A stretch of 64,000 nucleotides of DNA from Blastococcus sp. TBT05-19. GTDB taxonomy: Bacteria > Actinomycetota > Actinomycetes > Mycobacteriales > Geodermatophilaceae. Of the stretch, positions 1 to 64,000 are shown piece after piece; the stretch's first letter is position 1, and each line of letters starts with the position of its first letter. The notes beneath the pieces are model-generated. The model was not told where the DNA came from, made no database searches, and saw only the letters and a list, made by a program, of their open reading frames with translations. The stretch is from contig NZ_QOHI01000001.1 in NCBI RefSeq assembly GCF_003319095.1, positions 372,001 to 436,000 on the forward strand. The letters are read 5' to 3'. The translations under genes were made by a program, and so were the position numbers.

Positions 1-673
1 CCAGGACCAGCGAGGCGGCGGCCAGCAGGACCGCGCCGGACGCCGCCGAGATCGAGGCGCCGAGCCGGTGGGGGAGGCCCCGGACGCCGGTCGCGAGGTC
101 GTCCTCCAGGTCGGGGGCGACGTTGGCGAGGTGGGCTGCGCCACCGAGCGCCGCTCCGGCCGCGACCAGCCACCAGGGAGCCGTCGCGGCGCCGGGGGCG
201 GCGGCCACCACGCCGGCCGGGAGGGCGCCGAAACCGACCACGTAGCCCGCGAAGGACCAAATCGTGCGCTTGAGCCCGGCGTTGTAGGCCCACCCGCTGG
301 CGACGAGGAGCAGGAGGAGCAGCCCGGGCACCGCGCCGAGCAGCAGCGAGAGGAGGACCGCCAGAGCGGCGGAGACGAGCGCCGCACGGCGCAGCAGCGC
401 CGGGCTCACGGCGCCCTGGACCACCGGCTTGTCGGCGCGGGCGACGGCGCGGTCGCGGTCGGCGTCGAGCCAGTCGTTGCTCCAGCCGATGGACGCCTGA
501 CCTGCGAGGACGGCCGCGAGGACCAGTGCGGTGCGGCCGGCCGGGGTGCCCGACGCCACGGCGAGGAGGGTGGCGACGGTGGTCACCGCGACGGCCGGTC
601 CCGGGTGCGTCGCGAGGGCCAGCGAGCGCACCAGCGACGGCGGCCGCGCTGCCTCCGGAGGCACATCAATCAC
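1..673 (-). CDS. UbiA-family prenyltransferase (C-terminus cut by window edge)
   Basis: Integral membrane prenyltransferase that would attach a polyprenyl chain to an acceptor; the acceptor cannot be read from sequence. The visible 224 residues hold the first Asp-rich motif NDWLDADRDR (residues 66-75, Mg-diphosphate binding) and the second motif around PDLEDD (187-192), with several hydrophobic helices between. The GTG start at 673 has a GGGGG purine run about ten bases upstream; a second GTG three codons later is possible. It is transcribed away from carD and runs off the left edge, so its total length is unknown. The UbiA fold is clear; menaquinone, heme or another quinone role is open. Confidence 0.85.
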   Translation of the reverse strand, partial: MIDVPPEAARPPSLVRSLALATHPGPAVAVTTVATLLAVASGTPAGRTALVLAAVLAGQASIGWSNDWLDADRDRAVARADKPVVQGAVSPALLRRAALVSAALAVLLSLLLGAVPGLLLLLLVASGWAYNAGLKRTIWSFAGYVVGFGALPAGVVAAAPGAATAPWWLVAAGAALGGAAHLANVAPDLEDDLATGVRGLPHRLGASISAASGAVLLAAASLVL

Positions 674-761
674 GCTCTGTCAACCCCCTGAGGCCAATGC
701 ATCAAGGCTCTGACCTGCAGATTTACTGCCCGGGCCCGATCCGTTGGTCAGTCTCCCGTGC

Positions 762-767
762 TAACCT
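762..767 (+). promoter_or_regulatory. Putative extended -10 for carD
   Basis: TAACCT preceded by TGC (an extended -10 form) lies 27 bases before the carD start codon. No good -35 hexamer is seen at the usual distance. The purine-rich stretch AGGGAGCGAAAGGGG follows as ribosome binding region. Confidence 0.4.
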
Positions 768-794
768 AGAGGGAGCGAAAGGGGTCACATTCAC

Positions 795-1277
795 ATGGGC
801 TTCACTGTCGGCGAGACCGTCGTCTATCCGCATCACGGTGCCGCTCTGATCGAGGCGATCGAGCAGCGCACCGTCAAGGGCGAGCAGAAGGCCTACCTCG
901 TGCTGAAGGTCGCCCAGGGCGACCTCACCGTCCGGGTTCCGGCTGACAACGCAGAGATCGTCGGCGTCCGCGACGTCGTCGGCCAGGAAGGCCTGGACAA
1001 GGTCTTCGAGGTGCTGCGCGCACCGCACACCGAGGAGCCGACCAACTGGTCGCGCCGCTACAAGGCCAACCTCGAGAAGCTGGCCTCCGGTGACGTGAAC
1101 AAGGTCGCCGAGGTCGTCCGCGACCTCTGGCGCCGCGACAAGGACCGGGGCCTCTCGGCCGGCGAGAAGCGGATGCTCTCCAAGGCCCGCCAGATCCTGG
1201 TCAGCGAGCTCGCGCTCGCCGAGGGCACCAACGAGGACAAGGCCGAGATCCTGCTCGACGAGGTCCTCGCCAGCTGA
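795..1277 (+). CDS. carD: CarD, RNA polymerase-binding transcription factor
   Basis: CarD binds the RNA polymerase beta subunit through an N-terminal Tudor-like domain and stabilises the open promoter complex with a C-terminal helical DNA-binding domain. The 160 residues match the family length. The N-terminus [16 protein letters not shown] is the family hallmark, and Trp85 (in PTNWSRRY) is at the same position as the bubble-edge Trp of the mycobacterial protein. ATG start with a strong purine-rich ribosome binding site. It precedes ispD, ispF, cysS and rlmB as in mycobacteria. In those bacteria it is essential and affects rRNA and stress transcription; a similar role is expected here. Confidence 0.97.
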
Positions 1278-1315
1278 GCACTCAGCACTCCTCCAGAACC
1301 AACCGGACCACTCCC

Positions 1316-2008
1316 GTGCACGCTGTCGCGATCGTCGCAGCGGCCGGGAGTGGTTCGCGTCTGGGGGCCGACCGCCCGAAGGCGCTCGTCCCGCTCGCCG
1401 GTCGGCCGCTCGTGTGCTGGGCCGTCGACGGGCTGCTCGACGGAGGTGTCGCCGAGGTCGTGGTGACCGTCCCCGCCGCCGAGCGCGAGGCCTTCGCCGC
1501 CGTCCTGCCCGCCGCGGTCCGGATCGTGGACGGCGGGGCGACGCGCACCGCCTCGGTCCGCGCCGGCCTCGCCGCGCTGTCCGACCCCGCCCACCCCGCC
1601 GCCGACGTCGTCCTCGTGCACGACGCGGCGCGCCCGCTCACCCCGCCCGACGTCGTCGCCCGGGTGCTCGCCGCGATCGCCGCCGGCGCCCCGGCGGTCG
1701 TGCCCGTGCTCCCGGTCGTCGACACGACCGTGCTCGTCGACGACGACGGCGCCGTCGTCGACGCGGTCCCGCGTGCCCCGCTCCGCCGGGTGCAGACCCC
1801 GCAGGGCTTCGCCCGGGACGTGCTCGAGCGGGCCTACGCGGCGCTGCCGGAGGGTGCCGAGCTGACCGACGACGCCGCCGTGGTGCGCGCCTCGGGCGTG
1901 CGGGTGGACACCGTCGCCGGGGACGAGCGCTCGGCCAAGGTCACCGTGCCGCACGACCTCACCCTGGCCGGGCTCGCGGTGACCGTCGATGGCACGGTGA
2001 CCCGGTGA
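1316..2008 (+). CDS. ispD: 2-C-methyl-D-erythritol 4-phosphate cytidylyltransferase
   Basis: Third step of the MEP isoprenoid pathway: joins MEP and CTP to give CDP-methylerythritol, in the cytoplasm. The glycine-rich nucleotide-binding start [10 protein letters not shown] followed by RPKALVPL is typical, as are the VHDAARP motif and RRVQTPQGF near residue 160. 230 residues, normal length. The start is GTG at 1316. The gene is separated from carD by 38 bases and its stop overlaps the ispF start (GTGA, 4 bases), so ispD and ispF are translationally coupled. Confidence 0.96.
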
Positions 2009-2532
2009 CCACCCCCGAGCTGCCGCGGGTCGGCGTCGGCACCGACGTGCACCCGATCGAGGCCGGCCGCCCGTGCTGGCTGGCCGGGCTGGAGTGGCCG
2101 GGCGTCGACGGCTGCGCCGGGCACTCCGACGGCGACATCGTCGCCCACGCGATCACCGACGCGGTCCTCTCCGCCGCGGGCCTCGGCGACATCGGCGGGC
2201 TGCTGGGCACCGACGACCCGCGCTGGGCCGGCGCCCGCGGTGCCGACGTCCTGGTGCACGTGCGCGAGGTGCTCGACGCCGCCGGCTGGCGGGTGGGCAA
2301 CGCCTCCGTGCAGCTGGTCGCCTCGACCCCCAAGCTGGGCCCCCGCCGGGGCGAGGCCGAGGCGGCGCTGTCGGCGGCGCTCGGGGCGCCCGTCAGCGTG
2401 ACCGCCACCACGACCGACGGCCTCGGGCTCACCGGCCGGGGAGAGGGTCGGGCCGCCGTGGCCACCGCGCTGGTGGTCCGGACGGGGGAGACCGCCGCGG
2501 AGGCGGTACGAGAGGGGCCCGGGGCTCCGTAG
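2005..2532 (+). CDS. ispF: 2-C-methyl-D-erythritol 2,4-cyclodiphosphate synthase
   Basis: Cyclises CDP-methylerythritol phosphate to MEcPP with release of CMP, acting as a trimer in the cytoplasm. The metal site [10 protein letters not shown] (Asp and His near the N-terminus) and [15 protein letters not shown] are visible, and the C-terminal [16 protein letters not shown] is the family signature. 175 residues. GTG start overlapping the ispD stop. The start was set by this overlap and by homology; a much longer upstream reading in this frame is an overlap artefact. Confidence 0.96.
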
Positions 2533-2542
2533 ACTCCCCCCA

Positions 2543-3946
2543 GTGAGCCTCCGCCTGTACGACACGGCCGCCCGCGCGGTCCGCGACTTCACGCCCCTGC
2601 GTGCCGGTCAGGCGTCCGTCTACGTCTGCGGTCTGACGGTGCAGGGCCGGCCGCACGTCGGGCACATCCGGGCGGCGGTCTCCTTCGACGTGCTGCGCCG
2701 CTGGCTGGCCGCGGGCGGGCTCGACGTCACCTACGTCCGCAACGTCACCGACATCGACGACAAGATCCTCACCAAGGCCGCCGAGCACGGTGTCCCGTGG
2801 TGGGCCTGGGCGTACGAGAACGAGCGCGCCTGCACCCGCGCCTACGACGTCCTCGGCGTCCTGCCGCCCACCTACGAACCGCGAGCCACCGGGCACGTGC
2901 CGGAGATGATCACGCTCATGGAGCGGCTGATCGAGCGCGGCCACGCCTACGCCGTCGACGGCGACGTCTACTTCGACGTGCGCTCCTTCCCCGAGTACGG
3001 CGCCCTCACCGGCCAGCGGCTGGAGAACCTGGAGCCGGCGGCCGACACCGACACCGACGAGCGCAAGCGCGACCCCCGCGACTTCGCGCTGTGGAAGGGC
3101 TCCAAGCCCGGCGAGCCGGACACCGCCTCCTGGCCGACGCCGTGGGGCCGCGGCCGTCCCGGCTGGCACCTGGAGTGCTCGGCGATGGCCGGGCGCTACC
3201 TCGGCGACGCCTTCGACATCCACGGCGGCGGCCTGGACCTGCGCTTCCCGCACCACGAGAACGAGCAGGCCCAGTCGCGCGCCGCGGGCGAGGACTTCGC
3301 GCAGTACTGGATGCACAACGGCTGGGTCACCCTCGGCGGCGAGAAGATGAGCAAGTCGATGGGCAACACCGCGCTGGTCGACGAGGTCGTGCAGCAGGTA
3401 CGCCCGATCGAGCTCCGCTACTACCTGGTCGCCCCGCACTACCGGTCGACGATCGAGTTCACCGACGCGGCGCTGGAGGAGGCCGGACAGGCCTTCCGCC
3501 GGATCGAGTCCTTCGTCAAGCGCGCCGTCGAGCGGGTCGGGTCCGACGGCGAGCAGGAGCTGCCCGGGGACTTCCGCGCGGCGCTGGACGACGACCTGGG
3601 CACGCCGGCGGCGATCGCCGTCGTCCACGAGGCGGTGCGGCAGGGCAACACGGCGCTCGCCGACGGCGACGACGCCGCGGTCTCGGCCGCGCTCGGCGCG
3701 GTACGGGCCATGCTCGGCGTGCTGGGTCTGGACCCCCTGGACCCGCAGTGGGCCACGGCCGGCGGCTCCGACGAGCGGCTGGCCCGGGCCACCGACGGGC
3801 TGGTGGCGCTGGCGCTCGAGCAGCGCCAGGCCGCCCGTGCGCGCAAGGACTTCGCGGCGGCGGACGCGATCCGCGACCAGCTCGCCGCCCTCGGCCTCTC
3901 GGTCGAGGACACCCCGCAAGGAACCCGATGGGAGCTGAGCCGCTGA
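2543..3946 (+). CDS. cysS: Cysteinyl-tRNA synthetase
   Basis: Class I aminoacyl-tRNA synthetase that charges tRNA-Cys. Residue C29 (VYVCGLTV) is the first zinc ligand; the HIGH motif appears as HVGH at residues 38-41, and KMSKSMGN is the second ATP signature. 467 residues, full length. The alternative, the mycothiol ligase MshC, is a shorter paralogue usually found in other contexts; the position between ispF and rlmB argues for CysS. GTG start ten bases after the ispF stop. Its stop shares one base with the rlmB start (TGATG). Confidence 0.95.
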
Positions 3947-4920
3947 TGGCCGGCAACAGCCAGCGCCGAGGCCGTAGCGACGGTGCAGGCAAGAAGACCG
4001 CCACCGCAGGGACGGGCGGCAAGAACCGGCGCTCGCTCGCCGGGCGCGGGGCGACCCCGCCCGCCGAGGCGCGCACGGGGCACCCGGCGCAGCGCCGGGC
4101 CGCCGCCGAGGCCCGGCAGCGCGCCGACCGCGCGCGGGCCCGGCAGCGCTCGGAGGAGCAGCCGGAGCTGCTGCTCGGCCGCAACCCGGTGGTCGAGGCG
4201 CTGCGCGCCCGCATCCCCGCGACGGCGCTCTACGTCGTCACCGGTGACACGACCCGGCCCGGCGCCGACGAGCGCATCACCGAGGCGCTCGGCCTGGCCG
4301 CGGACCGCGGCCTGCCGCTGCTCGAGGTGGGCAAGGGCGAGTTCGACCGCATGTCCCAGGGTGCGCTGCACCAGGGCATCGGCCTGCAGGTCCCGCCCTA
4401 CGACTACGCGCACCCCGACGACCTGCTGGCCATCGCCCAGGACTCTGGCCGGGCCCCGCTGATCGTCGCGATGGACGGGGTCACCGACCCGCGCAACCTG
4501 GGCGCCGTCGTGCGCTCGGCCGCCGCGTTCGACGCCCACGGCGTCGTGGTCCCGCAGCGCCGCGCGGTCGGCATGACCGCCTCGGCCTGGCGCACCAGCG
4601 CCGGTGCCGCGGCGCGGCTGCGGGTGGCCCGCGCGGTCAACCTGCCGCGCGCGCTCACCGCCTACCAGGACGCCGGCCTGCAGACCGTGGGCCTGGCCGG
4701 CGACGGCGACGTCGACCTGCACGAGTACGACGGCTTCGCCGACCCGGTGGCGCTCGTCGTGGGCGCCGAGGGCACGGGTCTGTCGCGACTGGTCCGGGAG
4801 AAGTGCGACGTCGTCGTGCGCATCCCGATCGGGCGCGACACCGAGTCGCTCAACGTCAGCGTCGCCGCGGGCATCGCGCTGTACCAGGTTGCGATGCTGC
4901 GCAGCGCACCGCGGCCATGA
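3946..4920 (+). CDS. rlmB: 23S rRNA (guanosine-2'-O-)-methyltransferase, RlmB/TrmH (SpoU) family
   Basis: SPOUT-fold methyltransferase that 2'-O-methylates a ribose in 23S rRNA (family knowledge; the exact site is not shown). A basic, Arg/Ala/Lys-rich N-terminal tail of about 75 residues precedes the substrate-binding domain ([14 protein letters not shown]) and the catalytic SPOUT domain with motifs [23 protein letters not shown] and [12 protein letters not shown] (the trefoil-knot SAM site). 324 residues. The ATG overlaps the cysS stop by one base, so it is the last gene of the carD-rlmB run. Confidence 0.93.
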
Positions 4921-5018
4921 GCCGTCCCCGCGTGATCTGAGCCGTTCCGCCACCTTCTCGCGGACCCTTCGGGCCCACTCGGCGGCGGCCCTCGCAGGGC
5001 GCGCCATGTCGTTCGTCG

Positions 5019-5037
5019 GGGGGCCCTCCGGGCCCCC
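5019..5037. terminator. GC hairpin between rlmB and the DUF445 gene
   Basis: Perfect 8-bp inverted repeat GGGGGCCC/GGGCCCCC with a 3-base TCC loop, in the gap between two convergent genes. No T-run follows, which is common in high-GC genomes; it could serve both directions. Confidence 0.5.
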
Positions 5038-5042
5038 GCTCC

Positions 5043-6323
5043 TCACGACAGGATCTGCGCCACCGTGTAGATCACCAGGCCGGCGAGGCCGCCGACGACG
5101 GTGCCGTTGACCCGGATCCACTGCAGGTCCCGGCCCACCTGGAGCTCGATGCGCCGGCTGGTCTCCTCGGTGTCCCAGCGGGCGACGGTGCTGCTCACCA
5201 GGTCCGCGAGGTCCCCGGAGAACCGCTCGACGGCGTAGCCCACCGCGCGGCGGCTGTGCCGCTGCACCAGCTCGCGCACCGTGGGGTCGGTCTGCAGCAG
5301 CTTCGCGCCGTCGGTGATCAGCGCCGTCACCCGGCCCCGCAGCGGCGAGGTGGGGTCGGCCGCCGCGGCGAGCAGCGCGTTCTTCGCGGTGGTCCACAGC
5401 GAACCGGACCAGTCGCGGATGGCGGGGTGCTCGAGCACCTCCTTCTTGAACTCCTCGACCCGCTCCGCCGTCTCCGGGTCGGTGCGCAGCGCGTGCACGT
5501 AGGCCCGCAGGCGCGCGTCGTAGGAGCGGCGCAGCTCGTGCCGCGGGTCGTCGCCGACCTCGGCGATGAACCGGTGGATGCCGGCGAAGGCGCGGTCGAA
5601 CACCCGGTCGTCCACCCAGTCGGGCACCCAGGCGGGGGAGGCGTCGCCCAGCTGGGCGCGGAACACCAGCCGGTTCTCGTCCAGGAAGCGGGCCATCAGC
5701 CGCAGCGCCGCCGACAGCACCTCCTGGTGCCGGTCGCCGTCGACCACCAGCTCCAGCACCCGGGCCAGGCCCGGAGCGGCGGGCGTGTCGTGCAGCTTGC
5801 GGTCGACCAGCGCGGCGACGGCGGGCTGCACGTCCTCGTCCCTGAGCAGCTCGGTCACGGCGGTGAGGATCTTCGAGGCGTCCCCGCCCAGGCGCTCGGC
5901 CCGCCCCGGTGCGGCCAGGAAACCGCCCAGCCGGCCCGGGACGTCGATCGTGGCGAGCTTCTCCTCGATGACGGCGCGGGTCAGGAAGTTCTCCTGGACG
6001 AACGCGCCCAGGCTCTCGCCGATCTGGTCCTTCTTGCGCGGGATGATCGCCGTGTGCGGGATCGGCAGCCGCAGCGGGTGCCGGAACAGCGCGGTGACGG
6101 CGAACCAGTCGGCCAGCGCACCGACCATCGAGGCCTCGGCCGTGGCCCGCACGTAGCCGACCCAGGCGCCTGCCTCCTCGCCCAGCAGGACGCAGCCGAG
6201 GAAGACGGCGGCGGCGAGACCGAAGAGCCCGGTCGCCAGTCGTTTCATGCGGGCGAGGTCGCGCGCGCGGGCCGGGTCGTCGAGGGACCCGGCCAGGGGC
6301 GCGGTCAGGCGGGGAGCGGCCAC
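5043..6323 (-). CDS. DUF445 family membrane protein
   Basis: Conserved actinobacterial protein of unknown role with one hydrophobic segment near the N-terminus and another at the C-terminus (GGLAGLVIYTVAQIL). Typical DUF445 features: ARDLARMKRLATGLF, the DWFAVTALFRHPLRLPIPHT stretch, and IIPRKKDQIGESLGAFVQENFL. 426 residues from GTG 6323; an ATG at 6248 is an alternative, but family members normally carry the short RARDLxRMK lead-in, so the longer form was chosen. It lies downstream of the HtrA-like protease gene on the same strand with a 44-base gap. No enzymatic motif was recognised. Confidence 0.85.
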   Translation of the reverse strand: MAAPRLTAPLAGSLDDPARARDLARMKRLATGLFGLAAAVFLGCVLLGEEAGAWVGYVRATAEASMVGALADWFAVTALFRHPLRLPIPHTAIIPRKKDQIGESLGAFVQENFLTRAVIEEKLATIDVPGRLGGFLAAPGRAERLGGDASKILTAVTELLRDEDVQPAVAALVDRKLHDTPAAPGLARVLELVVDGDRHQEVLSAALRLMARFLDENRLVFRAQLGDASPAWVPDWVDDRVFDRAFAGIHRFIAEVGDDPRHELRRSYDARLRAYVHALRTDPETAERVEEFKKEVLEHPAIRDWSGSLWTTAKNALLAAAADPTSPLRGRVTALITDGAKLLQTDPTVRELVQRHSRRAVGYAVERFSGDLADLVSSTVARWDTEETSRRIELQVGRDLQWIRVNGTVVGGLAGLVIYTVAQILS

Positions 6324-6367
6324 CCGGCCCAGCGTAGGGAGCCGGGCCGGGGCGGCTGCTCCGGGTC

Positions 6368-7663
6368 TCAGCTGGTCTCGCCCAGGGTGACGTCGACGGT
6401 GCGGCTGTCCGCCCCCCGGCGCACGGTGAGCTCGACGGTCTCGCCCGGTGCCAGGCTGCGGACGGCCGCGGTCAGCTCGGTCGAGGTGGTCACCGGGCGG
6501 TCGCCCACGGCGGTGACGACGTCGCCCCGCTGCAGGCCGGCCTCCTCGGCGGCGCTGCCAGGCTCCACCGTCTCGATCTGCGCCCCGGTGCCGACCTCGC
6601 GGTTCTCGTCGTCGGCCGCGGTGCGGGCGCTGACCCCGAGGAACGCGCGGGTGGCGCTGCCGGTCTCGATGATCTCCTGGGCCACGCGCTGGGCGGTGTT
6701 GCCGGGGATGGCGAACCCGACGCCGATGTTGCCGCTCTGCGACTGCCCGCCGGGCAACCCCGAGGCCACGGTCGCGATCGCGGTGTTGATGCCGATGACC
6801 TCGCCGGCGCCGTCGACGAGCGCCCCACCGGAGTTGCCGGGGTTGATGGCGGCGTCGGTCTGGATGGCGTCGAGGACCGTGGCGTCGTCCTGGGTCGAAC
6901 CGGTGGCCACCGCGCGGTCGGTGGCGCTGATGATGCCGTCGGTGACGGTGTTCGACAGGCCGAGCGGGGCGCCGATGGCCACGGCGACGTCGCCGATCTC
7001 CACCTCGTCGGAGTCGGCGAAGGTCGCCGGGGTGAGGTCCTCGGCGTCCTCGAGCCGCAGCACCGCGAGGTCGAACGCCGGGTCGGTGCCGACGATCTCG
7101 GCGTCGTAGAGCGTGCCGTCCGCCGTCCGCACCTGGACGCTGCCGCCGTTCCCGCCCTCGGCGACCACGTGGTTGTTGGTGAGCACGTAGCCGTCGGCGG
7201 TGAGGACGACGCCGGAGCCGCTGCCGGCGCCCGAGCCGCTGGCCACGTAGACGGTGACCACGCTGGGGGCGGCCTTGGCGGCTGCCGCGGTCGCGGTGGT
7301 GGCCCGCTCCGGGTTCTCGATCGTCACGCTCTGCGCGGGGGCCGAGGAGCTGGACGACGCGCCCGACCCGTCGGCCAGGGTCGCCACGCCCGCCCCGGCG
7401 CCGCCGCCGATGAGCGCGCCGGCGACCAGGCCGACCAGCCCGATGCGCAGCCGCCCGCCACGGCCCGACGTCCGCTCCGGCTGGGACGACGGCGGAGTCG
7501 GGAAGCCGCCGTAGCCGGGGTAGGTCGGTGGCGGGGTGGGCTGACCGGTCGTCTGCACGGCCGGCTGCTGCGCCGTGTGCTGGACGGTCGGCTGGTGGCC
7601 GGCCGGCTGCGGGGGCTGCCAGCCGTACTGCTGCCCCGATCCGGGGTGCGGGTGCTCGCTCAC
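6368..7663 (-). CDS. HtrA/DegP-like serine protease with PDZ domain (PepD type)
   Basis: Membrane-anchored protease or chaperone for extracytoplasmic protein quality control. Order: Pro/Gln-rich cytoplasmic tail (about 1-70), one membrane helix (about 73-95, LRIGLVGLVAGALIGG), Ser-rich linker, trypsin-like domain with triad His165 (LTNNHVV), Asp198 (FDLAVL) and Ser278 (NPGNSGG), and a C-terminal PDZ domain (about 340-430). 431 residues. The GTG start has AGGAGAGG at good spacing. The tail-anchor-protease-PDZ plan equals that of mycobacterial PepD/HtrA. A two-component partner is not next to it. Confidence 0.93.
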   Translation of the reverse strand: MSEHPHPGSGQQYGWQPPQPAGHQPTVQHTAQQPAVQTTGQPTPPPTYPGYGGFPTPPSSQPERTSGRGGRLRIGLVGLVAGALIGGGAGAGVATLADGSGASSSSSAPAQSVTIENPERATTATAAAAKAAPSVVTVYVASGSGAGSGSGVVLTADGYVLTNNHVVAEGGNGGSVQVRTADGTLYDAEIVGTDPAFDLAVLRLEDAEDLTPATFADSDEVEIGDVAVAIGAPLGLSNTVTDGIISATDRAVATGSTQDDATVLDAIQTDAAINPGNSGGALVDGAGEVIGINTAIATVASGLPGGQSQSGNIGVGFAIPGNTAQRVAQEIIETGSATRAFLGVSARTAADDENREVGTGAQIETVEPGSAAEEAGLQRGDVVTAVGDRPVTTSTELTAAVRSLAPGETVELTVRRGADSRTVDVTLGETS

Positions 7664-7773
7664 GGGTCCGATCCTCTCCTGGCGCAGCCACCCGGCCGCG
7701 CCGTCGGTACCACTCTCCGCCGCGGCACTGGCCCGCCGCTGGAGGAAGGCTGTGAGTTCGCTGGACGGCGGTC

Positions 7774-8547
7774 CTAGCGCGGCACGGGGAGCAGCCGGCC
7801 GCGGGCCACGAGCTCCGTGACGGCCCAGACGGCGAGCACCTCGGCAGCCAGCAGGCCGATGAGCACGAGCAGCTGGGCGGCGCCGGCCTCCAGCGGCGTG
7901 CCGCCGCCGAGCAGCACGCCGACGAAGGCGCCGGGCAGGGTGACCAGCCCGACGGTGCGGGTCTGGTCCAGCGGCGCGATCAGGGCGGTGCCGGCCACGG
8001 GGCGGGCGACCAGGAGGACGGCGTCGCGGCGGAGCAGCCCCAGGGCGAGGGCGGCCTCCACCTCGCCCGAGCGGGTCTCCAGCTCGTCGCGCAGCCGATG
8101 GCCGGCCAGCGAGGTGGCGCTCATGGCGCCGCCGATCAGGATCCCGGCGATGGGGATGACGGCCTCGCCCCGCATCGGCACGGTCCCGGAGGCCAGGACG
8201 AGGGCGACGACGGGAGCCGCCCCGCCGACGACCGGGAGCGCGGTCGCGAGCAGCCGCCGGGCCGCTCCGGGAGAGCGCAGCGGCCGGCCGGTCGTCCGGC
8301 CGGCGGCGGTGGCCGTGGCGACGGAGACCATGAGCAGCACGAACGCCGCCGAGAGCCACAGCGACCGGACGACGACGAGCAGCACGGCGGACACCGCCGC
8401 CAGCTGGACGGTGGCGCGGACGGCGGCCACGAGGACGCCGCGGTCCTCCCCGAGGCCCGAGAGCCGGCCGGCGACGACGGCGAGCGCGGTCAGGACCACC
8501 AGGACGACGGCGAGCCGGACGTCGACGTCGACCACGGAGGACCCCAC
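7774..8547 (-). CDS. UPF0014/FetB-type ABC transporter permease
   Basis: Multi-pass membrane protein (about six to seven helices, 257 residues) of the FetB family, which in E. coli exports iron with the ATPase FetA. Family motifs visible: RATVQLAAVSAVL near the N-terminus, MVSVATATAAGR and GAMSATSLAG in the middle, and TVGLVTLPGAFVGVLLGG near the C-terminus. GTG 8547 was chosen because AGGA lies about nine bases upstream; GTG 8535 is an alternative. No ATP-binding partner gene is next to it. Substrate is not shown by the sequence. Confidence 0.75.
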   Translation of the reverse strand: MGSSVVDVDVRLAVVLVVLTALAVVAGRLSGLGEDRGVLVAAVRATVQLAAVSAVLLVVVRSLWLSAAFVLLMVSVATATAAGRTTGRPLRSPGAARRLLATALPVVGGAAPVVALVLASGTVPMRGEAVIPIAGILIGGAMSATSLAGHRLRDELETRSGEVEAALALGLLRRDAVLLVARPVAGTALIAPLDQTRTVGLVTLPGAFVGVLLGGGTPLEAGAAQLLVLIGLLAAEVLAVWAVTELVARGRLLPVPR

Positions 8548-8681
8548 GGCGCCAGATCCTGCCTGCCGGCGGGGGCGCGGCCGATCACCCGGTGTCGTCG
8601 TGTGCAACACGGCCCACGACCGGGTAGTGCCCGTCCGGCGGAGCGGTCCGCCGGTCGCTCCGTCCGCCGTGGAGGCTGCTC

Positions 8682-9356
8682 GTGCCCGTCCGTGGTCCCT
8701 TGTCCCGGTTCCTGGCCGGTCTCGGTCTGGTCCTCGTCGCCGCCCTCTCGGTGGTCGGCGGCATCGCGCTGCGCGGCCCGGGGCTGGTCGCCGTGCTCGT
8801 CTCCGGGGTCATGGCCGGCTGCATCGCGGCCGGTGTGGCCCGCGAGTCGACGCAGCCGCGCGGCCGCTCGGTCGTCGAGTCGGCCTTCCTGGCGACGGCC
8901 GTCACCGTGCTGGCGCTGCTGGTGCTGAGCGGGACCGCGCTGCTCGCCGGCGGCGGGGCGGCGGTGCTGCTGGTCGGTGTGGCCGGCGCCTGCTGGGGAG
9001 CGAACCGCTGGCTGCGCGAGCGCCGCACCCGCGCGGTCCTGGCCGATCTGTCGGTCCAGCTCCCGGGTGCGGGCGTCCGCCCGCACCCGGTGCGGTCGGT
9101 GGACGCGCTGACCACCGGAGACCTGGCCGAGGAGTGGTTGCGGACCGGTTCCTCCCTGCAGGGCCGGCTCTCGCCCGCCGCGCGGCAGGCCCTCGTCACC
9201 CGCCGGGCGCACGTCCTGGACGAGCTGGAGCGGCGCGACCCCTCCGGCTTCGCCCGGTGGATGGCCGCCGGACCGCTGGCCAGCGCCGACCCGGCGGGCT
9301 TCGTGCGGATCGAGCCGCCGAGGGCGACCCCCGGTGCGGAGACCGAAGCCGCCTGA
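8682..9356 (+). CDS. Conserved membrane protein, function unknown
   Basis: 224 residues. Four hydrophobic helices fill roughly residues 10-110 in two closely paired hairpins, followed by a charged cytosolic tail of about 110 residues (WLRERRTRAVLADL onward) with no recognised motif. GTG start with GGAGG six bases upstream. It diverges from the FetB-like gene and ends 62 bases before hen1. I do not recognise the family and the sequence gives no direct function; a link to the RNA-repair genes would be speculation from adjacency. Confidence 0.7.
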   Translation: MPVRGPLSRFLAGLGLVLVAALSVVGGIALRGPGLVAVLVSGVMAGCIAAGVARESTQPRGRSVVESAFLATAVTVLALLVLSGTALLAGGGAAVLLVGVAGACWGANRWLRERRTRAVLADLSVQLPGAGVRPHPVRSVDALTTGDLAEEWLRTGSSLQGRLSPAARQALVTRRAHVLDELERRDPSGFARWMAAGPLASADPAGFVRIEPPRATPGAETEAA

Positions 9357-9418
9357 CCTCCCCGGAGGACACGCGGGAAAGTGGTCGACGGCGCCCCGCG
9401 GCTCGGTGACACTTCGGC

Positions 9419-10873
9419 GTGCTCCTCACCCTGTCCACCACGCACGTGCCCGCCACGGACCTCGGCTTCCTGCTGCACAAGAACCCGGCGCGGGCGCAGC
9501 AGACCTCGGTCTCGACCGGCACCGCGCACGTCTTCTACCCGGAGGCGGACGAGCACCGGTGCACCGTCGCGCTGCTGCTCGAGGTCGACCCCATCGGCCT
9601 GGTGCGCACCGCACGTGCCGGCGGCACCGAGGGGGCGGCGCTCGCCCAGTACGTCAACGACCGTCCGTACGCGGCGTCGAGCCTGCTCTCCGTTGCGCTG
9701 GGCAAGGTGTTCTCCAGCGCCCGCCGGGGGGTGAGCAAGGAGCGTCCGGAGCTGGTCGACGTCGCCCTGCCGCTGGAGGTGCACATCCCCGCCCTGTCCT
9801 GCAGCGGCGGCCCGGAGATGGTGCACCGGTTCTTCGCGCCGCTGGGGTGGAGGGTCGAGGCGACCGCTGTACCGCTGGACGACACCAGGCCGGAGTGGGG
9901 CGACTCGCGGTACGTGGAGCTGCGGCTGAGCGGTGAGCTGCGGGTCGCCGACGCGCTCAACCACCTCTACGTCGCGCTCCCGGTGCTCGACGACGCCAAG
10001 CACTACTGGGTCGACGCCGACGAGATCGAGAAGCTCCTGCGCGCGGGCAGCGGCTGGCTGGCCGCGCACCCGGAACGCGACCTCATCACGCGCCGGTACC
10101 TGCGGCACCGTGCGTCGCTGACCCGCCGGGCGATCGAGCGGCTCGCCGAGGTCGACGACGCCGAGGCGCTCGACGACGCGCTCGCCCCGCCGGTCGCCGC
10201 CGTCGGCGGGCCCGCGGACGGGGACGTCGAGGAGGCCGCCGACCGGCCGGTACCCCTGGCGCTGCAGCGGCACGGTGCGGTGCTGGCGGCCCTGCGCTCC
10301 GCGGGCGCGCAGCGGGTCATCGACCTCGGCTGCGGAGCCGGTGCCCTGCTCCCCGCTCTGCTGGCCGACCGCACCTTCACCGAGATCCTGGGCGTCGACG
10401 TCAGTGCCCGGGCGCTGGAGGTGGCCGCCCGCCGGCTCCGGCTGGACCGGCTGCCGGAGCGGCAGCAGGCACGGATCCGGCTGCTGCAGAGCGGGCTGAC
10501 CTACACCGACGCCCGGCTGCGGGGGTACGACGCCGCGGTGCTCATGGAGGTCATCGAGCACCTCGACCTCGACCGGCTGCCCGCGCTCGAGCACGCCGTC
10601 TTCGGTGCCGCCGTCCCGACGACGGTCGTCGTCACGACGCCCAACGTGGAGTTCAACGTGCGGTACGAGAGCCTGCCCGCCGGCGCCTTCCGGCACCGGG
10701 ACCACCGGTTCGAGTGGACCCGGCAGCAGTTCGCCGACTGGGCCGGGACCGTCGGGGAGCGGTACGGCTACGCGGTGCGGCTGCTCGGTGTCGGCGACGA
10801 GGACCCGGTCGTCGGCACCCCGTCGCAGATGGCCGTGTTCACCCGCGGCGCCACGACGGAGGTGGCGGCATGA
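9419..10873 (+). CDS. hen1: Hen1, 3'-terminal RNA ribose 2'-O-methyltransferase
   Basis: Bacterial Hen1 methylates the 2'-OH of the 3'-terminal nucleotide at an RNA break, so the Pnkp-sealed RNA resists re-cutting (established for bacterial Pnkp/Hen1). The N-terminal half (1-230) is the bacterial Hen1-N domain that activates the Pnkp ligase. The C-terminal SAM-dependent domain starts at VIDLGCGAGALL (about 300). The metal-binding residues are E377, E380 and H381 (EVIEHL), with H426/H429 in FRHRDHRFEW. 484 residues, normal length. GTG start without a clear Shine-Dalgarno. Its stop overlaps the pnkp start (ATGA), so the two are coupled. Confidence 0.95.
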   Translation: MLLTLSTTHVPATDLGFLLHKNPARAQQTSVSTGTAHVFYPEADEHRCTVALLLEVDPIGLVRTARAGGTEGAALAQYVNDRPYAASSLLSVALGKVFSSARRGVSKERPELVDVALPLEVHIPALSCSGGPEMVHRFFAPLGWRVEATAVPLDDTRPEWGDSRYVELRLSGELRVADALNHLYVALPVLDDAKHYWVDADEIEKLLRAGSGWLAAHPERDLITRRYLRHRASLTRRAIERLAEVDDAEALDDALAPPVAAVGGPADGDVEEAADRPVPLALQRHGAVLAALRSAGAQRVIDLGCGAGALLPALLADRTFTEILGVDVSARALEVAARRLRLDRLPERQQARIRLLQSGLTYTDARLRGYDAAVLMEVIEHLDLDRLPALEHAVFGAAVPTTVVVTTPNVEFNVRYESLPAGAFRHRDHRFEWTRQQFADWAGTVGERYGYAVRLLGVGDEDPVVGTPSQMAVFTRGATTEVAA

Positions 10874-13404
10874 GCACCGAGGAACGCGCCGTCGTCGTCC
10901 CGGACCTGTGCCTGGTCGTGCTGATCGGGGTCAGCGGCTCGGGCAAGAGCACCTTCGCGCGCCGGCACTTCGCCGCCACGCAGGTGCTCAGCAGCGACGT
11001 CTGCCGCGGTCTGGTCGCCGACGACGAGAACGACCAGTCGGCGACCCCGGAGGCCTTCGCGCTGCTGCACCACATCGCCGGCGTCCGCCTCCGCGGCGGC
11101 CGGCTCACCGTCGTCGACGCCACCAACGTGAAGGCCGAGGACCGCGCCTCCCTCGTGCGGCTGGCGCGCGAGCACGACGTGCTGCCCGTCGCGATCGTCC
11201 TCGACGTGCCGGAGGGCGAGTGCTTGGCCCGCAACGCGGAGCGCCCGGACCGCGACATCGCCGCCGGGGTCATCCGCCGGCAGCGGGCCGACCTCCGGCG
11301 CGGGCTGCGCGGGCTGGCCCGCGAGGGCTTCCGCAAGGTGCACGTGCTCGACGGCACCGAGGAGATCGACCGCGCCGTCATCACCTACGAGAAGCAGTAC
11401 AACGACCGGCGCGAGGACACCGGGCCCTTCGACGTGATCGGCGACGTGCACGGCTGCCGCGCGGAGCTGGAGGAGCTGCTCGGCGAGCTCGGGTACGAGC
11501 TGCGCCGCGACGAGCGGGGGCGGCCCGTGGACGCCGAGCACCCGGCCGGGCGGCGAGCGGTCTTCGTCGGCGACCTCGTGGACCGGGGGCCGGACGCCCC
11601 GGGCGTGCTCCGCCTGGTCATGGGCATGGTCGGCGCGGGGCACGCGCTGTGCGTGCCGGGCAACCACGAGAACAAGCTGGTGCGCGCCCTGCGCGGGCGG
11701 AACGTGCAGATCACCCACGGTCTCGAGCGGACCCTGGCCCAGCTGGAGACGGAGGACGCCGACTTCCGCCGGGAGGTCGAGGAGTTCTGCCACGGGCTGG
11801 TCAGCCACTACGTGCTCGACGGCGGGGCGCTGGTCGTGGCGCACGCCGGGCTCAAGGAGTCGCTGCAGGGCCGCTCCAGCGCCCGCGTGCGGAGCTTCGC
11901 GCTCTACGGGGAGACGACCGGTGAGACCGACGAGTTCGGGCTGCCGGTGCGCTACCCGTGGGCCACGGAGTACCGCGGCCGCGCGATGGTTCTCTACGGG
12001 CACACGCCGGTGCCGACGCCGGAGTGGGTCAACAACACCCTGTGCCTGGACACCGGCTGCGTGTTCGGCGGCCGGCTCACCGCGCTGCGCTATCCCGAGC
12101 GCGAGCTGGTGAGCGTCCCGGCGGCGCAGACGTACTACGAGCCGGCCCGCCCGTTCCTCCCGGAGGGCGACGCGGCGCCGGCCGCCGTGCCCGGGCGGCG
12201 CGACGACGTGCTCGACGTCGACGACGTGCTCGGCAAGCGGGTCGTGGAGACGTCGCTGGCCGGCCGGGTCACCGTGCGCGAGGAGAACGCCGCCGCGGCG
12301 ATCGAGGTGATGAGCCGGTTCGCCGTCGCGCCCGAGCAGCTGGTGTACCTGCCGCCGACCATGAGTCCCTCGGCCACGTCCACGCGACCGGGTCTGCTCG
12401 AGCACCCGGCGGAGGCGTTCGCCTACTACCGGGGTGAGGGGGTGGCCGAGGTCGTCTGCCAGGAGAAGCACATGGGGTCCCGGGCGGTCGCGCTCGTCCG
12501 CCGGGACGGCTCCGGTGTGCTGCACACCCGCACCGGCCGCTCCTTCTTCGGCGCCGACCTCACCGCCGCCTTCCTGACCCGGCTCTCCACGGCCGCCGAG
12601 AAGGCCGGGCTGTTCGAGGAGCTGGGCACCGACCGGCTGCTGCTCGACGCCGAGCTGCTCCCGTGGTCGGCCAAGGCAGGCGACCTGATCCGCAACCAGT
12701 ACGCCGCCGTCGGTGCCGCCGCCCGGACGGCGCTGCCGGCCGCCGTCGACGCCCTGCGGCAGGCGGCCGACCGGGGCCTGGACGTGAGGGAGCTGCTCGA
12801 CCGCCAGGAGCGCCGGGTCGCCGACGCCGGTGCCTTCACGGAGGTCTACCGGAGGTACTGCTGGCCCACGGAGGGGCTCGACGGCGTGTCCTTCGCGCCC
12901 TTCCAGCTCCTCGCGACCGCCGGGGCGACCCACTCCGACCGGCCGCACGCCTGGCACCTGGCCCTCGCCGACCGGCTGGCCGCGGCCGACCCCGAGCTGG
13001 TCCGGGGCACCCGCTCTCTCTCGGTCGACGTCACCGACCCGACGAGCGAGGCGGCGGCGACGGCGTGGTGGGAGGAGATGACCGCCCAGGGCGGGGAGGG
13101 CATGGTGGTGAAGCCCGCCGCGAACCTGACCCGCGGCCGGCGCGGGGTGGTCCAGCCCGGGCTGAAGGTGCGCGGGCGGGAGTACCTGCGGCTCATCTAC
13201 GGCCTGGACTACACCGAGCCGCAGCACCTGGAGCGGCTGCGCGAGCGATCGCTCGGCCGCAAGCGCGGGCTCGCCCTCCGGGAGTACGCGCTCGGCATCG
13301 AGGCGCTCGAGCGGCTGGCGCGCGGTGAGCCGGCGTGGCGGGTCCACGAGTGCGTCTTCGCCGTCCTGGCGCTGGAGTCCGAGCCCGTCGATCCCCGGCT
13401 CTGA
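10870..13404 (+). CDS. pnkp: Pnkp, polynucleotide kinase-phosphatase-ligase
   Basis: Three-domain RNA end-healing and sealing enzyme. The kinase domain has a P-loop, GVSGSGKST (20-28), to phosphorylate 5'-OH ends. The metallophosphatase domain has GDVHGC (191-196), GDLVDRG (about 234-240) and GNHE (about 264-267), to remove 2',3'-cyclic phosphate and 3'-phosphate. The C-terminal adenylyltransferase domain carries the nucleotidyl lysine K533 in EKHMGSRA and seals when activated by Hen1. 844 residues, close to the Clostridium thermocellum enzyme. The ATG overlaps the hen1 stop; a longer reading into hen1 was rejected. All signature residues are intact, so the system should be functional. Confidence 0.95.
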   Translation: MSTEERAVVVPDLCLVVLIGVSGSGKSTFARRHFAATQVLSSDVCRGLVADDENDQSATPEAFALLHHIAGVRLRGGRLTVVDATNVKAEDRASLVRLAREHDVLPVAIVLDVPEGECLARNAERPDRDIAAGVIRRQRADLRRGLRGLAREGFRKVHVLDGTEEIDRAVITYEKQYNDRREDTGPFDVIGDVHGCRAELEELLGELGYELRRDERGRPVDAEHPAGRRAVFVGDLVDRGPDAPGVLRLVMGMVGAGHALCVPGNHENKLVRALRGRNVQITHGLERTLAQLETEDADFRREVEEFCHGLVSHYVLDGGALVVAHAGLKESLQGRSSARVRSFALYGETTGETDEFGLPVRYPWATEYRGRAMVLYGHTPVPTPEWVNNTLCLDTGCVFGGRLTALRYPERELVSVPAAQTYYEPARPFLPEGDAAPAAVPGRRDDVLDVDDVLGKRVVETSLAGRVTVREENAAAAIEVMSRFAVAPEQLVYLPPTMSPSATSTRPGLLEHPAEAFAYYRGEGVAEVVCQEKHMGSRAVALVRRDGSGVLHTRTGRSFFGADLTAAFLTRLSTAAEKAGLFEELGTDRLLLDAELLPWSAKAGDLIRNQYAAVGAAARTALPAAVDALRQAADRGLDVRELLDRQERRVADAGAFTEVYRRYCWPTEGLDGVSFAPFQLLATAGATHSDRPHAWHLALADRLAAADPELVRGTRSLSVDVTDPTSEAAATAWWEEMTAQGGEGMVVKPAANLTRGRRGVVQPGLKVRGREYLRLIYGLDYTEPQHLERLRERSLGRKRGLALREYALGIEALERLARGEPAWRVHECVFAVLALESEPVDPRL

Positions 13405-13432
13405 CGCGGAGAGGCGGGGGCCGGGGCGGTGA

Positions 13433-13732
13433 TCACCGCCGGCTCGACCTCCGCCTGCGCTTCGACTCCACCAGCGCGAACGTCGTCGCCAGGACGACGC
13501 CGAAGCCGACGGCGAACAGCACCTGGACCACGACGGGCGACTCGGAACCCCGGGCGAGCTGGATGACCAGGAGCACCACGACGCCGATCGCGGACAACGT
13601 CGCGATGGCCCGTGGCGTGAGCTTCTGCCGCTGCATGACGCCCGAATCAGGGCGGGTGAGGTGGAAGTACAGGCCGGCAGCTCCGACCAGCACCACCGCG
13701 ATGACGACCAGCACGACGACGACAGCGTCCAC
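13433..13732 (-). CDS. Small membrane protein, function unknown
   Basis: 99 residues with three likely membrane segments (about 2-23, 42-60 and 67-88) and a basic tail SKRRRRSSRR. GTG start with GAGGAG five bases away. It converges on pnkp with a 28-base gap. No family was recognised; the positive-inside tail predicts a cytosolic C-terminus. Confidence 0.65.
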   Translation of the reverse strand: MDAVVVVLVVIAVVLVGAAGLYFHLTRPDSGVMQRQKLTPRAIATLSAIGVVVLLVIQLARGSESPVVVQVLFAVGFGVVLATTFALVESKRRRRSSRR

Positions 13733-13879
13733 GGGAGCTCCTCAGGGTCTCGGCGGCGCCGATCTTCCTGGGCGCTGCGCCCGCGCACCCGCCCGCGGCG
13801 GCGACTGCGCCCGATGAGGTGACGACGCACCGCGGCCGGGTGAGGAGGCGGGTTCGCGGAGCGGCCCCCGCGCTGTCCC

Positions 13880-13885
13880 TAGACT
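13880..13885 (+). promoter_or_regulatory. Putative -10 element of tRNA-Thr
   Basis: TAGACT lies 26 bases upstream of the mature tRNA 5' end; no convincing -35 at 16-19 bases. The 180 bases before the tRNA hold no gene. Confidence 0.35.
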
Positions 13886-13911
13886 CGTCCCGGGACTTCT
13901 CCCTGTGTCCC

Positions 13912-13984
13912 GCCGGCGTGGCGCAATTGGTAGCGCACCCGACTTGTAATCGGGCGGTTAGGGGTTCGAGTCCCCTCGTCGGCT
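13912..13984 (+). tRNA. tRNA-Thr (anticodon TGT)
   Basis: Complete cloverleaf of 73 bases. Acceptor stem GCCGGCG pairs with CGTCGGC (one G-T wobble), the D-stem is GCGC/GCGC, and the anticodon stem CCCGA/TCGGG encloses loop CTTGTAA with TGT at positions 34-36. The T-arm is AGGGG-TTCGAGT-CCCCT. The discriminator is T, and CCA is not encoded, so it must be added after transcription. The last base also belongs to the stop codon of the convergent DUF5313 gene. Confidence 0.97.
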
Positions 13985-14382
13985 CAGTCGAAGCTGCCGG
14001 CGCCGTCGCGCCGGTAGGGCGAGAGCCGTTCCAGGCGCCGGCGCTCGACCCGCTCCGCGCGGATCCGCGCCGCCGTGCCCGGCTCGTAGCCGGCCTTCGC
14101 CACGCGGTGCTCGATCGTCTCGACCATGTAGGCCATCGAGAACAGCAGACCGAGCAGCAGCCCGCCGAGGGCGGCCGACGCCCGGTAGGCCAGCGGCACG
14201 GGCACCACGAGCAGGCAGACCAGCACCAGCGGGCTCAGCTGGACGACGGCGCGGGCGAGGTGCCGCCACACCCAGGAACGGCGGGTGGTGTCCTCGAGCA
14301 CCCACGGGGAGAAGCGGTGGGGGAGACCTCCACCGAGGGCGTACCAGATCCACCGGAGGGGACCGGGCCGCACGCTGCTCAC
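13984..14382 (-). CDS. DUF5313 family membrane protein
   Basis: 132 residues: N-terminus RPGPLRWIWYALGGGLPHRF and WVLEDTTRRSWVWRHLARA are typical of this actinobacterial family of unknown role. Two hydrophobic helices (about 50-68 and 70-87) follow, then a charged tail rich in Arg and Glu. GTG start preceded by TACCGT six bases upstream and no Shine-Dalgarno, suggesting a leaderless mRNA. Its stop codon shares base 13984 with the end of tRNA-Thr on the other strand. Confidence 0.8.
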   Translation of the reverse strand: MSSVRPGPLRWIWYALGGGLPHRFSPWVLEDTTRRSWVWRHLARAVVQLSPLVLVCLLVVPVPLAYRASAALGGLLLGLLFSMAYMVETIEHRVAKAGYEPGTAARIRAERVERRRLERLSPYRRDGAGSFD

Positions 14383-14388
14383 GCTCCG

Positions 14389-14394
14389 ACGGTA
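14389..14394 (-). promoter_or_regulatory. -10 element of a putative leaderless promoter (DUF5313 gene)
   Basis: TACCGT on the minus strand ends 6 bases before the GTG start at 14382, with no ribosome binding site between. Confidence 0.5.
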
Positions 14395-14434
14395 GGCCGA
14401 TCCGGTTGCGTGCGGCGGCGCGGGCGGCCCGGCG

Positions 14435-14440
14435 TACGGT
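14435..14440 (+). promoter_or_regulatory. -10 element of a putative leaderless promoter (rarD-like gene)
   Basis: TACGGT, then GCGGCA, then the GTG start at 14447. The 6-base gap puts transcription start on or next to the start codon. Confidence 0.55.
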
Positions 14441-14446
14441 GCGGCA

Positions 14447-15364
14447 GTGGACGAGCGTCGCCTGGGGGTGTTCTCCGGGCTCGGCGCCTACGCGCTGTGG
14501 GGACTGTTCCCCCTCTACTTCCCGCTGCTGGAGCCGGCCGGCGGGCTGGAGATCGTCGCCCACCGGGTGCTCTGGTCGCTGCTCTTCGTCGGCATCCTGC
14601 TCACCGTGGTGCGCCGCTGGGGGCACGTCCGCGCGGCCGCCCGGAACCCCCGCTCGCTGCTGGTGCTGGCCGGCGCGGCGGTGCTCATCGCGGCGAACTG
14701 GCTGATCTTCGTCTACGGCGTGAACTCGGGGCAGGTCGTGGAGACCTCGCTCGGGTACTTCATCAACCCGCTGGTCAGCGTGCTGCTCGGCGTCGTCGTC
14801 TTCTCCGAGCGGCTGCGGCCGCTGCAGTGGGTGGCCGTCGGGGTCGCCGCCGTCGCCGTGCTCGTCCTGACGCTGGACTACGGGCGGCCGCCCTGGATCG
14901 CGCTGAGCCTGGCCGCGACCTTCGGCCTCTACGGGGTCATGAAGAAGCTGGTGGCGGTCGAGGCGGCGCCGGGGCTGTTCCTGGAGACGGCGCTGGTCGC
15001 CGTTCCGGCCGCGGTGACGCTGGGCGTGCTGCACGGCGGCGGGGAGGGGACCTTCGCCAACGCCGGCGCCGGGCACGCGCTGCTGCTCATGAGCTCCGGC
15101 GTCGCGACGGCGGTGCCGCTGCTGCTCTTCGCCACCGCGGCCCGCCGCATCCCGCTGTCGACGGTGGGCCTGCTGCAGTACCTGACGCCGCTGATGCAGC
15201 TGGCGATCGGTGTCTTCGTCTACGACGAGCCGATGCCGCCCGCCCGCCTGGCCGGTTTCGTGATCGTGTGGGTGGCGCTGGCCGTGTTCACCGCCGACAT
15301 GCTGCGACACGCCCGGGCCGGTGCGCGACGGACGTCACGGGATCCCGTCGTCGTGACCCCCTGA
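14447..15364 (+). CDS. rarD: RarD family EamA transporter
   Basis: Ten-helix drug/metabolite transporter superfamily protein, 305 residues. It has two EamA repeats; the RarD signature is at the start (GLGAYALWGLFPLYF, then EIVAHRVLWSLLFV) with NWLIFVYGVNSGQVVETSLGYFINPL in helix 4. Substrates of RarD proteins are not settled. The GTG start carries a putative leaderless promoter. It stands alone, divergent from the DUF5313 gene. Confidence 0.9.
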   Translation: MDERRLGVFSGLGAYALWGLFPLYFPLLEPAGGLEIVAHRVLWSLLFVGILLTVVRRWGHVRAAARNPRSLLVLAGAAVLIAANWLIFVYGVNSGQVVETSLGYFINPLVSVLLGVVVFSERLRPLQWVAVGVAAVAVLVLTLDYGRPPWIALSLAATFGLYGVMKKLVAVEAAPGLFLETALVAVPAAVTLGVLHGGGEGTFANAGAGHALLLMSSGVATAVPLLLFATAARRIPLSTVGLLQYLTPLMQLAIGVFVYDEPMPPARLAGFVIVWVALAVFTADMLRHARAGARRTSRDPVVVTP

Positions 15365-15482
15365 CGGCGCCTCGGAGGACCCGCCGGGGCGCTGGTCCGG
15401 AACTGTCGGTGGGCGGGGCTACGGTCGGCGACGAGCCGTCCGGAACACCCCGGCGGCGGGCACGGCAGAGACGGATTCGACG

Positions 15483-15821
15483 ATGAGCAGCGACCCAGCC
15501 CCCGTGGTCTCCCCGCCCCGGGCCGACGGGTCAGGGGAGACGTCCGCGCAGGTGGGCGCGGTGGAACTGACCCGCCGGGAGCACGAGATGCTCGGCTTCG
15601 AGCGGCAGTGGTGGCGGCGGGCAGGAGCCAAGGAGACGGCGATCCGCGACCTCTTCGACACCACGCCCACCCGGTACTACCAGGCGCTCAACGCCCTGGT
15701 CGAGCGCCCCGAGGCGCTGGCCGCCGATCCGCTCCTCGTGGCGCGGCTCCGACGCCTCCGCACGGCGCGGCAGAGAACCCGTTCGTCTCAGGTCCTGGGC
15801 AAGGCGAATTACATGGATTAG
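15483..15821 (+). CDS. DUF3263 protein
   Basis: 112 residues. The core LTRREHEMLGFERQWWRRAG, then IRDLFDTTPTRYYQALN and LVERPEALAADPLLVARLRRLR, matches DUF3263, an actinobacterial helix-turn-helix-like domain of unknown target. ATG start. It precedes the LytR_C gene on the same strand by 122 bases, a pairing I associate with actinobacteria. DNA binding is inferred only from the family's predicted fold. Confidence 0.88.
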   Translation: MSSDPAPVVSPPRADGSGETSAQVGAVELTRREHEMLGFERQWWRRAGAKETAIRDLFDTTPTRYYQALNALVERPEALAADPLLVARLRRLRTARQRTRSSQVLGKANYMD

Positions 15822-15943
15822 ATTTGCTCACCGTGGGCAGGCACGCCGCGTCAGGCAGTGACGGACTGGACCAGGGGAACGCTCCTGCAGCCGCTGGGCG
15901 GCGCAGGACCGATGCCCCGGAGAGCGCGCGTCCTCCGGTGGGG

Positions 15944-17281
15944 ATGAGCGATCACCCGACCACCCGGGACCGTGATCGATCCGGTCGCCGCGACGTCCTG
16001 CTCGGCGCTCCGCCGGCCGAGCGCGCGCCGCAGGGCTCGCGCTCCCGCCTGCCGCTGCCCCCGGTCCCCGTCGGCGCCCGCCCCGGTGGCGCGCCGGCCC
16101 CGCGGCCGCCGGTGGCCCCCGCCCGTCCCGTCCCGGCCGCCGAGCCGCGGATCGAGCTGGGCGCGTCCGCGCGACCGGTCGACGTCATGGGACCGGTGTC
16201 CGCGGGTGAGCCGCTGCTGCCGAAGCCCGTCCACTCCGCCGCCAAGGCCGCCGCGCCGTCGCTGACGCGCTCCGGTTCCTGGGTGGAGGACGAGTCGCTG
16301 GCCAGCACCGGGCCCGGCCGCGGCCTCCGTCCGGCGCCCCTGGTGCCCCGCGTCCCGCGCCAGACCACGCCGGCCGGCGCCCCGGCGTCGTCCTACGGCG
16401 ACTGGACCAAGCCCTCCCGCTCCGAGGCCCCCGCGCGCCCCGCCTTCGACCTCGGCACCGACCTGGACCTGCCGCAGGCCCTGGTGCCGCCGATGACGAC
16501 CGCGATCCCCGAGCGGAACGTCGTCGCGAAGCGCTTCGCCGACGTCGACGAGTACGACGACTACGACGAGGCCTACGAGGACGAGTACGCCGACGACCTC
16601 GAGCTCGACTCCGACGGGGCTCCGGCCGCCGTCCGCGGGCCGGTCAGCGGCCCGGTCCGGACCGGTCGCGCCGCCTACCGCGCCGAGCGCCAGGCCGCCG
16701 ACTCCGCCCGCCGGCGGGCCGCCAAGAAGAACGGCACCCCCGAGGTCGTCTTCGAGGACGAGGAGGAGCGCAAGCCCCGTCTGGTCCTCAAGAGCCTGAT
16801 CGCCATGGCGGTCGTCGCGCTCGCCGTCCTCGGCGTCTACACCGTGACGCAGCCCCCGGCCCAGGATGCCGGCGCGCAGACGCCGGCCGCCCCGACGACC
16901 GTCGCCGCGCCCGCGATCCCGACGACCGAGCTCCCGCCGCTGGCCAACGAGCCGATCTCCCTGGAGCCCGAGGTCGCCACGGACGCCAAGGCCCCGGTCA
17001 CCGTCCTCAACGCCACGTCGGTGACCGGCCTCGCCGGGAAGATCTCCTCCGCCGTCGTCGCCGGCGGCTGGGAGTCCCCGGGCGTCGGCGCCTACGAGGG
17101 CACCCCGGTGGCCACCACCACGGTGTTCTACACCGAGGGCGACGAGGCCCAGCGCCAGGCGGCCGAGGCCCTCAAGGCCCAGTTCCCCGAGCTGGCCGGC
17201 CCCGCCGCCCGGTTCTTCGAGGTCAGCGACGTGCCGGCCCCGGGCCTGGTCATCGTCGCCACCGGTAACTGGACGCCCTGA
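15944..17281 (+). CDS. LytR C-terminal (LytR_C) domain membrane protein
   Basis: 445 residues. A Pro/Ala/Arg-rich, probably disordered cytosolic region fills about 1-190. An acidic Tyr-rich patch follows near 200-225 (DVDEYDDYDEAYEDEY). One membrane helix is at about 282-304 (SLIAMAVVALAVLGVYTV). The extracellular LytR_C domain starts at VTVLNATSVTG (about 351) and runs to the end. LytR_C domains occur on cell-wall glycopolymer ligases, but the LCP catalytic domain is absent here, so this is likely a wall-associated partner, not an enzyme. ATG 15944 follows a GGTGGGG run; an in-frame GTG at 15833 is an alternative. Confidence 0.8.
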   Translation: MSDHPTTRDRDRSGRRDVLLGAPPAERAPQGSRSRLPLPPVPVGARPGGAPAPRPPVAPARPVPAAEPRIELGASARPVDVMGPVSAGEPLLPKPVHSAAKAAAPSLTRSGSWVEDESLASTGPGRGLRPAPLVPRVPRQTTPAGAPASSYGDWTKPSRSEAPARPAFDLGTDLDLPQALVPPMTTAIPERNVVAKRFADVDEYDDYDEAYEDEYADDLELDSDGAPAAVRGPVSGPVRTGRAAYRAERQAADSARRRAAKKNGTPEVVFEDEEERKPRLVLKSLIAMAVVALAVLGVYTVTQPPAQDAGAQTPAAPTTVAAPAIPTTELPPLANEPISLEPEVATDAKAPVTVLNATSVTGLAGKISSAVVAGGWESPGVGAYEGTPVATTTVFYTEGDEAQRQAAEALKAQFPELAGPAARFFEVSDVPAPGLVIVATGNWTP

Positions 17282-17295
17282 CGACGACGTCGGGA

Positions 17296-17316
17296 GCCGC
17301 GCGGAACACGCGCGGC
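17296..17316 (+). terminator. Hairpin after the LytR_C gene
   Basis: Inverted repeat GCCGCGCG/CGCGCGGC, 8 bp with loop GAACA, 15 bases after the stop codon and before the next gene. No T-run. Confidence 0.45.
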
Positions 17317-17337
17317 GTCCCGGCCGTTGGCCGGTTC

Positions 17338-20244
17338 GTGCGTTCCCTCCGTGGGCCCGTGCGTGCGGGTGGACGCGCTGCGCTCGCCGCCCTGCTCGCC
17401 GTCCTCCTGTCCTCAGCCACCCTCGCGCTCGCGACCCCGGCGGCCGCCGCCGACGTCCGGACCGAGGAGGCGCGCGTCCCCTCCGGGACGGGCGCGGACG
17501 CGGTGGAGCTCGACACCACCCTGTACCTGCCGGACAGCGACGAGCCGGCTCCGGCCGTCGTGCTGGCCCACGGGTTCGGCGGCAGCAAGCGGTCGGTGGC
17601 CGCCGACGCCACCGCGCTCGCCGAGCGCGGGTACGTGGTCCTCACCTTCTCCGCCCGCGGGTTCGGGGAGAGCACCGGCCAGATCGGGCTGAACGACCCG
17701 CGCTACGAGATCGCCGACCTCTCCACGCTGCTGGACCTGCTGGCCGAGCGGGACGACGTGCAGCTCGACGGCGACGGTGACCCCCGGGTGGGTGTGGCGG
17801 GCGGCTCCTACGGTGGCGGGCTGGCGCTGCTGGGCGCGGCCTACGACGACCGCGTCGACGCCATCGCGCCGCAGATCACCTGGAACTCGCTCACCACCGC
17901 GCTCTTCCCGTCGCAGACCGGCGCCCCGGACGCCGAGACCGTCGCCGTCACCCCGCAGACGACCGACGCCGGCGTCTACAAGCGGCTGTGGGCCGGGATC
18001 TTCTTCGGCATCGGCGCCTCGCCGGCCGGTGGCCTGCTCGGCGCCTTCGGCGCGCCGGCGGGGGACGAAGACGAGGGCGGCGACGTCGCGGAGACCGGCG
18101 CCGACGCCGCGCCGTCCGGTGGACGGGCCATGGGCTCCATCCCGCCGGAGCTCCTCGAGCGCGCCGCGCAGAACCCGGAGGCGGTGGAGCAGCTGCTCAC
18201 CTGCGGCCGGTTCCGCGCCGACATCTGCGCCGCCTACCAGGCCGCCGCCGAGGCGGGCACGCTCACGCCCGAGGTCGCCGCGGTGCTCGACCGCAGCAGC
18301 CCGGCCGGCGTGCTCGACCGCATCGAGGCGCCGACGCTGCTGATCCAGGGCACCCGGGACTCGCTGTTCGGGCTCGGTCAGGCCGACGCCAACGCCCGCG
18401 GCATCGCCGCGAACGGGACGCCGGTCAAGGTGGTCTGGTACGAGGGCGGCCACGACTCGCAGGCGTCGGACGACCAGACCGAGGCGCTGCGCGAGCAGGT
18501 GGCGGCCTGGTTCGACTGGCACCTCCGTGGCGAGGGCGAGGACCCCGGCACCGGCTTCGAGTACCCGGCGCCCACCGGCATCGGCAGCACGCTCGGCCGC
18601 GTGCAGGGCGGCAGCCGCACGATCGTCGCCGACGGCTACCCGGGCCTGGACGGCGAGCAGCCGGCCACCCGCCGCGAGGTGCGCATCGAAGGCCCTCTGC
18701 AACCGGTGGTCAACCCCGCCGGTGGCACGCCCGCCGCGCTGACCACCGTGCCCGGTCTCGGTGCGCTCACCGCGGCCCTGGGCGGGACGACGCTGGAGAT
18801 CCCCGGCCAGTTCGCGGCCTTCGACAGCGCGCCGCTGGACGCCCCGGTCGAGGTGGTCGGCGCCTCGACCGTCGACCTGCAGGTGGCCGCCCCCACCGGC
18901 TCGGCGACGCTGTTCGCCAAGCTCTACGACGTCGGTCCGGACGGGGGCATGACGCTGCCCAGCGGGCTGGTCGCGCCGATCGCCCTGACCGGCGTCTCCG
19001 CCGACCCGGCCGCTCCGACCGAGGTCACCGTCACCCTGCCGGCGATCGTGCACCGGTTCGAGACCGGCCACACCATGCGGGTCGTCGTCTCCTCGACCGA
19101 CCAGGGCTACGCGCTGCCCACCGAGGCCGGCGCCTACTCGGTCGGGCTCGCCTCCGCCGAGGGTGTCGACCTCGCCGTCCCCGAGGTCGGCGGGGAGTCG
19201 GAGGGCTCCGGCGGCTCGGTGCGCTGGTGGGTGCTGCTCGGCGTGCTCGCCGCCCTGGGGCTGCTCGGCTGGCTGGCCGCGAAGGCGTGGGGCGCACGCC
19301 GGCGGCGGCAGCTGTCGGCCGCCGACCCCGATGGCGAGGACGTGCCGCTGCGCTTCGAGGGCGTGACCAAGGCCTACAAGGACGGCTTCGTCGCCGTCCG
19401 GGACCTCTCCTTCGAGGTCCGTCGGGGTCAGGTGCTCGGGCTGCTGGGGCCGAACGGCGCCGGCAAGACGACGTCGCTGCGGATGCTCATGGGCCTGATC
19501 AAGCCGACCGAGGGGCGGATCAGCATCTTCGGGCACGCGGCCGGACCCGGCGCCCCGGTGCTCTCGCGGCTCGGTTCGTTCGTCGAGGGCACGGGCCTGC
19601 AGCCGCACCTGTCCGGCCGCGACAACCTCACGCTGTACTGGGCCGCCACGGGCCGTCCGCCCGAGGACGCGCACATGGAGGAGGCGATCGCCGTCGCCGG
19701 GCTCGGCTCGGCGCTCGACCGCCCGGTGCGCCGCTACAGCCAGGGCATGCGCCAGCGGGTCGCCATCGCCCAGGCGATGCTCGGCCTGCCCGACCTGCTG
19801 GTGCTCGACGAGCCGACCAACGGGCTGGACCCGCCGCAGATCCACGCCATGCGCGAGGTGCTGCGCGACTACGCCGCCACCGGTCGCACGGTCATCGTCT
19901 CCAGCCACCTGCTCAGCGAGATCGAGCAGACCTGCAGCCACGTCGTGGTCATGGCGAAGGGCCAGAAGATCGTGCAGGGCACGGTGGAGGAGATCGTCGG
20001 CACCGGCGGATCGGTGCTGGTCGGCCTGGCCGACGACGCCGACACCGACCGGGCGATCGCCGTGCTCGACGCGGTGCCCGGGGTGACCGCGGCCCGCACC
20101 GACGAGGGGCTGGTCGCGGAGCTGGAGGGCGCGCGCCGGTCCGATGCGCTGCAGGCCCTGGTCGCCGCGGGCATCGCCGTCGACCAGTTCACGCCACGAC
20201 GACGGCTCGAGGACGCGTTCCTCGCCCTGGTGGGGGAGTCATGA
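17338..20244 (+). CDS. Alpha/beta hydrolase (S15/CocE type)-ABC ATPase fusion protein
   Basis: 968 residues joining two unrelated enzymes. A signal sequence (about 1-38, cleavage near AAAAD) leads to an extracytoplasmic S15/CocE-like hydrolase with nucleophile S157 (GGSYGGG), D341 (TRDSLFG) and H372 (EGGHDSQ), then a jelly-roll-like C-terminal part to about 615. One membrane helix follows (about 630-651, WWVLLGVLAALGLLGWLAA). The cytosolic ABC ATPase has Walker A GPNGAGKTT (704-712), signature YSQGMRQR (800-807), and Walker B LLVLDEPT with D824/E825. Each catalytic set is intact and the reading frame is continuous. It is coupled by ATGA to a permease gene, so it probably forms an exporter whose ATPase carries its own outside hydrolase. 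Substrate unknown. Confidence 0.9.
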   Translation: MRSLRGPVRAGGRAALAALLAVLLSSATLALATPAAAADVRTEEARVPSGTGADAVELDTTLYLPDSDEPAPAVVLAHGFGGSKRSVAADATALAERGYVVLTFSARGFGESTGQIGLNDPRYEIADLSTLLDLLAERDDVQLDGDGDPRVGVAGGSYGGGLALLGAAYDDRVDAIAPQITWNSLTTALFPSQTGAPDAETVAVTPQTTDAGVYKRLWAGIFFGIGASPAGGLLGAFGAPAGDEDEGGDVAETGADAAPSGGRAMGSIPPELLERAAQNPEAVEQLLTCGRFRADICAAYQAAAEAGTLTPEVAAVLDRSSPAGVLDRIEAPTLLIQGTRDSLFGLGQADANARGIAANGTPVKVVWYEGGHDSQASDDQTEALREQVAAWFDWHLRGEGEDPGTGFEYPAPTGIGSTLGRVQGGSRTIVADGYPGLDGEQPATRREVRIEGPLQPVVNPAGGTPAALTTVPGLGALTAALGGTTLEIPGQFAAFDSAPLDAPVEVVGASTVDLQVAAPTGSATLFAKLYDVGPDGGMTLPSGLVAPIALTGVSADPAAPTEVTVTLPAIVHRFETGHTMRVVVSSTDQGYALPTEAGAYSVGLASAEGVDLAVPEVGGESEGSGGSVRWWVLLGVLAALGLLGWLAAKAWGARRRRQLSAADPDGEDVPLRFEGVTKAYKDGFVAVRDLSFEVRRGQVLGLLGPNGAGKTTSLRMLMGLIKPTEGRISIFGHAAGPGAPVLSRLGSFVEGTGLQPHLSGRDNLTLYWAATGRPPEDAHMEEAIAVAGLGSALDRPVRRYSQGMRQRVAIAQAMLGLPDLLVLDEPTNGLDPPQIHAMREVLRDYAATGRTVIVSSHLLSEIEQTCSHVVVMAKGQKIVQGTVEEIVGTGGSVLVGLADDADTDRAIAVLDAVPGVTAARTDEGLVAELEGARRSDALQALVAAGIAVDQFTPRRRLEDAFLALVGES

Positions 20245-21197
20245 GCTTCGCGAGAACGACGGGCGAGGGAGCATCGCAGGGAGCGCCAGCGACCGAGGAG
20301 CGGATCGAGTCCGGAGTCGAGCCGATGACCAGCACCGACCACGTCCAGCCGACCGGGGCGGTCTCGGGCTACCGGCCCGAGCGCACCCTGCGGCTGTCGG
20401 TGGAGCTCCGCCGGCAGTTCAAGCGCCGCCGGACCCTCGGCGTCTTCGTGCTGATGACCGCCCTGCCGCTGGTCCTCATCGGCGCCCTCAAGCTGGGCGC
20501 GAGCGAGGAGGCGGCGGAGAACAACCGGATCAACCTGGTCGACGTCGCGACCTCCAGCGGGCTGAACTTCACGCTGTTCGTGCTGTTCGCGACCACCGGG
20601 TTCTTCCTGGTCGTCGTGTACGCGCTGTTCTTCGGCGACACGGTGGCGACCGAGGCCCAGTGGGGATCCCTGCGCTACGCGCTGGCCACGCCGGTGCCCC
20701 GCATGCGGCTGCTCCGGCAGAAGTGGTTCGCCGCGCTCGTCCAGTCCGTGGCGGCGCTGCTGACGCTCGCGACGGTGGCGGTGGTCGCCGGTGGTCTGGC
20801 CTTCGGGTTCGACGACATCCGGACACCGGTCGGGGTGACCCTCGACCAGGGCGACGGCATGCTGCGACTGGCCGGGATGCTCGGCTACCTCGCCGTCCAC
20901 CTGCTCGTCGTCGGTGCGCTGGCCTTCTGGTTCTCCACGATCACCGACGCGCCGCTGGCCGCGGTCGGAGGCGCGGTGTTCACGATGGTGGTCTTCGCGA
21001 TCCTCGACCAGGTGGAGCAGCTGGGCTCGATCCGCGACTGGTTCCCGACGGCGGAGGAGTTCGCCTGGACCGATCTGCTGCTGACGCCGATCGACTCCGG
21101 CGACATGTTCCGCGGCGTGATCCAGTCGCTGGTCTACGTCGCGATCTTCACCGCGCTCGGCTTCCGCCACTTCGCCCGCCGCGACGTCACGTCGTGA
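20241..21197 (+). CDS. ABC-2 type transporter permease, partner of the fusion ATPase
   Basis: 318 residues with a hydrophilic N-terminal tail of about 60 and six predicted helices (for example GVFVLMTALPLVLIGALKL and LFVLFATTGFFLVVVYALFFG). The motif FFGDTVATEAQWGSLRYALATPVPR resembles the coupling region of ABC-2 permeases of the NatB type. ATG start overlaps the stop of the hydrolase-ATPase gene by 4 bases. The two would form the membrane complex together; a second permease is not present, so a homodimer is likely. Confidence 0.85.
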   Translation: MSFARTTGEGASQGAPATEERIESGVEPMTSTDHVQPTGAVSGYRPERTLRLSVELRRQFKRRRTLGVFVLMTALPLVLIGALKLGASEEAAENNRINLVDVATSSGLNFTLFVLFATTGFFLVVVYALFFGDTVATEAQWGSLRYALATPVPRMRLLRQKWFAALVQSVAALLTLATVAVVAGGLAFGFDDIRTPVGVTLDQGDGMLRLAGMLGYLAVHLLVVGALAFWFSTITDAPLAAVGGAVFTMVVFAILDQVEQLGSIRDWFPTAEEFAWTDLLLTPIDSGDMFRGVIQSLVYVAIFTALGFRHFARRDVTS

Positions 21198-21241
21198 CGG
21201 CGTCACGCCCGGCCCGCCGGCCGGACGTGACGACGGTCGAC

Positions 21242-21757
21242 ATGGTGGGTGGCCTCGAGAAGCGCGCCCTCGTCCTGGTGGAGCACGACCCGCGGTGGCG
21301 CCAGGCGTACGCCGGGCAGGAACGGAGCATCCGTGAGGCGCTCGGTCCAGCCGCTGTCCGGATCGAGCACATCGGCTCGACCTCGGTGCCCGGGCTCGCG
21401 GCGAAGCCGATCATCGATGTCCTCGTCACGGTCGAGGACATCACGGCCGAGGAGGACTACCTCGACCAGCTCTTGGCGGCCGGCTACGAACTCCGCGTCC
21501 GGGAGCCCGGTCACCGCTTGGTGAGGACGGCTGCCTGCGACGTCCACGTGCATGTGCTGGAGGTCGGTGACGGGCGCGTGGACGACTACCTGCTGTTCCG
21601 CGACCGCCTGCGCGCCGACGCCGAGGACCGCGTCCTCTACGAGCGCACCAAGCGGGCCCTGGTCGCCCAGGACTGGGCGGACATGAACGACTACGCCGAG
21701 GCCAAGACCGAGGTCATCGCCTCGATCAAGGAACGTGGCCGGGGGGCGCGTCCCTGA
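21242..21757 (+). CDS. GrpB family protein (nucleotidyltransferase-like)
   Basis: 171 residues from ATG 21242. Family motifs: VEHDPRWRQAYAGQ near the N-terminus, IEHIGSTSVPGLAAKPIIDV (nucleotidyltransferase-type metal site with the downstream Asp) and VHVHVLEVG. The fold is that of the polymerase-beta nucleotidyltransferases; substrates are unknown. An in-frame GTG at 21194 overlaps the permease stop (GTGA), giving 187 residues, and is a real alternative start because neighbouring genes use such overlaps. Confidence 0.82.
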   Translation: MVGGLEKRALVLVEHDPRWRQAYAGQERSIREALGPAAVRIEHIGSTSVPGLAAKPIIDVLVTVEDITAEEDYLDQLLAAGYELRVREPGHRLVRTAACDVHVHVLEVGDGRVDDYLLFRDRLRADAEDRVLYERTKRALVAQDWADMNDYAEAKTEVIASIKERGRGARP

Positions 21758-21797
21758 TCGGACGCCTGGCCGCGGTGCGGTCCGGAGGACCGCGATG

Positions 21798-22619
21798 TCA
21801 GAGCGAGGCGCGGACGGCCTGCGCCCAGCCCTCGCCCATCGCGCCCTCGGTCGCGATGGCGTTGGGGACGGCGTCCACCAACCCGGTCATGCCGTCGACG
21901 GCGGCCCCGTTCGCGGTGATGAACAGCCGGCCGACCGCAGGTGCCATGTCCAGGTCGCTGACGCTGTCGCCGATCGCGATGGCGTCGTCGGGGGCGAGGC
22001 CGCGGCGCTCCAGGTCCCAGGCGATCGCCGCGCCCTTGGAGATGCCGCGCGGCATCAGGTGGTAGACCCGCGGCGGTGCGGCGTCGTCGTCCAGCCCCAT
22101 CCACGACGCCGCCGGCATCGCACCGTTGTCCTTGAGCGTCAGCCAGCCGGCGCCCTGCTCGGCCAGCCAGGCGTCGACCGACAGCGGGTCGACCCGGCCG
22201 CGCAGCAGGGCGTCGGTCTCGTGCGTGGTGTGCCAGGGGGCGTGCCACTCCAGCCGGCCGGGGTGCGCGGCGATCAGCTCCTCGACGACGTCGATCTCCG
22301 CCATCACGTCCATCGGCGTCCTTTCGCCGTACTCCTCCGGCAGCTCGCCGCGCAGCCGGTGCGGCGTGCGCCCGGCACCCCAGCCGATGGTGGCGCCCAG
22401 CTCGGCGATCGCGCCGTCGGCGGCGAAGATGCGCGCCGCCTCGATCACCTGCTCGTAGGTGCGGCCGCTCACGAGCACCAGCGCGACGCCCGCGCGGTGC
22501 AGGTCGAGGAGGGCGCCGGCCGGTCCGTCGGTGAGCTCCCGCCCCGCCGTGTGCCAGAAAGAGCCCCGCGGGCCCACCATCGTCCCGTCGAGGTCGGTGT
22601 AGACGACGCGCGTGCTCAC
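21798..22619 (-). CDS. HAD-superfamily phosphatase, mannosyl-3-phosphoglycerate phosphatase-like
   Basis: 273 residues. Motif I DLDGT near residue 7 holds the nucleophilic Asp, SGRTYEQV is motif II, SKGAAIAWDL holds the motif III Lys, and AIGDSVSDLDMAPAV is motif IV. The large C2B-type cap between motifs II and III fits the Cof/MPGP group. GTG 22619 has CAGGAT six bases upstream, readable either as a weak ribosome site or a leaderless -10. It diverges from the SAM-riboswitch gene. The exact phosphorylated substrate is not shown. Confidence 0.8.
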   Translation of the reverse strand: MSTRVVYTDLDGTMVGPRGSFWHTAGRELTDGPAGALLDLHRAGVALVLVSGRTYEQVIEAARIFAADGAIAELGATIGWGAGRTPHRLRGELPEEYGERTPMDVMAEIDVVEELIAAHPGRLEWHAPWHTTHETDALLRGRVDPLSVDAWLAEQGAGWLTLKDNGAMPAASWMGLDDDAAPPRVYHLMPRGISKGAAIAWDLERRGLAPDDAIAIGDSVSDLDMAPAVGRLFITANGAAVDGMTGLVDAVPNAIATEGAMGEGWAQAVRASL

Positions 22620-22661
22620 CAGGCCATCCTGTCCGGCCGCCGCCGGTCGTCCGCGACTGGG

Positions 22662-22667
22662 TAGAGT
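22662..22667 (+). promoter_or_regulatory. Putative -10 of the SAM riboswitch transcript
   Basis: TAGAGT, 11 bases upstream of the first pairing base of the aptamer. No clear -35. Confidence 0.45.
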
Positions 22668-22676
22668 GCGGGCGTT

Positions 22677-22803
22677 CACTCATCCAGAGGGGCAGAGGGA
22701 CACGGCCCGATGAAGCCCCGGCAACCGCCGACTGCGCTCGCGCAGCGGGAGGTGCCAATTCCGTCCTGCGCGGCTCGACGGCCCGACGCGGGGAAGATGA
22801 GGA
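22677..22803 (+). ncRNA. SAM-I (S-box) riboswitch
   Basis: Conserved S-box segments occur in order: CCAGAGGGGCAGAGGGA with the kink-turn, GATGAAGCCCCGGCAACC, a GC hairpin (CTGCGCTCGCGCAG), and GGTGCCAATTCC. Stem P1 is CTCATC (22679-22684) with GATGAG (22796-22801). The last P1 base is the first G of the GGAGG ribosome site (22801-22805) for the gene starting at 22816, so SAM binding would hide the Shine-Dalgarno. No terminator hairpin is seen, so translation control is likely. Confidence 0.93.
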
Positions 22804-22815
22804 GGTAGTCGTCGC

Positions 22816-24117
22816 ATGACTCTGACCGCTCCCGGATCCGTCCAGGCCGACTCCAGCGCCGGCGGGCCCGTTCCGCCGTGTCCGGCCCGCGGGCTCGTCT
22901 GCCGAAACTGCGGCGCAACCTTCGGCCTGATCGCCGAGCACGCCTGCGCCGAGTGCTTCGGGCCGCTGGAGGTCGATTACGACCCCGAGGTGATGAAGGC
23001 CGTCACCCGCGAGCAGATCGAGTCCGGCCCGCAGAACATCTGGCGCTACGTCGCCCTGCTCCCGGTGGGCCAGGACCCGGCGTCCCGCGTCTCCCTCGAC
23101 CCGGGCATGACGCCGCTGGTGCGCGCCGACCGGCTGGCCGAGGAGCTCGGGCTCACCGGCGGGCTGTGGGTCAAGGACGACTCGGCGAACCCGACCCACT
23201 CCTTCAAGGACCGCGTGGTGAGCCTCGCGGCCACCGCCGCCAAGGGGCTGGGCTACACGAAGATCGCCGCCGCCTCCACCGGCAACCTGGCCAACTCGGT
23301 GGCCGCGCACGCCGCCCGCGTCGGCCTGCCCTCCTACGTCTTCATCCCGAGCGATCTCGAGCCGGGCAAGGTCGTGCAGTCGGCGGTCTACGGCCAGACG
23401 CTCGTCGCCGTCGACGGCTCCTACGACGACGTCAACCGGCTGACCAGCGAGCTCGCCGAGACCGACGAGTTCGAGGACACCGCCTTCGTCAACCAGAACG
23501 TGCGGCCCTACTACGCCGAGGGCTCCAAGACGATGGGCTACGAGATCGCCGAGCAGCTCGGCTGGCGCATCCCGGCCCAGGTCGTCATCCCGATGGCGTC
23601 GGGCTCGCTGCTCACCAAGGTGGACAAGGCGTTCCGCGAGCTGACCGCCGCGGGCATCGTCGAGGCGACCGAGTGGACGATCTTCGGCGCCCAGTCCGCC
23701 GGCTGCGACCCGATCGCGACCGCCTTCGACAACGGCTGGGACGTCGTCAAGCCGGTGAAGCCCACGGGCATCGCCAAGTCGTTGAACATCGGCAACCCGG
23801 CCGACGGCCCGTACGCGCTCGACGCGATCCGGCGCACCGGTGGCTCGGTCGCCCGCGTCGGTGACGACGAGATCGTCCAGGGCATCCGCGACCTGGCGCG
23901 CACCACCGGCGTCTTCGCCGAGACCGCCGGCGGCGTGACCGTCGCGGTGCTGCGGAAGCTGGTCGAGGGCGGGCAGCTCGACCCGGCCAAGGAGACCGTC
24001 GTCCTCAACACCGGCGAGGGCCTCAAGACCCTCGACCCGCTGGAGCCGGTCGTCGGCCCCACGCACCGGGTCGAGCCGTCGCTGAAGTCCGCGCGGGCCG
24101 CCGGCCTGATCGGCTGA
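22816..24117 (+). CDS. thrC: Threonine synthase family PLP enzyme (actinobacterial long form)
   Basis: 433 residues. An N-terminal zinc ribbon (C29, C32, C44, C47) precedes a fold-type II PLP domain with Schiff-base lysine K131 in NPTHSFKDRV. The glycine-serine phosphate-cup is ASTGNLANSVAAHAA, and IPMASGSLL and NTGEGLKTL follow. It would convert O-phosphohomoserine to threonine. A SAM-I riboswitch controls its translation, unusual for pure threonine synthesis and hinting at a methionine-related job. Followed by a csp gene and groEL, an order I recall from Streptomyces, where a MoaD/ThiS-like gene lies between; none is present here. Confidence 0.85.
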   Translation: MTLTAPGSVQADSSAGGPVPPCPARGLVCRNCGATFGLIAEHACAECFGPLEVDYDPEVMKAVTREQIESGPQNIWRYVALLPVGQDPASRVSLDPGMTPLVRADRLAEELGLTGGLWVKDDSANPTHSFKDRVVSLAATAAKGLGYTKIAAASTGNLANSVAAHAARVGLPSYVFIPSDLEPGKVVQSAVYGQTLVAVDGSYDDVNRLTSELAETDEFEDTAFVNQNVRPYYAEGSKTMGYEIAEQLGWRIPAQVVIPMASGSLLTKVDKAFRELTAAGIVEATEWTIFGAQSAGCDPIATAFDNGWDVVKPVKPTGIAKSLNIGNPADGPYALDAIRRTGGSVARVGDDEIVQGIRDLARTTGVFAETAGGVTVAVLRKLVEGGQLDPAKETVVLNTGEGLKTLDPLEPVVGPTHRVEPSLKSARAAGLIG

Positions 24118-24136
24118 CGCGCGGCCCGGGCGGGTA

Positions 24137-24152
24137 GGGCGACACGTCGCCC
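24137..24152 (+). terminator. Short hairpin after thrC
   Basis: GGGCGA-CACG-TCGCCC, 6 bp with a 4-base loop, 20 bases after the thrC stop. Weak stem without T-run. The rest of 24153-24313 shows no gene and presumably holds the cold-shock promoter and leader. Confidence 0.4.
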
Positions 24153-24313
24153 GATCCGGGTATCGATCCGGCGAAGTTGTGGTTCCACCAGGCCTTTCCT
24201 GCTGTACCTTCGCGCGCGGTTCCAGTTCCATGTTCGTGTTCGACGGGCGGAAGAGCTAGGCCCGGTTCCCCGATCCAGAGGAACCGTCCGTACGCACGAA
24301 CGTGGGAGCACAC

Positions 24314-24514
24314 GTGGCACAGGGCACCGTGAAGTGGTTCAACGCCGAGAAGGGCTTCGGCTTCATCGCCGTCGACGGCGGGCAGGACGTCTTCGTCCAC
24401 TACTCGGCCATCCAGATGGACGGCTACAAGTCCCTCGACGAGGGGCAGCGGGTCGAGTTCGAGGTCGTCCAGGGCTCGAAGGGCCCGCAGGCCGACGCCG
24501 TCCGCGGCGCCTGA
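24314..24514 (+). CDS. Cold-shock protein, CspA family
   Basis: 66 residues, a complete single cold-shock domain. RNA-binding motifs RNP1 (KGFGFI) and RNP2 (VFVHY) are both present after the family start [14 protein letters not shown] start with GGGAG at good spacing; an in-frame GTG four codons earlier is less likely given the family N-terminus. The protein binds single-stranded RNA or DNA and acts as RNA chaperone. A long leader upstream could be a thermo-responsive 5' UTR, but I see no clear element. Confidence 0.95.
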
Positions 24515-24534
24515 GGACCACCCAGCAGTTCACC

Positions 24535-24570
24535 GGAGGCCCGGTTCCCCGCTCGGGGAGCCGGGCCTCC
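24535..24570 (+). terminator. Strong hairpin terminator after the csp gene
   Basis: GGAGGCCCGG pairs with CCGGGCCTCC (10 bp), and the interior CCCCG-CT-CGGGG extends it to an almost continuous stem. It lies 20 bases after the csp stop, separating it from groEL. Confidence 0.75.
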
Positions 24571-24604
24571 GCGCGTCCGGGGGCACCCGGCCGGGCGGTG
24601 GTGA

Positions 24605-26431
<1,827 letters not shown>

Positions 26432-26460
26432 GTCCGTCCTACCCGTAGCACCAGCACTGC

Positions 26461-26509
26461 CCGACAGGGGCGGTCCGCTTCCGAGCGGGCCGCCCCTGTC
26501 GGCTTTTCC
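26461..26509 (+). terminator. Rho-independent terminator of groEL
   Basis: CCGACAGGGGCGG pairs with CCGCCCCTGTCGG (13 bp), and the stem continues inward to CGCT-TCCG-AGCG. A CTTTTCC run follows at 26503. This is the most canonical terminator of the window. Confidence 0.93.
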
Positions 26510-26632
26510 GGCGCTGACGCGACCTTGCCGGCGTCCTCCCGACGTTGCCGGTCCGATCTCGTCGGCGACGTCGGGAAAGAGCCGGCAGAGCGGGGGTGCG
26601 TCAGCGGCGGACGGGCCGGGTAGGCGGACCCG

Positions 26633-27427
26633 GTGGCCGTGATCATCGGGACCTCGGGATGGCAGTACCGCGACTGGCGCGGCGCCTTCTACCCGCAGAA
26701 GCTCCCGCAGCGGCTGTGGCTGGAGCACTACGTCGAGCACTTCGCGACCGTGGAGAGCAACAACGCCTTCTACCGGCTGCCCGAGCGCGAGACGTTCGTC
26801 AAGTGGAAGGACCGCACTCCCGACGACTTCCGGTGGGCGGTGAAGGCCAGCCGGTTCCTCACCCACATCAAGCGGCTGCGCGAACCGGAGGAGCCGGTGG
26901 CCCGGCTGATGGGTCGCGCGGAGGGGCTGGAGACCAAGCTCGACACGATCCTGCTGCAGCTGCCCCCGACGCTGAAGGCGGACGCCGACCTGCTGCGCGA
27001 CTGCCTGGCGCAGTTCCCCGGCGGCACGCGCGTGGCGGTCGAGCCGCGGCACGAGTCGTGGTGGACCGACGACATCCGGGCGCTGCTGGAGCGCTACGGC
27101 GCCGCGCTGTGCTGGGCCGACCGGGACGAGCAGCCGGTCGCTCCGCTGTGGCGCACCGCCGACTGGGGCTACCTGCGCTTCCACCACGGCTTCGAGCAGT
27201 GGGGCTACCGCGCCGAGACGCTGCAGCTGTGGGCCGACCGGATCGCCACCACCTACGGCGACGAGGACGTGCTCGTCTACTTCAACAACGACCCCGGCTG
27301 CGCCGCGGTGATCGACGCGGTCCGGTTCGCCGAGGCGGTCCGCCGGGCCGGGGGGACGCCGACCCGCGTGCCCACGGCCGACCAGGCGACCGGTGCCGCC
27401 TGGCCGGCCGCGGCGCAGCCCGGGTAG
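26633..27427 (+). CDS. DUF72 family protein (YecE-like)
   Basis: 264 residues with a TIM-barrel fold expected for DUF72. Typical motifs: IGTSGWQYRDWRGAFYP at the start, VESNNAFYRLP, RWAVKASRFLTHIKRL and ILLQLPP, with YFNNDPGCAAVIDA near the C-terminus. Biochemical role unknown in the family. GTG start; no Shine-Dalgarno, and TAGGCG six bases upstream may be a weak leaderless -10. It stands alone after groEL. Confidence 0.9.
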   Translation: MAVIIGTSGWQYRDWRGAFYPQKLPQRLWLEHYVEHFATVESNNAFYRLPERETFVKWKDRTPDDFRWAVKASRFLTHIKRLREPEEPVARLMGRAEGLETKLDTILLQLPPTLKADADLLRDCLAQFPGGTRVAVEPRHESWWTDDIRALLERYGAALCWADRDEQPVAPLWRTADWGYLRFHHGFEQWGYRAETLQLWADRIATTYGDEDVLVYFNNDPGCAAVIDAVRFAEAVRRAGGTPTRVPTADQATGAAWPAAAQPG

Positions 27428-27428
27428 G

Positions 27429-28058
27429 TCAGTTCTTCTTGCCGGAGCCCTGGCCGGGGTGGCCGGCGGCGTCCTCGGCGGCGTCGGCGGCGTCGTCAGC
27501 GGCGTCCTCGGCGGCGTCGCGGGCGGCCTCCTCGGCGTCGCGGGCAGCGCGCTCGGCGTCCCGTGCCGCCTTCTCCTGCTCCCTGGCGGCGTCGCGGGCG
27601 GCCTTGTCGGCGTCGTGCTGCTGCTGGCGGGCCAGGTTGGCCTGCAGCGTCGCCTGCGCGTTCTCGTTCGCGTGCTCGAGGGCGTTCTCCAGGCCGTGCT
27701 GCTTGCCCTGGTCCGCCGTGCCGTCGTCGTCGGCGGGCTCCTCGGTCACGACGTCCTCGGTGGTGTCGTCCCCGGTCGTGTCCTCGGGGGCGTCGTCGTC
27801 GGCGACCTCGTCGACCGGGTCCTCGATCTCGACGACGTCGTCCGCGGGGGTCTCGTCCCCGGACGACGGCAGGTCGAAGGGGGTGACCGTCTCCACGGCG
27901 CCGGCCACGGTGTCCTGCACCGGGTCGGGCAGCGCGCCGGCGGCTCCGGCACCCGTCACGCTCGCCGCGGCGATGCCCAGGCCGGCAGCGGCCTTCGCCA
28001 CGGTGCTCGCACCGGCGATCTTGGCGGCCGCGACGGCCAGCCCCTCGAGAAGTGCCAT
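27429..28058 (-). CDS. Repetitive acidic membrane-anchored protein, function unknown
   Basis: 209 residues. Alanine-rich hydrophobic N-terminus (about 1-45), then an acidic Thr/Asp/Glu-rich region (about 65-118), then about 80 residues of charged alanine-rich repeats built on AARDAxxxxxAARDAE with later DAADDAADAAED units, predicting a long helix or coiled coil. It ends with a GHPGQGSGKKN tail. ATG start. The DNA of the repeat is low-complexity, so length may vary between strains. It converges on the DUF72 gene with one base between. No homology recognised. Confidence 0.65.
   Translation of the reverse strand: MALLEGLAVAAAKIAGASTVAKAAAGLGIAAASVTGAGAAGALPDPVQDTVAGAVETVTPFDLPSSGDETPADDVVEIEDPVDEVADDDAPEDTTGDDTTEDVVTEEPADDDGTADQGKQHGLENALEHANENAQATLQANLARQQQHDADKAARDAAREQEKAARDAERAARDAEEAARDAAEDAADDAADAAEDAAGHPGQGSGKKN
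27466..27610. repeat. Low-complexity GCGTC/GGCG repeat inside a coding region
   Basis: Imperfect repeats of units such as GGCGGCGTC and GCGTCCTCGGC, coding for the Ala/Asp/Glu/Arg repeats of the overlapping protein. Confidence 0.6.
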
Positions 28059-28160
28059 GGGACGAGTGCTCCTCCGAACGCGTGCCGCGGAGTGCGGCTC
28101 CTCCTGTCGTCTTCGGCAGGGAGGGGCGTCGGCTACAGCGGATTCACCCGCCCGGGCTCA

Positions 28161-29156
28161 TCAGAGGACGCCGACCGCCTCGGTGTGCCGCACCCCGAGC
28201 TGCTCGGCCGCCTGGCCGAGCACGTCCTGCACCGCGAGGGTGTCGGCCAGCGGCATGACCGCGCTCTCCGTCCGGCCCGCGCGCAGGCACTCGGTGACCT
28301 CGATCAGCTCGTGCGCGTACCCGGCGCCGGTCTGCGGCCGGGTGATCTCCTCCGGCTCCGCACCGGTGCGGTGCAGCACGATCGTCCGCGGGTGGTGGAA
28401 GCGGGGGAGGACGTCGATCCAGCCCGTCGTCCCGACGACCCGTGCCGCGCCGGGCAGCGCGTACCGCAGCGACGTCGTGAGCGCAGCGTTCCGGCCGTCG
28501 TCGTAGCCGAGCAGGATCGCGGCCTCCGCGTCGGCCCCCGAGGGGAACAGCGACCCGGTGGCGACGACGCGGTCCGGCGTCCCCAGGAGCATCTGCGCGA
28601 AGGAGACGACGTAGACGCCGAGGTCCAGCAGCGCGCCACCGCCCAGCTCGAGGGCGAAGAGCCGGTCGGCCGGGTCGTACTCGCGGGCGACGCCGAGATC
28701 GGCCTGCACCGAGCGCACCTCGCCGATGGCGCCGTCGGCGATCAGCTCCCGCATCGCGACGACGGCGGGCTGGAAGCGGGTCCACATCGCCTCCATCACG
28801 AAGGTGCCGGTCTCCCGCGCCAGGTCGACCACCTCGGTCGCCCCGGCGGTCGTCGCGGTGAACGACTTCTCCACCAGCAGCGCCTTGCCGGCCCGCAGCG
28901 CGGCCATCGCGATCGCGTGGTGCTGGGGGTGCGGCGTGGCGAGGTAGAGGACGTCGACGTCGGGGTCCTCGACGATCGACGCGTACGAGCCGTGGGCGCG
29001 CTCCAGGCCGTGCCGCTCGGCGAAGGCGTCGGCCCGCTGCTGCGACCGCGAGGCGACGGCGACCGGCCGCGCGTCCGGGGTGACGCCGAAGTCCGGCATC
29101 ACGCTCTCGGCGATGCGTCCCGGCCCGACGATGCCCCAGCGGATCTCCCCAGTCAC
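28161..29156 (-). CDS. Gfo/Idh/MocA family oxidoreductase
   Basis: 331 residues. N-terminal Rossmann fold with GIVGPGRIAE (NAD(P) binding), YLATPHPQHHAIAMAALRAGK and LVEKSFTAT, where the EK pair gives the catalytic lysine; the C-terminal substrate domain includes GGGALLDLGVYVV. The family acts on sugars, inositols or dihydrodiols; the closest pattern is trans-1,2-dihydrobenzene-1,2-diol dehydrogenase-like. GTG start overlaps the stop of the upstream VOC gene (GTGA), making a two-gene unit. Confidence 0.88.
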   Translation of the reverse strand: MTGEIRWGIVGPGRIAESVMPDFGVTPDARPVAVASRSQQRADAFAERHGLERAHGSYASIVEDPDVDVLYLATPHPQHHAIAMAALRAGKALLVEKSFTATTAGATEVVDLARETGTFVMEAMWTRFQPAVVAMRELIADGAIGEVRSVQADLGVAREYDPADRLFALELGGGALLDLGVYVVSFAQMLLGTPDRVVATGSLFPSGADAEAAILLGYDDGRNAALTTSLRYALPGAARVVGTTGWIDVLPRFHHPRTIVLHRTGAEPEEITRPQTGAGYAHELIEVTECLRAGRTESAVMPLADTLAVQDVLGQAAEQLGVRHTEAVGVL

Positions 29157-29515
29157 GCCCCAGACGGTAGCGGTGAGCCGAATCGGAGCAGGTTGCCGTC
29201 CGGGTCGATGTGCCAGCCCTCGCGCAGTCCGTAGTCGGTGTCCACCGGTGCGCCGGTCCGGTCGATCGCGGCCCACTCGGCGAAGAGGGCGTCGGCATCG
29301 GGCACGTGCAGGTAGGCCCCGCCCGGCGAGAGCGCCGGGTCCATGTGCTCGACGAGCTCGAGATGGATCTCCACGCCCGCGCGCGCGGCGAAGCCGTACC
29401 CGTCGTCGTGCCGGCTGACGGCGCACCCGAGCGCCGCGTAGTGGTCGAGGGCGCGCTGCAGGTCGGTGGTGCGGAAGATCGGCGAGATCCGGACCCGCGG
29501 GTGCTCGTGCGCCAT
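29153..29515 (-). CDS. VOC (glyoxalase/bleomycin-resistance) family protein
   Basis: 120 residues, one VOC module pair. Motifs: ISPIFRTTDLQRALDHYAALG at the start, VEIHLELVEH, GGAYLHVPDADALFAEW and GWHIDPDGNLLRFGSPL at the end, with the metal-ligand Glu/His positions retained in part. Binding or enzymatic substrate unknown. ATG start seven bases after CAGTCT without a Shine-Dalgarno, suggesting a leaderless transcript. First gene of the unit with the oxidoreductase. Confidence 0.83.
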   Translation of the reverse strand: MAHEHPRVRISPIFRTTDLQRALDHYAALGCAVSRHDDGYGFAARAGVEIHLELVEHMDPALSPGGAYLHVPDADALFAEWAAIDRTGAPVDTDYGLREGWHIDPDGNLLRFGSPLPSGA

Positions 29516-29521
29516 GGCGGG

Positions 29522-29528
29522 CAGACTG
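29522..29528. promoter_or_regulatory. Overlapping opposite-strand -10 elements
   Basis: CAGACTG reads as CAGACT on the plus strand (6 bases before GTG 29534) and CAGTCT on the minus strand (7 bases before ATG 29515). The two start codons are 18 bases apart and neither has a Shine-Dalgarno. Confidence 0.5.
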
Positions 29529-29533
29529 GCACG

Positions 29534-29809
29534 GTGGTCGTGCTGATCGACAGTCCCGTGTGGCCGTGGCGGGGGCGGAAGTGGTCGCACCTGGTCAGCG
29601 ACGTCTCCTACGCGGAGCTGCACGCCTTCGTCGAGACCGAGCTCGGCATCCCGCGCCGGGCGTTCCAGGGCGATCACTACGACGTCCCCGAGGACCTGTA
29701 CGACATCGCCGTCGCGGCCGGTGCCGAGCCGGTCGGCGCGCGGGAGCTGCTCAGCCGTCTGCGAGCGGCCGGTCTGCGTCGGAAGAAGCGCGCGACCGGA
29801 GCAGGCTGA
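29534..29809 (+). CDS. DUF4031 protein
   Basis: 91 residues. The N-terminus VLIDSPVWPWRGRKWSHLVSD and the motif HAFVETELGIPRRAFQGDHYDVP are typical of DUF4031, a small actinobacterial domain of unknown role. GTG 29534 fits a leaderless start; GTG 29540 is an alternative. The last 59 bases overlap the 3' end of the convergent HD-domain gene. Confidence 0.85.
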   Translation: MVVLIDSPVWPWRGRKWSHLVSDVSYAELHAFVETELGIPRRAFQGDHYDVPEDLYDIAVAAGAEPVGARELLSRLRAAGLRRKKRATGAG

Positions 29810-30407
29810 GCTCGGCGGCCAGGTTCGCCCGCGCCCGCGGCTCCCAGTCGGCGACCGCCGGCAGCCGGTAGAGCCGGGGGAGCGCGAGCAGCTGCTCCAG
29901 GACGGCGATCCGCCCGGCGGTGAACACCTCGTCGGAGAGATGCCCGTACTCGGCGCGGACGGCAGAGGCGTAGACGGCGTAGGCATCCGGCGGTCCCGCG
30001 AGCACCGCCAGATCGGCGTCGCAGAGCACCGCGCCGTTCGCGTCGTCGTCCTCCGGGTCGTGGGTGGCGGTGAGCAGCACCAGGCGCACGACCTCCTCGA
30101 CCCGGTCGTCGGGCACCAGCCCGCGCAGCCCGGCGCGGGCGCGGGCGGCGCTGACCTCCTCGTTGTCCGAGCGCTGCGGGTCGTAGACGACGTCGTGGTA
30201 CCAGGCGGCCAGCAGGACGGCGTCGCGGTCGGGAGCGTCGGTGGCCAGCTCCCCGGCCACGCCCAGGACGGCGGCCAGGTGCGCCAGGTCGTGGTACCGG
30301 CGGTGCGGCTCGCTCCAGGCGGCGACGAGGGCGGCCCACTCGGTGCGGGAGGTGGGGGAGTCGCCGGCCAGCGCCGCCCAGGCGTCGAAGCCGACCAGCG
30401 TGCTCAC
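29751..30407 (-). CDS. HD-domain phosphohydrolase-like protein
   Basis: 218 residues. The metal-binding H...HD...D pattern is visible as RRYHDLAHL (about 36-44), AAWYHDVVYDP (about 67-77, the HD pair) and LCDADLAVLAG (about 127-137). This matches predicted metal-dependent HD phosphohydrolases (COG4339 type), whose substrates are unknown. GTG start overlaps the M20 peptidase stop (GTGA). Its 3' end overlaps DUF4031 on the other strand. Confidence 0.85.
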   Translation of the reverse strand: MSTLVGFDAWAALAGDSPTSRTEWAALVAAWSEPHRRYHDLAHLAAVLGVAGELATDAPDRDAVLLAAWYHDVVYDPQRSDNEEVSAARARAGLRGLVPDDRVEEVVRLVLLTATHDPEDDDANGAVLCDADLAVLAGPPDAYAVYASAVRAEYGHLSDEVFTAGRIAVLEQLLALPRLYRLPAVADWEPRARANLAAELSLLRSRASSDADRPLADG

Positions 30408-31675
30408 CGGACCCCGCAGGTGCGCACGGCCAGCAGCGCCAGCGCCCGGGCGGCGGTGACCAGCTCGGCGACCGGCACCCGTTCCAGCGGGCCGTGCGCC
30501 AGCTCCAGGTCGCCCGGGCCGTAGTGCAGCGTCGGGATGCCCGCGGCGGAGTAGAGACGCAGGTCCGTGCCCGCGGTGAGCGCCCGCTCCGCCGGATCGG
30601 GACCGCCGGCGTCCACCACGGCGGTGCGCACCGCGGGCAGCAGCGGGTGCCCGGCCGGGAGTTCCCCGCTGGCGAAGGCGCCGCCGGTCCAGGTCAGCCG
30701 CGCCGGGTGCTCGGACAACCAGGGGTGCCCGGCGCAGAGCTCGGCGAGGCGGGCCTCCAGCGCGGCTCGGGCCACCTCCACCGGCTCGCCGAGCCGCACC
30801 CCGTAGCGGCCCTCGGCGACCAGCCGGTCGGGCACCGAGCTCGCCCAGTCGCCGGCCTCCAGCCGGCCGATCGAGAGGCCGTAGGGGAAGGGGGCGTCCC
30901 CGAAGCGCGGATCGGCGTCCCGCTGCCGCTCGGCCTCGAACGCCCGCAGGCCCTCGTGCAGGGAGCCGAACAGCTCGATCGCGCTCACCCCGCGGTGGCG
31001 CAGCGCGCCGTGCGCGGCCAGGCCCGACACCTCCAGCCGGAAGGTGAGCGCCCCCGCGTGCGCGGTCATCACCGACTGCGCCGTCGGCTCGGGGATGACG
31101 CAGACGTCACCGGTGTGCCCCCGGCGCAGGGTGGCCCACGCGCCCAGCCCGCCGTCCTCCTCGCCGACCACCGCGTGCAGCGCCAGCGGCCGGGCCAGTC
31201 GCACGCCCGCCGTCCCCAGTGCCCGGACGGCGGTGAGCGCGGCGACGACGCCTGCCTTCATGTCGCAGGTCCCGCGGCCGTGCACCGCGCCGTCGGCGAT
31301 CCGCGGGACGAACGGGTCGGCGGGCCAGAGCGACCGGTCCCCGGGCGGGACGACGTCGGTGTGGCCGGAGAGCACCAGTGCCGGCGTTCCGTCCTCGGCG
31401 CCCGGCACGGTGCCGACGACGCCCCAGGCCTCGGTGCGGTCGACCTCCTGGCCGGGGGCGTCGGCGGCCGTGGCGGCCGCGGCGAGGTCGATGGACCAGC
31501 GGTCGACCGCGCAGCCGAGCTCCTCGAGCCGGTCGGCGACCAGGTGCTGGGCCTCGCTCTCGGCCGGCGTGCCGCCCACCGACGGGACGGCGACGAGCTC
31601 GCAGAGCCGGGTCACCGCCCACTGCTCGTCGACGGCGGACAGCACCCTCGCCTCGACGGCGGACAGCTCGGCCAT
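30404..31675 (-). CDS. M20 family metallopeptidase (ArgE/DapE-like deacylase)
   Basis: 423 residues. Zinc-site motifs: SGHTDVVPPGD, HGRGTCDMKAG, VVGEEDGG (catalytic Glu) and the late His in LHYGPGDLELAHGP. The dimerisation (lid) domain lies between about 185 and 310. Likely hydrolyses an N-acyl amino acid or peptide; not clearly DapE, since no lysine-pathway genes are near. ATG start seven bases after CAGACT. Upstream partner of the HD gene. Confidence 0.88.
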   Translation of the reverse strand: MAELSAVEARVLSAVDEQWAVTRLCELVAVPSVGGTPAESEAQHLVADRLEELGCAVDRWSIDLAAAATAADAPGQEVDRTEAWGVVGTVPGAEDGTPALVLSGHTDVVPPGDRSLWPADPFVPRIADGAVHGRGTCDMKAGVVAALTAVRALGTAGVRLARPLALHAVVGEEDGGLGAWATLRRGHTGDVCVIPEPTAQSVMTAHAGALTFRLEVSGLAAHGALRHRGVSAIELFGSLHEGLRAFEAERQRDADPRFGDAPFPYGLSIGRLEAGDWASSVPDRLVAEGRYGVRLGEPVEVARAALEARLAELCAGHPWLSEHPARLTWTGGAFASGELPAGHPLLPAVRTAVVDAGGPDPAERALTAGTDLRLYSAAGIPTLHYGPGDLELAHGPLERVPVAELVTAARALALLAVRTCGVR

Positions 31676-31682
31676 GCGCCGG

Positions 31683-31688
31683 AGTCTG
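31683..31688 (-). promoter_or_regulatory. -10 element of a putative leaderless promoter (M20 gene)
   Basis: CAGACT on the minus strand, then CCGGCGC (7 bases), then the ATG at 31675. Confidence 0.5.
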
Positions 31689-31703
31689 GCACGCGCCGGG
31701 CGC

Positions 31704-31709
31704 TAGCTT
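31704..31709 (+). promoter_or_regulatory. -10 element of a putative leaderless promoter (LURP-one gene)
   Basis: TAGCTT, then GGCGGCC (7 bases), then the GTG at 31717. It lies back-to-back with the minus-strand element 15 bases away. Confidence 0.55.
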
Positions 31710-31716
31710 GGCGGCC

Positions 31717-32445
31717 GTGAGCCACCCCCCGCCGCCGCCCGGCTGGTACCCCGATCCGGCCGGGGCCCCGGCCGCCCGCTGGTGGGACGGGCAGGTCTGG
31801 ACCGAGCACGTGCAGCAGCAGGCCGGCCCGCCGCCGGCCCCCGGCGGCACGTCCCTCTACGACCAGCCGGTGCTCGTCGTCTCGCAGAAGACCAAGCTCG
31901 TCGAGCTCACGAACGAGTACGCGGTGTTCGACGGCCAGGGGCGGCAGATCGGCGCGGTCGTCCAGGTGGGCCAGTCGGCGGCGAAGAAGGCGGTGCGGCT
32001 GCTCTCCAGCCTCGACCAGTTCCTCACCCACCACCTCGAGGTGCGCGACGCCCGCGGCCCGGTCCTCGTGCTCACCCGCCCGGCCAAGTTCGTGAGGTCG
32101 CGGGTCCTCGTGCAGCGACCCGACGGCGCCCCGCTGGGCGAGATCGTGCAGGCCAACGTCTTCGGGAAGATCCGCTTCGACCTGCTGGCCGGCGGCCAGG
32201 TGGTGGGCAGCATCCAGGCGGAGAACTGGCGGGCCTGGGACTTCGCCGTCCTGGACGCCGCGGGCACCGAGGTCGCCCGGATCACGAAGACCTGGGAGGG
32301 GCTGGTCCGCACGCTGTTCACCACGGCCGACCGCTACGTCGTCCTCGTGCACTTCCGGCTGCCGGAACCGCTGGCGAGCATGGTGATCGCCTCCGCGCTG
32401 ACCGTGGACACCGCCCTGAAGCAGGACCAGCGCGGTCTCAACTGA
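31717..32445 (+). CDS. DUF2510 plus LURP-one/scramblase-related protein
   Basis: 242 residues. N-terminal DUF2510 motif PPGWYPDPAGAPAARWWDG with W in HVQQQ context (about 7-35), then a Pro/Gly linker and a beta-rich LURP-one or phospholipid-scramblase-like domain (about 45-240) containing VVSQKTKLVELTNEYAVFD, LTRPAKFVRSRVLV and WDFAVLDAAGTEVARI. DUF2510 often sits at the N-terminus of membrane-associated actinobacterial proteins. The function is not known; lipid binding is a family-based guess. Confidence 0.82.
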   Translation: MSHPPPPPGWYPDPAGAPAARWWDGQVWTEHVQQQAGPPPAPGGTSLYDQPVLVVSQKTKLVELTNEYAVFDGQGRQIGAVVQVGQSAAKKAVRLLSSLDQFLTHHLEVRDARGPVLVLTRPAKFVRSRVLVQRPDGAPLGEIVQANVFGKIRFDLLAGGQVVGSIQAENWRAWDFAVLDAAGTEVARITKTWEGLVRTLFTTADRYVVLVHFRLPEPLASMVIASALTVDTALKQDQRGLN

Positions 32446-32467
32446 GCTCGGAGTGAGCCTCGGCACG

Positions 32468-32497
32468 ACGACAGACCGGTGTCCCGCGGCGTACTGT
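32468..32497 (+). promoter_or_regulatory. Putative promoter of the structured RNA
   Basis: ACGACA (32468-32473) as -35 matches GACA of the consensus; TACTGT (32492-32497) is the -10 at an 18-base spacing. Predicted start near 32504, directly before the closing stem of the RNA. Confidence 0.5.
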
Positions 32498-32503
32498 GGG
32501 CCG

Positions 32504-32685
32504 TGTCCGGGCCGGGTGCATCGTGCCCCCGGGTGCCATTTGGTTATCGCCTTCACGGACTACCGCCCCGACCTCGGTCGGGGGCCTGGAGCCGTGTTGT
32601 GCTCTCCGCCGCGAGGCGGCCGTCATCCGGTCCGGACCTCGCTCCTCGCAGAGCCCCCGCCCCTCCGGGCGGGGGCTCTCGCGCG
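32504..32685 (+). ncRNA. Candidate structured RNA (unassigned; leader or small RNA)
   Basis: The 318-base gap 32446-32763 has no convincing gene but dense pairing. An 11-bp closing stem, GTCCGGGCCGG (32505-32515) with CCGGTCCGGAC (32627-32637), contains a G-T pair that would be an A-C mismatch on the other strand, so the plus strand is favoured. Inside are CACGG (32554-32558) with CCGTG (32592-32596), enclosing CCCCGAC-CTCG-GTCGGGG (32566-32583), and CCGCC-GCGA-GGCGG (32606-32619) with a GNRA loop. A terminator hairpin follows. It matches no riboswitch I can name. A TAGCGT at 32722 could start the transporter separately, so it may be a free RNA. Confidence 0.55.
32650..32679 (+). terminator. 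Perfect hairpin after the structured RNA
   Basis: AGAGCCCCCGCCC pairs with GGGCGGGGGCTCT (13 bp, loop CTCC). No T-run follows. It lies 84 bases upstream of the MHS transporter start and could end a small RNA or act as attenuator. Confidence 0.7.
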
Positions 32686-32721
32686 TCCGCCCGCCGAGGT
32701 GCCGCTCAGGGGTGACGGGCC

Positions 32722-32727
32722 TAGCGT
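32722..32727 (+). promoter_or_regulatory. Possible second promoter (-10) for the MHS transporter
   Basis: TAGCGT, 36 bases before the ATG at 32764; no clear -35. If real, the gene does not depend on read-through of the upstream hairpin. Confidence 0.35.
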
Positions 32728-32763
32728 GAGGCCGGTCACGACCGCACGACCGAGGGGGGCACC

Positions 32764-34062
32764 ATGGCGGGCGCGGTACGGCACGAGCAGACGGCGGAGG
32801 AGGAGCACAAGCTCCCGGTCAAGACGCTGGTCTCCGCCAGCATCGGCAACGCGGTCGAGTGGTTCGACTGGACGGTCTACGCGACCTTCGTCGTCTTCTT
32901 CGCGGGGCAGTTCTTCCCCTCGGAGAACGAGGCGCTGGCCCTGATCGGCGCGACGTCGACCTACGCGCTGGCCTTCTTCTTCCGGCCGCTGGGCGGGCTG
33001 CTGCTCGGCCGGTTCGCCGACCTCAAGGGCCGCAAGGCCGGGATGCTGCTGACGATCCTGCTGATGGCCGGCGGATCGATGGTCATCGCGCTCCTGCCGA
33101 CCTACGAGCAGGTCGGCTGGTTCGCACCGATCCTGCTGCTGCTCGCCCGCATCGCGCAGGGCATGTCGCTGGGCGGCGAGGTCTCCAACGCCTCGGCGTA
33201 CCTCGGCGAGATCGCGCCGCCGGCCCACCGCGGCCGCTACTCGGCGTTCTTCTACATCTCCACGGGCTCCGCGCTGCTGGCAGCCTCGCTGCTGGGCGTG
33301 CTGCTGACGACGGTCCTCACCGACGACCAGCTCCAGTCCTACGGCTGGCGGATCGCGTTCTTCATCGGTGGCCTGCTCGGGTTCATCGGCATGTGGTTGC
33401 GCCGCTCGCTGGTGGAGACCGAGCAGTTCGAGGAGAACGCGGAGAAGGCGCGGGCCACCAAGAACCCGCTGCTGCAGACGATCAAGCACCACCCCCGGGC
33501 CGTCCTCCAGCTCTGCGCGTTCACGCTGCTCTCGACGCTGTCGTACTACACGTTCTTCAGCGCGCTGACGCCGTTCGCGATCAGCTTCCGCGACGCGGAC
33601 AAGACCGACGTCTTCATCGCGCTGTCGATCGGCACGGCGCTGTTCGTGGCGCTCTGCTACCCGTTCGGCAAGCTCTCCGACCGCATCGGGCGCAAGCCCC
33701 AGCTGCTCATCTGGTCGGGGGCGATGGCGGTGCTCATCGTGCCGCTGTCGTTCCTGGTGCAGGACAACCTGGCCTCGCTGATCGTCGTCTTCTGCGTGGG
33801 GCTGGGGCTCTACGCCCTGATGGCCTCGATCGCGCCGGCGATCATGAGCGAGCTGTTCCCGACCGAGCTCCGGGCCACCGGCATCGGTGCCTGGTACAAC
33901 CTCACGGTCGCGGTCTTCGGCGGCACCGCACCGCTGGTCATCACCGCGCTGTCCGACGCCGGTCGCCCGCTCGTGTTCTTCATCTACGTGGCCGTGGCCG
34001 CCGCGGTGGCGTTCGGCGTGATCCTCACGCTGAAGGAGACCAAGGGGACCGAGCTCACCTGA
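32764..34062 (+). CDS. MFS transporter, metabolite:H+ symporter (MHS) family
   Basis: 432 residues, twelve helices. The MHS-family start ASIGNAVEWFDWTVYATF is clear, as are the loop 2-3 motif GRFADLKGRKAG, RIAQGMSLGGEVSNASAYL in helix 4-5, and FGKLSDRIGRKP in the middle loop. Relatives move alpha-ketoglutarate, proline/betaine, citrate or shikimate; the substrate cannot be chosen from sequence. ATG with GAGGGGGG ribosome site. The upstream structured RNA and hairpin suggest regulated expression. Confidence 0.92.
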   Translation: MAGAVRHEQTAEEEHKLPVKTLVSASIGNAVEWFDWTVYATFVVFFAGQFFPSENEALALIGATSTYALAFFFRPLGGLLLGRFADLKGRKAGMLLTILLMAGGSMVIALLPTYEQVGWFAPILLLLARIAQGMSLGGEVSNASAYLGEIAPPAHRGRYSAFFYISTGSALLAASLLGVLLTTVLTDDQLQSYGWRIAFFIGGLLGFIGMWLRRSLVETEQFEENAEKARATKNPLLQTIKHHPRAVLQLCAFTLLSTLSYYTFFSALTPFAISFRDADKTDVFIALSIGTALFVALCYPFGKLSDRIGRKPQLLIWSGAMAVLIVPLSFLVQDNLASLIVVFCVGLGLYALMASIAPAIMSELFPTELRATGIGAWYNLTVAVFGGTAPLVITALSDAGRPLVFFIYVAVAAAVAFGVILTLKETKGTELT

Positions 34063-34063
34063 G

Positions 34064-34107
34064 ACGACGCAGGGCCCCCGTCGACGCTGACGGGGGCCCT
34101 GCGTCGT
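34064..34107 (+). terminator. Long hairpin terminator between MHS transporter and DUF6458 gene
   Basis: 19-bp perfect stem: ACGACGCAGGGCCCCCGTC (34064-34082) with its complement at 34089-34107, loop GACGCT. It begins one base after the transporter stop and serves the convergent pair. Confidence 0.85.
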
Positions 34108-34122
34108 GCCGAGCGGGTGCGC

Positions 34123-34368
34123 TCAGTAGGTCTCCTCCGTGGTGCTGCGGCGGACCGGAGCACCGGCGGGGTCGCCGTAGGCGTCCGTGCGGGTCACGCG
34201 CCGCTGGCGCGGGCCCCACACGGCCAGCTCGAGCACGATGCCCAGCGCACCGACGATCATGAGGATCCAGCCGACCACCTGGAGGTCGACGCCGCTCACG
34301 TCGACGCGCAGGGCGAAGGTCAGGATGGCGCCCAGCGCGAGCAGGACGATGGCAGTTCCGAGCCGCAT
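34123..34368 (-). CDS. DUF6458 family small membrane protein
   Basis: 81 residues. Two helices (AIVLLALGAILTFAL and VVGWILMIVGALGIVLELAVW) around the conserved VDVSGVDLQVVGWILMIVG segment, with a polar tail RRVTRTDAYGDP. This is the actinobacterial family I know as DUF6458; function unknown. ATG with AGGGAG at good spacing. Convergent to the MHS transporter. Confidence 0.82.
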   Translation of the reverse strand: MRLGTAIVLLALGAILTFALRVDVSGVDLQVVGWILMIVGALGIVLELAVWGPRQRRVTRTDAYGDPAGAPVRRSTTEETY

Positions 34369-34620
34369 TGCGAACTCCCTTCCTCGCGGTCCCGCTGCCC
34401 GGGGGCACGTCGGACCGGCGGCGGTCGCCGCGGGCCGAACCGTGCCCCGCCGGTCGCGCCGGGAACCTGGCTCAGGGGGCGGTGTCCCCCGAAAGGGGTG
34501 CGTCTGAGGCCCCTCAGGGCGACGAGGGCGCCCAGGACTGCCCGGTCGACCGATGCCGGCCCCCACCCCTCAGGCCGAACGTCTCCCTCGTACCCGGCAC
34601 CACGACGAGAGGGAGCGGTC

Positions 34621-34755
34621 ATGTCGCCCTACCACTACAGCAGCCCCGCGCTCGACGCCGAGCTCACCTACCGGCGCGAGCAGCTGCAGCAGCTCAGCCG
34701 GAGCGGCCGCGGCACGCAGCGCCCGCGGATCCGCCTGCGCCGGCGTTCGCGCTGA
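34621..34755 (+). CDS. Small basic protein (44 residues), function unknown
   Basis: ATG preceded by GAGAGGGAGCGGTC, a strong ribosome binding site, opens a 44-codon frame: MSPYHYSSPALDAELTYRR at the start, and an Arg-rich end (PRIRLRRRSR). No homologue recognised. It lies 62 bases before the large LuxR regulator. The leader 34369-34620 contains short GC hairpins (for example CCCCGAAAGGGG near 34488-34499) but no other gene. Expression is plausible, not proven. Confidence 0.5.
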   Translation: MSPYHYSSPALDAELTYRREQLQQLSRSGRGTQRPRIRLRRRSR

Positions 34756-34804
34756 GCGCACCGGGGCGGGTGTCCGGCGACGCGGGGTCGTCGCAGGTCC
34801 GTGC

Positions 34805-34810
34805 CACGAT
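34805..34810 (+). promoter_or_regulatory. -10 element of a putative leaderless promoter (LuxR-type regulator)
   Basis: CACGAT, then CCCACCC (7 bases), then GTG 34818. Confidence 0.45.
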
Positions 34811-34817
34811 CCCACCC

Positions 34818-37802
34818 GTGACGCGATGGGACGAGGGGCCGCTCGTCGGCCGGGCCGAGGAGCTCGGCCGTCTGCTCGCGCACGTCGAGCGGGTGGCTGC
34901 CGGGCGGGCGTCGGCAGCACTGCTCGCCGGGGACGCCGGGGTCGGCAAGACCCGGCTGCTCGACGAGCTGAGCCGTCGCGCGACCGAGCGCGGCGTGCGG
35001 GTCCTCACCGGGCACTGCGTCGACCTGGGCGACGTCGGCCTGCCTTACCTGCCCTTCGTCGACCTGCTGCGCCCCGTCGGCGCCGACCCCCAGCTGGCGC
35101 CGACCGCGGCGGCGGACCCGGCGCTGGCGGCCCTGCTCGCCGGCCGGCCCGTGGCCGCCCCGGCCGTCCAGGTGCTGCCGGAGGGCCGGGACCTGAGCCG
35201 GCCGCTGCCGCACCGCGCCGCGCCCCAGCCGGTCGACGACGGTCGCCTCCAGCTGTTCGAGTCCGTGGCGGCGCTGCTCTGCGAGCTGGCGTCGACGGCC
35301 CCGCTGCTGCTCGTGCTCGAGGACGTGCACTGGGCCGACCGGTCCAGCCGCGACCTGCTGCGCTACCTCCTGGCCCGGCTGGTCGACGCGCCGGTGGCCG
35401 TCGTCGCCTCCTACCGCTCCGACGACCTGCACCGCCGCCACCCGCTGCGCCCGCTGCTGGCCGAGCTGGTGCGTCTGCCCGGTGTCGAGCGCATCGAGGT
35501 CGCGCCCCTGCCCGACGCCGCGGTGGGGGAGCTGGTCCGCGGTCTCGCCGGGAGCGTCTCCGATCGGGTCGTCGAGGACGTCGTGGCGCGCGCCGAGGGC
35601 AACGCCTTCTACGCCGAGGAGCTGCTCGCCGCCGGCCTGCACGGCGAGGCGCTGCCGCTGGGGCTGACCGACGTCCTGCTGGCCCGGGTCGAGCAGCGCT
35701 CCCCGGCCGCGCAGCAGGTGCTGCGCATCGCGGCCGTCGCCGGGCGCCGGGTGCGCCACGAGCTGGTGGCGGCCGTGGGCGAGCTGACCGGCGGCGAGCT
35801 GGACGAGGCGCTGACCGAGGTGGTGCACCACCACCTGCTGGTCGTCTCCGAGGACGGGCGCTACCGCTTCCGGCACGCCCTGCTGCGCGAGGCCGTCCTG
35901 GCCGACCTGCTGCCGGGCGAGCGGGTGCGGTTGCACGCGGCGATCGCCGCGCACCTGACCGCCGAGCCCGGAGCCGGCACGGCGGCCGAACGGGCGCACC
36001 ACGCCCGCGAGAGCAACGACCTCCCCGGTGCTCTGAGCGCCTCGCTCGAGGCGGCCGAGGCGGCCTGCTGCGTCGGTGCTCCGGCCGAGCAGCTGCAGCA
36101 CCTGGAGGGGGCGCTGGCGCTCTGGCCGGCGGTGCCCGACGCCGCCGACCGTGCCGGCCGCGGTCAGGTCGCGCTCCTGCTGGAGACGGCGGCCGCGGCG
36201 CGGATGGTGGGGGAGCTGCACCGCGCCGTGGCGCTCCTCCGGGCTGCGCTGGAGCTCCTGGGTCCCGACGGCGACGCCGTGGCCCGGGCGCAGGTGCACT
36301 ACACGCTCGCGCAGGCCATGGTGCGGGTCGAGGACGTGGCCGGCGCCCACCGCGAGAGCTCGGCGGCGATGGCGCTGGTGGCCGCGCAGCCGCCGTCGAA
36401 GGTGCGCACCTGGGCCGCGGCGACGCATGCGCGGATGAGCTACTCGGTCGGCGCGATGGAGGAGGCCGAGGCCGCCGCCGAGGAGGCCCTCGCCGCGGCA
36501 GATGCGCTGGGCTTCGACGGCGCCTGGTCCGACATCGCGGTCACGCAGGTGCGGGCACGCCCGGGCGCCGATCCGGTCGAGGTGCGGGCCCGGCTCGCCG
36601 AGGCGCTGACCCGGGCGCGCCGGTCGGGGAACGCCGAGGTCGAGATCCGGGTGCTCTACAACCTGGCCACGGTGGCCTTCGAGGCCGGGCGCATCGAGGA
36701 GTCGCTGGGCTGGACGCGGCGCGGCACCAGGCGCGCGCACGAGCTGGGGGCCGACTGGTCGTACTACGCGGCGGAGCTGCGGCACCTGCAGGTGACGGCG
36801 CTCTACATGACCGGCGACTGGGACGGCAGCCTCGCCGAGGCCGACCTGCTGGCCCGCGTGCCGGAGATGGCCGCCCACGTGCGGGCCGACGGTCTGCTCG
36901 TGCTGGTGGGCCGCGGCGATCCCGCCGCGCGGCAGCGGGTCGAGTGGGCGCGGGGCCTCCTCCCGCGACTGCGCGCGCACATCCTGCTCGACCTGGTCAC
37001 GGCCGCTTCGGAGATCGACCTGGCCGCGTGGGAGGGCGACGCGCAGGCGGCCCTCGACGTCGCGCTCGCCGCCTGCGAACGGCTGCGGCAGGAGTGGGAG
37101 GACGACCACCTCGGCGTGCTGCGCCTGGTGGGCACGGCGCTCGCCGCGCTGGCCGACGCCGCGGACGCGGCGCGCCGGGGCGGCGACACGCCGGGTGCGG
37201 AGCGGTGGGTGCACGCCGGGGAGGGGCTCGTCGGCACCGCTCGGGAGGCGGTGGAGGTCTACCGGCGCGGCTACGGCGACACGATGGGCGTCGAGGCGAC
37301 GGCCTGGCAGGCGCGGGTCGCGGCCGAGGCGGCCCGGCTCCGGGGGGAGGCCGCGCCGGAGCTGTGGCGCACGGCGGTCGAGGCGTTCGGCTTCGGGCAC
37401 GTGTACGAGCAGGCCCGGTCACGGCTGCGGCTGGCCGCGGCGCTGCTGAGCGTCAACGATCGCGCAGGCGCGGCGGAGCAGGCCCGGCTGGCCCACGAGG
37501 TCGCCGTCCGGCTGGGGGCGCGGCCGTTGCGGGAGGCCGTGGAGGCGCTGGTGCGGCGGGGCCGGCTGGACGTCGGGGGAGTGCGGGCGGTCGACCCGTC
37601 GGCGGTGCTCACCCCGCGCGAGCAGTCGGTGCTGGCTCTCCTGGCGCAGGGGCGCACCAACCGGCAGATCGGCGCGGAGCTCTTCATCAGCGAGAAGACC
37701 GCGAGCGTGCACGTGAGCAACATCCTGGCCAAGCTCGGCGCGAACGGCCGCACCGAGGCCGTCGCCATCGCGGCCCAGCGGGGCCTGCTCGTGGAGAGCT
37801 GA
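34818..37802 (+). CDS. Large ATP-binding LuxR-family (LAL) transcriptional regulator
   Basis: 994 residues. An N-terminal STAND/AAA-like ATPase with Walker A GDAGVGKTR (about 36-44) and Walker B LLLVLEDVHWAD (about 166-177) is followed by a long helical, TPR-like region rich in Ala/Glu/Arg (about 400-900). The C-terminal LuxR helix-turn-helix has LTPREQSVLALLAQGRTNRQ and LFISEKTASVHVSNILAKLG (about 930-985). Such regulators sense an effector through the central region and switch on ATP. GTG start chosen by WDEGPLVGRAEEL and a leaderless -10. Target genes are not clear. Confidence 0.9.
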   Translation: MTRWDEGPLVGRAEELGRLLAHVERVAAGRASAALLAGDAGVGKTRLLDELSRRATERGVRVLTGHCVDLGDVGLPYLPFVDLLRPVGADPQLAPTAAADPALAALLAGRPVAAPAVQVLPEGRDLSRPLPHRAAPQPVDDGRLQLFESVAALLCELASTAPLLLVLEDVHWADRSSRDLLRYLLARLVDAPVAVVASYRSDDLHRRHPLRPLLAELVRLPGVERIEVAPLPDAAVGELVRGLAGSVSDRVVEDVVARAEGNAFYAEELLAAGLHGEALPLGLTDVLLARVEQRSPAAQQVLRIAAVAGRRVRHELVAAVGELTGGELDEALTEVVHHHLLVVSEDGRYRFRHALLREAVLADLLPGERVRLHAAIAAHLTAEPGAGTAAERAHHARESNDLPGALSASLEAAEAACCVGAPAEQLQHLEGALALWPAVPDAADRAGRGQVALLLETAAAARMVGELHRAVALLRAALELLGPDGDAVARAQVHYTLAQAMVRVEDVAGAHRESSAAMALVAAQPPSKVRTWAAATHARMSYSVGAMEEAEAAAEEALAAADALGFDGAWSDIAVTQVRARPGADPVEVRARLAEALTRARRSGNAEVEIRVLYNLATVAFEAGRIEESLGWTRRGTRRAHELGADWSYYAAELRHLQVTALYMTGDWDGSLAEADLLARVPEMAAHVRADGLLVLVGRGDPAARQRVEWARGLLPRLRAHILLDLVTAASEIDLAAWEGDAQAALDVALAACERLRQEWEDDHLGVLRLVGTALAALADAADAARRGGDTPGAERWVHAGEGLVGTAREAVEVYRRGYGDTMGVEATAWQARVAAEAARLRGEAAPELWRTAVEAFGFGHVYEQARSRLRLAAALLSVNDRAGAAEQARLAHEVAVRLGARPLREAVEALVRRGRLDVGGVRAVDPSAVLTPREQSVLALLAQGRTNRQIGAELFISEKTASVHVSNILAKLGANGRTEAVAIAAQRGLLVES

Positions 37803-37806
37803 TCCG

Positions 37807-38058
37807 ATGGGCGTCTACGGCTGGTACGACCTCTCGTGGAAGGAACGGCGCACGGTGCTCCGCCTGGCGCGGCGGGGTGAGCGGCATCCCGACCCGCGGA
37901 TCGCCCGCGTCGCGGAGGAGTGGGCCCGCGAGACGCTCGAGCCGGGCGCCTTCTTGTCGGGCCTCTTCGCTCTGTTCGGGGACGACGGGTTCGGGCAGCG
38001 CCGAGGCGCGAAGCGGATCCTCCGAGTATCCGCCGGACGGCGACCGGGGACGCGGTAA
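37807..38058 (+). CDS. Small conserved-looking protein, function unknown
   Basis: 83 residues: WYDLSWKERRTVLRLARRGERHPDP, then AEEWARETLEPGAFLSGLFALFGDDG, then a basic tail. Four bases after the LAL regulator stop, so probably cotranscribed. ATG start. No domain recognised; basic and amphipathic, with one short hydrophobic stretch. The 9-base gap to the convergent helicase gene holds no terminator. Confidence 0.6.
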   Translation: MGVYGWYDLSWKERRTVLRLARRGERHPDPRIARVAEEWARETLEPGAFLSGLFALFGDDGFGQRRGAKRILRVSAGRRPGTR

Positions 38059-38066
38059 CGCTCCGC

Positions 38067-39857
38067 TCAGAGCATCGTGCGGAGGCGCTCCCGGCGGGCA
38101 CGCAGCACGTCCACCGACGCCGACGCCGACGGCGGCCCGGGTACCGACTGCCGCAGCTGCGTGTGCACGACGGCCTGCGGCTGCGCGGTGCGCGCCGCGA
38201 CCCGGTTGACCAGCCGGTTGATCTCCCGGCGCAGCTCGGCGGCATCCCGCCACGAGCGGCCGGCGTCGTCCTCGTCGGGGTGGTCCTCGACGACCATGAA
38301 GTCGTCGGCGTCCGCCCGGTGGCTCGCGGCGATGCGCAGCCGCAGCTCGTCGTCCCGCTTGGCCAGCAGCTCCGCCGTCTGCGCGGGGGTGAGCAGGCCC
38401 GGGATGCCCAGGAACTCCTCGTCCTCCTCGCCGACGACCACCGCCGGTCCGGTGCCCTCGCCGGTGTGCGCGGTCCCGCTGTGCAGCACGTGCGCGAAGC
38501 GGGCGTCGGCCTCCAGGGCCTCCCACTGCTTCATCTCGCCCTCCCGCGGCTCGCGCGGGGGCAGGTCGAGCGCCCCGAGCTCCTCGTCGGGCTGCGACTT
38601 CGGCGGCGGCATGACGTGGTTGCGCTGCTCCTCCATCGAGGCGGCCAGCGAGAGCAGCGGGCGCACGGCGGGGAGGAACACGGTGGCCGACTCGTGCGGC
38701 GACCGGGAGCGGACCACGCGGCCGACGGCCTGGGCGAAGAACAGCGGCGTCCGGTAGGAGGTCATCCAGGCCAGGACGGCGGCGCGCGGGACGTCGACGC
38801 CCTCGGAGATCATGCGGACGCAGACGGCGATGCGCGCGGACCCGGTGGCGAAGCGCTCGATCTTCTTCGACGCCTTGGGGTCGTCGGAGAGGATCAGCTC
38901 GGCGGCCTTGCCGGTGACCCGGCGGACGATCTTCGCGTAGGCGCGGGCGTCGTCCTGGTCGCTGGCGAGGATCAGGCCGGCGGCGTCGGGCATGCCGCCT
39001 TCCTCGCGCAGGTGCGTGATCCGGTCGTCCATCGCGGCGATGACGTGCGGCACCCACTGGCCCTTGGGATCGAGCGCGGTGCGCCAGGCCTGCATCTCGA
39101 CCGACTTCGTGCCGGCCTCCGACAGCGAGGCGGCGACGACCTCGCCGGCGGAGTTCCGCCAGCGCGAGGTGCCGGTGTAGGCGGCGAAGACGACGGGACG
39201 GACGACGTTGTCGGCCAGCGCCTCCTTGTAGCCGTAGGTGTAGTCGGCGCGGCTGACCAGACCACCGGCCTCGCCCTCGAAGGTGTCCTCCTCGTACCGG
39301 ACGAAGGGGATGCGCTCGTCGGGCTTCGTGCGGAACGGGGTCCCGGTCAGGCAGAGCCGGCGGGCGGCCATGCCGTAGGCCTCCTCGACCGCCTCGCCCC
39401 AGGAGAGGCCGTCACCGGCGTGGTGCACCTCGTCCAGGATCACCAGCGACTTGACGGCGGTGGCGCGGGCCGCGTGCAGCATCGGCTTGCCGGCGACCTG
39501 CGCGTAGGTGGTCACGTAGCCCTGGGTGCCGGCGCGGACCGGTCCGACGGCGTTGGTCAGGTTCGGGTCGAGCACGATGCCCATCGCGTCGGCGGCCTCG
39601 GCCCACTGCAGGCGCAGGTGGTCGGTGGGGGCGACGACGACGACGCGGGCGACCTCGCGGCGGGACAGCAGCCGGGCGGCCAGCGTCAGCGCGAACGTCG
39701 TCTTCCCGGCGCCGGGCGTAGCGGTGACGAGGAAGTCCTTGGGGGACTGCTCCTCGTACTGGCCGAGCGCGGCCTGCTGCCATGCGCGGAGCGGACGGCT
39801 GGTGGTCTGCGGGCTCGTGGCTTCCGCTCGCAATGCACTCCCCATGACGGGGTCCAT
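38067..39857 (-). CDS. DEAD/DEAH-box superfamily 2 helicase
   Basis: 596 residues. Motif I ATPGAGKTT (about 43-51), motif Ia VVAPTDHLRLQW, motif II ILDEVHH (DEVH), motif III LTGTPF, and in the second RecA lobe SEGVDVPRAAVLAW and motif VI QAVGRVVRSR. The C-terminal 180 residues carry acidic, unassigned sequence. Start ATG 39857; ATG 39845 and an upstream ATG 39968 are alternatives, the last giving a long atypical N-terminus. Type-III-restriction-like helicases of this kind act on DNA; the exact role is not known. Confidence 0.87.
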   Translation of the reverse strand: MDPVMGSALRAEATSPQTTSRPLRAWQQAALGQYEEQSPKDFLVTATPGAGKTTFALTLAARLLSRREVARVVVVAPTDHLRLQWAEAADAMGIVLDPNLTNAVGPVRAGTQGYVTTYAQVAGKPMLHAARATAVKSLVILDEVHHAGDGLSWGEAVEEAYGMAARRLCLTGTPFRTKPDERIPFVRYEEDTFEGEAGGLVSRADYTYGYKEALADNVVRPVVFAAYTGTSRWRNSAGEVVAASLSEAGTKSVEMQAWRTALDPKGQWVPHVIAAMDDRITHLREEGGMPDAAGLILASDQDDARAYAKIVRRVTGKAAELILSDDPKASKKIERFATGSARIAVCVRMISEGVDVPRAAVLAWMTSYRTPLFFAQAVGRVVRSRSPHESATVFLPAVRPLLSLAASMEEQRNHVMPPPKSQPDEELGALDLPPREPREGEMKQWEALEADARFAHVLHSGTAHTGEGTGPAVVVGEEDEEFLGIPGLLTPAQTAELLAKRDDELRLRIAASHRADADDFMVVEDHPDEDDAGRSWRDAAELRREINRLVNRVAARTAQPQAVVHTQLRQSVPGPPSASASVDVLRARRERLRTML

Positions 39858-39931
39858 CTTCACCGGCGGAGGGGCAACACGCCCAACCGGTCCCCTGCCG
39901 CGTGCCCGGGCGGTGACGACGTATAGGAGCC

Positions 39932-39956
39932 AAGCGCAGGTCGCTGACCTGCGCTT
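39932..39956 (-). terminator. Hairpin between the DUF3592-like gene and the helicase gene
   Basis: AAGCGCAGGTC pairs with GACCTGCGCTT (11 bp, 3-base loop). On the minus strand it follows the membrane-protein gene by 109 bases and precedes a TATACG (39925-39920) that may be the -10 of the helicase gene. On the plus strand TTCCC follows. Confidence 0.6.
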
Positions 39957-40064
39957 TCCCGCCGTCAAGAGGTGGCGCCTGTGGGGATCCTCATGCCGTG
40001 GGGGACCGGCTCGTCACCCCGCCGGTCACGCAGATCCCATCGGCCCCGCGCGCCCGCCGGCAGC

Positions 40065-41855
40065 TCAGCGGACCGGCTCGCCCGCCTCGCCGTCGTCCCC
40101 GTCGGGGCCTGCCGCGAACCGGGCGAAGCTGCCGGCGCTGTCGAGGAGGAGCAGCAGGGACGACGCGTCGGGCAGCGTGGCGGGTCCGGCGGGCAGCAGC
40201 GCTCCCCGTCCCGCCACCTCGAGGACCACGAGCTCCCCGTCGGCGAGCCGTCCACGGGCGGTGAGCGCCACCTTCGGCCCGCCGGCGAAGGCCGCCGCCG
40301 TGCCCTGCGGGAGCGGCGTCACCAACGGCACGGCGAGGAAGCGGGCAGGGCTGACCACCGGGTCGCAGACGAGCGCGACCGGGTCGCCCTGCGCATCGGC
40401 GGTCAGCAGGCCGACGGCGGGGCGAGGGTCCTGGGTGCGGATGCGCTGCACCGCGCGCACCCTGGTCAGCATCTGCCGGCAGCGCAGGCCGGCCCAGGCC
40501 GCCGCCAGCAGCACGCCGACGACGCCGGCCGCAGCACCCAGGCCGAGGCTGTCGTCGGAACCCGTCAGGCGGGCCTGTCCCGGATCGTCCACGGCGTACT
40601 CGACCGTCACCGTCTCGCCGGCGTCGGGCAACCGGCCCGTCGCCACGTCCGCGAGGTGGACCGATCCGCCGGGAGCCAGGTAGCGCACCTGCACGTCGTC
40701 GGGCAACGGGCCCGTCCCCTCGACGGGGTCGGCCTCGGTCACCGTGCCGGTGGCGGTCCCCGTCGTGCCGGTCGCCAGCACGTACCACCGGTACGGCCAG
40801 GGAGCGGTGACCGCGAGCACCAGGAGGAGCACGGCGACCGGCGCGAGCAGGCGGAGGCCGACGTGGCGTGGAGCCACCGGGCTGCCTGCGCCCAGGGGCC
40901 GGCGGAGCTCCTCCCACCCGTCCTCCGCCACCTGGCGCAGCGCGTGGGGCGCCAGGCGGGCGACGAGGGAGCTCGGCTGCTCGTCGCGGGCCGGCACCAG
41001 CTCGTCCTCGGACAGCGCCGGCAGCTCCCGGTCCACCGGGAGGCGGAGCACCGGCTCGGGTGCCTCGTCGGGCCGCAGCCGCCGTCGGCGGTCGCGGACC
41101 AGGCGCCAGGCTCCTGGCGCGGCGAACAGCCCACCGAACAGGGGCACCATGATCACGGTCATCTCGGGGTCCACGGCGGCGTCGGTGAACGGCGGCGCCA
41201 TGGCCCAGACCGCGAGGGCCGACCCGGCCGGTTCGCCGTCGCAGTCGACCTCGGACTCGTGCGTCCGGCCGTCGCGGGTCCAGCTGACGTCGCAGGAGTC
41301 GTACTCGGGGTGCACGTCGGTCACGGTCGCGGTGACCGTCTCCCCGCCCAGGACGAGGTAGGTCCAGGTGAGGACCCATGCCGCGGCGAGGGCGATGGTC
41401 GCCATCGCCCACCTGCTCCGCTGCCACCGGTCCACCCCGGGGGCCACGGGCGCCGGGGGGCCGTCCGCCTCTGCCAGCAGGGTGACGAGCGTGGCGGCGT
41501 CGTCCTGCTGCAGCGCCAGCCGGAGGGCCGTCCGCGGGGGAACGGAGAGGCGCAGCTCGACGTCGTCCCCGAAGCCACCGCGCGGATCGGTGCGGACCGC
41601 GAGGAGCCGCGCGCCGGTCAGGTCGACCGCGACGTCATCGCGCCGGTCGTGCCAGGTGGCCTGGGCACCGGAGAACCGCAACCGGCCCGCTCGGAGCGGC
41701 GCCGAACCCACCCCCAGCCGAGCGCGGCAGGTGGCCGCGGCGCCCTCGGAGAGCCTGGCCCGCCGCTTCCTGGCCCGGGCCATGCGCACCACCCCGATCC
41801 CGAGGCCGAGCACGGCGGCCGCCAGGACGGTGAGCAGCGGGGGCAGCAGATCCAC
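40065..41855 (-). CDS. Large membrane protein with two DUF3592-like domains
   Basis: 596 residues. A first helix at about 4-24, more helices near 153-173, 231-245, 325-345 and 442-460, and soluble parts between. Two segments look like repeats of a DUF3592-type beta domain: TVTATVTDVHPEYDSCDVSW (about 177-215) and GTATGTVTEADPV (about 355-420) ending in VTVEYAVDDPGQARL. The C-terminal 140 residues have no recognised domain. GTG 41855 starts directly before the first helix; GTG 41906 is possible. No function known. Confidence 0.65.
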   Translation of the reverse strand: MDLLPPLLTVLAAAVLGLGIGVVRMARARKRRARLSEGAAATCRARLGVGSAPLRAGRLRFSGAQATWHDRRDDVAVDLTGARLLAVRTDPRGGFGDDVELRLSVPPRTALRLALQQDDAATLVTLLAEADGPPAPVAPGVDRWQRSRWAMATIALAAAWVLTWTYLVLGGETVTATVTDVHPEYDSCDVSWTRDGRTHESEVDCDGEPAGSALAVWAMAPPFTDAAVDPEMTVIMVPLFGGLFAAPGAWRLVRDRRRRLRPDEAPEPVLRLPVDRELPALSEDELVPARDEQPSSLVARLAPHALRQVAEDGWEELRRPLGAGSPVAPRHVGLRLLAPVAVLLLVLAVTAPWPYRWYVLATGTTGTATGTVTEADPVEGTGPLPDDVQVRYLAPGGSVHLADVATGRLPDAGETVTVEYAVDDPGQARLTGSDDSLGLGAAAGVVGVLLAAAWAGLRCRQMLTRVRAVQRIRTQDPRPAVGLLTADAQGDPVALVCDPVVSPARFLAVPLVTPLPQGTAAAFAGGPKVALTARGRLADGELVVLEVAGRGALLPAGPATLPDASSLLLLLDSAGSFARFAAGPDGDDGEAGEPVR

Positions 41856-41921
41856 GGCGCGGTTATCGGCACCCGGGGGTGCGGGATCAAGATCGACCCG
41901 CAGCACCGTGCGCCGGGACGC

Positions 41922-43607
41922 TCAGTCGGCGGGCTCGTCCACCCAGTCCGGGCCGTTGACCTCGCCCGGTCCGGCCAGGTCGGCGGCGTCGACGATCGTG
42001 TACGCGTAACCCTGCTCGGCGAGGAACCGCTGCCGGTGGGCGGCGTACTCGCTGTCCAGGGTGTCGCGGCTGACCACGGTGTAGAAGTGCGCCTGCCGGC
42101 CGTCGGCCTTGGGGCGGAGCACCCGGCCGAGCCGCTGCGCCTCCTCCTGGCGCGACCCGAACGTGCCCGACACCTGCACGGCGACGGCGGCCTCGGGCAG
42201 GTCGATGGAGAAGTTCGCGACCTTGGAGACGACGAGCGTCTTGATCTCGCCGGTGCGGAACGCGTCGAACAGCCGCTCGCGCTCCTTGTTCGTCGTCGAG
42301 CCCTGGATGACCGGGGCGTCGAGCGCGGCACCGAGCTCCTCGAGCTGGTCGAGGTAGGCCCCGATGACGAGCTTCTGCTCGTCGGGGTGGCGCTCGAGCA
42401 CGCGGCGGATCACCGGCAGCTTCGAGTGCGCGGTGGCCGCGATCCGGTACCGCTCCTCGGGCTCGGCGACGGCGTAGGTCATGCGCTCCTCGTCGTCGAG
42501 CGCGACCCGCACCTCGACGCACTCGGCCGGCGCGATGTAGCCCTGCGCCTCGATGTCCTTCCACGGCGCGTCGTAGCGCTTCGGCCCGATGAGGGAGAAG
42601 ACGTCGTCCTCCCGGCCGTCCTCGCGCACCAGGGTGGCGGTGAGGCCGAGCCGGCGGCGGGACTGCAGGTCGGCGGTGAGCCGGAAGATCGGCGCGGGCA
42701 GCAGGTGCACCTCGTCGTAGACGATCAGGCCCCAGTCCTGCGCGTCGAACAGGTCCAGGTGCCGGTACTCGCCCTTCCGGCGGGTGGTGATCACCTGGTA
42801 GGTCGCGATGGTGACCGGGCGGATCTCCTTGCGCTCGCCGGAGTACTCGCCGATCTCGTCCTCGGTCAGCGTGGTGCGGGCGATGAGCTCGCGCTTCCAC
42901 TGGCGGCCGGAGACGGTGTTGGTGACCAGGATCAACGTGGTCGCCTTGGCCTCGGCCATCGCCGCGGCGCCCACGAGCGTCTTGCCCGCGCCGCAGGGGA
43001 GGACGACGACGCCCGAGCCGCCGGCCCAGAAGCCCTCGACGGCCTCCTGCTGGTAGTCGCGCAGCTTCCAGTCCGCCTGCTCCAGGAAGATCGGGTGCGC
43101 CTGCCCGTCGACGTAGCCGGCGAGGTCCTCGGCCGGCCAGCCGATCTTCAGCAGCGCCTGCTTGAGCCGGCCGCGCTCCGAGGGGTGGACGACGACCGAG
43201 TCGCCGTCGATGCGGGCGCCCAGCATCGGGGCGACCTTCTTCGACCGGACGACCTCCTCCAGCACCGCGCGGTCGGTGCTGGTCAGCACCAGCCCGTGCA
43301 CCGGGTTGTTGGCCAGGGTGAGCCGGCCGAAGCGGTCCATCGTGTCGGCGACGTCGACCAGCAGCGCGTGCGGTACCGGGTAGCGGGAGTAGCGGACCAG
43401 CGCGTCGACGACCTGCTCGGCGTCGTGGCCGGCGGCGCGGGCGTTCCACAGCGCGAGCGGCGTGACCCGGTAGGTGTGCACGTGCTCGGGGGAGCGCTCC
43501 AGCTCCGCGAACGGCGCGATCGCCGCGCGGCACTCACGGGCCAGCGGGTGGTCGACCTCGAGGAGCAGGGTCTTGTCCGACTGCACGATCAGGGGGCCGT
43601 CGCTCAA
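41922..43607 (-). CDS. XPB/Rad25-like superfamily 2 DNA helicase
   Basis: 561 residues. N-terminal damage-recognition-like domain (about 1-175), then two RecA lobes. Motif I is PCGAGKTLVG, motif II DEVHLLPAPIF, motif III LTATLVREDG, a RED motif is in that segment, and motif VI QRLGRVLRPKADG. In mycobacteria the equivalent (ercc3) has ATP-dependent helicase activity and is linked to DNA repair. The TTG start at 43607 was chosen because the next residues (SDGPLIVQSDKTLLLEVDH) match the family N-terminus. Its usual partner gene, a WYL-like helicase-associated protein, lies upstream at 45034-47289. Confidence 0.93.
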   Translation of the reverse strand: MSDGPLIVQSDKTLLLEVDHPLARECRAAIAPFAELERSPEHVHTYRVTPLALWNARAAGHDAEQVVDALVRYSRYPVPHALLVDVADTMDRFGRLTLANNPVHGLVLTSTDRAVLEEVVRSKKVAPMLGARIDGDSVVVHPSERGRLKQALLKIGWPAEDLAGYVDGQAHPIFLEQADWKLRDYQQEAVEGFWAGGSGVVVLPCGAGKTLVGAAAMAEAKATTLILVTNTVSGRQWKRELIARTTLTEDEIGEYSGERKEIRPVTIATYQVITTRRKGEYRHLDLFDAQDWGLIVYDEVHLLPAPIFRLTADLQSRRRLGLTATLVREDGREDDVFSLIGPKRYDAPWKDIEAQGYIAPAECVEVRVALDDEERMTYAVAEPEERYRIAATAHSKLPVIRRVLERHPDEQKLVIGAYLDQLEELGAALDAPVIQGSTTNKERERLFDAFRTGEIKTLVVSKVANFSIDLPEAAVAVQVSGTFGSRQEEAQRLGRVLRPKADGRQAHFYTVVSRDTLDSEYAAHRQRFLAEQGYAYTIVDAADLAGPGEVNGPDWVDEPAD

Positions 43608-43705
43608 GGCGGAGGATCCTTCGTTCGGGGATGACGAGGCGGCAGGGCACGCGCCGGACTGTCCACGGTAACGCCGCGGGACGACGTCCCCTTCCCTCGC
43701 GCGGA

Positions 43706-44173
43706 TCAGGTGCGGGGGCGCCAGCGCTTCCAGAGCGCCGTCGCCGCGGCCCGCGGCTTGCCGTCCCAGCGCAGCTGCACGTCCACGGTCATCTGCGCCT
43801 CGGAGGCGGCGCTGACCACCGCGAGCAGCGACACGGGCTCGGCCAGCGGCGCCGGCCGCAGGAACCGGACGTCGAGGCCGGCGGTGACGTAGGCCAGGTC
43901 GGCCCCGGGGAGGGGCGCGATGCCGCGCACCTCGGCCTCGTGCATCACGGCGGCGGCGCTGTGGCAGTCGAGCAGCGCGGAGATGATCCCGCCGTTGAGG
44001 TAGCCCAGGCCGTTGTCGTGCTCCGGCCACGGGGTGAACTGCGCGGTCACGCCGTCGTCCCCGGGGAAGCTGCGCAGCCGCAGGCCGCGCTCGTTGGCCG
44101 GCCCGCAGCCGAAGCAGGTGAGCTGCGGGGCGAGCCGTTCCTGGATGCTCGGTGACGTCACGCGGGGCAGCAT
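43706..44173 (-). CDS. PaaI-family hotdog thioesterase
   Basis: 155 residues. LTCFGCGPANERGLRLRSF near the N-terminus, GYLNGGIISALLDCHSAAAV (the catalytic helix region) and YVTAGLDVRFLRPAPL support a hotdog fold acting on an acyl-CoA. Substrate unknown. ATG 44173; GTG 44161 is an alternative. It diverges from the DUF1648 gene by 27 bases. It is separated from the XPB gene by about 100 bases. Confidence 0.85.
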   Translation of the reverse strand: MLPRVTSPSIQERLAPQLTCFGCGPANERGLRLRSFPGDDGVTAQFTPWPEHDNGLGYLNGGIISALLDCHSAAAVMHEAEVRGIAPLPGADLAYVTAGLDVRFLRPAPLAEPVSLLAVVSAASEAQMTVDVQLRWDGKPRAAATALWKRWRPRT

Positions 44174-44188
44174 GCCCGAGCCCGTCGC

Positions 44189-44194
44189 TAGATT
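44189..44194 (+). promoter_or_regulatory. -10 element of a putative leaderless promoter (DUF1648 gene)
   Basis: TAGATT, then CCGGGC (6 bases), then ATG 44201. Confidence 0.55.
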
Positions 44195-44200
44195 CCGGGC

Positions 44201-44701
44201 ATGACCAGCGCGTCGAGGTGGTTCGCCGGGGCGGTCGCCCTGTTCGCCGCGGCCTGGGGCTGGGCATTCGTCCGGCTCCCGGAGCGCGTGCCGACCCACT
44301 TCGGTGCCGGCGGCGAGGCCGATGCGTGGAGCAGCCGGTCCGCCGCGCTCTGGACCTTCGCCGCGCTCGGGCTGGGTACCGCGGCCCTGTTCGCGGGCCT
44401 GGTGCGGTTCCTCGAGCGGATCGGCGTCGAGCACCTCACCATCCCGAACCCCGAGCACTGGAAGCAGCCGGAGCACCTCGGCCGGCTGCGACGGCTGCTG
44501 GCCGAGGACATGTGGTGGCTCGGGGCGGCGACGCTCGTGCTGCTGGCCGTCGTCCAGGTGCTCGTCGTGCGCGCGGCCGGGATGGACGACCCCGACCTCG
44601 GCCCGGAGGGCCCGGTGCTGATCGGCCTCTACGCCGCCGTCGTCATCGCCCGGACCGTGTGGGTGGTCCGCCGCCGGTACGCGGTGCCGGGTCCAGCGTG
44701 A
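44201..44701 (+). CDS. DUF1648 domain membrane protein
   Basis: 166 residues with four helices. The DUF1648 motif is ERVPTHFGAGGEADAWSSRS between helices 1 and 2. Related to the SdpI immunity family N-terminal part; no sdp genes are near, so this link is only structural. ATG start without a Shine-Dalgarno. The last 59 bases overlap the convergent DUF1905 gene. Confidence 0.82.
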   Translation: MTSASRWFAGAVALFAAAWGWAFVRLPERVPTHFGAGGEADAWSSRSAALWTFAALGLGTAALFAGLVRFLERIGVEHLTIPNPEHWKQPEHLGRLRRLLAEDMWWLGAATLVLLAVVQVLVVRAAGMDDPDLGPEGPVLIGLYAAVVIARTVWVVRRRYAVPGPA

Positions 44702-44984
44702 CGACCAGCTGCACCTGCACCCGGTCCCCGGCCCGGAGCCCCTCGGCGGTCCGCACCGGCTTCTTGACCGGCAGCACGTAGGAGCGGGTCCTCGCCTCCG
44801 GGAACAGCGACGTCTGCCACGTCGTGCCCCCGATCGTGGCGGTCACCCGCACCGAGCCGAACCCGGCGCGGGCACCGGCGCCGACCTCGCGGACGTCGTC
44901 GGCCAGCTCCGGCGGCAAGGTGACGAAGTGCCACGCCATCGACCCGTCGTGCTCCCACAGGACGGCGGAGAACGTCTCGGTCAC
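44643..44984 (-). CDS. DUF1905 protein
   Basis: 113 residues, beta-rich. The family motifs GSMAWHFVTLPPELADDVREV, GFGSVRVTATIGGTTWQTSLF and SYVLPVKKPVRTAEGLRAGD are present. Unknown function; often found next to YdeI/OmpD-associated proteins. ATG start at 44984. Its 3' end overlaps DUF1648 on the other strand by 59 bases. Confidence 0.88.
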   Translation of the reverse strand: MTETFSAVLWEHDGSMAWHFVTLPPELADDVREVGAGARAGFGSVRVTATIGGTTWQTSLFPEARTRSYVLPVKKPVRTAEGLRAGDRVQVQLVVTLDPAPRTGGGPPTRSGR

Positions 44985-45033
44985 GCCGGCACCGTAGGCC
45001 GGCCTGCCGACAGGACCAGCCCGCCGGCGGCGC

Positions 45034-47289
45034 TCAACCGGTGGCGCCGTCCTCCTCGACCAGGGCCACCGAGGTGATCCGGTGCACCGCGAAGGTGCGG
45101 TTCTCCCCGCGGCGCTCGTCGTAGCCCTGCAGGAACCCGCCGACGAGCGACACCGGCTGCACCACCCGCTGGCTGCCGCTGCCCTGGGCGTCGACGTAGC
45201 CCAGCCACACCGGCACGCCCTCGCGGACGGCCTTCGACAGCAGCTCCAGCGTCGACGCCGTCGTCACCCCGGGGACCTGGCGCACCGCCTCCCCGCGGCG
45301 GGCGGCCAGCGCGGCGTCACCGGCGCGCACCTCCCGCACCACGGCGGCCCGCTCGTCGGTGGTCAGCGGACGGGCGGCGGGGGAGGGCTCGGTCCCGATC
45401 CGCCGGCCGGCGGCGCGCGGCCGGGCCGGCGGCCGGGTGAGGACGGCGCCGCCCGGGTTCTCCCCGGCCGGCGCGTAACCCGCCTCGCGCAGCACGGTCA
45501 GCACCTCGTCGGCACCCAGGCCGCTGACCAGCACCCCGGGCGCGAGCCGGCGCAGCTCGGCGGGAGTGGTCCGCCGGTCGCTGAGCACCTGGGAGAGCAG
45601 CCCGTGGTCGTCGGAGCGCACGTAGGACTCGATCGACCCCACCCGCAGCCGGCCGTGCTGCCGGGCGACGTCGTCGACCAGGTAGTCGAGGGCCTGCGGC
45701 ACCGGCGTGCGCGAGGCCTTGGCGAAGAAGTCGTGCAGGTCCGACGCCGACCAGCCGACGTCCAGCGCCCGGCGCACGCTCGCCTCCGAGACCCGGAACA
45801 CCGTCGCGCCGCCGGAGGACTCGACGTCGGCGACGACGGACAGGGTGTCGGACAGCTCGGCGACCAGCGGGCCGGGCGCGATCAGGGAGAGGTCGGGCTG
45901 GGCGAGCACGTGGTCGACCGGCGCGGGCAGCAGCCCCCGCACGCCGTCGGCGGCGCCGTCCTCCCCGGACGCCAGCAGGCCGCGCCCGCCGGTGGAGAGC
46001 GCGCCGGAGACCAGCACGCCGAGCCGGGCCGCCTCGGCCAGCATGTCCGGGACCGGCGCCAGGCGGTCCGCCCGACGGGGGGTGCGCCAGCGCAGCAGCG
46101 CGGTGAGCTCGTCGGGCGCGAGGCCGCAGCCGGCGGGCAGCTCGGCGAGCACCGCCAGCGCCGAGCGGCGGATGGCCGGCGCGGTGTGCCGCACCAGGTC
46201 GGGGGACAGGGCGTTGGCCGACTTCCCGGCGACGTCCCGCACGCCGACCAGCGAGGGCAGCCGGACGCCGTCCAGCCAGCCGCTCACGAGCACGGCCCAG
46301 CGGTCGGCGAGGTCCTGCTCCCGCCAGACGTCGTAGGCGCGGGTGGGCAGCCACTCGTCGCGGTGCGGGCCACCGACGTCGAGCAGCCCGCCGACGAAGG
46401 CGAGCTCCATCAGCCAGGCGGCGTCGGGCTCGGTCACCTTGAGCGCCTTCGCCACCCGCTTCTGGTCGCGCACGCCCACGCCGCCGCTGCGCAGCAGCCC
46501 GGCGGGCTCCTCCTCGAGCAGCGTCAGCAGCTCCGCGACGCGGCCGACCGACTCCAGGGCGGCGCCCGCGGCCTGCCGGTCCACGACCTCCGGGTCCCGG
46601 CGGGCCGGCGCGGGCTCCGGGCGGGTCCGCGGCGGCCCGTAGGGCTGGTCGCCGCGCAGCAGGACGCCGATCTCGCGGGGGAGCTCGACGTTCAGCGCGT
46701 CGATCCGGGCGAGCAGGCCGCGCTGCAGCAGCCGCCGCGCGGGGGAGGCCGCGCCGTTGCCCGGGACGTCGGGCAGGTGGCCCACCGGGCGGTCGCCGGC
46801 CAACCGCTCCAGCACGCCGCGCTCCTCGGGCGCGAGCTCGCCCAGCGCCGCCGGGAGGTCGGCGGGCAGCTGCAGGCGCAGGTCGAGGGCGCGGCGGCCC
46901 AGGCCGGCGGGGTGGCGGACCGAGCGGCGCACCGGGTCCGGGGCGTGCAGGACGTCGTCACCCCACAGCAGCGCCCGGGTGGTCAGGATCTCGACCGCGG
47001 CGGTGAGCACCTCGTCGGGCACCTCGGGGAGTGCCGCGACCAGCTCGTCGGGCGCCACGCCGTCGGTGGGGGCGAGCAGCACGACGTCGAGCACCTGGAG
47101 GGTCGCGGCGTCGAGCTCGTCGAGCGCGCGGTCCACCGAGACCGGCACCGCCAGGCGGCTGGCCAGGGCGACGACGTCGGAGGGGGCGGGGCGGGCGACG
47201 TCGGGCCGGGCCGCCAGCAACGCGCTCAACTGCTCGTCGCTGCGGGTGCGCAACCAGGCGGCGAGCGTCGCAGGGGCTTCCGTGGACAT
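45034..47289 (-). CDS. Helicase-associated (WYL-like) protein, XPB neighbour
   Basis: 751 residues. An N-terminal alpha-helical region (ATLAAWLRTRSDEQLSALLAARP) opens a set of winged-helix-like repeats to about 600. The C-terminal end (LLSKAVREGVPVWLGYVDAQG, then VSLVGGFLQGYDERRGENRTFAVHRI) resembles a WYL-type domain. It corresponds to the protein found near XPB in mycobacteria (Rv0862c-type), annotated as helicase-associated. No nuclease or helicase motif is seen. ATG 47289 with TAGCGT seven bases before; an upstream ATG at 47313 lacks this support. Confidence 0.82.
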   Translation of the reverse strand: MSTEAPATLAAWLRTRSDEQLSALLAARPDVARPAPSDVVALASRLAVPVSVDRALDELDAATLQVLDVVLLAPTDGVAPDELVAALPEVPDEVLTAAVEILTTRALLWGDDVLHAPDPVRRSVRHPAGLGRRALDLRLQLPADLPAALGELAPEERGVLERLAGDRPVGHLPDVPGNGAASPARRLLQRGLLARIDALNVELPREIGVLLRGDQPYGPPRTRPEPAPARRDPEVVDRQAAGAALESVGRVAELLTLLEEEPAGLLRSGGVGVRDQKRVAKALKVTEPDAAWLMELAFVGGLLDVGGPHRDEWLPTRAYDVWREQDLADRWAVLVSGWLDGVRLPSLVGVRDVAGKSANALSPDLVRHTAPAIRRSALAVLAELPAGCGLAPDELTALLRWRTPRRADRLAPVPDMLAEAARLGVLVSGALSTGGRGLLASGEDGAADGVRGLLPAPVDHVLAQPDLSLIAPGPLVAELSDTLSVVADVESSGGATVFRVSEASVRRALDVGWSASDLHDFFAKASRTPVPQALDYLVDDVARQHGRLRVGSIESYVRSDDHGLLSQVLSDRRTTPAELRRLAPGVLVSGLGADEVLTVLREAGYAPAGENPGGAVLTRPPARPRAAGRRIGTEPSPAARPLTTDERAAVVREVRAGDAALAARRGEAVRQVPGVTTASTLELLSKAVREGVPVWLGYVDAQGSGSQRVVQPVSLVGGFLQGYDERRGENRTFAVHRITSVALVEEDGATG

Positions 47290-47296
47290 CCGCTCC

Positions 47297-47302
47297 ACGC
47301 TA
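47297..47302 (-). promoter_or_regulatory. -10 element of a putative leaderless promoter (helicase-associated gene)
   Basis: TAGCGT, then GGAGCGG (7 bases), then ATG 47289. GGAG could instead serve as ribosome binding site. Confidence 0.45.
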
Positions 47303-47330
47303 CGTCGCCGCACGCGGCGGTGCGGTGCGC

Positions 47331-47336
47331 CAGCAT
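47331..47336 (+). promoter_or_regulatory. -10 element of a putative leaderless promoter (gene at 47343)
   Basis: CAGCAT, then GGGCGG (6 bases), then ATG 47343, back-to-back with the minus-strand element. Confidence 0.4.
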
Positions 47337-47342
47337 GGGCGG

Positions 47343-47855
47343 ATGCACCCCGCGAGTGAGAACCCCGCGACCCGCACCGCCCTGGCCGCCCACCAGGTGG
47401 GGGCGCTGCGCTGGCTGGGCGGTGGCGTCATCGCCGTCGTCCTCGGGGTCCTGCTCGGGGTGGCCGCCGTGTCGGTGGCCGGTGACGGGGGCGGGCGGCT
47501 GCCCGGCGCGGGCGTCGGCGTCCTCGCGCTCGTGCTGGCCGGAGCCGCCGCCGTCGTCGTCGGGGCCGGAGCCCTGCTGCGCACCCGCCGGTGGCGGCAG
47601 CGGCTGGCCGGGACGTCCTGGCGGACCGGCACGCTGCGGGTGGCCGGGCCCGCGGTCCTCTCCTTCGAGCCCTCCGGCGGCGAGGACGAGGTGCACCTGC
47701 GGCTGCTGAGCACCGCGGTCTGGCGGACCCGGGCGGTGCAGGCGCTGGACGGGGCGACCGTGCAGGCGGCCCCGCTCGGCGGCGCGGAGTGGCTGCTGAC
47801 CCCCGAGGACGCGGCGACGGTCTACGGCGCGCGCACGGTCCCCCGGCGCGGCTGA
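47343..47855 (+). CDS. Membrane protein, function unknown
   Basis: 170 residues. Two helices (about 25-45 and 58-78), then RRWRQRLAGTSWRTGTLRVAG and a soluble beta-rich tail that ends WLLTPEDAATVYGARTV. The pattern VHLRLLSTAVWRTRAVQALD suggests a small PH-like or beta-barrel domain, which is only a guess. ATG start. Divergent from the helicase-associated gene. No family recognised. Confidence 0.65.
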   Translation: MHPASENPATRTALAAHQVGALRWLGGGVIAVVLGVLLGVAAVSVAGDGGGRLPGAGVGVLALVLAGAAAVVVGAGALLRTRRWRQRLAGTSWRTGTLRVAGPAVLSFEPSGGEDEVHLRLLSTAVWRTRAVQALDGATVQAAPLGGAEWLLTPEDAATVYGARTVPRRG

Positions 47856-47971
47856 TCGCGATCCCGTCTCCTCCGCACGGGGCGGTGGCGTGCGGGAGCC
47901 GGGACCGACGCGCGAAGATGGACGGCGACAGCGCACCGCTCGGTGCGCACGGCACAGCACACGGAGGCGTC

Positions 47972-48199
47972 ATGGCCAAGCGCAACGAGAAGCACGCGCA
48001 CCTGGTGGAGCCCACCTGGGGCGAGTCCGAGGACGGCGGCCCGCCGCTGACCGAGCTCTCCGCGTCGGTGGCCGGCCCCCTGTCGCCGTTCGGCCAGGAC
48101 CACGCCTTCCCGCTGCCGGCAGAGCACCTGCTCTACGCGCACCCCACCGACAAGCCCAACCGCGCCGGTGTGCAGCTGCCGGAGAACCGCAGGCGCTGA
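47972..48199 (+). CDS. Small acidic protein, function unknown
   Basis: 75 residues: KRNEKHAHLVEPTWGESEDGGPPL at the start and LYAHPTDKPNRAGVQLPENRRR at the end. ATG after ACGGAGG with good spacing. No membrane or signal segment. I do not recognise the family. Confidence 0.6.
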   Translation: MAKRNEKHAHLVEPTWGESEDGGPPLTELSASVAGPLSPFGQDHAFPLPAEHLLYAHPTDKPNRAGVQLPENRRR

Positions 48200-48255
48200 G
48201 GCGCCCCCTCCGGGGAGCGGTCGTCGGCGGCCCGTCCGCGGCCGCCGACGACGCC

Positions 48256-48585
48256 TCAGGCGTCGGCCTTCTTGGACGACCCCTCGGGCGCGAGCCGGAC
48301 GATGAGCTTGGAGAGCAGGCTCCCCACCACGACCCAGATCAGCGCGGCCAGACCGGCGTTGATCGCCTCGGCGATCTTCGGGTCCGACGGCGTGAAGAGG
48401 TCCCGGGTGAACCAGCCGAAGGAGTCCCGCCAGCTCGCGGCGAAGGACACGAGGCCGTTCTCCGGGTTGGCCTCGAACAGCACGAACAGCGCGTGGACCA
48501 CGATCACCCCGGCGATGACGGCGCACGCCACCCGGACGATGGTGGCGACGAGCGACAGGATGCGGGCTGTTCCGCTGGCGGCCAT
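48256..48585 (-). CDS. Small membrane protein, function unknown
   Basis: 109 residues with two helices (ILSLVATIVRVACAVIAGVIVVH and AGLAALIWVVVGSLLSKLIV) and a conserved-looking middle VSFAASWRDSFGWFTRDLF. ATG 48585 was chosen over an upstream start because the basic N-terminus then fits. Conserved in actinobacteria to my recollection, without known role. Confidence 0.65.
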   Translation of the reverse strand: MAASGTARILSLVATIVRVACAVIAGVIVVHALFVLFEANPENGLVSFAASWRDSFGWFTRDLFTPSDPKIAEAINAGLAALIWVVVGSLLSKLIVRLAPEGSSKKADA

Positions 48586-48633
48586 GCGGGAATGATGGCG
48601 TGACCGGCGCCACCGCGCGACCCGTCGGAGCAC

Positions 48634-49407
48634 TCAGCCCGCGTCGACCTCGACCACGAGCGCCCGGTGGTCCGACAGCGGCAACCGCACGGCCTCCGCG
48701 GGCCCCGCGGCCCGCAGCTTCCCGCGGACCAGCACGTGGTCCAGCTGCCGCGTGGGACGCGGCGCGGGGAAGGTGACCGCCGAGGCGATCGGCTCCAGCC
48801 CGCTGTGCCGGGCGGCCGCCTTGCGCTGCATGTTCAGGTCGCCCATGAGCACCAGCGGCTCCGGCGTCCCCTCCAGCGAGCGGACCAGCGTGCGCAGCTG
48901 ACGGCCGTTCCACCGCGGGACGAACGTCAGGTGGGTGTTGCAGACGGTGAACTGCCCGAACGGCCCGTCCAGCACGGCGGCGACGGCGACCCGCGGCTCG
49001 TCGTGGAGCAGGAAGGGCCGGCGGCTGTCCGGCGACCACAGCGGCACCCGCGCGTTCAGCGGGGCCAGGCGCACCACCCGCCAGGAGACGACGGGGTAGC
49101 GCGACAGCAGCGAGATCCCGTAGCTCGCCGACCCGGGCTGCTCCTCGCCGGTCGCGGCCATCCAGGTGCCGCCCGGGGTCCCGGAGATCGCCGCGACGAA
49201 CTGGGAGTGCTCCGCGCCCATCGCCTCGGCCGCGACCGCGGTCAGATCCGCACCCATGGACCGCGGCTGGTCCCGGTCGACCTCCTGCAGGCCCAGCACG
49301 TCGGCGTCCAGGCTCTTCACCGCCGCGGCCAGCCGGTCGACGTCGACCCGGCCGTCGTCCAGCGAACGCCCGTGCAGGATGTTGAAGGTCGCGATGCGCA
49401 CGACCAC
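48634..49407 (-). CDS. Endonuclease/exonuclease/phosphatase (EEP) family hydrolase
   Basis: 257 residues. The DNase I-like fold shows IATFNILHGR (Asn), DVLGLQEVDRDQ (Glu, metal), LMGDLNMQ (Asp and Asn) and LSDHRALVVEV (Asp-His catalytic pair). Without a signal sequence it should be cytoplasmic, acting on a phosphodiester in nucleic acid or a small molecule. GTG 49407; GTG 49401 is possible. Convergent neighbours on both sides are unrelated. Confidence 0.88.
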   Translation of the reverse strand: MVVRIATFNILHGRSLDDGRVDVDRLAAAVKSLDADVLGLQEVDRDQPRSMGADLTAVAAEAMGAEHSQFVAAISGTPGGTWMAATGEEQPGSASYGISLLSRYPVVSWRVVRLAPLNARVPLWSPDSRRPFLLHDEPRVAVAAVLDGPFGQFTVCNTHLTFVPRWNGRQLRTLVRSLEGTPEPLVLMGDLNMQRKAAARHSGLEPIASAVTFPAPRPTRQLDHVLVRGKLRAAGPAEAVRLPLSDHRALVVEVDAG

Positions 49408-49479
49408 CCTGTGCCCCGCCGACCACCGGATCTACCCCGCACCGCGCGTGCGGACGGTGCGACCGGGTAGCGAGCCCCC

Positions 49480-50046
49480 GTGCAGCCCTCTCCCCGTGAC
49501 CAGGTGCGTGACCTGCTCAAGCGCACCGCCGTGGCGCTCAAGCAGGGCGAGGTGCCCTTCGCGCTCTGCGGCGGGTACGCCGCCTGGGTCCGCGGCGCCC
49601 CCGAGCCCGAGCACGACGCCGACTTCCTCGTGCCCGCGGCCGAGGCCGAGCGCGCCGCCAAGGCCCTGGCCGACGCCGGCCTGCAGGTCGTCGACCCGGC
49701 GGAGGACTGGCTGCTCAAGGTGGTGCGCGACGACGTGTTCATCGACGTGCTGTGGCGCACCTGCGGCCGACCCACGGAGATCGACCTGGTCGAGCGGGCC
49801 GAGGTGCTGCCGGTCCTGTCGGTGCACATGCCGGTGCTCGACCCGACCGACATCCTCGTCACCAAGCTGATGGCCCTGGACGAGCACTACTGCAACTTCT
49901 CCCGGATGCTGCCGGTCGCCCGGGCGCTGCGGGAGCAGGTCGACTGGGTCCAGGTGGCGCGCGACGTGGCGACCAACGACTTCGCCGTCGTCTTCCTGCA
50001 GCTGCTGGGCCGGCTGGACATCGTGCCGGCCGCGGAGGTCAGCTGA
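49480..50046 (+). CDS. Nucleotidyltransferase-fold protein
   Basis: 188 residues. FALCGGYAAWVRGAPEPEHDADFLV gives the GG...D.D pattern of the polymerase-beta-like fold (Gly-Gly, then DAD), and FIDVLWRT a further Asp. Resembles AbiEii-type or aminoglycoside nucleotidyltransferases but no antitoxin gene is adjacent, so toxin-antitoxin membership is not supported. GTG start; no Shine-Dalgarno seen, with TAGCGA upstream as a weak -10. Confidence 0.78.
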   Translation: MQPSPRDQVRDLLKRTAVALKQGEVPFALCGGYAAWVRGAPEPEHDADFLVPAAEAERAAKALADAGLQVVDPAEDWLLKVVRDDVFIDVLWRTCGRPTEIDLVERAEVLPVLSVHMPVLDPTDILVTKLMALDEHYCNFSRMLPVARALREQVDWVQVARDVATNDFAVVFLQLLGRLDIVPAAEVS

Positions 50047-50156
50047 GGACGACGACGCCCGCGGTCAGCGCGGTCGGAGGCGTCCGGGGTGACGGGCGCG
50101 GGGTCGGGGTAGGGACGCGCCCGAAAAGGCAGGTCCGGGCGGGAGGCGCAGGCGGT

Positions 50157-50162
50157 TAACCT
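50157..50162 (+). promoter_or_regulatory. Putative -10 of the long cold-shock gene
   Basis: TAACCT, giving a leader of about 68 bases to GTG 50236. Same hexamer as at carD. Confidence 0.35.
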
Positions 50163-50235
50163 GTGCACCGTGCGGTTCCGAGCCGCCGTCGTCACCGGCC
50201 GCAGGCCGCGTCATCGAGGAACTGAGGGATCCACC

Positions 50236-50628
50236 GTGCCCACCGGCAGAGTGAAGTGGTTCAACGCGGAGAAGGGCTTCGGCTTCCTCTCCCGCGAGGA
50301 CGGGCCCGACGTCTTCGTGCACAAGGACGCGCTCCCGGCCGGCACGGACCTCAAGCCCGGCCAGCGGGTGGAGTTCGGCATCGTCGCCGGCCGCCGGGGC
50401 GACCAGGCGCTGCAGGTCCGGCTGCTCGACCCGCTGCCGTCGGTGTCGGCGTCGGTCGCGGCCGCCGGCCGGAAGAAGCCCGACGAGCTGGTCCCGATCA
50501 TCGAGGACCTGATCAAGCTGCTCGACGACGTCTCCGAGGGGCTGCGCCACGGCCGGCACCCCGAGCGCGGTCACGCCCGCAAGGTCGCCACCGTGCTGCG
50601 CGCCGTCGCGGGAGACCTCGAGGGGTAG
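50236..50628 (+). CDS. Cold-shock domain protein with C-terminal extension (CspB type)
   Basis: 130 residues. The N-terminal domain (1-65) has [15 protein letters not shown] (RNP1 GFGFL) and VFVHKDA (RNP2). The 60-residue extension ([24 protein letters not shown] and [18 protein letters not shown]) is helical and not present in simple Csp proteins. A gene of this layout lies near XPB in mycobacteria. GTG start with GAGGGA upstream. RNA chaperone role expected; the extension's role is unknown. Confidence 0.93.
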
Positions 50629-50635
50629 GGCCGGC

Positions 50636-51085
50636 TCAGCCGCCGGCGCGGAGGAATCCGACCGGCCAGGCGCCGGTCCACTCGCCGCAGTCGCCGCCCT
50701 TGTCCTCGACGACCACGAGGTAGAAGGCCGGCGGGACGACGTCGGAGGAGTTGATCTCGGCGAACGTCTCCGTGCCCTCGGGCACGTCGACCTCGCCGAT
50801 CACCTCCTGCAGCTGGTCGTCGAACACCTGGACCTGCCAGCCGCGCTCCGCGACGGACTCGGGCACGGTGAGCGAGATGGTCGTGTCGGGGGAGACCTCG
50901 ACGATCGGCGGCGTGACCTCGTACCGCTGCGGGTCGCCGCCGAGGCAGAACTGGGTGGCGCGGGCGGCGACGTCCTGGCTCCCGGCCTGCGCGCGCACCT
51001 CGCCGGGCCCCTCGGGCTCCCCGGCGCAGCCGGCCAGGGAACCGGCGAGACCGAGGGCGAGCAGGACGGGCGCGGGTCTTCTCAC
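50636..51085 (-). CDS. DUF2771-type lipoprotein
   Basis: 149 residues. Signal with lipobox LAGSLAGC (Cys about residue 20), then a beta-rich mature part with CLGGDPQRYEVTPPIVEVSPD and a second Cys near GGDCGEW, which may pair with it. This fits the actinobacterial DUF2771 lipoprotein. GTG start overlaps the stop of the upstream MFS gene (GTGA), so the two are coupled. Role unknown; probably membrane-anchored on the outer face. Confidence 0.87.
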   Translation of the reverse strand: MRRPAPVLLALGLAGSLAGCAGEPEGPGEVRAQAGSQDVAARATQFCLGGDPQRYEVTPPIVEVSPDTTISLTVPESVAERGWQVQVFDDQLQEVIGEVDVPEGTETFAEINSSDVVPPAFYLVVVEDKGGDCGEWTGAWPVGFLRAGG

Positions 51086-52653
51086 GACCACGACGGTCCC
51101 ACCGGCGCGGTCGGTGGCTCCGCGGACCCCGTCGTCGGCGCGACCGAGCGGCCGCGGTACAGCGTCCAGAGCACCAGCCCGACGGCGACGGCGAGCAGCG
51201 CCGCGGCGACGGTGAAGCCCAGCCAGCCGGTCGGGGGGAGTGCGATGCCCAGCGCGCCGCCGACCACCCAGGCCAGCTGCAGCATCGTCTCCGAGCGCGC
51301 GAACGCCGAGGCCCGCAGCCGGTCGGGCACCTCGCGCTGGATGATCGCGTCCAGCGAGACCTTGCCGATGGCGTTGGCGACGGCGGAGATGCCGGCGACC
51401 AGCACGGCCATCCAGAAGCCGTAGAAGATCGCGGCGAGGACGGTGACGACGGTGGCCGCGGTGGCGGAGTAGAGCACCAGCGTGTCGGGTGCGGCGGAGT
51501 GCAGCCGCGAGCCGACCGCGGTGCCGGCGAAGCTGCCGATCCCCGCCGCGGCGGCCAGCGCGCCGAGCGCGAGCGTCGCCTCCCAGCCGTCGGCGAAGGT
51601 CGCCTGCACCAGGAACGCCGAGAAGATGGTGAGGAAGCCGCCCAGCCCGCGCAGGGCCGCGTTGGCCCGGAGCGCGAGGACGACGTGCGGGCTCACCTGC
51701 CGCCGCTTGCCGGGCACCCGGATCTCGGCGGTGCTGAGGACGTCGGCCGGCTCCTCGCCGGTGGGCACGTCCACGTGCCGCGGCAGCCGGAGGGCGAGCA
51801 CCCCGCCGGTGACGAACACCGCGGCGGTGGCCCACAGCTCCCAGTCGAAGCCGACGGTCGCGGCGATCCCGGCAGCGAGCGCCCCCGCGACGCCGGCGGT
51901 GGCCAGCCCGAAGACCGACAGCCGGGCGTTGGCCGAGGTGAGCGACATCGCGCCGGGCAGGACGCGGGGGACCACCGCCGCGCGCAGCACGTTGTGCGCC
52001 TTGGACAGCACCAGCACGCCGAGCGCCGCCGGGTAGAGCCACAGGTCGTCGAAGTGCGCGGCCATCACCAGCGCCAGCGCGGCGCGGCCGAGGTGGCAGG
52101 CGGCGATGGCCCACCGGCGACCGCGCTGCAGCCGGTCCAGCGCGGGGCCGATGACCGGGGCGACGACGGCGAAGGGGGCCATCGTCACCAGCAGGTAGAG
52201 GGCGACGTTGCCGCGCTGGGCGTCGGTGGTCGCGGCGAAGAACAGCGTGCCGGCCAGCGAGACGGCGATCATCGCGTCGCCGGCCATGTGCAGGGCGTTG
52301 ACCCAGAGCAGCTGGGTGAGCCCGCTCTCCCCGGCGCCGTCGGCCCGGCTGGCGGCGCGGACCCGACGGGCGGCGGCCACGGTGAGCTGCCGGCTGCGGG
52401 CGGCGGCCACGCGGGTGACGGTGACCTTCGGGCCACCCGGCAGCGGAGGCGCGGCGACGGGATCCGGTGTCGGGATCGCCGTGGTGGGCCGGTCGTCGCC
52501 CGGCGGCTGGGCGGCCGCCGACGGCATCGGCCGGGTCTGCGGCCGCGGGACGCCGAGCGGCGTCGTGTCCGCCCGCTCGGGTCCAGAGGCCGACCGGCGT
52601 CCGCCCAGCCGTGACCGCCGGGGCGCACCGGGCGGACGGCGAGAGGCGGACAC
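51082..52653 (-). CDS. MFS-type transporter
   Basis: 523 residues with a Pro/Arg-rich cytosolic N-terminus of about 100 and twelve helices. It has ALDRLQRGRRWAIAACHLGRA in the loop 2-3 position and REVPDRLRASAFARSETMLQ in the C-terminal half. It pairs with DUF2771, an arrangement I recall from mycobacteria (Rv0876c-type). Substrate unknown. GTG 52653 has CACCAT six bases upstream, typical of the leaderless genes here; ATG 52527 is an alternative start. Confidence 0.8.
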   Translation of the reverse strand: MSASRRPPGAPRRSRLGGRRSASGPERADTTPLGVPRPQTRPMPSAAAQPPGDDRPTTAIPTPDPVAAPPLPGGPKVTVTRVAAARSRQLTVAAARRVRAASRADGAGESGLTQLLWVNALHMAGDAMIAVSLAGTLFFAATTDAQRGNVALYLLVTMAPFAVVAPVIGPALDRLQRGRRWAIAACHLGRAALALVMAAHFDDLWLYPAALGVLVLSKAHNVLRAAVVPRVLPGAMSLTSANARLSVFGLATAGVAGALAAGIAATVGFDWELWATAAVFVTGGVLALRLPRHVDVPTGEEPADVLSTAEIRVPGKRRQVSPHVVLALRANAALRGLGGFLTIFSAFLVQATFADGWEATLALGALAAAAGIGSFAGTAVGSRLHSAAPDTLVLYSATAATVVTVLAAIFYGFWMAVLVAGISAVANAIGKVSLDAIIQREVPDRLRASAFARSETMLQLAWVVGGALGIALPPTGWLGFTVAAALLAVAVGLVLWTLYRGRSVAPTTGSAEPPTAPVGPSWS

Positions 52654-52659
52654 GGGTCC

Positions 52660-52665
52660 ATGGTG
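52660..52665 (-). promoter_or_regulatory. -10 element of a putative leaderless promoter (MFS/DUF2771 unit)
   Basis: CACCAT on the minus strand, then GGACCC (6 bases), then GTG 52653. Confidence 0.45.
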
Positions 52666-52747
52666 CCGCACCTGCCTGGGTGGCAGGTCCGGGCGCCGTG
52701 TCCCACCGGGAAGGACGCCGATGTCCCGTCGCCACCCCCGCGTCCGC

Positions 52748-52753
52748 CACAAT
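52748..52753 (+). promoter_or_regulatory. -10 element of a putative leaderless promoter (DUF3027 gene)
   Basis: CACAAT, then GGGGGGC (7 bases), then GTG 52761. It supports the GTG over an ATG at 52752. Confidence 0.5.
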
Positions 52754-52760
52754 GGGGGGC

Positions 52761-53561
52761 GTGTCCGAGTCCCCCGCCGCCGCCAGGCCCGCATCCGCCG
52801 TGGACTCCCCGCTGACCGCCGCGGTCGAGCCGGCCCGCGAGGCCGCCGTCGAGACGGCCGGCGACGCCACCCTCGTGGGCGAGCACCTCGGCGCCGCGCC
52901 GGAGCCCACCGCCGGTCCCGAGCTGGGCGAGGTGGTCACCCACACGTTCGCCAGCACGCTGCCCGGCTACGTCGGCTGGCACTGGGCGGTCACCCTCGCC
53001 CGCGTTCCCGGCGCCGACCGGATCACCGTCGACGAGGTGGTCCTACTACCCGGTGACCAGGCGATCCTGGCGCCGGCCTGGGTGCCGTGGCACGAGCGGC
53101 TGCGCCCCGGCGACCTGTCGGTCGGCGACGTGCTGCCCTCCACCGAGGACGACATCCGGCTGGCTCCCGCCTACACGGTGGACGACGACTCGGCCGAGGA
53201 CCCCGAGGGGCGGGTCGTCGCCTCGGAGCTCGGCCTGGGCCGTGAGCGCGTGATGTCCCGCGACGGCCGGTCCGACGTCGTCGGCCGCTGGACGGCGGGG
53301 GAGTTCGGACCGTCCGCGCCCATGGCGCGGCAGGCGCCCGGCCCGTGCGCGACCTGCGGCTTCTACCTCCCGCTGGCGGGGTCGCTGCGTCAGGTGCTGG
53401 GGGCGTGCGGCAACGCGTACGCACCCGCCGACGGCCGCGTGGTCACCGCCGACTACGGCTGCGGCGCGCACAGCCAGGCGACGCTGGTCCCCACCGACGA
53501 CACCGAGGTGGTCAACTCCGCGCGCTACGACACCTCGGACTTCGACGTCCTCACCGACTGA
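52761..53561 (+). CDS. DUF3027 protein
   Basis: 266 residues. The core VGWHWAVTLARVPGADRITVDEVVLLPG and APAWVPWHERLRPGDLSVGD match DUF3027. A putative zinc site follows: CATCGFY with GACGNAYAP and GCGAHSQ (Cys/Cys, Cys, Cys/His). Conserved in actinobacteria near the same MFS genes; function unknown. GTG 52761. Convergent with the HNH gene 13 bases away. Confidence 0.9.
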   Translation: MSESPAAARPASAVDSPLTAAVEPAREAAVETAGDATLVGEHLGAAPEPTAGPELGEVVTHTFASTLPGYVGWHWAVTLARVPGADRITVDEVVLLPGDQAILAPAWVPWHERLRPGDLSVGDVLPSTEDDIRLAPAYTVDDDSAEDPEGRVVASELGLGRERVMSRDGRSDVVGRWTAGEFGPSAPMARQAPGPCATCGFYLPLAGSLRQVLGACGNAYAPADGRVVTADYGCGAHSQATLVPTDDTEVVNSARYDTSDFDVLTD

Positions 53562-53574
53562 CCGCGCCCCCGCG

Positions 53575-54819
53575 TCAGCCGGCGCGGGTGGTCACCGGTC
53601 CGGCGGTGATGCGGGGCAGCACGAGGATCTCTGATCCGTCCGGTCGCCAGGTGTGCCATCGGCCGTCGGGTGTTCGCTCGATCCGGAACCCGTGGTGCAC
53701 CTTCGTGTGGTGGCGTTCGCAGAGCAGCGCCGCGTTGTCGAGGCAGGTCTCGCCGCCGTCTGCCCAGTGGATGACGTGGTGGACGTCGCACCAGTGGGCG
53801 GGGGCATCGCAGCCGGCGAAGATGCAGTGCCCGTCGCGGACCTCGACCGCCCGGCGCAGGTGGTGGGTGAACAGCCGGTGGGAGCGCCCCAGTTCCAGCG
53901 GTTGACCTTCCGGACCGACGACGATGCGGGTGACGGTGCCGTCGCAGGACAACCACCGGGCGCGGGCCGCGGAGATGGTGGCGCCGAAGCCGAGCTTCGC
54001 GGCACCGGGGCCGGTCTCGGGGTTGATCAGGTCCTCGATGGGGACGGTCACGATCACGTGCGGCTTCTGGCTGCGCAGGACCGGCAGGGTGCCTGCGGCG
54101 AGCTGGTTGTCGCAGAGCTGGACGAGGGCGTCGGCCTGCTGCTGGGCGCGGGTACGGGTGTCACCGGCCGGACGAGAGGCCTGGACGATCGACTCCAGCG
54201 CCGCCTGGAACTTCTCCCCACCGACCGCATCGAGATCTCCGCGGAAGGACAGGCTGCCGTCGGAGTGCTTCGACAGCGTGAGCGAGCGCCGGTCGGTCGG
54301 GTCGGGCTCGGACCCGTCGGGGTCGAGGCGGTCCAGGTAGTGGGCGACGGCCTTGCGCAGTTCGGGGTGGAACCGGGTGCGGGCGACGTCGGTGAGGAGC
54401 TGGTCGATCTCGGCGAGGTCCACGCCCTGGTCCTGGGCGGCTGCCACGTTCTCCGGTGCCGCCACCGGCGCGATGGCGGCGACCGCTTCGGCACCGATCG
54501 CCCCTGAGGCAAATGCCGACGCCATCGCCGGCAGCGCTTCCAGCGTCCGCCCCGTGGTGACCAGCGTGTTCGCCGCTGACGCCGAGAACCGGGTGTGCCC
54601 GCGTAGCCACGCCTTCATCGAGGCCTTGCCATCGACCTCGGCCGCCCCGGCCAGCTCGCACTGCCGCGTCGTCCTCGCCAGTTCGGCCGCCAATCGGTTC
54701 GCCGCGACGATCAGCTGCGCCTCCCGCTCCAACAACTGCGGCCCGAACATGCCCTCCAGCCGCTCGGCGGACAGCTCGTCGAGAGCCGCCTCAAGAGCCG
54801 CTGGGCTGGTCGAACACAT
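53575..54819 (-). CDS. DUF222-HNH endonuclease (13E12-repeat family)
   Basis: 414 residues. DUF222 domain (about 20-300) with LARTTRQCELAGAAEVDG, and a C-terminal HNH nuclease with CIFAGCDAPAHWCDVHHVIHW and LCERHHTKVHHG (metal-binding Cys and His). Multi-copy family in actinobacterial genomes, thought to be mobile-like, though no terminal repeats were found here. Its codons include a few more A and T than neighbours. ATG start. It sits within a block otherwise resembling conserved core. Confidence 0.9.
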   Translation of the reverse strand: MCSTSPAALEAALDELSAERLEGMFGPQLLEREAQLIVAANRLAAELARTTRQCELAGAAEVDGKASMKAWLRGHTRFSASAANTLVTTGRTLEALPAMASAFASGAIGAEAVAAIAPVAAPENVAAAQDQGVDLAEIDQLLTDVARTRFHPELRKAVAHYLDRLDPDGSEPDPTDRRSLTLSKHSDGSLSFRGDLDAVGGEKFQAALESIVQASRPAGDTRTRAQQQADALVQLCDNQLAAGTLPVLRSQKPHVIVTVPIEDLINPETGPGAAKLGFGATISAARARWLSCDGTVTRIVVGPEGQPLELGRSHRLFTHHLRRAVEVRDGHCIFAGCDAPAHWCDVHHVIHWADGGETCLDNAALLCERHHTKVHHGFRIERTPDGRWHTWRPDGSEILVLPRITAGPVTTRAG

Positions 54820-54921
54820 GTACGAATCTTAGCCGACTATCACCGGATCGGCAGCATGAATCCCCAGCTCAGAGGCTTGCCCACAGATGTTCCGGGAGCC
54901 GTTGCGCAGCCCCCGGCCGCA

Positions 54922-55155
54922 TCACGTCCGGTCGCGGGAGCGCGAGCGCGACTGGCCCTGCAGCCGCATGATCCACAGGCCCAGCAGGGCGAGCACCAGC
55001 GCGGCGACGCAGGTCCAGGTCCACATGCGGTCCACCCGGTCGCCCAGGAACAGCAGGACGACCAGCGCCACCGCCCACACCGCCATCCCGGCGAGGACGA
55101 CACGGGCGGTGTCGACCTGCAGCGGGGGTGGGGCCTGCTTCCAGGGACCGGGCAC
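54922..55155 (-). CDS. DUF2530 membrane protein
   Basis: 77 residues. PPPLQVDTARVVLAGMAVWA, then LFLGDRVDRMWTWTCVAALVLALLGLWIM: two helices, the DUF2530 pattern. Unknown role; conserved in actinobacteria. ATG start. Divergent from the NCS2 permease gene. Confidence 0.82.
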   Translation of the reverse strand: MPGPWKQAPPPLQVDTARVVLAGMAVWAVALVVLLFLGDRVDRMWTWTCVAALVLALLGLWIMRLQGQSRSRSRDRT

Positions 55156-55165
55156 AGGGGAACCC

Positions 55166-55171
55166 TAGATT
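55166..55171 (+). promoter_or_regulatory. Putative -10 of the NCS2 permease gene
   Basis: TAGATT, giving a leader of about 85 bases to ATG 55262. No -35 clear and no riboswitch recognised in the leader. Confidence 0.4.
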
Positions 55172-55261
55172 GCGGGTGGGTCACAGGCGGACCTGACCGC
55201 CCGCGGCGTGTGGAAGGCTGTCGCCGCTCGTTGGTCGTCCGCACCGCCCCGGAGAGTCCGC

Positions 55262-56824
55262 ATGCCCCAGAAGTCCAGCAACCCCGGCGGTGCCGGCGCC
55301 TCGAGCGCCCCCGTCGCCGACGGCGGCACCCCGGCCGACGTGTCGGCCGGCGTCGCCACCCCGCGCCGCAGCGAGGGGCCGCGGACCAAGCCGAAGAACG
55401 GGCTGGACCGGTACTTCGAGATCAGCGCCCGTCGCTCGACGATGAGCCGCGAGCTCCGCGGCGGGGTCACGACCTTCTTCACGATGGCCTACATCGTGGT
55501 GCTCAACCCGATCATCCTGACCAGCATCGCGGGCCCCGACGGCACGCCGGGTGCCGACGTCGAGGGCACGGTGCTCCCGTTCGGCTCCATCGCCGCGGTG
55601 ACGGCCCTGCTCGCCGGCCTGCTGACGATCCTCATGGGCGTGGTCGGCCGCTACCCGTTCGCGCTCGCCACCGGCCTGGGCATCAACGCGCTGGTCGCCG
55701 TCTTCGCCGCCACGCAGCTGTCCTGGCCCGAGGTCATGGGCCTCGTCGTCCTCGAGGGCCTGCTGATCACCGTCCTGGTGCTCACCGGCTTCCGCAGGGC
55801 CGTGTTCGAGGCGATCCCGGCCCAGCTGAAGACGGCGATCGCCGTCGGCATCGGCTTCTTCCTCGCCATCATCGGGCTGGCCGACGCGGGCGTCATCCGG
55901 CCCGGCAACCCGCTGATCAGCTTCGGCGTCGGGGGCCAGCTGGCCGGCTGGCCGATGCTCGTCTTCGTCATCGGCCTGCTGCTCAGCAGCCTGCTGGTCG
56001 TCCGCAAGGTCAAGGGCGCCCTGCTCATCGGCATCGTGGCGACGACGGTGGTGGCGATCATCGTCGAGGCGATCGCGGAGGTCGGTCCCCGCTTCGGTCC
56101 CGACGGCGAGAACGAGCGCGGCTGGGCGCTGCAGGTGCCCGCTCTGCCCGACGACGTCGTCGGCAGCCCGGACTTCTCGCTGCTGGGCAACTTCTCGCTC
56201 TTCGGCGGCTTCGAGCGGATCGGCATCGTCGCCGCCCTGCTCATCGTCTTCTCGATCATGATCGCCGACTTCTTCGACACCGTCGGCACGGTGACCGCCG
56301 TCGGCGCCGAGGGCGGCATGCTCGACGAGAAGCGCAACCTGCCGAAGTCCCAGCCGGTCCTGCTGGTCGACTCGCTGGCCGCGGCCGCGGGTGGCGCGGG
56401 CAGCATCTCGTCGAACACGACCTACATCGAGAGCACCGCCGGGGTGGCCGACGGCGCCCGCACCGGGCTGGCCAGCGTCGTCACCGGCCTGCTGTTCCTG
56501 GTCGCGGTGTTCTTCACCCCGCTGGTCGCCGTCGTCCCCTCCGAGGCGGCCGCTCCTGCGCTGGTCATCGTCGGCGCGCTGATGATCAGCCAGATCAGGC
56601 ACCTCGCCTGGGACGACATGTCGCTGGTCATCCCGGCCTTCCTGACCATCGCCCTCATGCCGTTCACGTACTCGATCACCAACGGCATCGGCGCCGGTGT
56701 CGTCAGCTTCGTGCTGCTGCGCGTGGCGGTCGGACGGCGCCGCGAGATCCACCCGCTGATGTGGGTCGTGGCCGTGATGTTCCTGGTGTACTTCGCGCTG
56801 GAGCCGCTGCAGCAGCTCTTCTGA
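55262..56824 (+). CDS. NCS2 family nucleobase permease (AzgA/PbuG-like)
   Basis: 520 residues, twelve to fourteen helices. GLDRYFEISARRSTMSRELRGGVTTFFTMAYIVVLNPIIL at the start (split in the text for length) is typical of the AzgA group, as are FALATGLGINALVAVF, FFDTVGTVTAVG and GSISSNTTYIESTAGVADGARTGL. It likely imports hypoxanthine, guanine or adenine with protons. ATG with GGAGAG upstream. A marR-type gene follows 21 to 27 bases downstream. Confidence 0.9.
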   Translation: MPQKSSNPGGAGASSAPVADGGTPADVSAGVATPRRSEGPRTKPKNGLDRYFEISARRSTMSRELRGGVTTFFTMAYIVVLNPIILTSIAGPDGTPGADVEGTVLPFGSIAAVTALLAGLLTILMGVVGRYPFALATGLGINALVAVFAATQLSWPEVMGLVVLEGLLITVLVLTGFRRAVFEAIPAQLKTAIAVGIGFFLAIIGLADAGVIRPGNPLISFGVGGQLAGWPMLVFVIGLLLSSLLVVRKVKGALLIGIVATTVVAIIVEAIAEVGPRFGPDGENERGWALQVPALPDDVVGSPDFSLLGNFSLFGGFERIGIVAALLIVFSIMIADFFDTVGTVTAVGAEGGMLDEKRNLPKSQPVLLVDSLAAAAGGAGSISSNTTYIESTAGVADGARTGLASVVTGLLFLVAVFFTPLVAVVPSEAAAPALVIVGALMISQIRHLAWDDMSLVIPAFLTIALMPFTYSITNGIGAGVVSFVLLRVAVGRRREIHPLMWVVAVMFLVYFALEPLQQLF

Positions 56825-56838
56825 CCCGACTACTGAGT

Positions 56839-56844
56839 TAGGCT
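56839..56844 (+). promoter_or_regulatory. -10 of marR gene inside a TTAGGCTAA palindrome
   Basis: TAGGCT ends 7 bases before GTG 56852. The palindrome TTAG-G-CTAA (56838-56846) surrounds it and could be the operator half-site of the regulator itself. Confidence 0.5.
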
Positions 56845-56851
56845 AATGATC

Positions 56852-57289
56852 GTGGGCCGCACGACGCTCGACACGGCCGCGCTCTCGCACGAGCTGCGGC
56901 TGGCCGTCATGCGGTTCTCCCGGCGGCTGCGCAACCAGCGGGTGGACACCTCGGTCACGCTCACCCACCTCGCGGCGCTGTCGACGCTCAAGCGGCACGG
57001 GCCGATGAGCCCGGGGGAGCTGGCGGCCCACGAGCGTGTGCAGCCGCCGTCGATGACCCGGGTCGTGGTCGCGCTGGAGAGCAAGGGCCTGGTCACGCGC
57101 ACCCCGCACCCGACCGACGGTCGGCAGGTCGTCATCGAGCTGACGCCCGCGGCCGAGGAGATGCTCTCGGCCGAGGCGCGGGCGCGCGAGGCGTGGCTGG
57201 CCGGCCGGCTGCAGGAGCTCACCGCGGAGGAGCGCACCGTGCTGCGCGAGGCCGCCGAGATCATGGACAAGCTGGCCAGTGGTGGGTGA
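56852..57289 (+). CDS. MarR-family transcriptional regulator
   Basis: 145 residues. Winged helix: LTHLAALSTLKRHGPMSPGELAAHERVQPPSMTRVVVALES (in segments LAALSTLKRHGPMSPGEL and VQPPSMTRVVVALES), then GLVTRTPHPTDGRQVVIELT, the wing. Dimerising helices at both ends. GTG 56852 fits a leaderless start; ATG 56846 would add two residues. Its stop overlaps the MFS start (GTGA). It probably controls that exporter. Similar to the mycobacterial Rv0880 type. Confidence 0.93.
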   Translation: MGRTTLDTAALSHELRLAVMRFSRRLRNQRVDTSVTLTHLAALSTLKRHGPMSPGELAAHERVQPPSMTRVVVALESKGLVTRTPHPTDGRQVVIELTPAAEEMLSAEARAREAWLAGRLQELTAEERTVLREAAEIMDKLASGG

Positions 57290-58665
57290 CCTGCACGAGC
57301 ACTGACCAGCAGACGGCGTCCGGGAACGGCATGTTCCGGGCGCTCCGGGTGCGCAACTACCGCCGCTACGCCTCCGCCAACCTGCTCAGCCTGACCGGCA
57401 CCTGGATGCAGCGCATCGGCCAGGACTGGCTGGTCCTGCAGCTGTCCGACGACAGCGGCATCGCCCTCGGCCTGATCACGGCGCTGCAGTTCGGCCCCTC
57501 GCTGCTCCTCAGCATGTACGGCGGCGTGCTGGCCGATCGCTATCCCAAGCGCCGCCTGCTGCTGATCACCCAGGTGCTGATGGGGCTCCTCTCGCTGGTC
57601 CTGGGCATCCTGGTGGCCACCGGAGCGGTCGCCCTCTGGCACGTGTTCGTGCTGGCCGGGAGCCTGGGCGCGGTCTCCGCCGTCGACGCGCCCGTGCGCC
57701 AGGCGTTCGTCTCGGAGATGGTCGGCCCGGCGCTGCTCGCCAACGCCGTGAGCCTGAACTCGACCATCTTCAACGGGGCGCGGCTGATCGGTCCCTCGCT
57801 CGCGGGCCTGCTGATCGCGGCGGCCGGCGGTGACACCGCACCGGCGTTCTTCCTCAACGCGGTGAGCTTCGCCTTCACGATCACCGCCCTGGCCGGGATG
57901 CGCGCCGACGAGCTGGAGCCGAGCAAGCCGGTCGCGCGCGGGCGCGGGCAGCTGCGGGAGGGGCTGGCCTACACCTGGGCCCACCCGGATCTGGTGCTCG
58001 CGATGACCCTGGCCTTCGTGATCGGCACCTTCGGCTTCAACTACCAGGTCACCATCGCGCTGATGGCCCGCGAGACCTTCGACCTGGGCGCCGAGGCGTT
58101 CGGGCTGCTCTCCACGGCCTTCGCCGTCGGCTCGCTGTCCGGAGCGCTGCTCTCCACCCGGCGCAGCGTCCGGCCGCGGCAGCGCTTCCTGGTCGGCTCC
58201 GCGGTGGTGTTCGGGCTGCTGACCGTCGTCTCCGGGCTGATGCCCACCTACCTGAGCTTCGCCCTGCTGCTGGTGCCGACCGGCGCGGCCGCGCTCGTGT
58301 TCAGCGTGGCCAACAACAGCTTCGTGCAGCTCGGCGTCGACCCGCAGATGCGCGGCCGGGTGATGGCGCTCTACTTCATGTGCTTCATGGGCGGCACCCC
58401 GGTCGGGGCCCCGCTCGTGGGGTGGATCTCCGAGCACCTCGGTGCGCCGTGGGGGCTGATCCTCGGCGGGGCGGTCTGCGTCGTCGCCGGGCTCGGTGCG
58501 GCCGCGTTCCTCGCCCGGCACCGCCCCGTCGCGCTGCGGCTGCAGCGCTCACCGCTGCGCGTCCGGCTGCGGGTGGGTGCCCGCCGGGACGTGGTGCCGG
58601 CACCGGAGCTGCGCGCGGCGCAGGAGCAGATCGCCGGGAAGGCGCCGGGCCAGCAGTCGGTCTGA
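57286..58665 (+). CDS. MFS transporter (MFS_3/EntS-like exporter)
   Basis: 459 residues, twelve helices. MFRALRVRNYRRYASANLLSLTGTWMQRIGQDWLVL in the first part, with GGVLADRYPKRR as loop 2-3 motif and QMRGRVMALYFMCFMGGTPVGA later, is the MFS_3 pattern of EntS and macrolide exporters. Substrate unknown. GTG start in the marR stop; the first 15 residues are polar. With marR it forms a likely regulated efflux unit. Confidence 0.9.
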   Translation: MTCTSTDQQTASGNGMFRALRVRNYRRYASANLLSLTGTWMQRIGQDWLVLQLSDDSGIALGLITALQFGPSLLLSMYGGVLADRYPKRRLLLITQVLMGLLSLVLGILVATGAVALWHVFVLAGSLGAVSAVDAPVRQAFVSEMVGPALLANAVSLNSTIFNGARLIGPSLAGLLIAAAGGDTAPAFFLNAVSFAFTITALAGMRADELEPSKPVARGRGQLREGLAYTWAHPDLVLAMTLAFVIGTFGFNYQVTIALMARETFDLGAEAFGLLSTAFAVGSLSGALLSTRRSVRPRQRFLVGSAVVFGLLTVVSGLMPTYLSFALLLVPTGAAALVFSVANNSFVQLGVDPQMRGRVMALYFMCFMGGTPVGAPLVGWISEHLGAPWGLILGGAVCVVAGLGAAAFLARHRPVALRLQRSPLRVRLRVGARRDVVPAPELRAAQEQIAGKAPGQQSV

Positions 58666-58716
58666 GCCGCGGGTACCGTCGCCTCCGCCGGTTCCCACAC
58701 CCGCCCAGGGGGCGCC

Positions 58717-59103
58717 ATGGCCACCGCGCTGGTCGAGCTCGGAGCGCTGCTGGCCGCCTTCGCCGGCATCGTGGCCGGGGCGGGGCCTGCCGCCCGCCGG
58801 CTGTCCGCGTGGTCGGCCCGCCGCCGCGCCGTGCGGCACCCCGTGCCCACCAGCCGCCCGCTCGAGGACGTCGCCGCCGACCTGCGCCGGCTCGGGCGCT
58901 CGGTGGCGTTCGCCCCCGCCGGGGCACCGATGGCCCGGCGCCGCGCGGTGCAGGCGGCCTACGACGACGTGCTGATCGAGGCCGCCGCGATCCTCGGCGT
59001 GCCCACCCGGCTCGCGGTCGTACCCGAGGGGCGCCCCCGCGACGTCGAGCGGCTCCGGGTGGTCGCCGCCCTGCGCGCCGCCGGGCTCCAGGTGCCGGCC
59101 TGA
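58717..59103 (+). CDS. Conserved hypothetical protein with one N-terminal helix
   Basis: 128 residues: VELGALLAAFAGIVAGAG as membrane helix, then RPLEDVAADLRRLGRSVAFAP and RRRAVQAAYDDVLIEAAAILGVP, a motif seen in actinobacterial hypothetical proteins. ATG with GGGGGG upstream. Its stop overlaps the thpR start (CTGA). No function known; coupling to thpR is a weak hint of a related role. Confidence 0.75.
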   Translation: MATALVELGALLAAFAGIVAGAGPAARRLSAWSARRRAVRHPVPTSRPLEDVAADLRRLGRSVAFAPAGAPMARRRAVQAAYDDVLIEAAAILGVPTRLAVVPEGRPRDVERLRVVAALRAAGLQVPA

Positions 59104-59657
59104 GCACCCGCCGGCTGTTCTTCGCGGTCGTCCCGCCCGAGGAGGCGCGGCAGCACCTGGGCGAGGCGCTGACCCCGCTGCGCGACCTGCCCGGCGCTCC
59201 GCGGTGGGGCAGGCGGGAGCGCTGGCACCTGACGCTGCTCTTCCTCGCCGAGGTGCCCGAGGAGCTCGTGCCCGAGCTGGTCGCCGCGGCCGGACCGGCC
59301 GTGTCCGCGGCACCGCCGATGGTCCTGCGGCTGGCCGGCAGCGGGCGGTTCGGCTCGGCCCGCCGCCCCCAGGTCGCCTGGGCCGGCATCGACGGCGACG
59401 TCGCCCCGCTGGACGAGCTGGCCGGCCGGCTGGCCCGGGCCGCGCGGGAGTTCGGGCTGCCGGGGGAGAACCGTGCCTTCCAGCCGCACCTGACCCTCGG
59501 CCGCTGGAAGCCCGGGCGCCCCGCCGACGCCACGCTGACCGACCGGCTCGCCGGCTACCGCGGACCCGCGTGGCCGGTGACGGAGGTGCAGCTGCTGGAG
59601 AGCCGGCTGGGCGGCAGGGCCCCCTACGAGGTCGTGACCTCCTGGCCCGTCACCTAG
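59100..59657 (+). CDS. thpR: RNA 2',3'-cyclic phosphodiesterase (2H family)
   Basis: 185 residues. Two HxT motifs of the 2H phosphoesterases: HLTLLFL (about 41-47) and HLTLGRW (about 130-136), with RRLFFAVVPPEE at the start. The family opens 2',3'-cyclic phosphates in RNA, and can also ligate tRNA halves in vitro. No ATG, GTG or TTG lies near the natural N-terminus; a CTG at 59100, overlapping the preceding stop, is the best start. The TAG stop begins the terminator hairpin. Confidence 0.88.
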   Translation: MSTRRLFFAVVPPEEARQHLGEALTPLRDLPGAPRWGRRERWHLTLLFLAEVPEELVPELVAAAGPAVSAAPPMVLRLAGSGRFGSARRPQVAWAGIDGDVAPLDELAGRLARAAREFGLPGENRAFQPHLTLGRWKPGRPADATLTDRLAGYRGPAWPVTEVQLLESRLGGRAPYEVVTSWPVT

Positions 59658-59680
59658 GGCCAAAATGGCCATCTTGGCCC
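59657..59680. terminator. Hairpin between thpR and the aldo/keto reductase gene
   Basis: GGGCCAA (59657-59663) pairs with TTGGCCC (59674-59680), 10-base loop, between convergent genes. Confidence 0.5.
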
Positions 59681-59681
59681 C

Positions 59682-60650
59682 TCACCAGGCGTACTCCACG
59701 GGTGCGGGCCGGTAGCCGGGGAAGATCTCGTCGAGCCGGGTCAGCGTGGCGTCGTCCAGCTCGATCTCCAGCGCCCGGAAGCCGCCCTCGAGCTGCTCCA
59801 TCGTGCGCGGCCCGACGATCGGCGCGGTCACGGCCGGCTGGTGCAGCAGCCAGGCCAGCCCGACGTCGGCCGGCGCGTGCCCGAGCTCCCGGCACAGCGC
59901 CTCCCAGGCCTCCAGCGCCGTCCGGTGCTGCTCCACCCGCTTCTGCTGCCGGTCCTCGGTGCGCCGGGTGCCCTCTCCCTTCTCCAGGACGCCGGCGAGC
60001 AGGCCGCCGGCCAGCGGGCTCCACGGCAGGATGCCGACGCCGGAGTGCTGCGCGGCGGGGAGCACCTCCAGCTCCACGTGCCGGGTGAGCAGGTTGTAGT
60101 GCGACTGCTCGCTGACCAGCCCGGTGAAGTTGCGCCGGGCGGCGACCGCGTTGCCCTCGACGATCTGCCAGGCGGCGTGGTTGGAGGACCCGACGTAGAG
60201 CACCTTGCCCTGGGCCACGAGCGTCTCGCAGGCCTGCCAGATCTCGTCCCACGGCGTCTCGAGGTCGACGTGGTGGAACTGGTACAGGTCGATCCAGTCG
60301 GTGCCCATGCGGCGCAGCGATCCCTCGCAGGCGCGGACGATGTTGCGGGCCGACAGGAAGGTGTCGTTGGGCCAGTCCGACATCCCGCCGTAGACCTTGG
60401 TGGCCAGCACGGTCTTGTCCCGGCGGTCGCCGCCCTGGGCGAACCAGCTGCCGAGGACCTCCTCGGTGCGCCCCTTGCCGGCGTCGAAGCCGTAGACGTT
60501 CGCCGTGTCGAAGAAGTTCACGCCGTCGGCCAGCGCCCGGTCCATGATCGCGTGCGAGTCGGCCTCCTCGGTCTTCCAGCCGAAGTTCATGGTCCCCAGG
60601 CAGAGCCGGGAGACGGTCAGGCCGCTGCTTCCGAGGTGCGTGTACTCCAT
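59682..60650 (-). CDS. Aldo/keto reductase
   Basis: 322 residues, a TIM-barrel NADPH oxidoreductase. GVNFFDTANVYG gives Asp and Tyr of the tetrad, KVYGGMSDWPN the Lys, and YQFHHVDLETPWDE the His. The C-terminal cofactor loop has IVGPRTMEQLEGG. Related to YhdN/Tas-type enzymes; substrate unknown. ATG 60650; an upstream ATG in frame is less likely. Divergent from the thioesterase-like gene with 28 bases between starts. Confidence 0.9.
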   Translation of the reverse strand: MEYTHLGSSGLTVSRLCLGTMNFGWKTEEADSHAIMDRALADGVNFFDTANVYGFDAGKGRTEEVLGSWFAQGGDRRDKTVLATKVYGGMSDWPNDTFLSARNIVRACEGSLRRMGTDWIDLYQFHHVDLETPWDEIWQACETLVAQGKVLYVGSSNHAAWQIVEGNAVAARRNFTGLVSEQSHYNLLTRHVELEVLPAAQHSGVGILPWSPLAGGLLAGVLEKGEGTRRTEDRQQKRVEQHRTALEAWEALCRELGHAPADVGLAWLLHQPAVTAPIVGPRTMEQLEGGFRALEIELDDATLTRLDEIFPGYRPAPVEYAW

Positions 60651-60678
60651 GGAATCCCACCCTGGCACCCTGTGCGCC

Positions 60679-61500
60679 GTGCCGCAGAACGATCAGCAGA
60701 GCGCCTTCGACCTCGCCACCGCCGTCCGCCGTGCCGAGGGGCCGGCGCTGCTGGCCGACCTCGACCCCACCTGGGACGTCGGCAACGGCATCCTCAACGG
60801 CGGTTACCTGCTCTCGGTGGCCGGACGCGCCGCGGTGCTGGAGAGCCCGCACGAGCACCCGGTCGCGATGTCGGCCAGCTACCTGCGCGCCGGTGCCGGC
60901 GGCCCCGCGACGCTCGAGGTGACGCCGGGCCCGGCCGGGCGCACCCTCGCGCACTCGCTGGTCACGCTCGCCGACGACGGCGGCCCGCTCATCACCGTGC
61001 AGGCGACGACGGCGACGCTCACCGACGCGGCGTCGGAGTACTCGGTGCCGATGCCCGAGGTGCCCGGCCCGGACGAGTGCCTCGACATGGCGGCCAACGC
61101 GCACCTCGCCGCGGTGCCGATCACGCTGCCCGGCATCACCCAGCACGTGCACAGCCGGCTCGACCCGGCGACGGCTATGTGGGCGCTCGGGCAGCCCTCG
61201 GAGGAGCCGGTGCTGCGCGCCTGGGTGCGGCTGGCCGACGGGCGCCCGGCGGACCCGGTGTCGCTGCTGCTGTTCGCCGACGTCCTGCCGCCGACCAGCT
61301 TCGCCACCGGCAAGATGGGCTGGGCGCCGACGGTGCAGCTGCAGGTGCTCGTGCGGGGGCTGCCCGCGCCGGGCTGGTGCCTGGTCGAGGCCCGGGCGAG
61401 CGAGATCGCCGGCGGCTGGACCGACGAGGACTACCGGATCTGGGACTCCACCGGCCGCCTGGTCGCGCAGAGCCGGCAGCTCGCCCGGACCGCCCGATGA
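60679..61500 (+). CDS. Thioesterase-family protein (double hotdog, TesB-like)
   Basis: 273 residues in two hotdog halves. First: DVGNGILNGGYLLSVAGRAA, AMSASYLRAGAGGPATLEV, TVQATTATL. Second: SRLDPATAMWALGQPSEEPVLRAWVRL, and LLLFADVLPPTSFATG, typical of acyl-CoA thioesterase-like proteins. Substrate unknown. GTG with CACCCT seven bases upstream. Its stop overlaps the APC permease start (ATGA). Confidence 0.82.
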   Translation: MPQNDQQSAFDLATAVRRAEGPALLADLDPTWDVGNGILNGGYLLSVAGRAAVLESPHEHPVAMSASYLRAGAGGPATLEVTPGPAGRTLAHSLVTLADDGGPLITVQATTATLTDAASEYSVPMPEVPGPDECLDMAANAHLAAVPITLPGITQHVHSRLDPATAMWALGQPSEEPVLRAWVRLADGRPADPVSLLLFADVLPPTSFATGKMGWAPTVQLQVLVRGLPAPGWCLVEARASEIAGGWTDEDYRIWDSTGRLVAQSRQLARTAR

Positions 61501-63047
61501 GCGCCGGAGTGGTCCCGGACCGTCAGCACGAGGGCGATCCCCTCGCCGGCTTCGGGTACCGCCAGCAGCTGGACCGCAGCCTCGGCCGGTTCGCCAGCTT
61601 CGCGGCCGGCGTCAGCTACATCTCGATCCTCACCGGCACGTTCCAGCTCTTCTACTTCGGCTTCGGCGCCGGGGGGCCGGCCTACGTCTGGTCCTGGCCG
61701 ATGGTCTTCGTCGGCCAGCTCATGGTCGCGCTGTGCTTCGCCGAGCTGGCGGCGCGCTACCCCGTCGCGGGCTCGCTCTACAACTGGACGAAGCGCCTGG
61801 GCAACCGCACCACCGCCTGGATGGCCGGCTGGATGATGCTGACGGCGTCGATCGTGACGCTGTCGGCGACCGTGCTGGCCTACCAGATCACGCTGCCGCA
61901 GCTCTGGTCCGGCTTCCAGGTCGTCGGCGACGGCACCGGCCCGTACGACTACGCGGTCAACGCCGTGATCCTGGGCAGCGCGCTGATCGTCTTCACCACG
62001 CTGGTGAACGTCTTCGGCGTGAAGCTCATGGCGCGGATCAACAGCACCGGCGTGTTCATCGAGCTCGTCGCCGCGGTGCTCATCATCGTGCTGCTCGCGG
62101 TCAACGCGAACCGCGGACCCGACGTCGTCCTCGACACGGCGGGTGCGGGGCAGGGCCAGGACCTGGGCTACCTGGGGGCCTTCCTGATCGCGGCCCTGGC
62201 GTCGGGCTACGTGATGTACGGGTTCGACACCGCCAGCTCCCTGGGGGAGGAGACCGTCGACGCCCGCAGGACCGCGCCCCGGGCGATCATCCGGGCCATC
62301 ACCGCCTCGTTCGTCCTCGGTGGCCTGATCCTGCTGTTCGGCCTCATGGCGGCCGAGGACATCCGGGACCCGCAGCTCTCCTCGAGCACCGGCGGGCTGC
62401 AGCACGTGCTGCTGCAGGCGGCGGGCAGCGGCATCGGCCGGATCTTCCTGCTGGCGATCGTCGTCGCGATCACCGTCTGCTGCCTGGCGGTGCACACGGC
62501 CACGATCCGCATGATGTTCGGGATGGCCCGGGACAACAACCTGCCCGGCTCGTCGCGGCTGGCCAGGGTGCACCCGCGGTTCAAGACCCCCGTCGTGCCC
62601 GCCGTCGTCATCGGGCTGTTCTCGATCGGCATCCTGCTGATCAACATCCGGCAGCCGCAGATCTTCACGGTCATCACGAGCATCGCCGTCGTGATGATCT
62701 ACCTGGCCTACCTGCTGGTCACGGTGCCGATGCTGATCAGCCGGCTCCGCGGCCGCTGGCCCGCACCCGAGGAGAGCGCCGGGCGCGCGCACTTCTCGCT
62801 CGGCCGCTGGGGGCTGCCGGTCAACGTGCTGGCGGTGCTCTGGGGCGCCGGGATGGCGATCAACCTCGGCTGGCCGCGGCGGGAGGTCTACAACGCCACC
62901 GAGCCCTACCACTGGTACCTGCAGTGGGGCGCGGCCCTCTTCATCGGCGCGATCGCGCTCGTCGGCCTGGCGTACTACCGGCTGCGCCAGCGGCACCGCA
63001 CCGGCGTCCTGCCCGACCACGCAGCGGCCGTCCCCGCCGAGGCGTGA
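61497..63047 (+). CDS. APC-family amino acid permease
   Basis: 516 residues, twelve helices. LGRFASFAAGVSYISILTGTF (helix 1, with the glycine-rich unwound part), RYPVAGSLYNWTKRLGNRTTAW, and GFDTASSLGEETVDARRTAPRAI (helix 6 end) are typical of the amino acid/choline (ACT/BAT1) group. Likely imports an amino acid or amine, proton- or sodium-driven. ATG overlaps the preceding stop, so it is coupled to the thioesterase-like gene. Confidence 0.9.
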   Translation: MSAGVVPDRQHEGDPLAGFGYRQQLDRSLGRFASFAAGVSYISILTGTFQLFYFGFGAGGPAYVWSWPMVFVGQLMVALCFAELAARYPVAGSLYNWTKRLGNRTTAWMAGWMMLTASIVTLSATVLAYQITLPQLWSGFQVVGDGTGPYDYAVNAVILGSALIVFTTLVNVFGVKLMARINSTGVFIELVAAVLIIVLLAVNANRGPDVVLDTAGAGQGQDLGYLGAFLIAALASGYVMYGFDTASSLGEETVDARRTAPRAIIRAITASFVLGGLILLFGLMAAEDIRDPQLSSSTGGLQHVLLQAAGSGIGRIFLLAIVVAITVCCLAVHTATIRMMFGMARDNNLPGSSRLARVHPRFKTPVVPAVVIGLFSIGILLINIRQPQIFTVITSIAVVMIYLAYLLVTVPMLISRLRGRWPAPEESAGRAHFSLGRWGLPVNVLAVLWGAGMAINLGWPRREVYNATEPYHWYLQWGAALFIGAIALVGLAYYRLRQRHRTGVLPDHAAAVPAEA

Positions 63048-63053
63048 CCGGGG

Positions 63054-63680
63054 TCAGCCCGCCGACGGCGGCCGGACGTCGCCGGTGAGGTAGCGCTGCA
63101 CCGTGGGCCCGATGTGCGCGACGAGCCACTCCGGCGTCGCCGTGGCGAGCGGGTCGACCTGCAGCACGTAGCGGCCCATGACCAGGCCGATGAGCTGGGA
63201 GGCCACGAGGGCGCCGCGCGCCTCCCGCTCGGGTGCCGGCAGGTCGAGGGTGCCGACGACGCGGCGCAGCACCTGGGTGACCAGGAACTCGCGCAGCAGC
63301 TTCGCCGTCCACTCGTTGCCCACGGCCGACCGCACCAGCGCCAGCGCCGCCGGCTGCATCGGGCCGTCCCACACCCGCAGCAGCAACCGCACGACGTTGC
63401 GGCCGAGGTCGTCGGGACCCCCGGCCAGCACCTCCGGGAGCAGCTCCGCGGGGTCGGCGGGGGCCTGGATCGCGGCCAGGAACAGCTTGTCCTTGCTGCC
63501 GAAGTAGTGGTGGACCAGCGCCGGGTCCACGCCGGCGGCGGTGGCGATCGAGCGGATCGTGGCGCCGTCGAACCCGCGCTCGGCGAACGTCTCGCGGGCA
63601 GCGGTCAGGACGGCGTCCCGGGTGTCCGGGCTCCCGGGACGCCGCCCGGTCCGCCGTCGCGGCTGCTCGGCAGTGCTCAG
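63054..63680 (-). CDS. TetR-family transcriptional regulator
   Basis: 208 residues. N-terminal helix-turn-helix: DAVLTAARETFAERGFDGATIRSIA, then AAGVDPALVHHYFGSKDKLFLAA (split in reading). The C-terminal ligand and dimer domain contains WDGPMQPAALALVRSAVGNE, as in TetR_C proteins such as Rv-type regulators. A perfect GGAGGAGGA ribosome site sits four bases before a CTG at 63680, and no standard start codon occurs between it and the conserved domain, so CTG is chosen. CTGA overlaps the upstream ABC permease stop, so it likely regulates that exporter. Confidence 0.92.
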   Translation of the reverse strand: MSTAEQPRRRTGRRPGSPDTRDAVLTAARETFAERGFDGATIRSIATAAGVDPALVHHYFGSKDKLFLAAIQAPADPAELLPEVLAGGPDDLGRNVVRLLLRVWDGPMQPAALALVRSAVGNEWTAKLLREFLVTQVLRRVVGTLDLPAPEREARGALVASQLIGLVMGRYVLQVDPLATATPEWLVAHIGPTVQRYLTGDVRPPSAG

Positions 63681-64000
63681 TCGGTCCTCCTCCGCAGGGT
63701 CGCCGCCGCCAGCGCGAGGGCGAGCGGGGCGGCGCCGGCGACGACGCCGACGTCGGTCCACATCGTGCCCGTCGCCTCCGCCGAGCGCCCGACCTCCCGC
63801 AGGGCGTCGACCGCGTAGGTCAGGGGGAGCGCGTCGCTGATCGCCTGCAGCCAGCCGGCCATCTGCTCGCGCGGCACGAGCAGTCCGCACAGGAAGAACT
63901 GCGGCAGCACGATCACCGGCATGAACTGGACGGCCTGGAACTCGCTGCGGGCGAAGGCGCTGGCCAGCAGCCCCAGCGCGACGCCCAGCACCGCGTCGAC
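63677..64000 (-). CDS. ABC-2 type transporter permease (N-terminus cut by window edge)
   Basis: The visible 107 residues are the C-terminal part of an ABC-2 permease: FARSEFQAVQFMPVIVLPQFFLCGL, LVPREQMAGWLQAISDALPLTYAVDALREV, and a last helix ending RRRTD. These match the drug-export ABC-2 permeases (NodJ/DrrB type). The rest lies beyond 64000. Coupled to tetR through a CTGA overlap, an arrangement typical of regulator-controlled efflux. Confidence 0.85.
   Translation of the reverse strand, partial: VDAVLGVALGLLASAFARSEFQAVQFMPVIVLPQFFLCGLLVPREQMAGWLQAISDALPLTYAVDALREVGRSAEATGTMWTDVGVVAGAAPLALALAAATLRRRTD

Follow-up and report, generated by a model that had tools for sequence, protein, structure and literature searches.

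A conserved structured RNA gene of Blastococcus and its relatives in the class Actinomycetes

The window considered here is the whole analyzed stretch of 64,000 nucleotides from Blastococcus sp. TBT05-19. It contains a gene-free gap, bounded on one side by a gene that Pfam assigns to DUF2510 and the scramblase family and on the other by an MFS (MHS) transporter gene, in which the elements of Table 1 are found. The original prediction had read the gap as an unassigned structured RNA starting near 32504 and pointing toward the transporter, and this reading is supported by the lack of an Rfam match and by the abundant compensatory changes described below. The gene that it called LURP-one is the DUF2510 and scramblase-family gene. 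The 7-bp hairpin, the hairpin with a GNRA loop, and the perfect 13-bp hairpin are all present as proposed. The closing stem is also present but measures 14 bp, including two G-U pairs, rather than 11 bp, and the inner pairing has to be revised: the GNRA hairpin pairs locally, so that the fold is a three-way junction. The promoter-like pair (ACGACA, an 18-nt spacer, and TACTGT) exists, with its TANNNT box fixed in nearly all copies of the same type, but a generic sigma-70 scan of the gap called no promoter. The 13-bp hairpin, without a T-run, was not among the terminators called by a scan for them. Two other RNA features were detected in the window, a SAM riboswitch at 22677-22803 (+; 72.8 bits, above the gathering score) and a tRNA-Thr (TGT) at 13912-13985 (+), the sole tRNA detected there.

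Table 1. Elements of the predicted RNA gene and its surroundings (window coordinates; pair counts are double changes in alignments A1, A3, and A4)
Feature	Position	Strand	Basis and remarks
Gene-free gap	32446-32763		Direct sequence; holds -10 box, RNA body, and 13-bp hairpin
Gap flanks			Pfam; DUF2510 + scramblase-family gene; MFS (MHS) transporter
Candidate -35, ACGACA	32468..32473	+	Direct sequence; 18 nt before -10
-10 box TACTGT (TANNNT type)	32492..32497	+	TANNNT 7 nt before RNA in 56/58 copies of this closing-stem type
Conserved RNA body (predicted small RNA gene)	32505..32638	+	blastn conservation; models R1 and R2
P1 closing stem, 5' strand (14 bp)	32505..32518	+	Double changes at 14/14 pairs in A3 and A4
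P1 closing stem, 3' strand	32624..32637	+	Same A3/A4 covariation
P1b, 5' strand	32522..32526	+	Paired: 32522, 32523, 32525, 32526; U32524 bulged
P1b, 3' strand	32619..32622	+	A3/A4 covariation
Junction strand	32527..32548	+	With preceding base, core = (U/G)CCCC(C)GGG
P3 apical arm, 5' strand	32549..32558	+	Double changes at 3/8 pairs in A3, 5/8 in A4
P3 apical arm, 3' strand	32592..32602	+	A3/A4 covariation
P4, 5' strand (3 bp)	32563..32565	+	After internal loop ACUA/AG
P4, 3' strand	32587..32589	+	A3/A4 covariation
P5 optional 7-bp extension hairpin	32566..32583 (32566-32572/32577-32583)	+	A-U/G-C covariation in A1
P2 local hairpin CGCC-GCGA-GGCG	32607..32618	+	Stem pairs kept in 39-40/40 A4 rows
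13-bp perfect terminator-like hairpin	32650..32679 (32650-32662/32667-32679)	+	No T-run

The fold was evaluated in four alignments. A1 is an unfitted MAFFT alignment, in which the first fold considered has double changes at 4 pairs; A2, A3, and A4 were fitted to models, so that their pair counts are biased toward the modelled structure. A3 holds 88 sequences, with 97.6% of cells paired and 425 double-change cells as compared with 118.1 after shuffling; its covariation is 0.368, against 0.094 in shuffled and 0.021-0.056 in slid controls. As its 80 named loci were retrieved by a pattern that fixed the P2 hairpin and the strings GGANYACCG, GGAGCC, and GYGC, the constancy of P2 and of parts of P3 and P4 in A3 is partly a matter of construction. 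A4 consists of 41 matches (40 distinct) at loci unused in building R2, mostly Streptomyces and plasmid copies, and has double changes at 24 of its 33 pairs, in 174 cells versus 41.7 after shuffling, with a covariation of 0.391, where the shuffled control gives 0.115 and the slid controls no more than 0.116. P1b changes at 2 of 4 pairs in A3 and 4 of 4 in A4, and P4 at none of 3 pairs in A3 and one of 3 in A4, while P5 is missing or altered in many other lineages (gaps in A2). Compensatory changes in homologues, which the original prediction had proposed as its own test, are abundant in A2, A3, and A4. This covariation supports a putative three-way junction with a variable 14-bp closing stem, a near-invariant CCCCGGG strand, a hairpin whose loop is mostly GNRA, and an apical arm.

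Covariation of this extent also bears on whether the region might instead encode a short protein or hold GC-rich hairpins that are grouped by chance. Open reading frames of 77-78 codons do cross the region, and GC-rich DNA folds well on both strands: the predicted energy of positions 32503-32690 is -111.4 kcal/mol (z -4.15) on the plus strand and -106.5 (z -3.56) on the minus strand, values so nearly equal that energy alone hardly sets the orientation. The covariation, however, is far above both the shuffled and the slid controls, and the RNA bodies of relatives (132-134 nt) differ by single-base indels that would break a reading frame. A coding or chance origin is accordingly regarded as extremely improbable.

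The core (U/G)CCCC(C)GGG begins the 5' strand of the junction in 87 of the 88 rows of A3 and 38 of the 41 rows of A4. P2 is invariant in A3 (CGCC-GNGA-GGCG), the alignment whose retrieval pattern demanded it, and exceptions to its GNRA loop occur elsewhere (CCGA in 1/49 A2 rows; GCGUA in 8/41 and GAGU in 1/41 A4 rows). P3 carries an internal loop in the A3 fold and in Streptomyces often takes the form CACAGGG/CCCUGUG, with pairing retained. The first RNAalifold fold, in which the CCCCGGG strand was paired with the GNRA hairpin, was rejected, two of its pairs being broken in 12/47 and 30/47 rows of A2; such a pairing may represent a second conformation. In Pseudonocardia, tandem second copies (L160:849-944 and L182:1409-1504) have lost nearly all of the apical arm and keep P1, the CCCCGGG strand, and the hairpin; these are natural minimal forms. 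Short forms lacking most of P3 were found in four more genomes (L269-L271, L309).

Conservation of the element far exceeds chance and reaches well beyond the genus. Of the 40 relatives sampled with blastn, 23 were other genomes of the genus or family, and 22 of these have it at E < 1e-30; the exception, a 91% complete genome of the same genus (G018), gave no match at this threshold and only a weak one elsewhere, from either loss or a gap in the assembly. R1 and R2 each match the Blastococcus genome once, in keeping with a single copy. With R1, the RNA was detected in 99 of 112 family genomes, among them 91 of the 96 of good quality, and in 70 of 200 genomes of the order (E up to 0.01). R2 matched 95 of 394 genomes and 47 of 137 genera in a sample of the class (E up to 0.001, a count that includes weak matches near the cut-off); 74 of 121 Streptomyces-genus genomes were positive, with up to 7 copies, and 47 gave no match. 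In a sample of the phylum, 8 of 198 genomes were positive, every one of them in the window's own class. Searches of more than 40 genomes used stricter filters, which weak members may escape. A pattern scan of named genomes returned at least 119 stretches, and the genera among the 80 matches listed include Blastococcus, Modestobacter, Geodermatophilus, Micromonospora, Actinoplanes, Amycolatopsis, Lentzea, Saccharopolyspora, Pseudonocardia, Nonomuraea, Actinomadura, and Nocardiopsis.

Members of the family also occur in records labelled as plasmids, a label taken from the database, in which one such record is 11.85 Mb long. Sixty of these have similar DNA by blastn (E up to 0.001; Streptomyces 45, Rhodococcus 11, Prescottella 2, [Kitasatospora] 1, Nonomuraea 1), and R2 matched all 10 of the plasmid stretches given to it, from 13 fetched. 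In 57 of the 60 the match lies under no listed gene, two are in unannotated records, and one falls under a "GTPase" gene, the gene table being incomplete. On two of the 13 plasmid stretches viewed, both from the Streptomyces group (L275, L276), a gene for a sigma-70 family sigma factor lies at most 2 kb from the RNA. No match was found in phage records and viral contigs. One genome, G728, carries equal-scoring copies at C1:100956 (+) and C1:10165581 (-), near opposite ends of a single 10.3-Mb contig, as if in terminal inverted repeats.

No Rfam family accounts for these sequences. At gathering scores, no Rfam 15 family matches within the gap, and with E values up to 10 the only matches are to the terminator-like hairpin; the RNA itself was thus free of matches to known families, a second test that the original prediction had set itself. 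Six distant member loci, searched with E up to 0.5, and further loci likewise had no Rfam match at the RNA, and the sole occurrence retrieved in a literature search on four core strings was unrelated. The RNA family is a real and widespread one for which no Rfam entry was found, and the presence of a conserved small RNA gene in the window can be regarded as almost certain.

The sequences upstream of the RNA divide the family in two. Here, "Geodermatophilaceae type" denotes copies whose closing stem contains the string GTCCGG(G/A)CCGGG and is not a taxonomic term, and all copy counts for promoters and hairpins use a script pattern requiring the core strand and the hairpin. In copies of this type, TANNNT stands exactly 7 nt upstream of the RNA in 56 of 58. 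In the others, GGAA(C/T)-N18-GTT is found upstream of 150 of 195 distinct copies as compared with 31 of 5759 control windows, with other spacers being rare; where upstream regions are less than 65% identical, the motif is still present in 99 of 134 copies (control, 24 of 3971). Over all copies, its fifth position is occupied 107 times by C and 44 times by T. Published consensus sequences are GGAAT-N18-GTT for SigR of S. coelicolor, GGAAC-N17-18-cGTT for SigH/SigE, and GGAAT-N18-19-GTT for SigH of Corynebacterium. By this correspondence, the upstream motif is a predicted promoter of the published SigR/SigH/SigE type, that is, an ECF stress promoter. Among copies of the Geodermatophilaceae type, a GGAAC/T-N17-19-GTT promoter was found in 1 of 58 only, and as the other 57 are without it, stress control cannot be transferred to the window RNA. 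Upstream of copies in Dactylosporangium (L158, L166) and Catellatospora (L177) there is a TANNNT-like box and not GGAAC-N18-GTT; these boxes are possibly separate promoter switches.

At the other end of the gene, 122 of 238 copies are followed by a stem of 10 or more uninterrupted base pairs, versus 13 of 1052 control windows, with about half of the copies being without one.

Whether the RNA is a free transcript or a leader of the gene beyond it had been left as alternatives by the original prediction. In the window the RNA does point at the MHS transporter, the body ending 126 nt before the start codon, as would be expected of a cis-acting leader or riboswitch. Among 23 loci of about 3 kb (the window's own included), however, the transporter is present at only 4, and a DUF gene, located on the far side of the transporter in the window, is present at 17, 14 of which have no transporter; the scramblase-family gene lies upstream at 17 of the 23. 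In addition, the hairpin and a TAGCGT box at 32722-32727 (+), which alignment shows to be common to the four transporter-carrying loci, separate the RNA from the transporter. This box had been suggested as a second -10 after the hairpin; it is indeed present, and its distribution fits the transporter's own promoter, which it probably is. More broadly, neighbours vary around 144 places in 141 loci, the commonest downstream cluster accounting for 21 of the 144 (crude gene calls, by inspection), and no common neighbour gene was found around these places, so that no partner protein can be named. With promoter motifs of its own, hairpins, and varied neighbours, the RNA is read as a putative transcription unit in its own right, and the proposal of a leader for the transporter must be judged very improbable.

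Clues to function come from Streptomyces. The available text of PMC11077062 describes scr0792, an RNA from the gap between SCO0791 and SCO0792 of S. coelicolor that is about 85 nt by northern blot, was enriched 712-fold with RNA polymerase (RNAP) in stationary phase, and is called low-abundant by its authors; the same text reports that no RNA was strongly associated with HrdB, and gives for scr0792 no homologues, structure family, or stress promoter. Among the literature searched, scr0792, SCO0791, SCO0792, and SCO0793 are named only in that paper. By crude gene calls, several Streptomyces copies of the family are followed by an SDR/epimerase gene and, farther on, by a ROK regulator gene.

The family was placed on the S. 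coelicolor map via a relative, G873, after a search of 392 Streptomyces-genus genomes with a 21-mer primer for scr3559 (PMC8539372). Only G873 has this 21-mer; a second primer also matches it exactly and a third, a 24-mer, has no exact match. R2 matches G873 once, at a copy with a mismatch in the P2 stem and a modelled RNA of 114 nt without a terminator. Upstream of the RNA, the gene order is ferredoxin-like, P450, ..., PRPP synthetase, EF-G-type GTPase, ..., GH16, PHP, HAD, and a FUSC-type membrane protein; past it are an epimerase, a small gene, a ROK gene, a small gene, and a FUSC/aromatic-acid exporter. This order is from a crude caller, with ten of the proteins checked by Pfam and the ferredoxin and small genes outside that check. 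On the S. coelicolor side, SCO0794 encodes a ROK regulator; no paper in the literature searched mentions this gene by name. Published sources give SCO0773 as a ferredoxin, SCO0774 as a P450 with SCO0775 divergent, SCO0782 as a PRPP synthetase, and SCO0796 as a putative membrane transporter. Taking the exporter as SCO0796 would make SCO0792-0795 of the four genes called between it and the RNA in G873; four is the number needed, one of them being a doubtful call of 67 codons. Upstream, 8 genes rather than the required 9 are called between the PRPP synthetase and the RNA, and 5 rather than 7 between the P450 and the PRPP synthetase. By gene order, then, the RNA gap of G873 would be the SCO0791-SCO0792 gap, both gene counts fitting this without proving it.

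The identity of the G873 RNA with scr0792 is made less secure by the inexact gene count and more secure by the SCO0796 anchor. Its main weakness is one of size: the reported RNA of about 85 nt is unlike the RNA of 114 nt modelled in G873 before any terminator, and a body of this length with a terminator requires that processing be assumed. On balance, since G873 has a family member in a gap equated by gene order, the two are probably the same RNA, and we judge it likely that the family includes scr0792.

With moderate confidence, then, the family is proposed to be one of stress-linked, trans-acting, RNAP-associated small RNAs, with the window RNA as its Blastococcus member. In this proposal, the window gene would encode a free-standing small RNA acting in trans, one representative of a family of the class Actinomycetes. 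Outside the Geodermatophilaceae type, an ECF-type stress promoter would drive the RNA in most of the copies sampled, a role taken in the Geodermatophilaceae type by TANNNT, and many copies would end at the terminator-like hairpin. The members would bind RNAP or a polymerase complex, contact being made by way of the junction that the CCCCGGG strand forms with the small hairpin and that an exchangeable closing stem keeps in place, and this binding would modulate transcription during stress or stationary phase. Enrichment of scr0792 with RNAP by RIP denotes association, direct binding not being proven by RIP, and for Blastococcus in particular, the case for RNAP binding as the function may be called evenly balanced.

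Part of the same evidence could be accommodated by a small RNA that acts through base pairing. Here, the exposed strand CCCCGGGCCUCACCU would serve as a seed for G-rich, Shine-Dalgarno-like sites in mRNAs, the stems would confer stability, and the RNAP enrichment of scr0792 would be indirect. The strand between P1b and P3 is indeed unpaired in the consensus and near-invariant in its first part, and CCUCACC, read as sequence, complements GGUGAGG-like sites. Yet the segment after CCCCGGG differs by lineage (UGCCAUUUGGUUA in Blastococcus, GCUCAAC and CUCCAAC elsewhere), so that a common seed could hardly extend beyond CCCCGGG; the conserved junction with its conserved small hairpin resembles a docking fold more than a seed, and the enrichment with RNAP (PMC11077062) weighs against pairing as well. 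This explanation is considered doubtful.

A further possibility is that the RNA binds or titrates a protein other than RNAP, such as a translation regulator or an RNA chaperone, with multiple and plasmid copies setting the dose. Dose-dependent decoys may occur as do these RNAs, in up to 7 copies in one Streptomyces genome and in tandem, and GGA triplets are present at the apical internal loop. The neighbourhoods surveyed above nonetheless offer no common protein neighbour, even the commonest downstream cluster being limited to 21 of 144 places, and the GGAAUACCG/GGAGC elements become GGACGAUCG/GAAGC in Streptomyces. Titration of another protein is thus distinctly unlikely.

Returning to the proposed RNAP association, a broader and speculative form of it would make the family a further RNAP-associated class beside 6S, Ms1, and CoRP: a three-way-junction RNA, induced by stress sigma factors, that retunes the use of sigma factors by RNAP, replaces Ms1 where Ms1 is not found (e.g., in Geodermatophilaceae), and provides plasmids of Streptomyces and Rhodococcus with a means to act on host transcription. 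This extended version is tentative and on present indications more apt to be wrong than right. The results allow the window RNA to fill the place of Ms1 in its own lineage, but as G873 has the RNA beside an Ms1-like locus, the RNA is not simply a substitute for Ms1.

The RNAs known to act on bacterial RNA polymerase are few, and this one may represent a novel type of RNA-based transcriptional regulator. A family with a stress promoter, a near-invariant core, and a probable member caught with RNAP opens the question of whether a small RNA conveys oxidative, heat, or envelope stress to the polymerase in actinomycetes, and also that of what acts in lineages where Ms1 is not found. The covariation-supported model can be used, moreover, for annotating genomes in which the gene is probably blank, as the lack of an Rfam match at the RNA and the plasmid matches lying under no listed gene imply.

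Comparison with known systems places the family in context. 6S RNA has a closing stem, an open centre with a small hairpin on its 3' side, and an apical stem, and its partner is RNAP: it binds the primary-sigma holoenzyme and serves as a template for product RNA. The window RNA has this outline in common with 6S RNA, and possibly also the partner; it is much shorter, however, and has the conserved CCCCGGG strand. The 6S profile (RF00013) gave no match in the gap with E up to 10, nor in six distant member loci with E up to 0.5. Actinobacteria have been reported to be without 6S RNA (PMC9130861).

Ms1 (RF02566; scr3559, MTS2823) is likewise a structured RNA of Actinobacteria, its ends paired and its middle open. 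It is described as associated with RNAP, about 230-300 nt long, and adjoining a HAD hydrolase gene, and one paper reports a search of Geodermatophilales in which Ms1 and the corresponding synteny both went undetected. Whereas Ms1 is flanked by a HAD hydrolase/oxidoreductase gene, the flanks of the window RNA are a scramblase-family gene and an MFS transporter gene. The RF02566 profile had no match in the gap with E up to 10, and two tests found no similarity between profiles; its best match in the Blastococcus genome, on another contig, scores 15.2 bits against a cut-off of 162, and matches below the cut-off also occur in 4 of 14 control genomes. G873 has an Ms1-like match of 33.3 bits, again under the cut-off of 162, in the same genome as the family RNA. 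About 1.1 kb from that match, at L303:9908-9984, is a match to 6C RNA of 46.1 bits (cut-off, 47); in the gap, 6C RNA (RF01066) gave no match with E up to 10. Membership in either the Ms1 or the 6S family is rejected by these profile searches.

CoRP of Corynebacterium glutamicum, as described in PMC11077062, is an RNAP-associated RNA of 516 nt, unrelated to 6S and Ms1, that lies between tRNA genes and has close homologues only in Corynebacterium. Like CoRP, the family RNA is actinobacterial and, by profile, distinct from 6S and Ms1, the reported association with RNAP being that of CoRP. The regulons of SigR, SigH, and SigE provide the remaining comparison. The passages found in the literature do not name the RNA as a member of these regulons; their promoter motif is shared by most sampled members of the family outside the Geodermatophilaceae type, and the target here is a small RNA.
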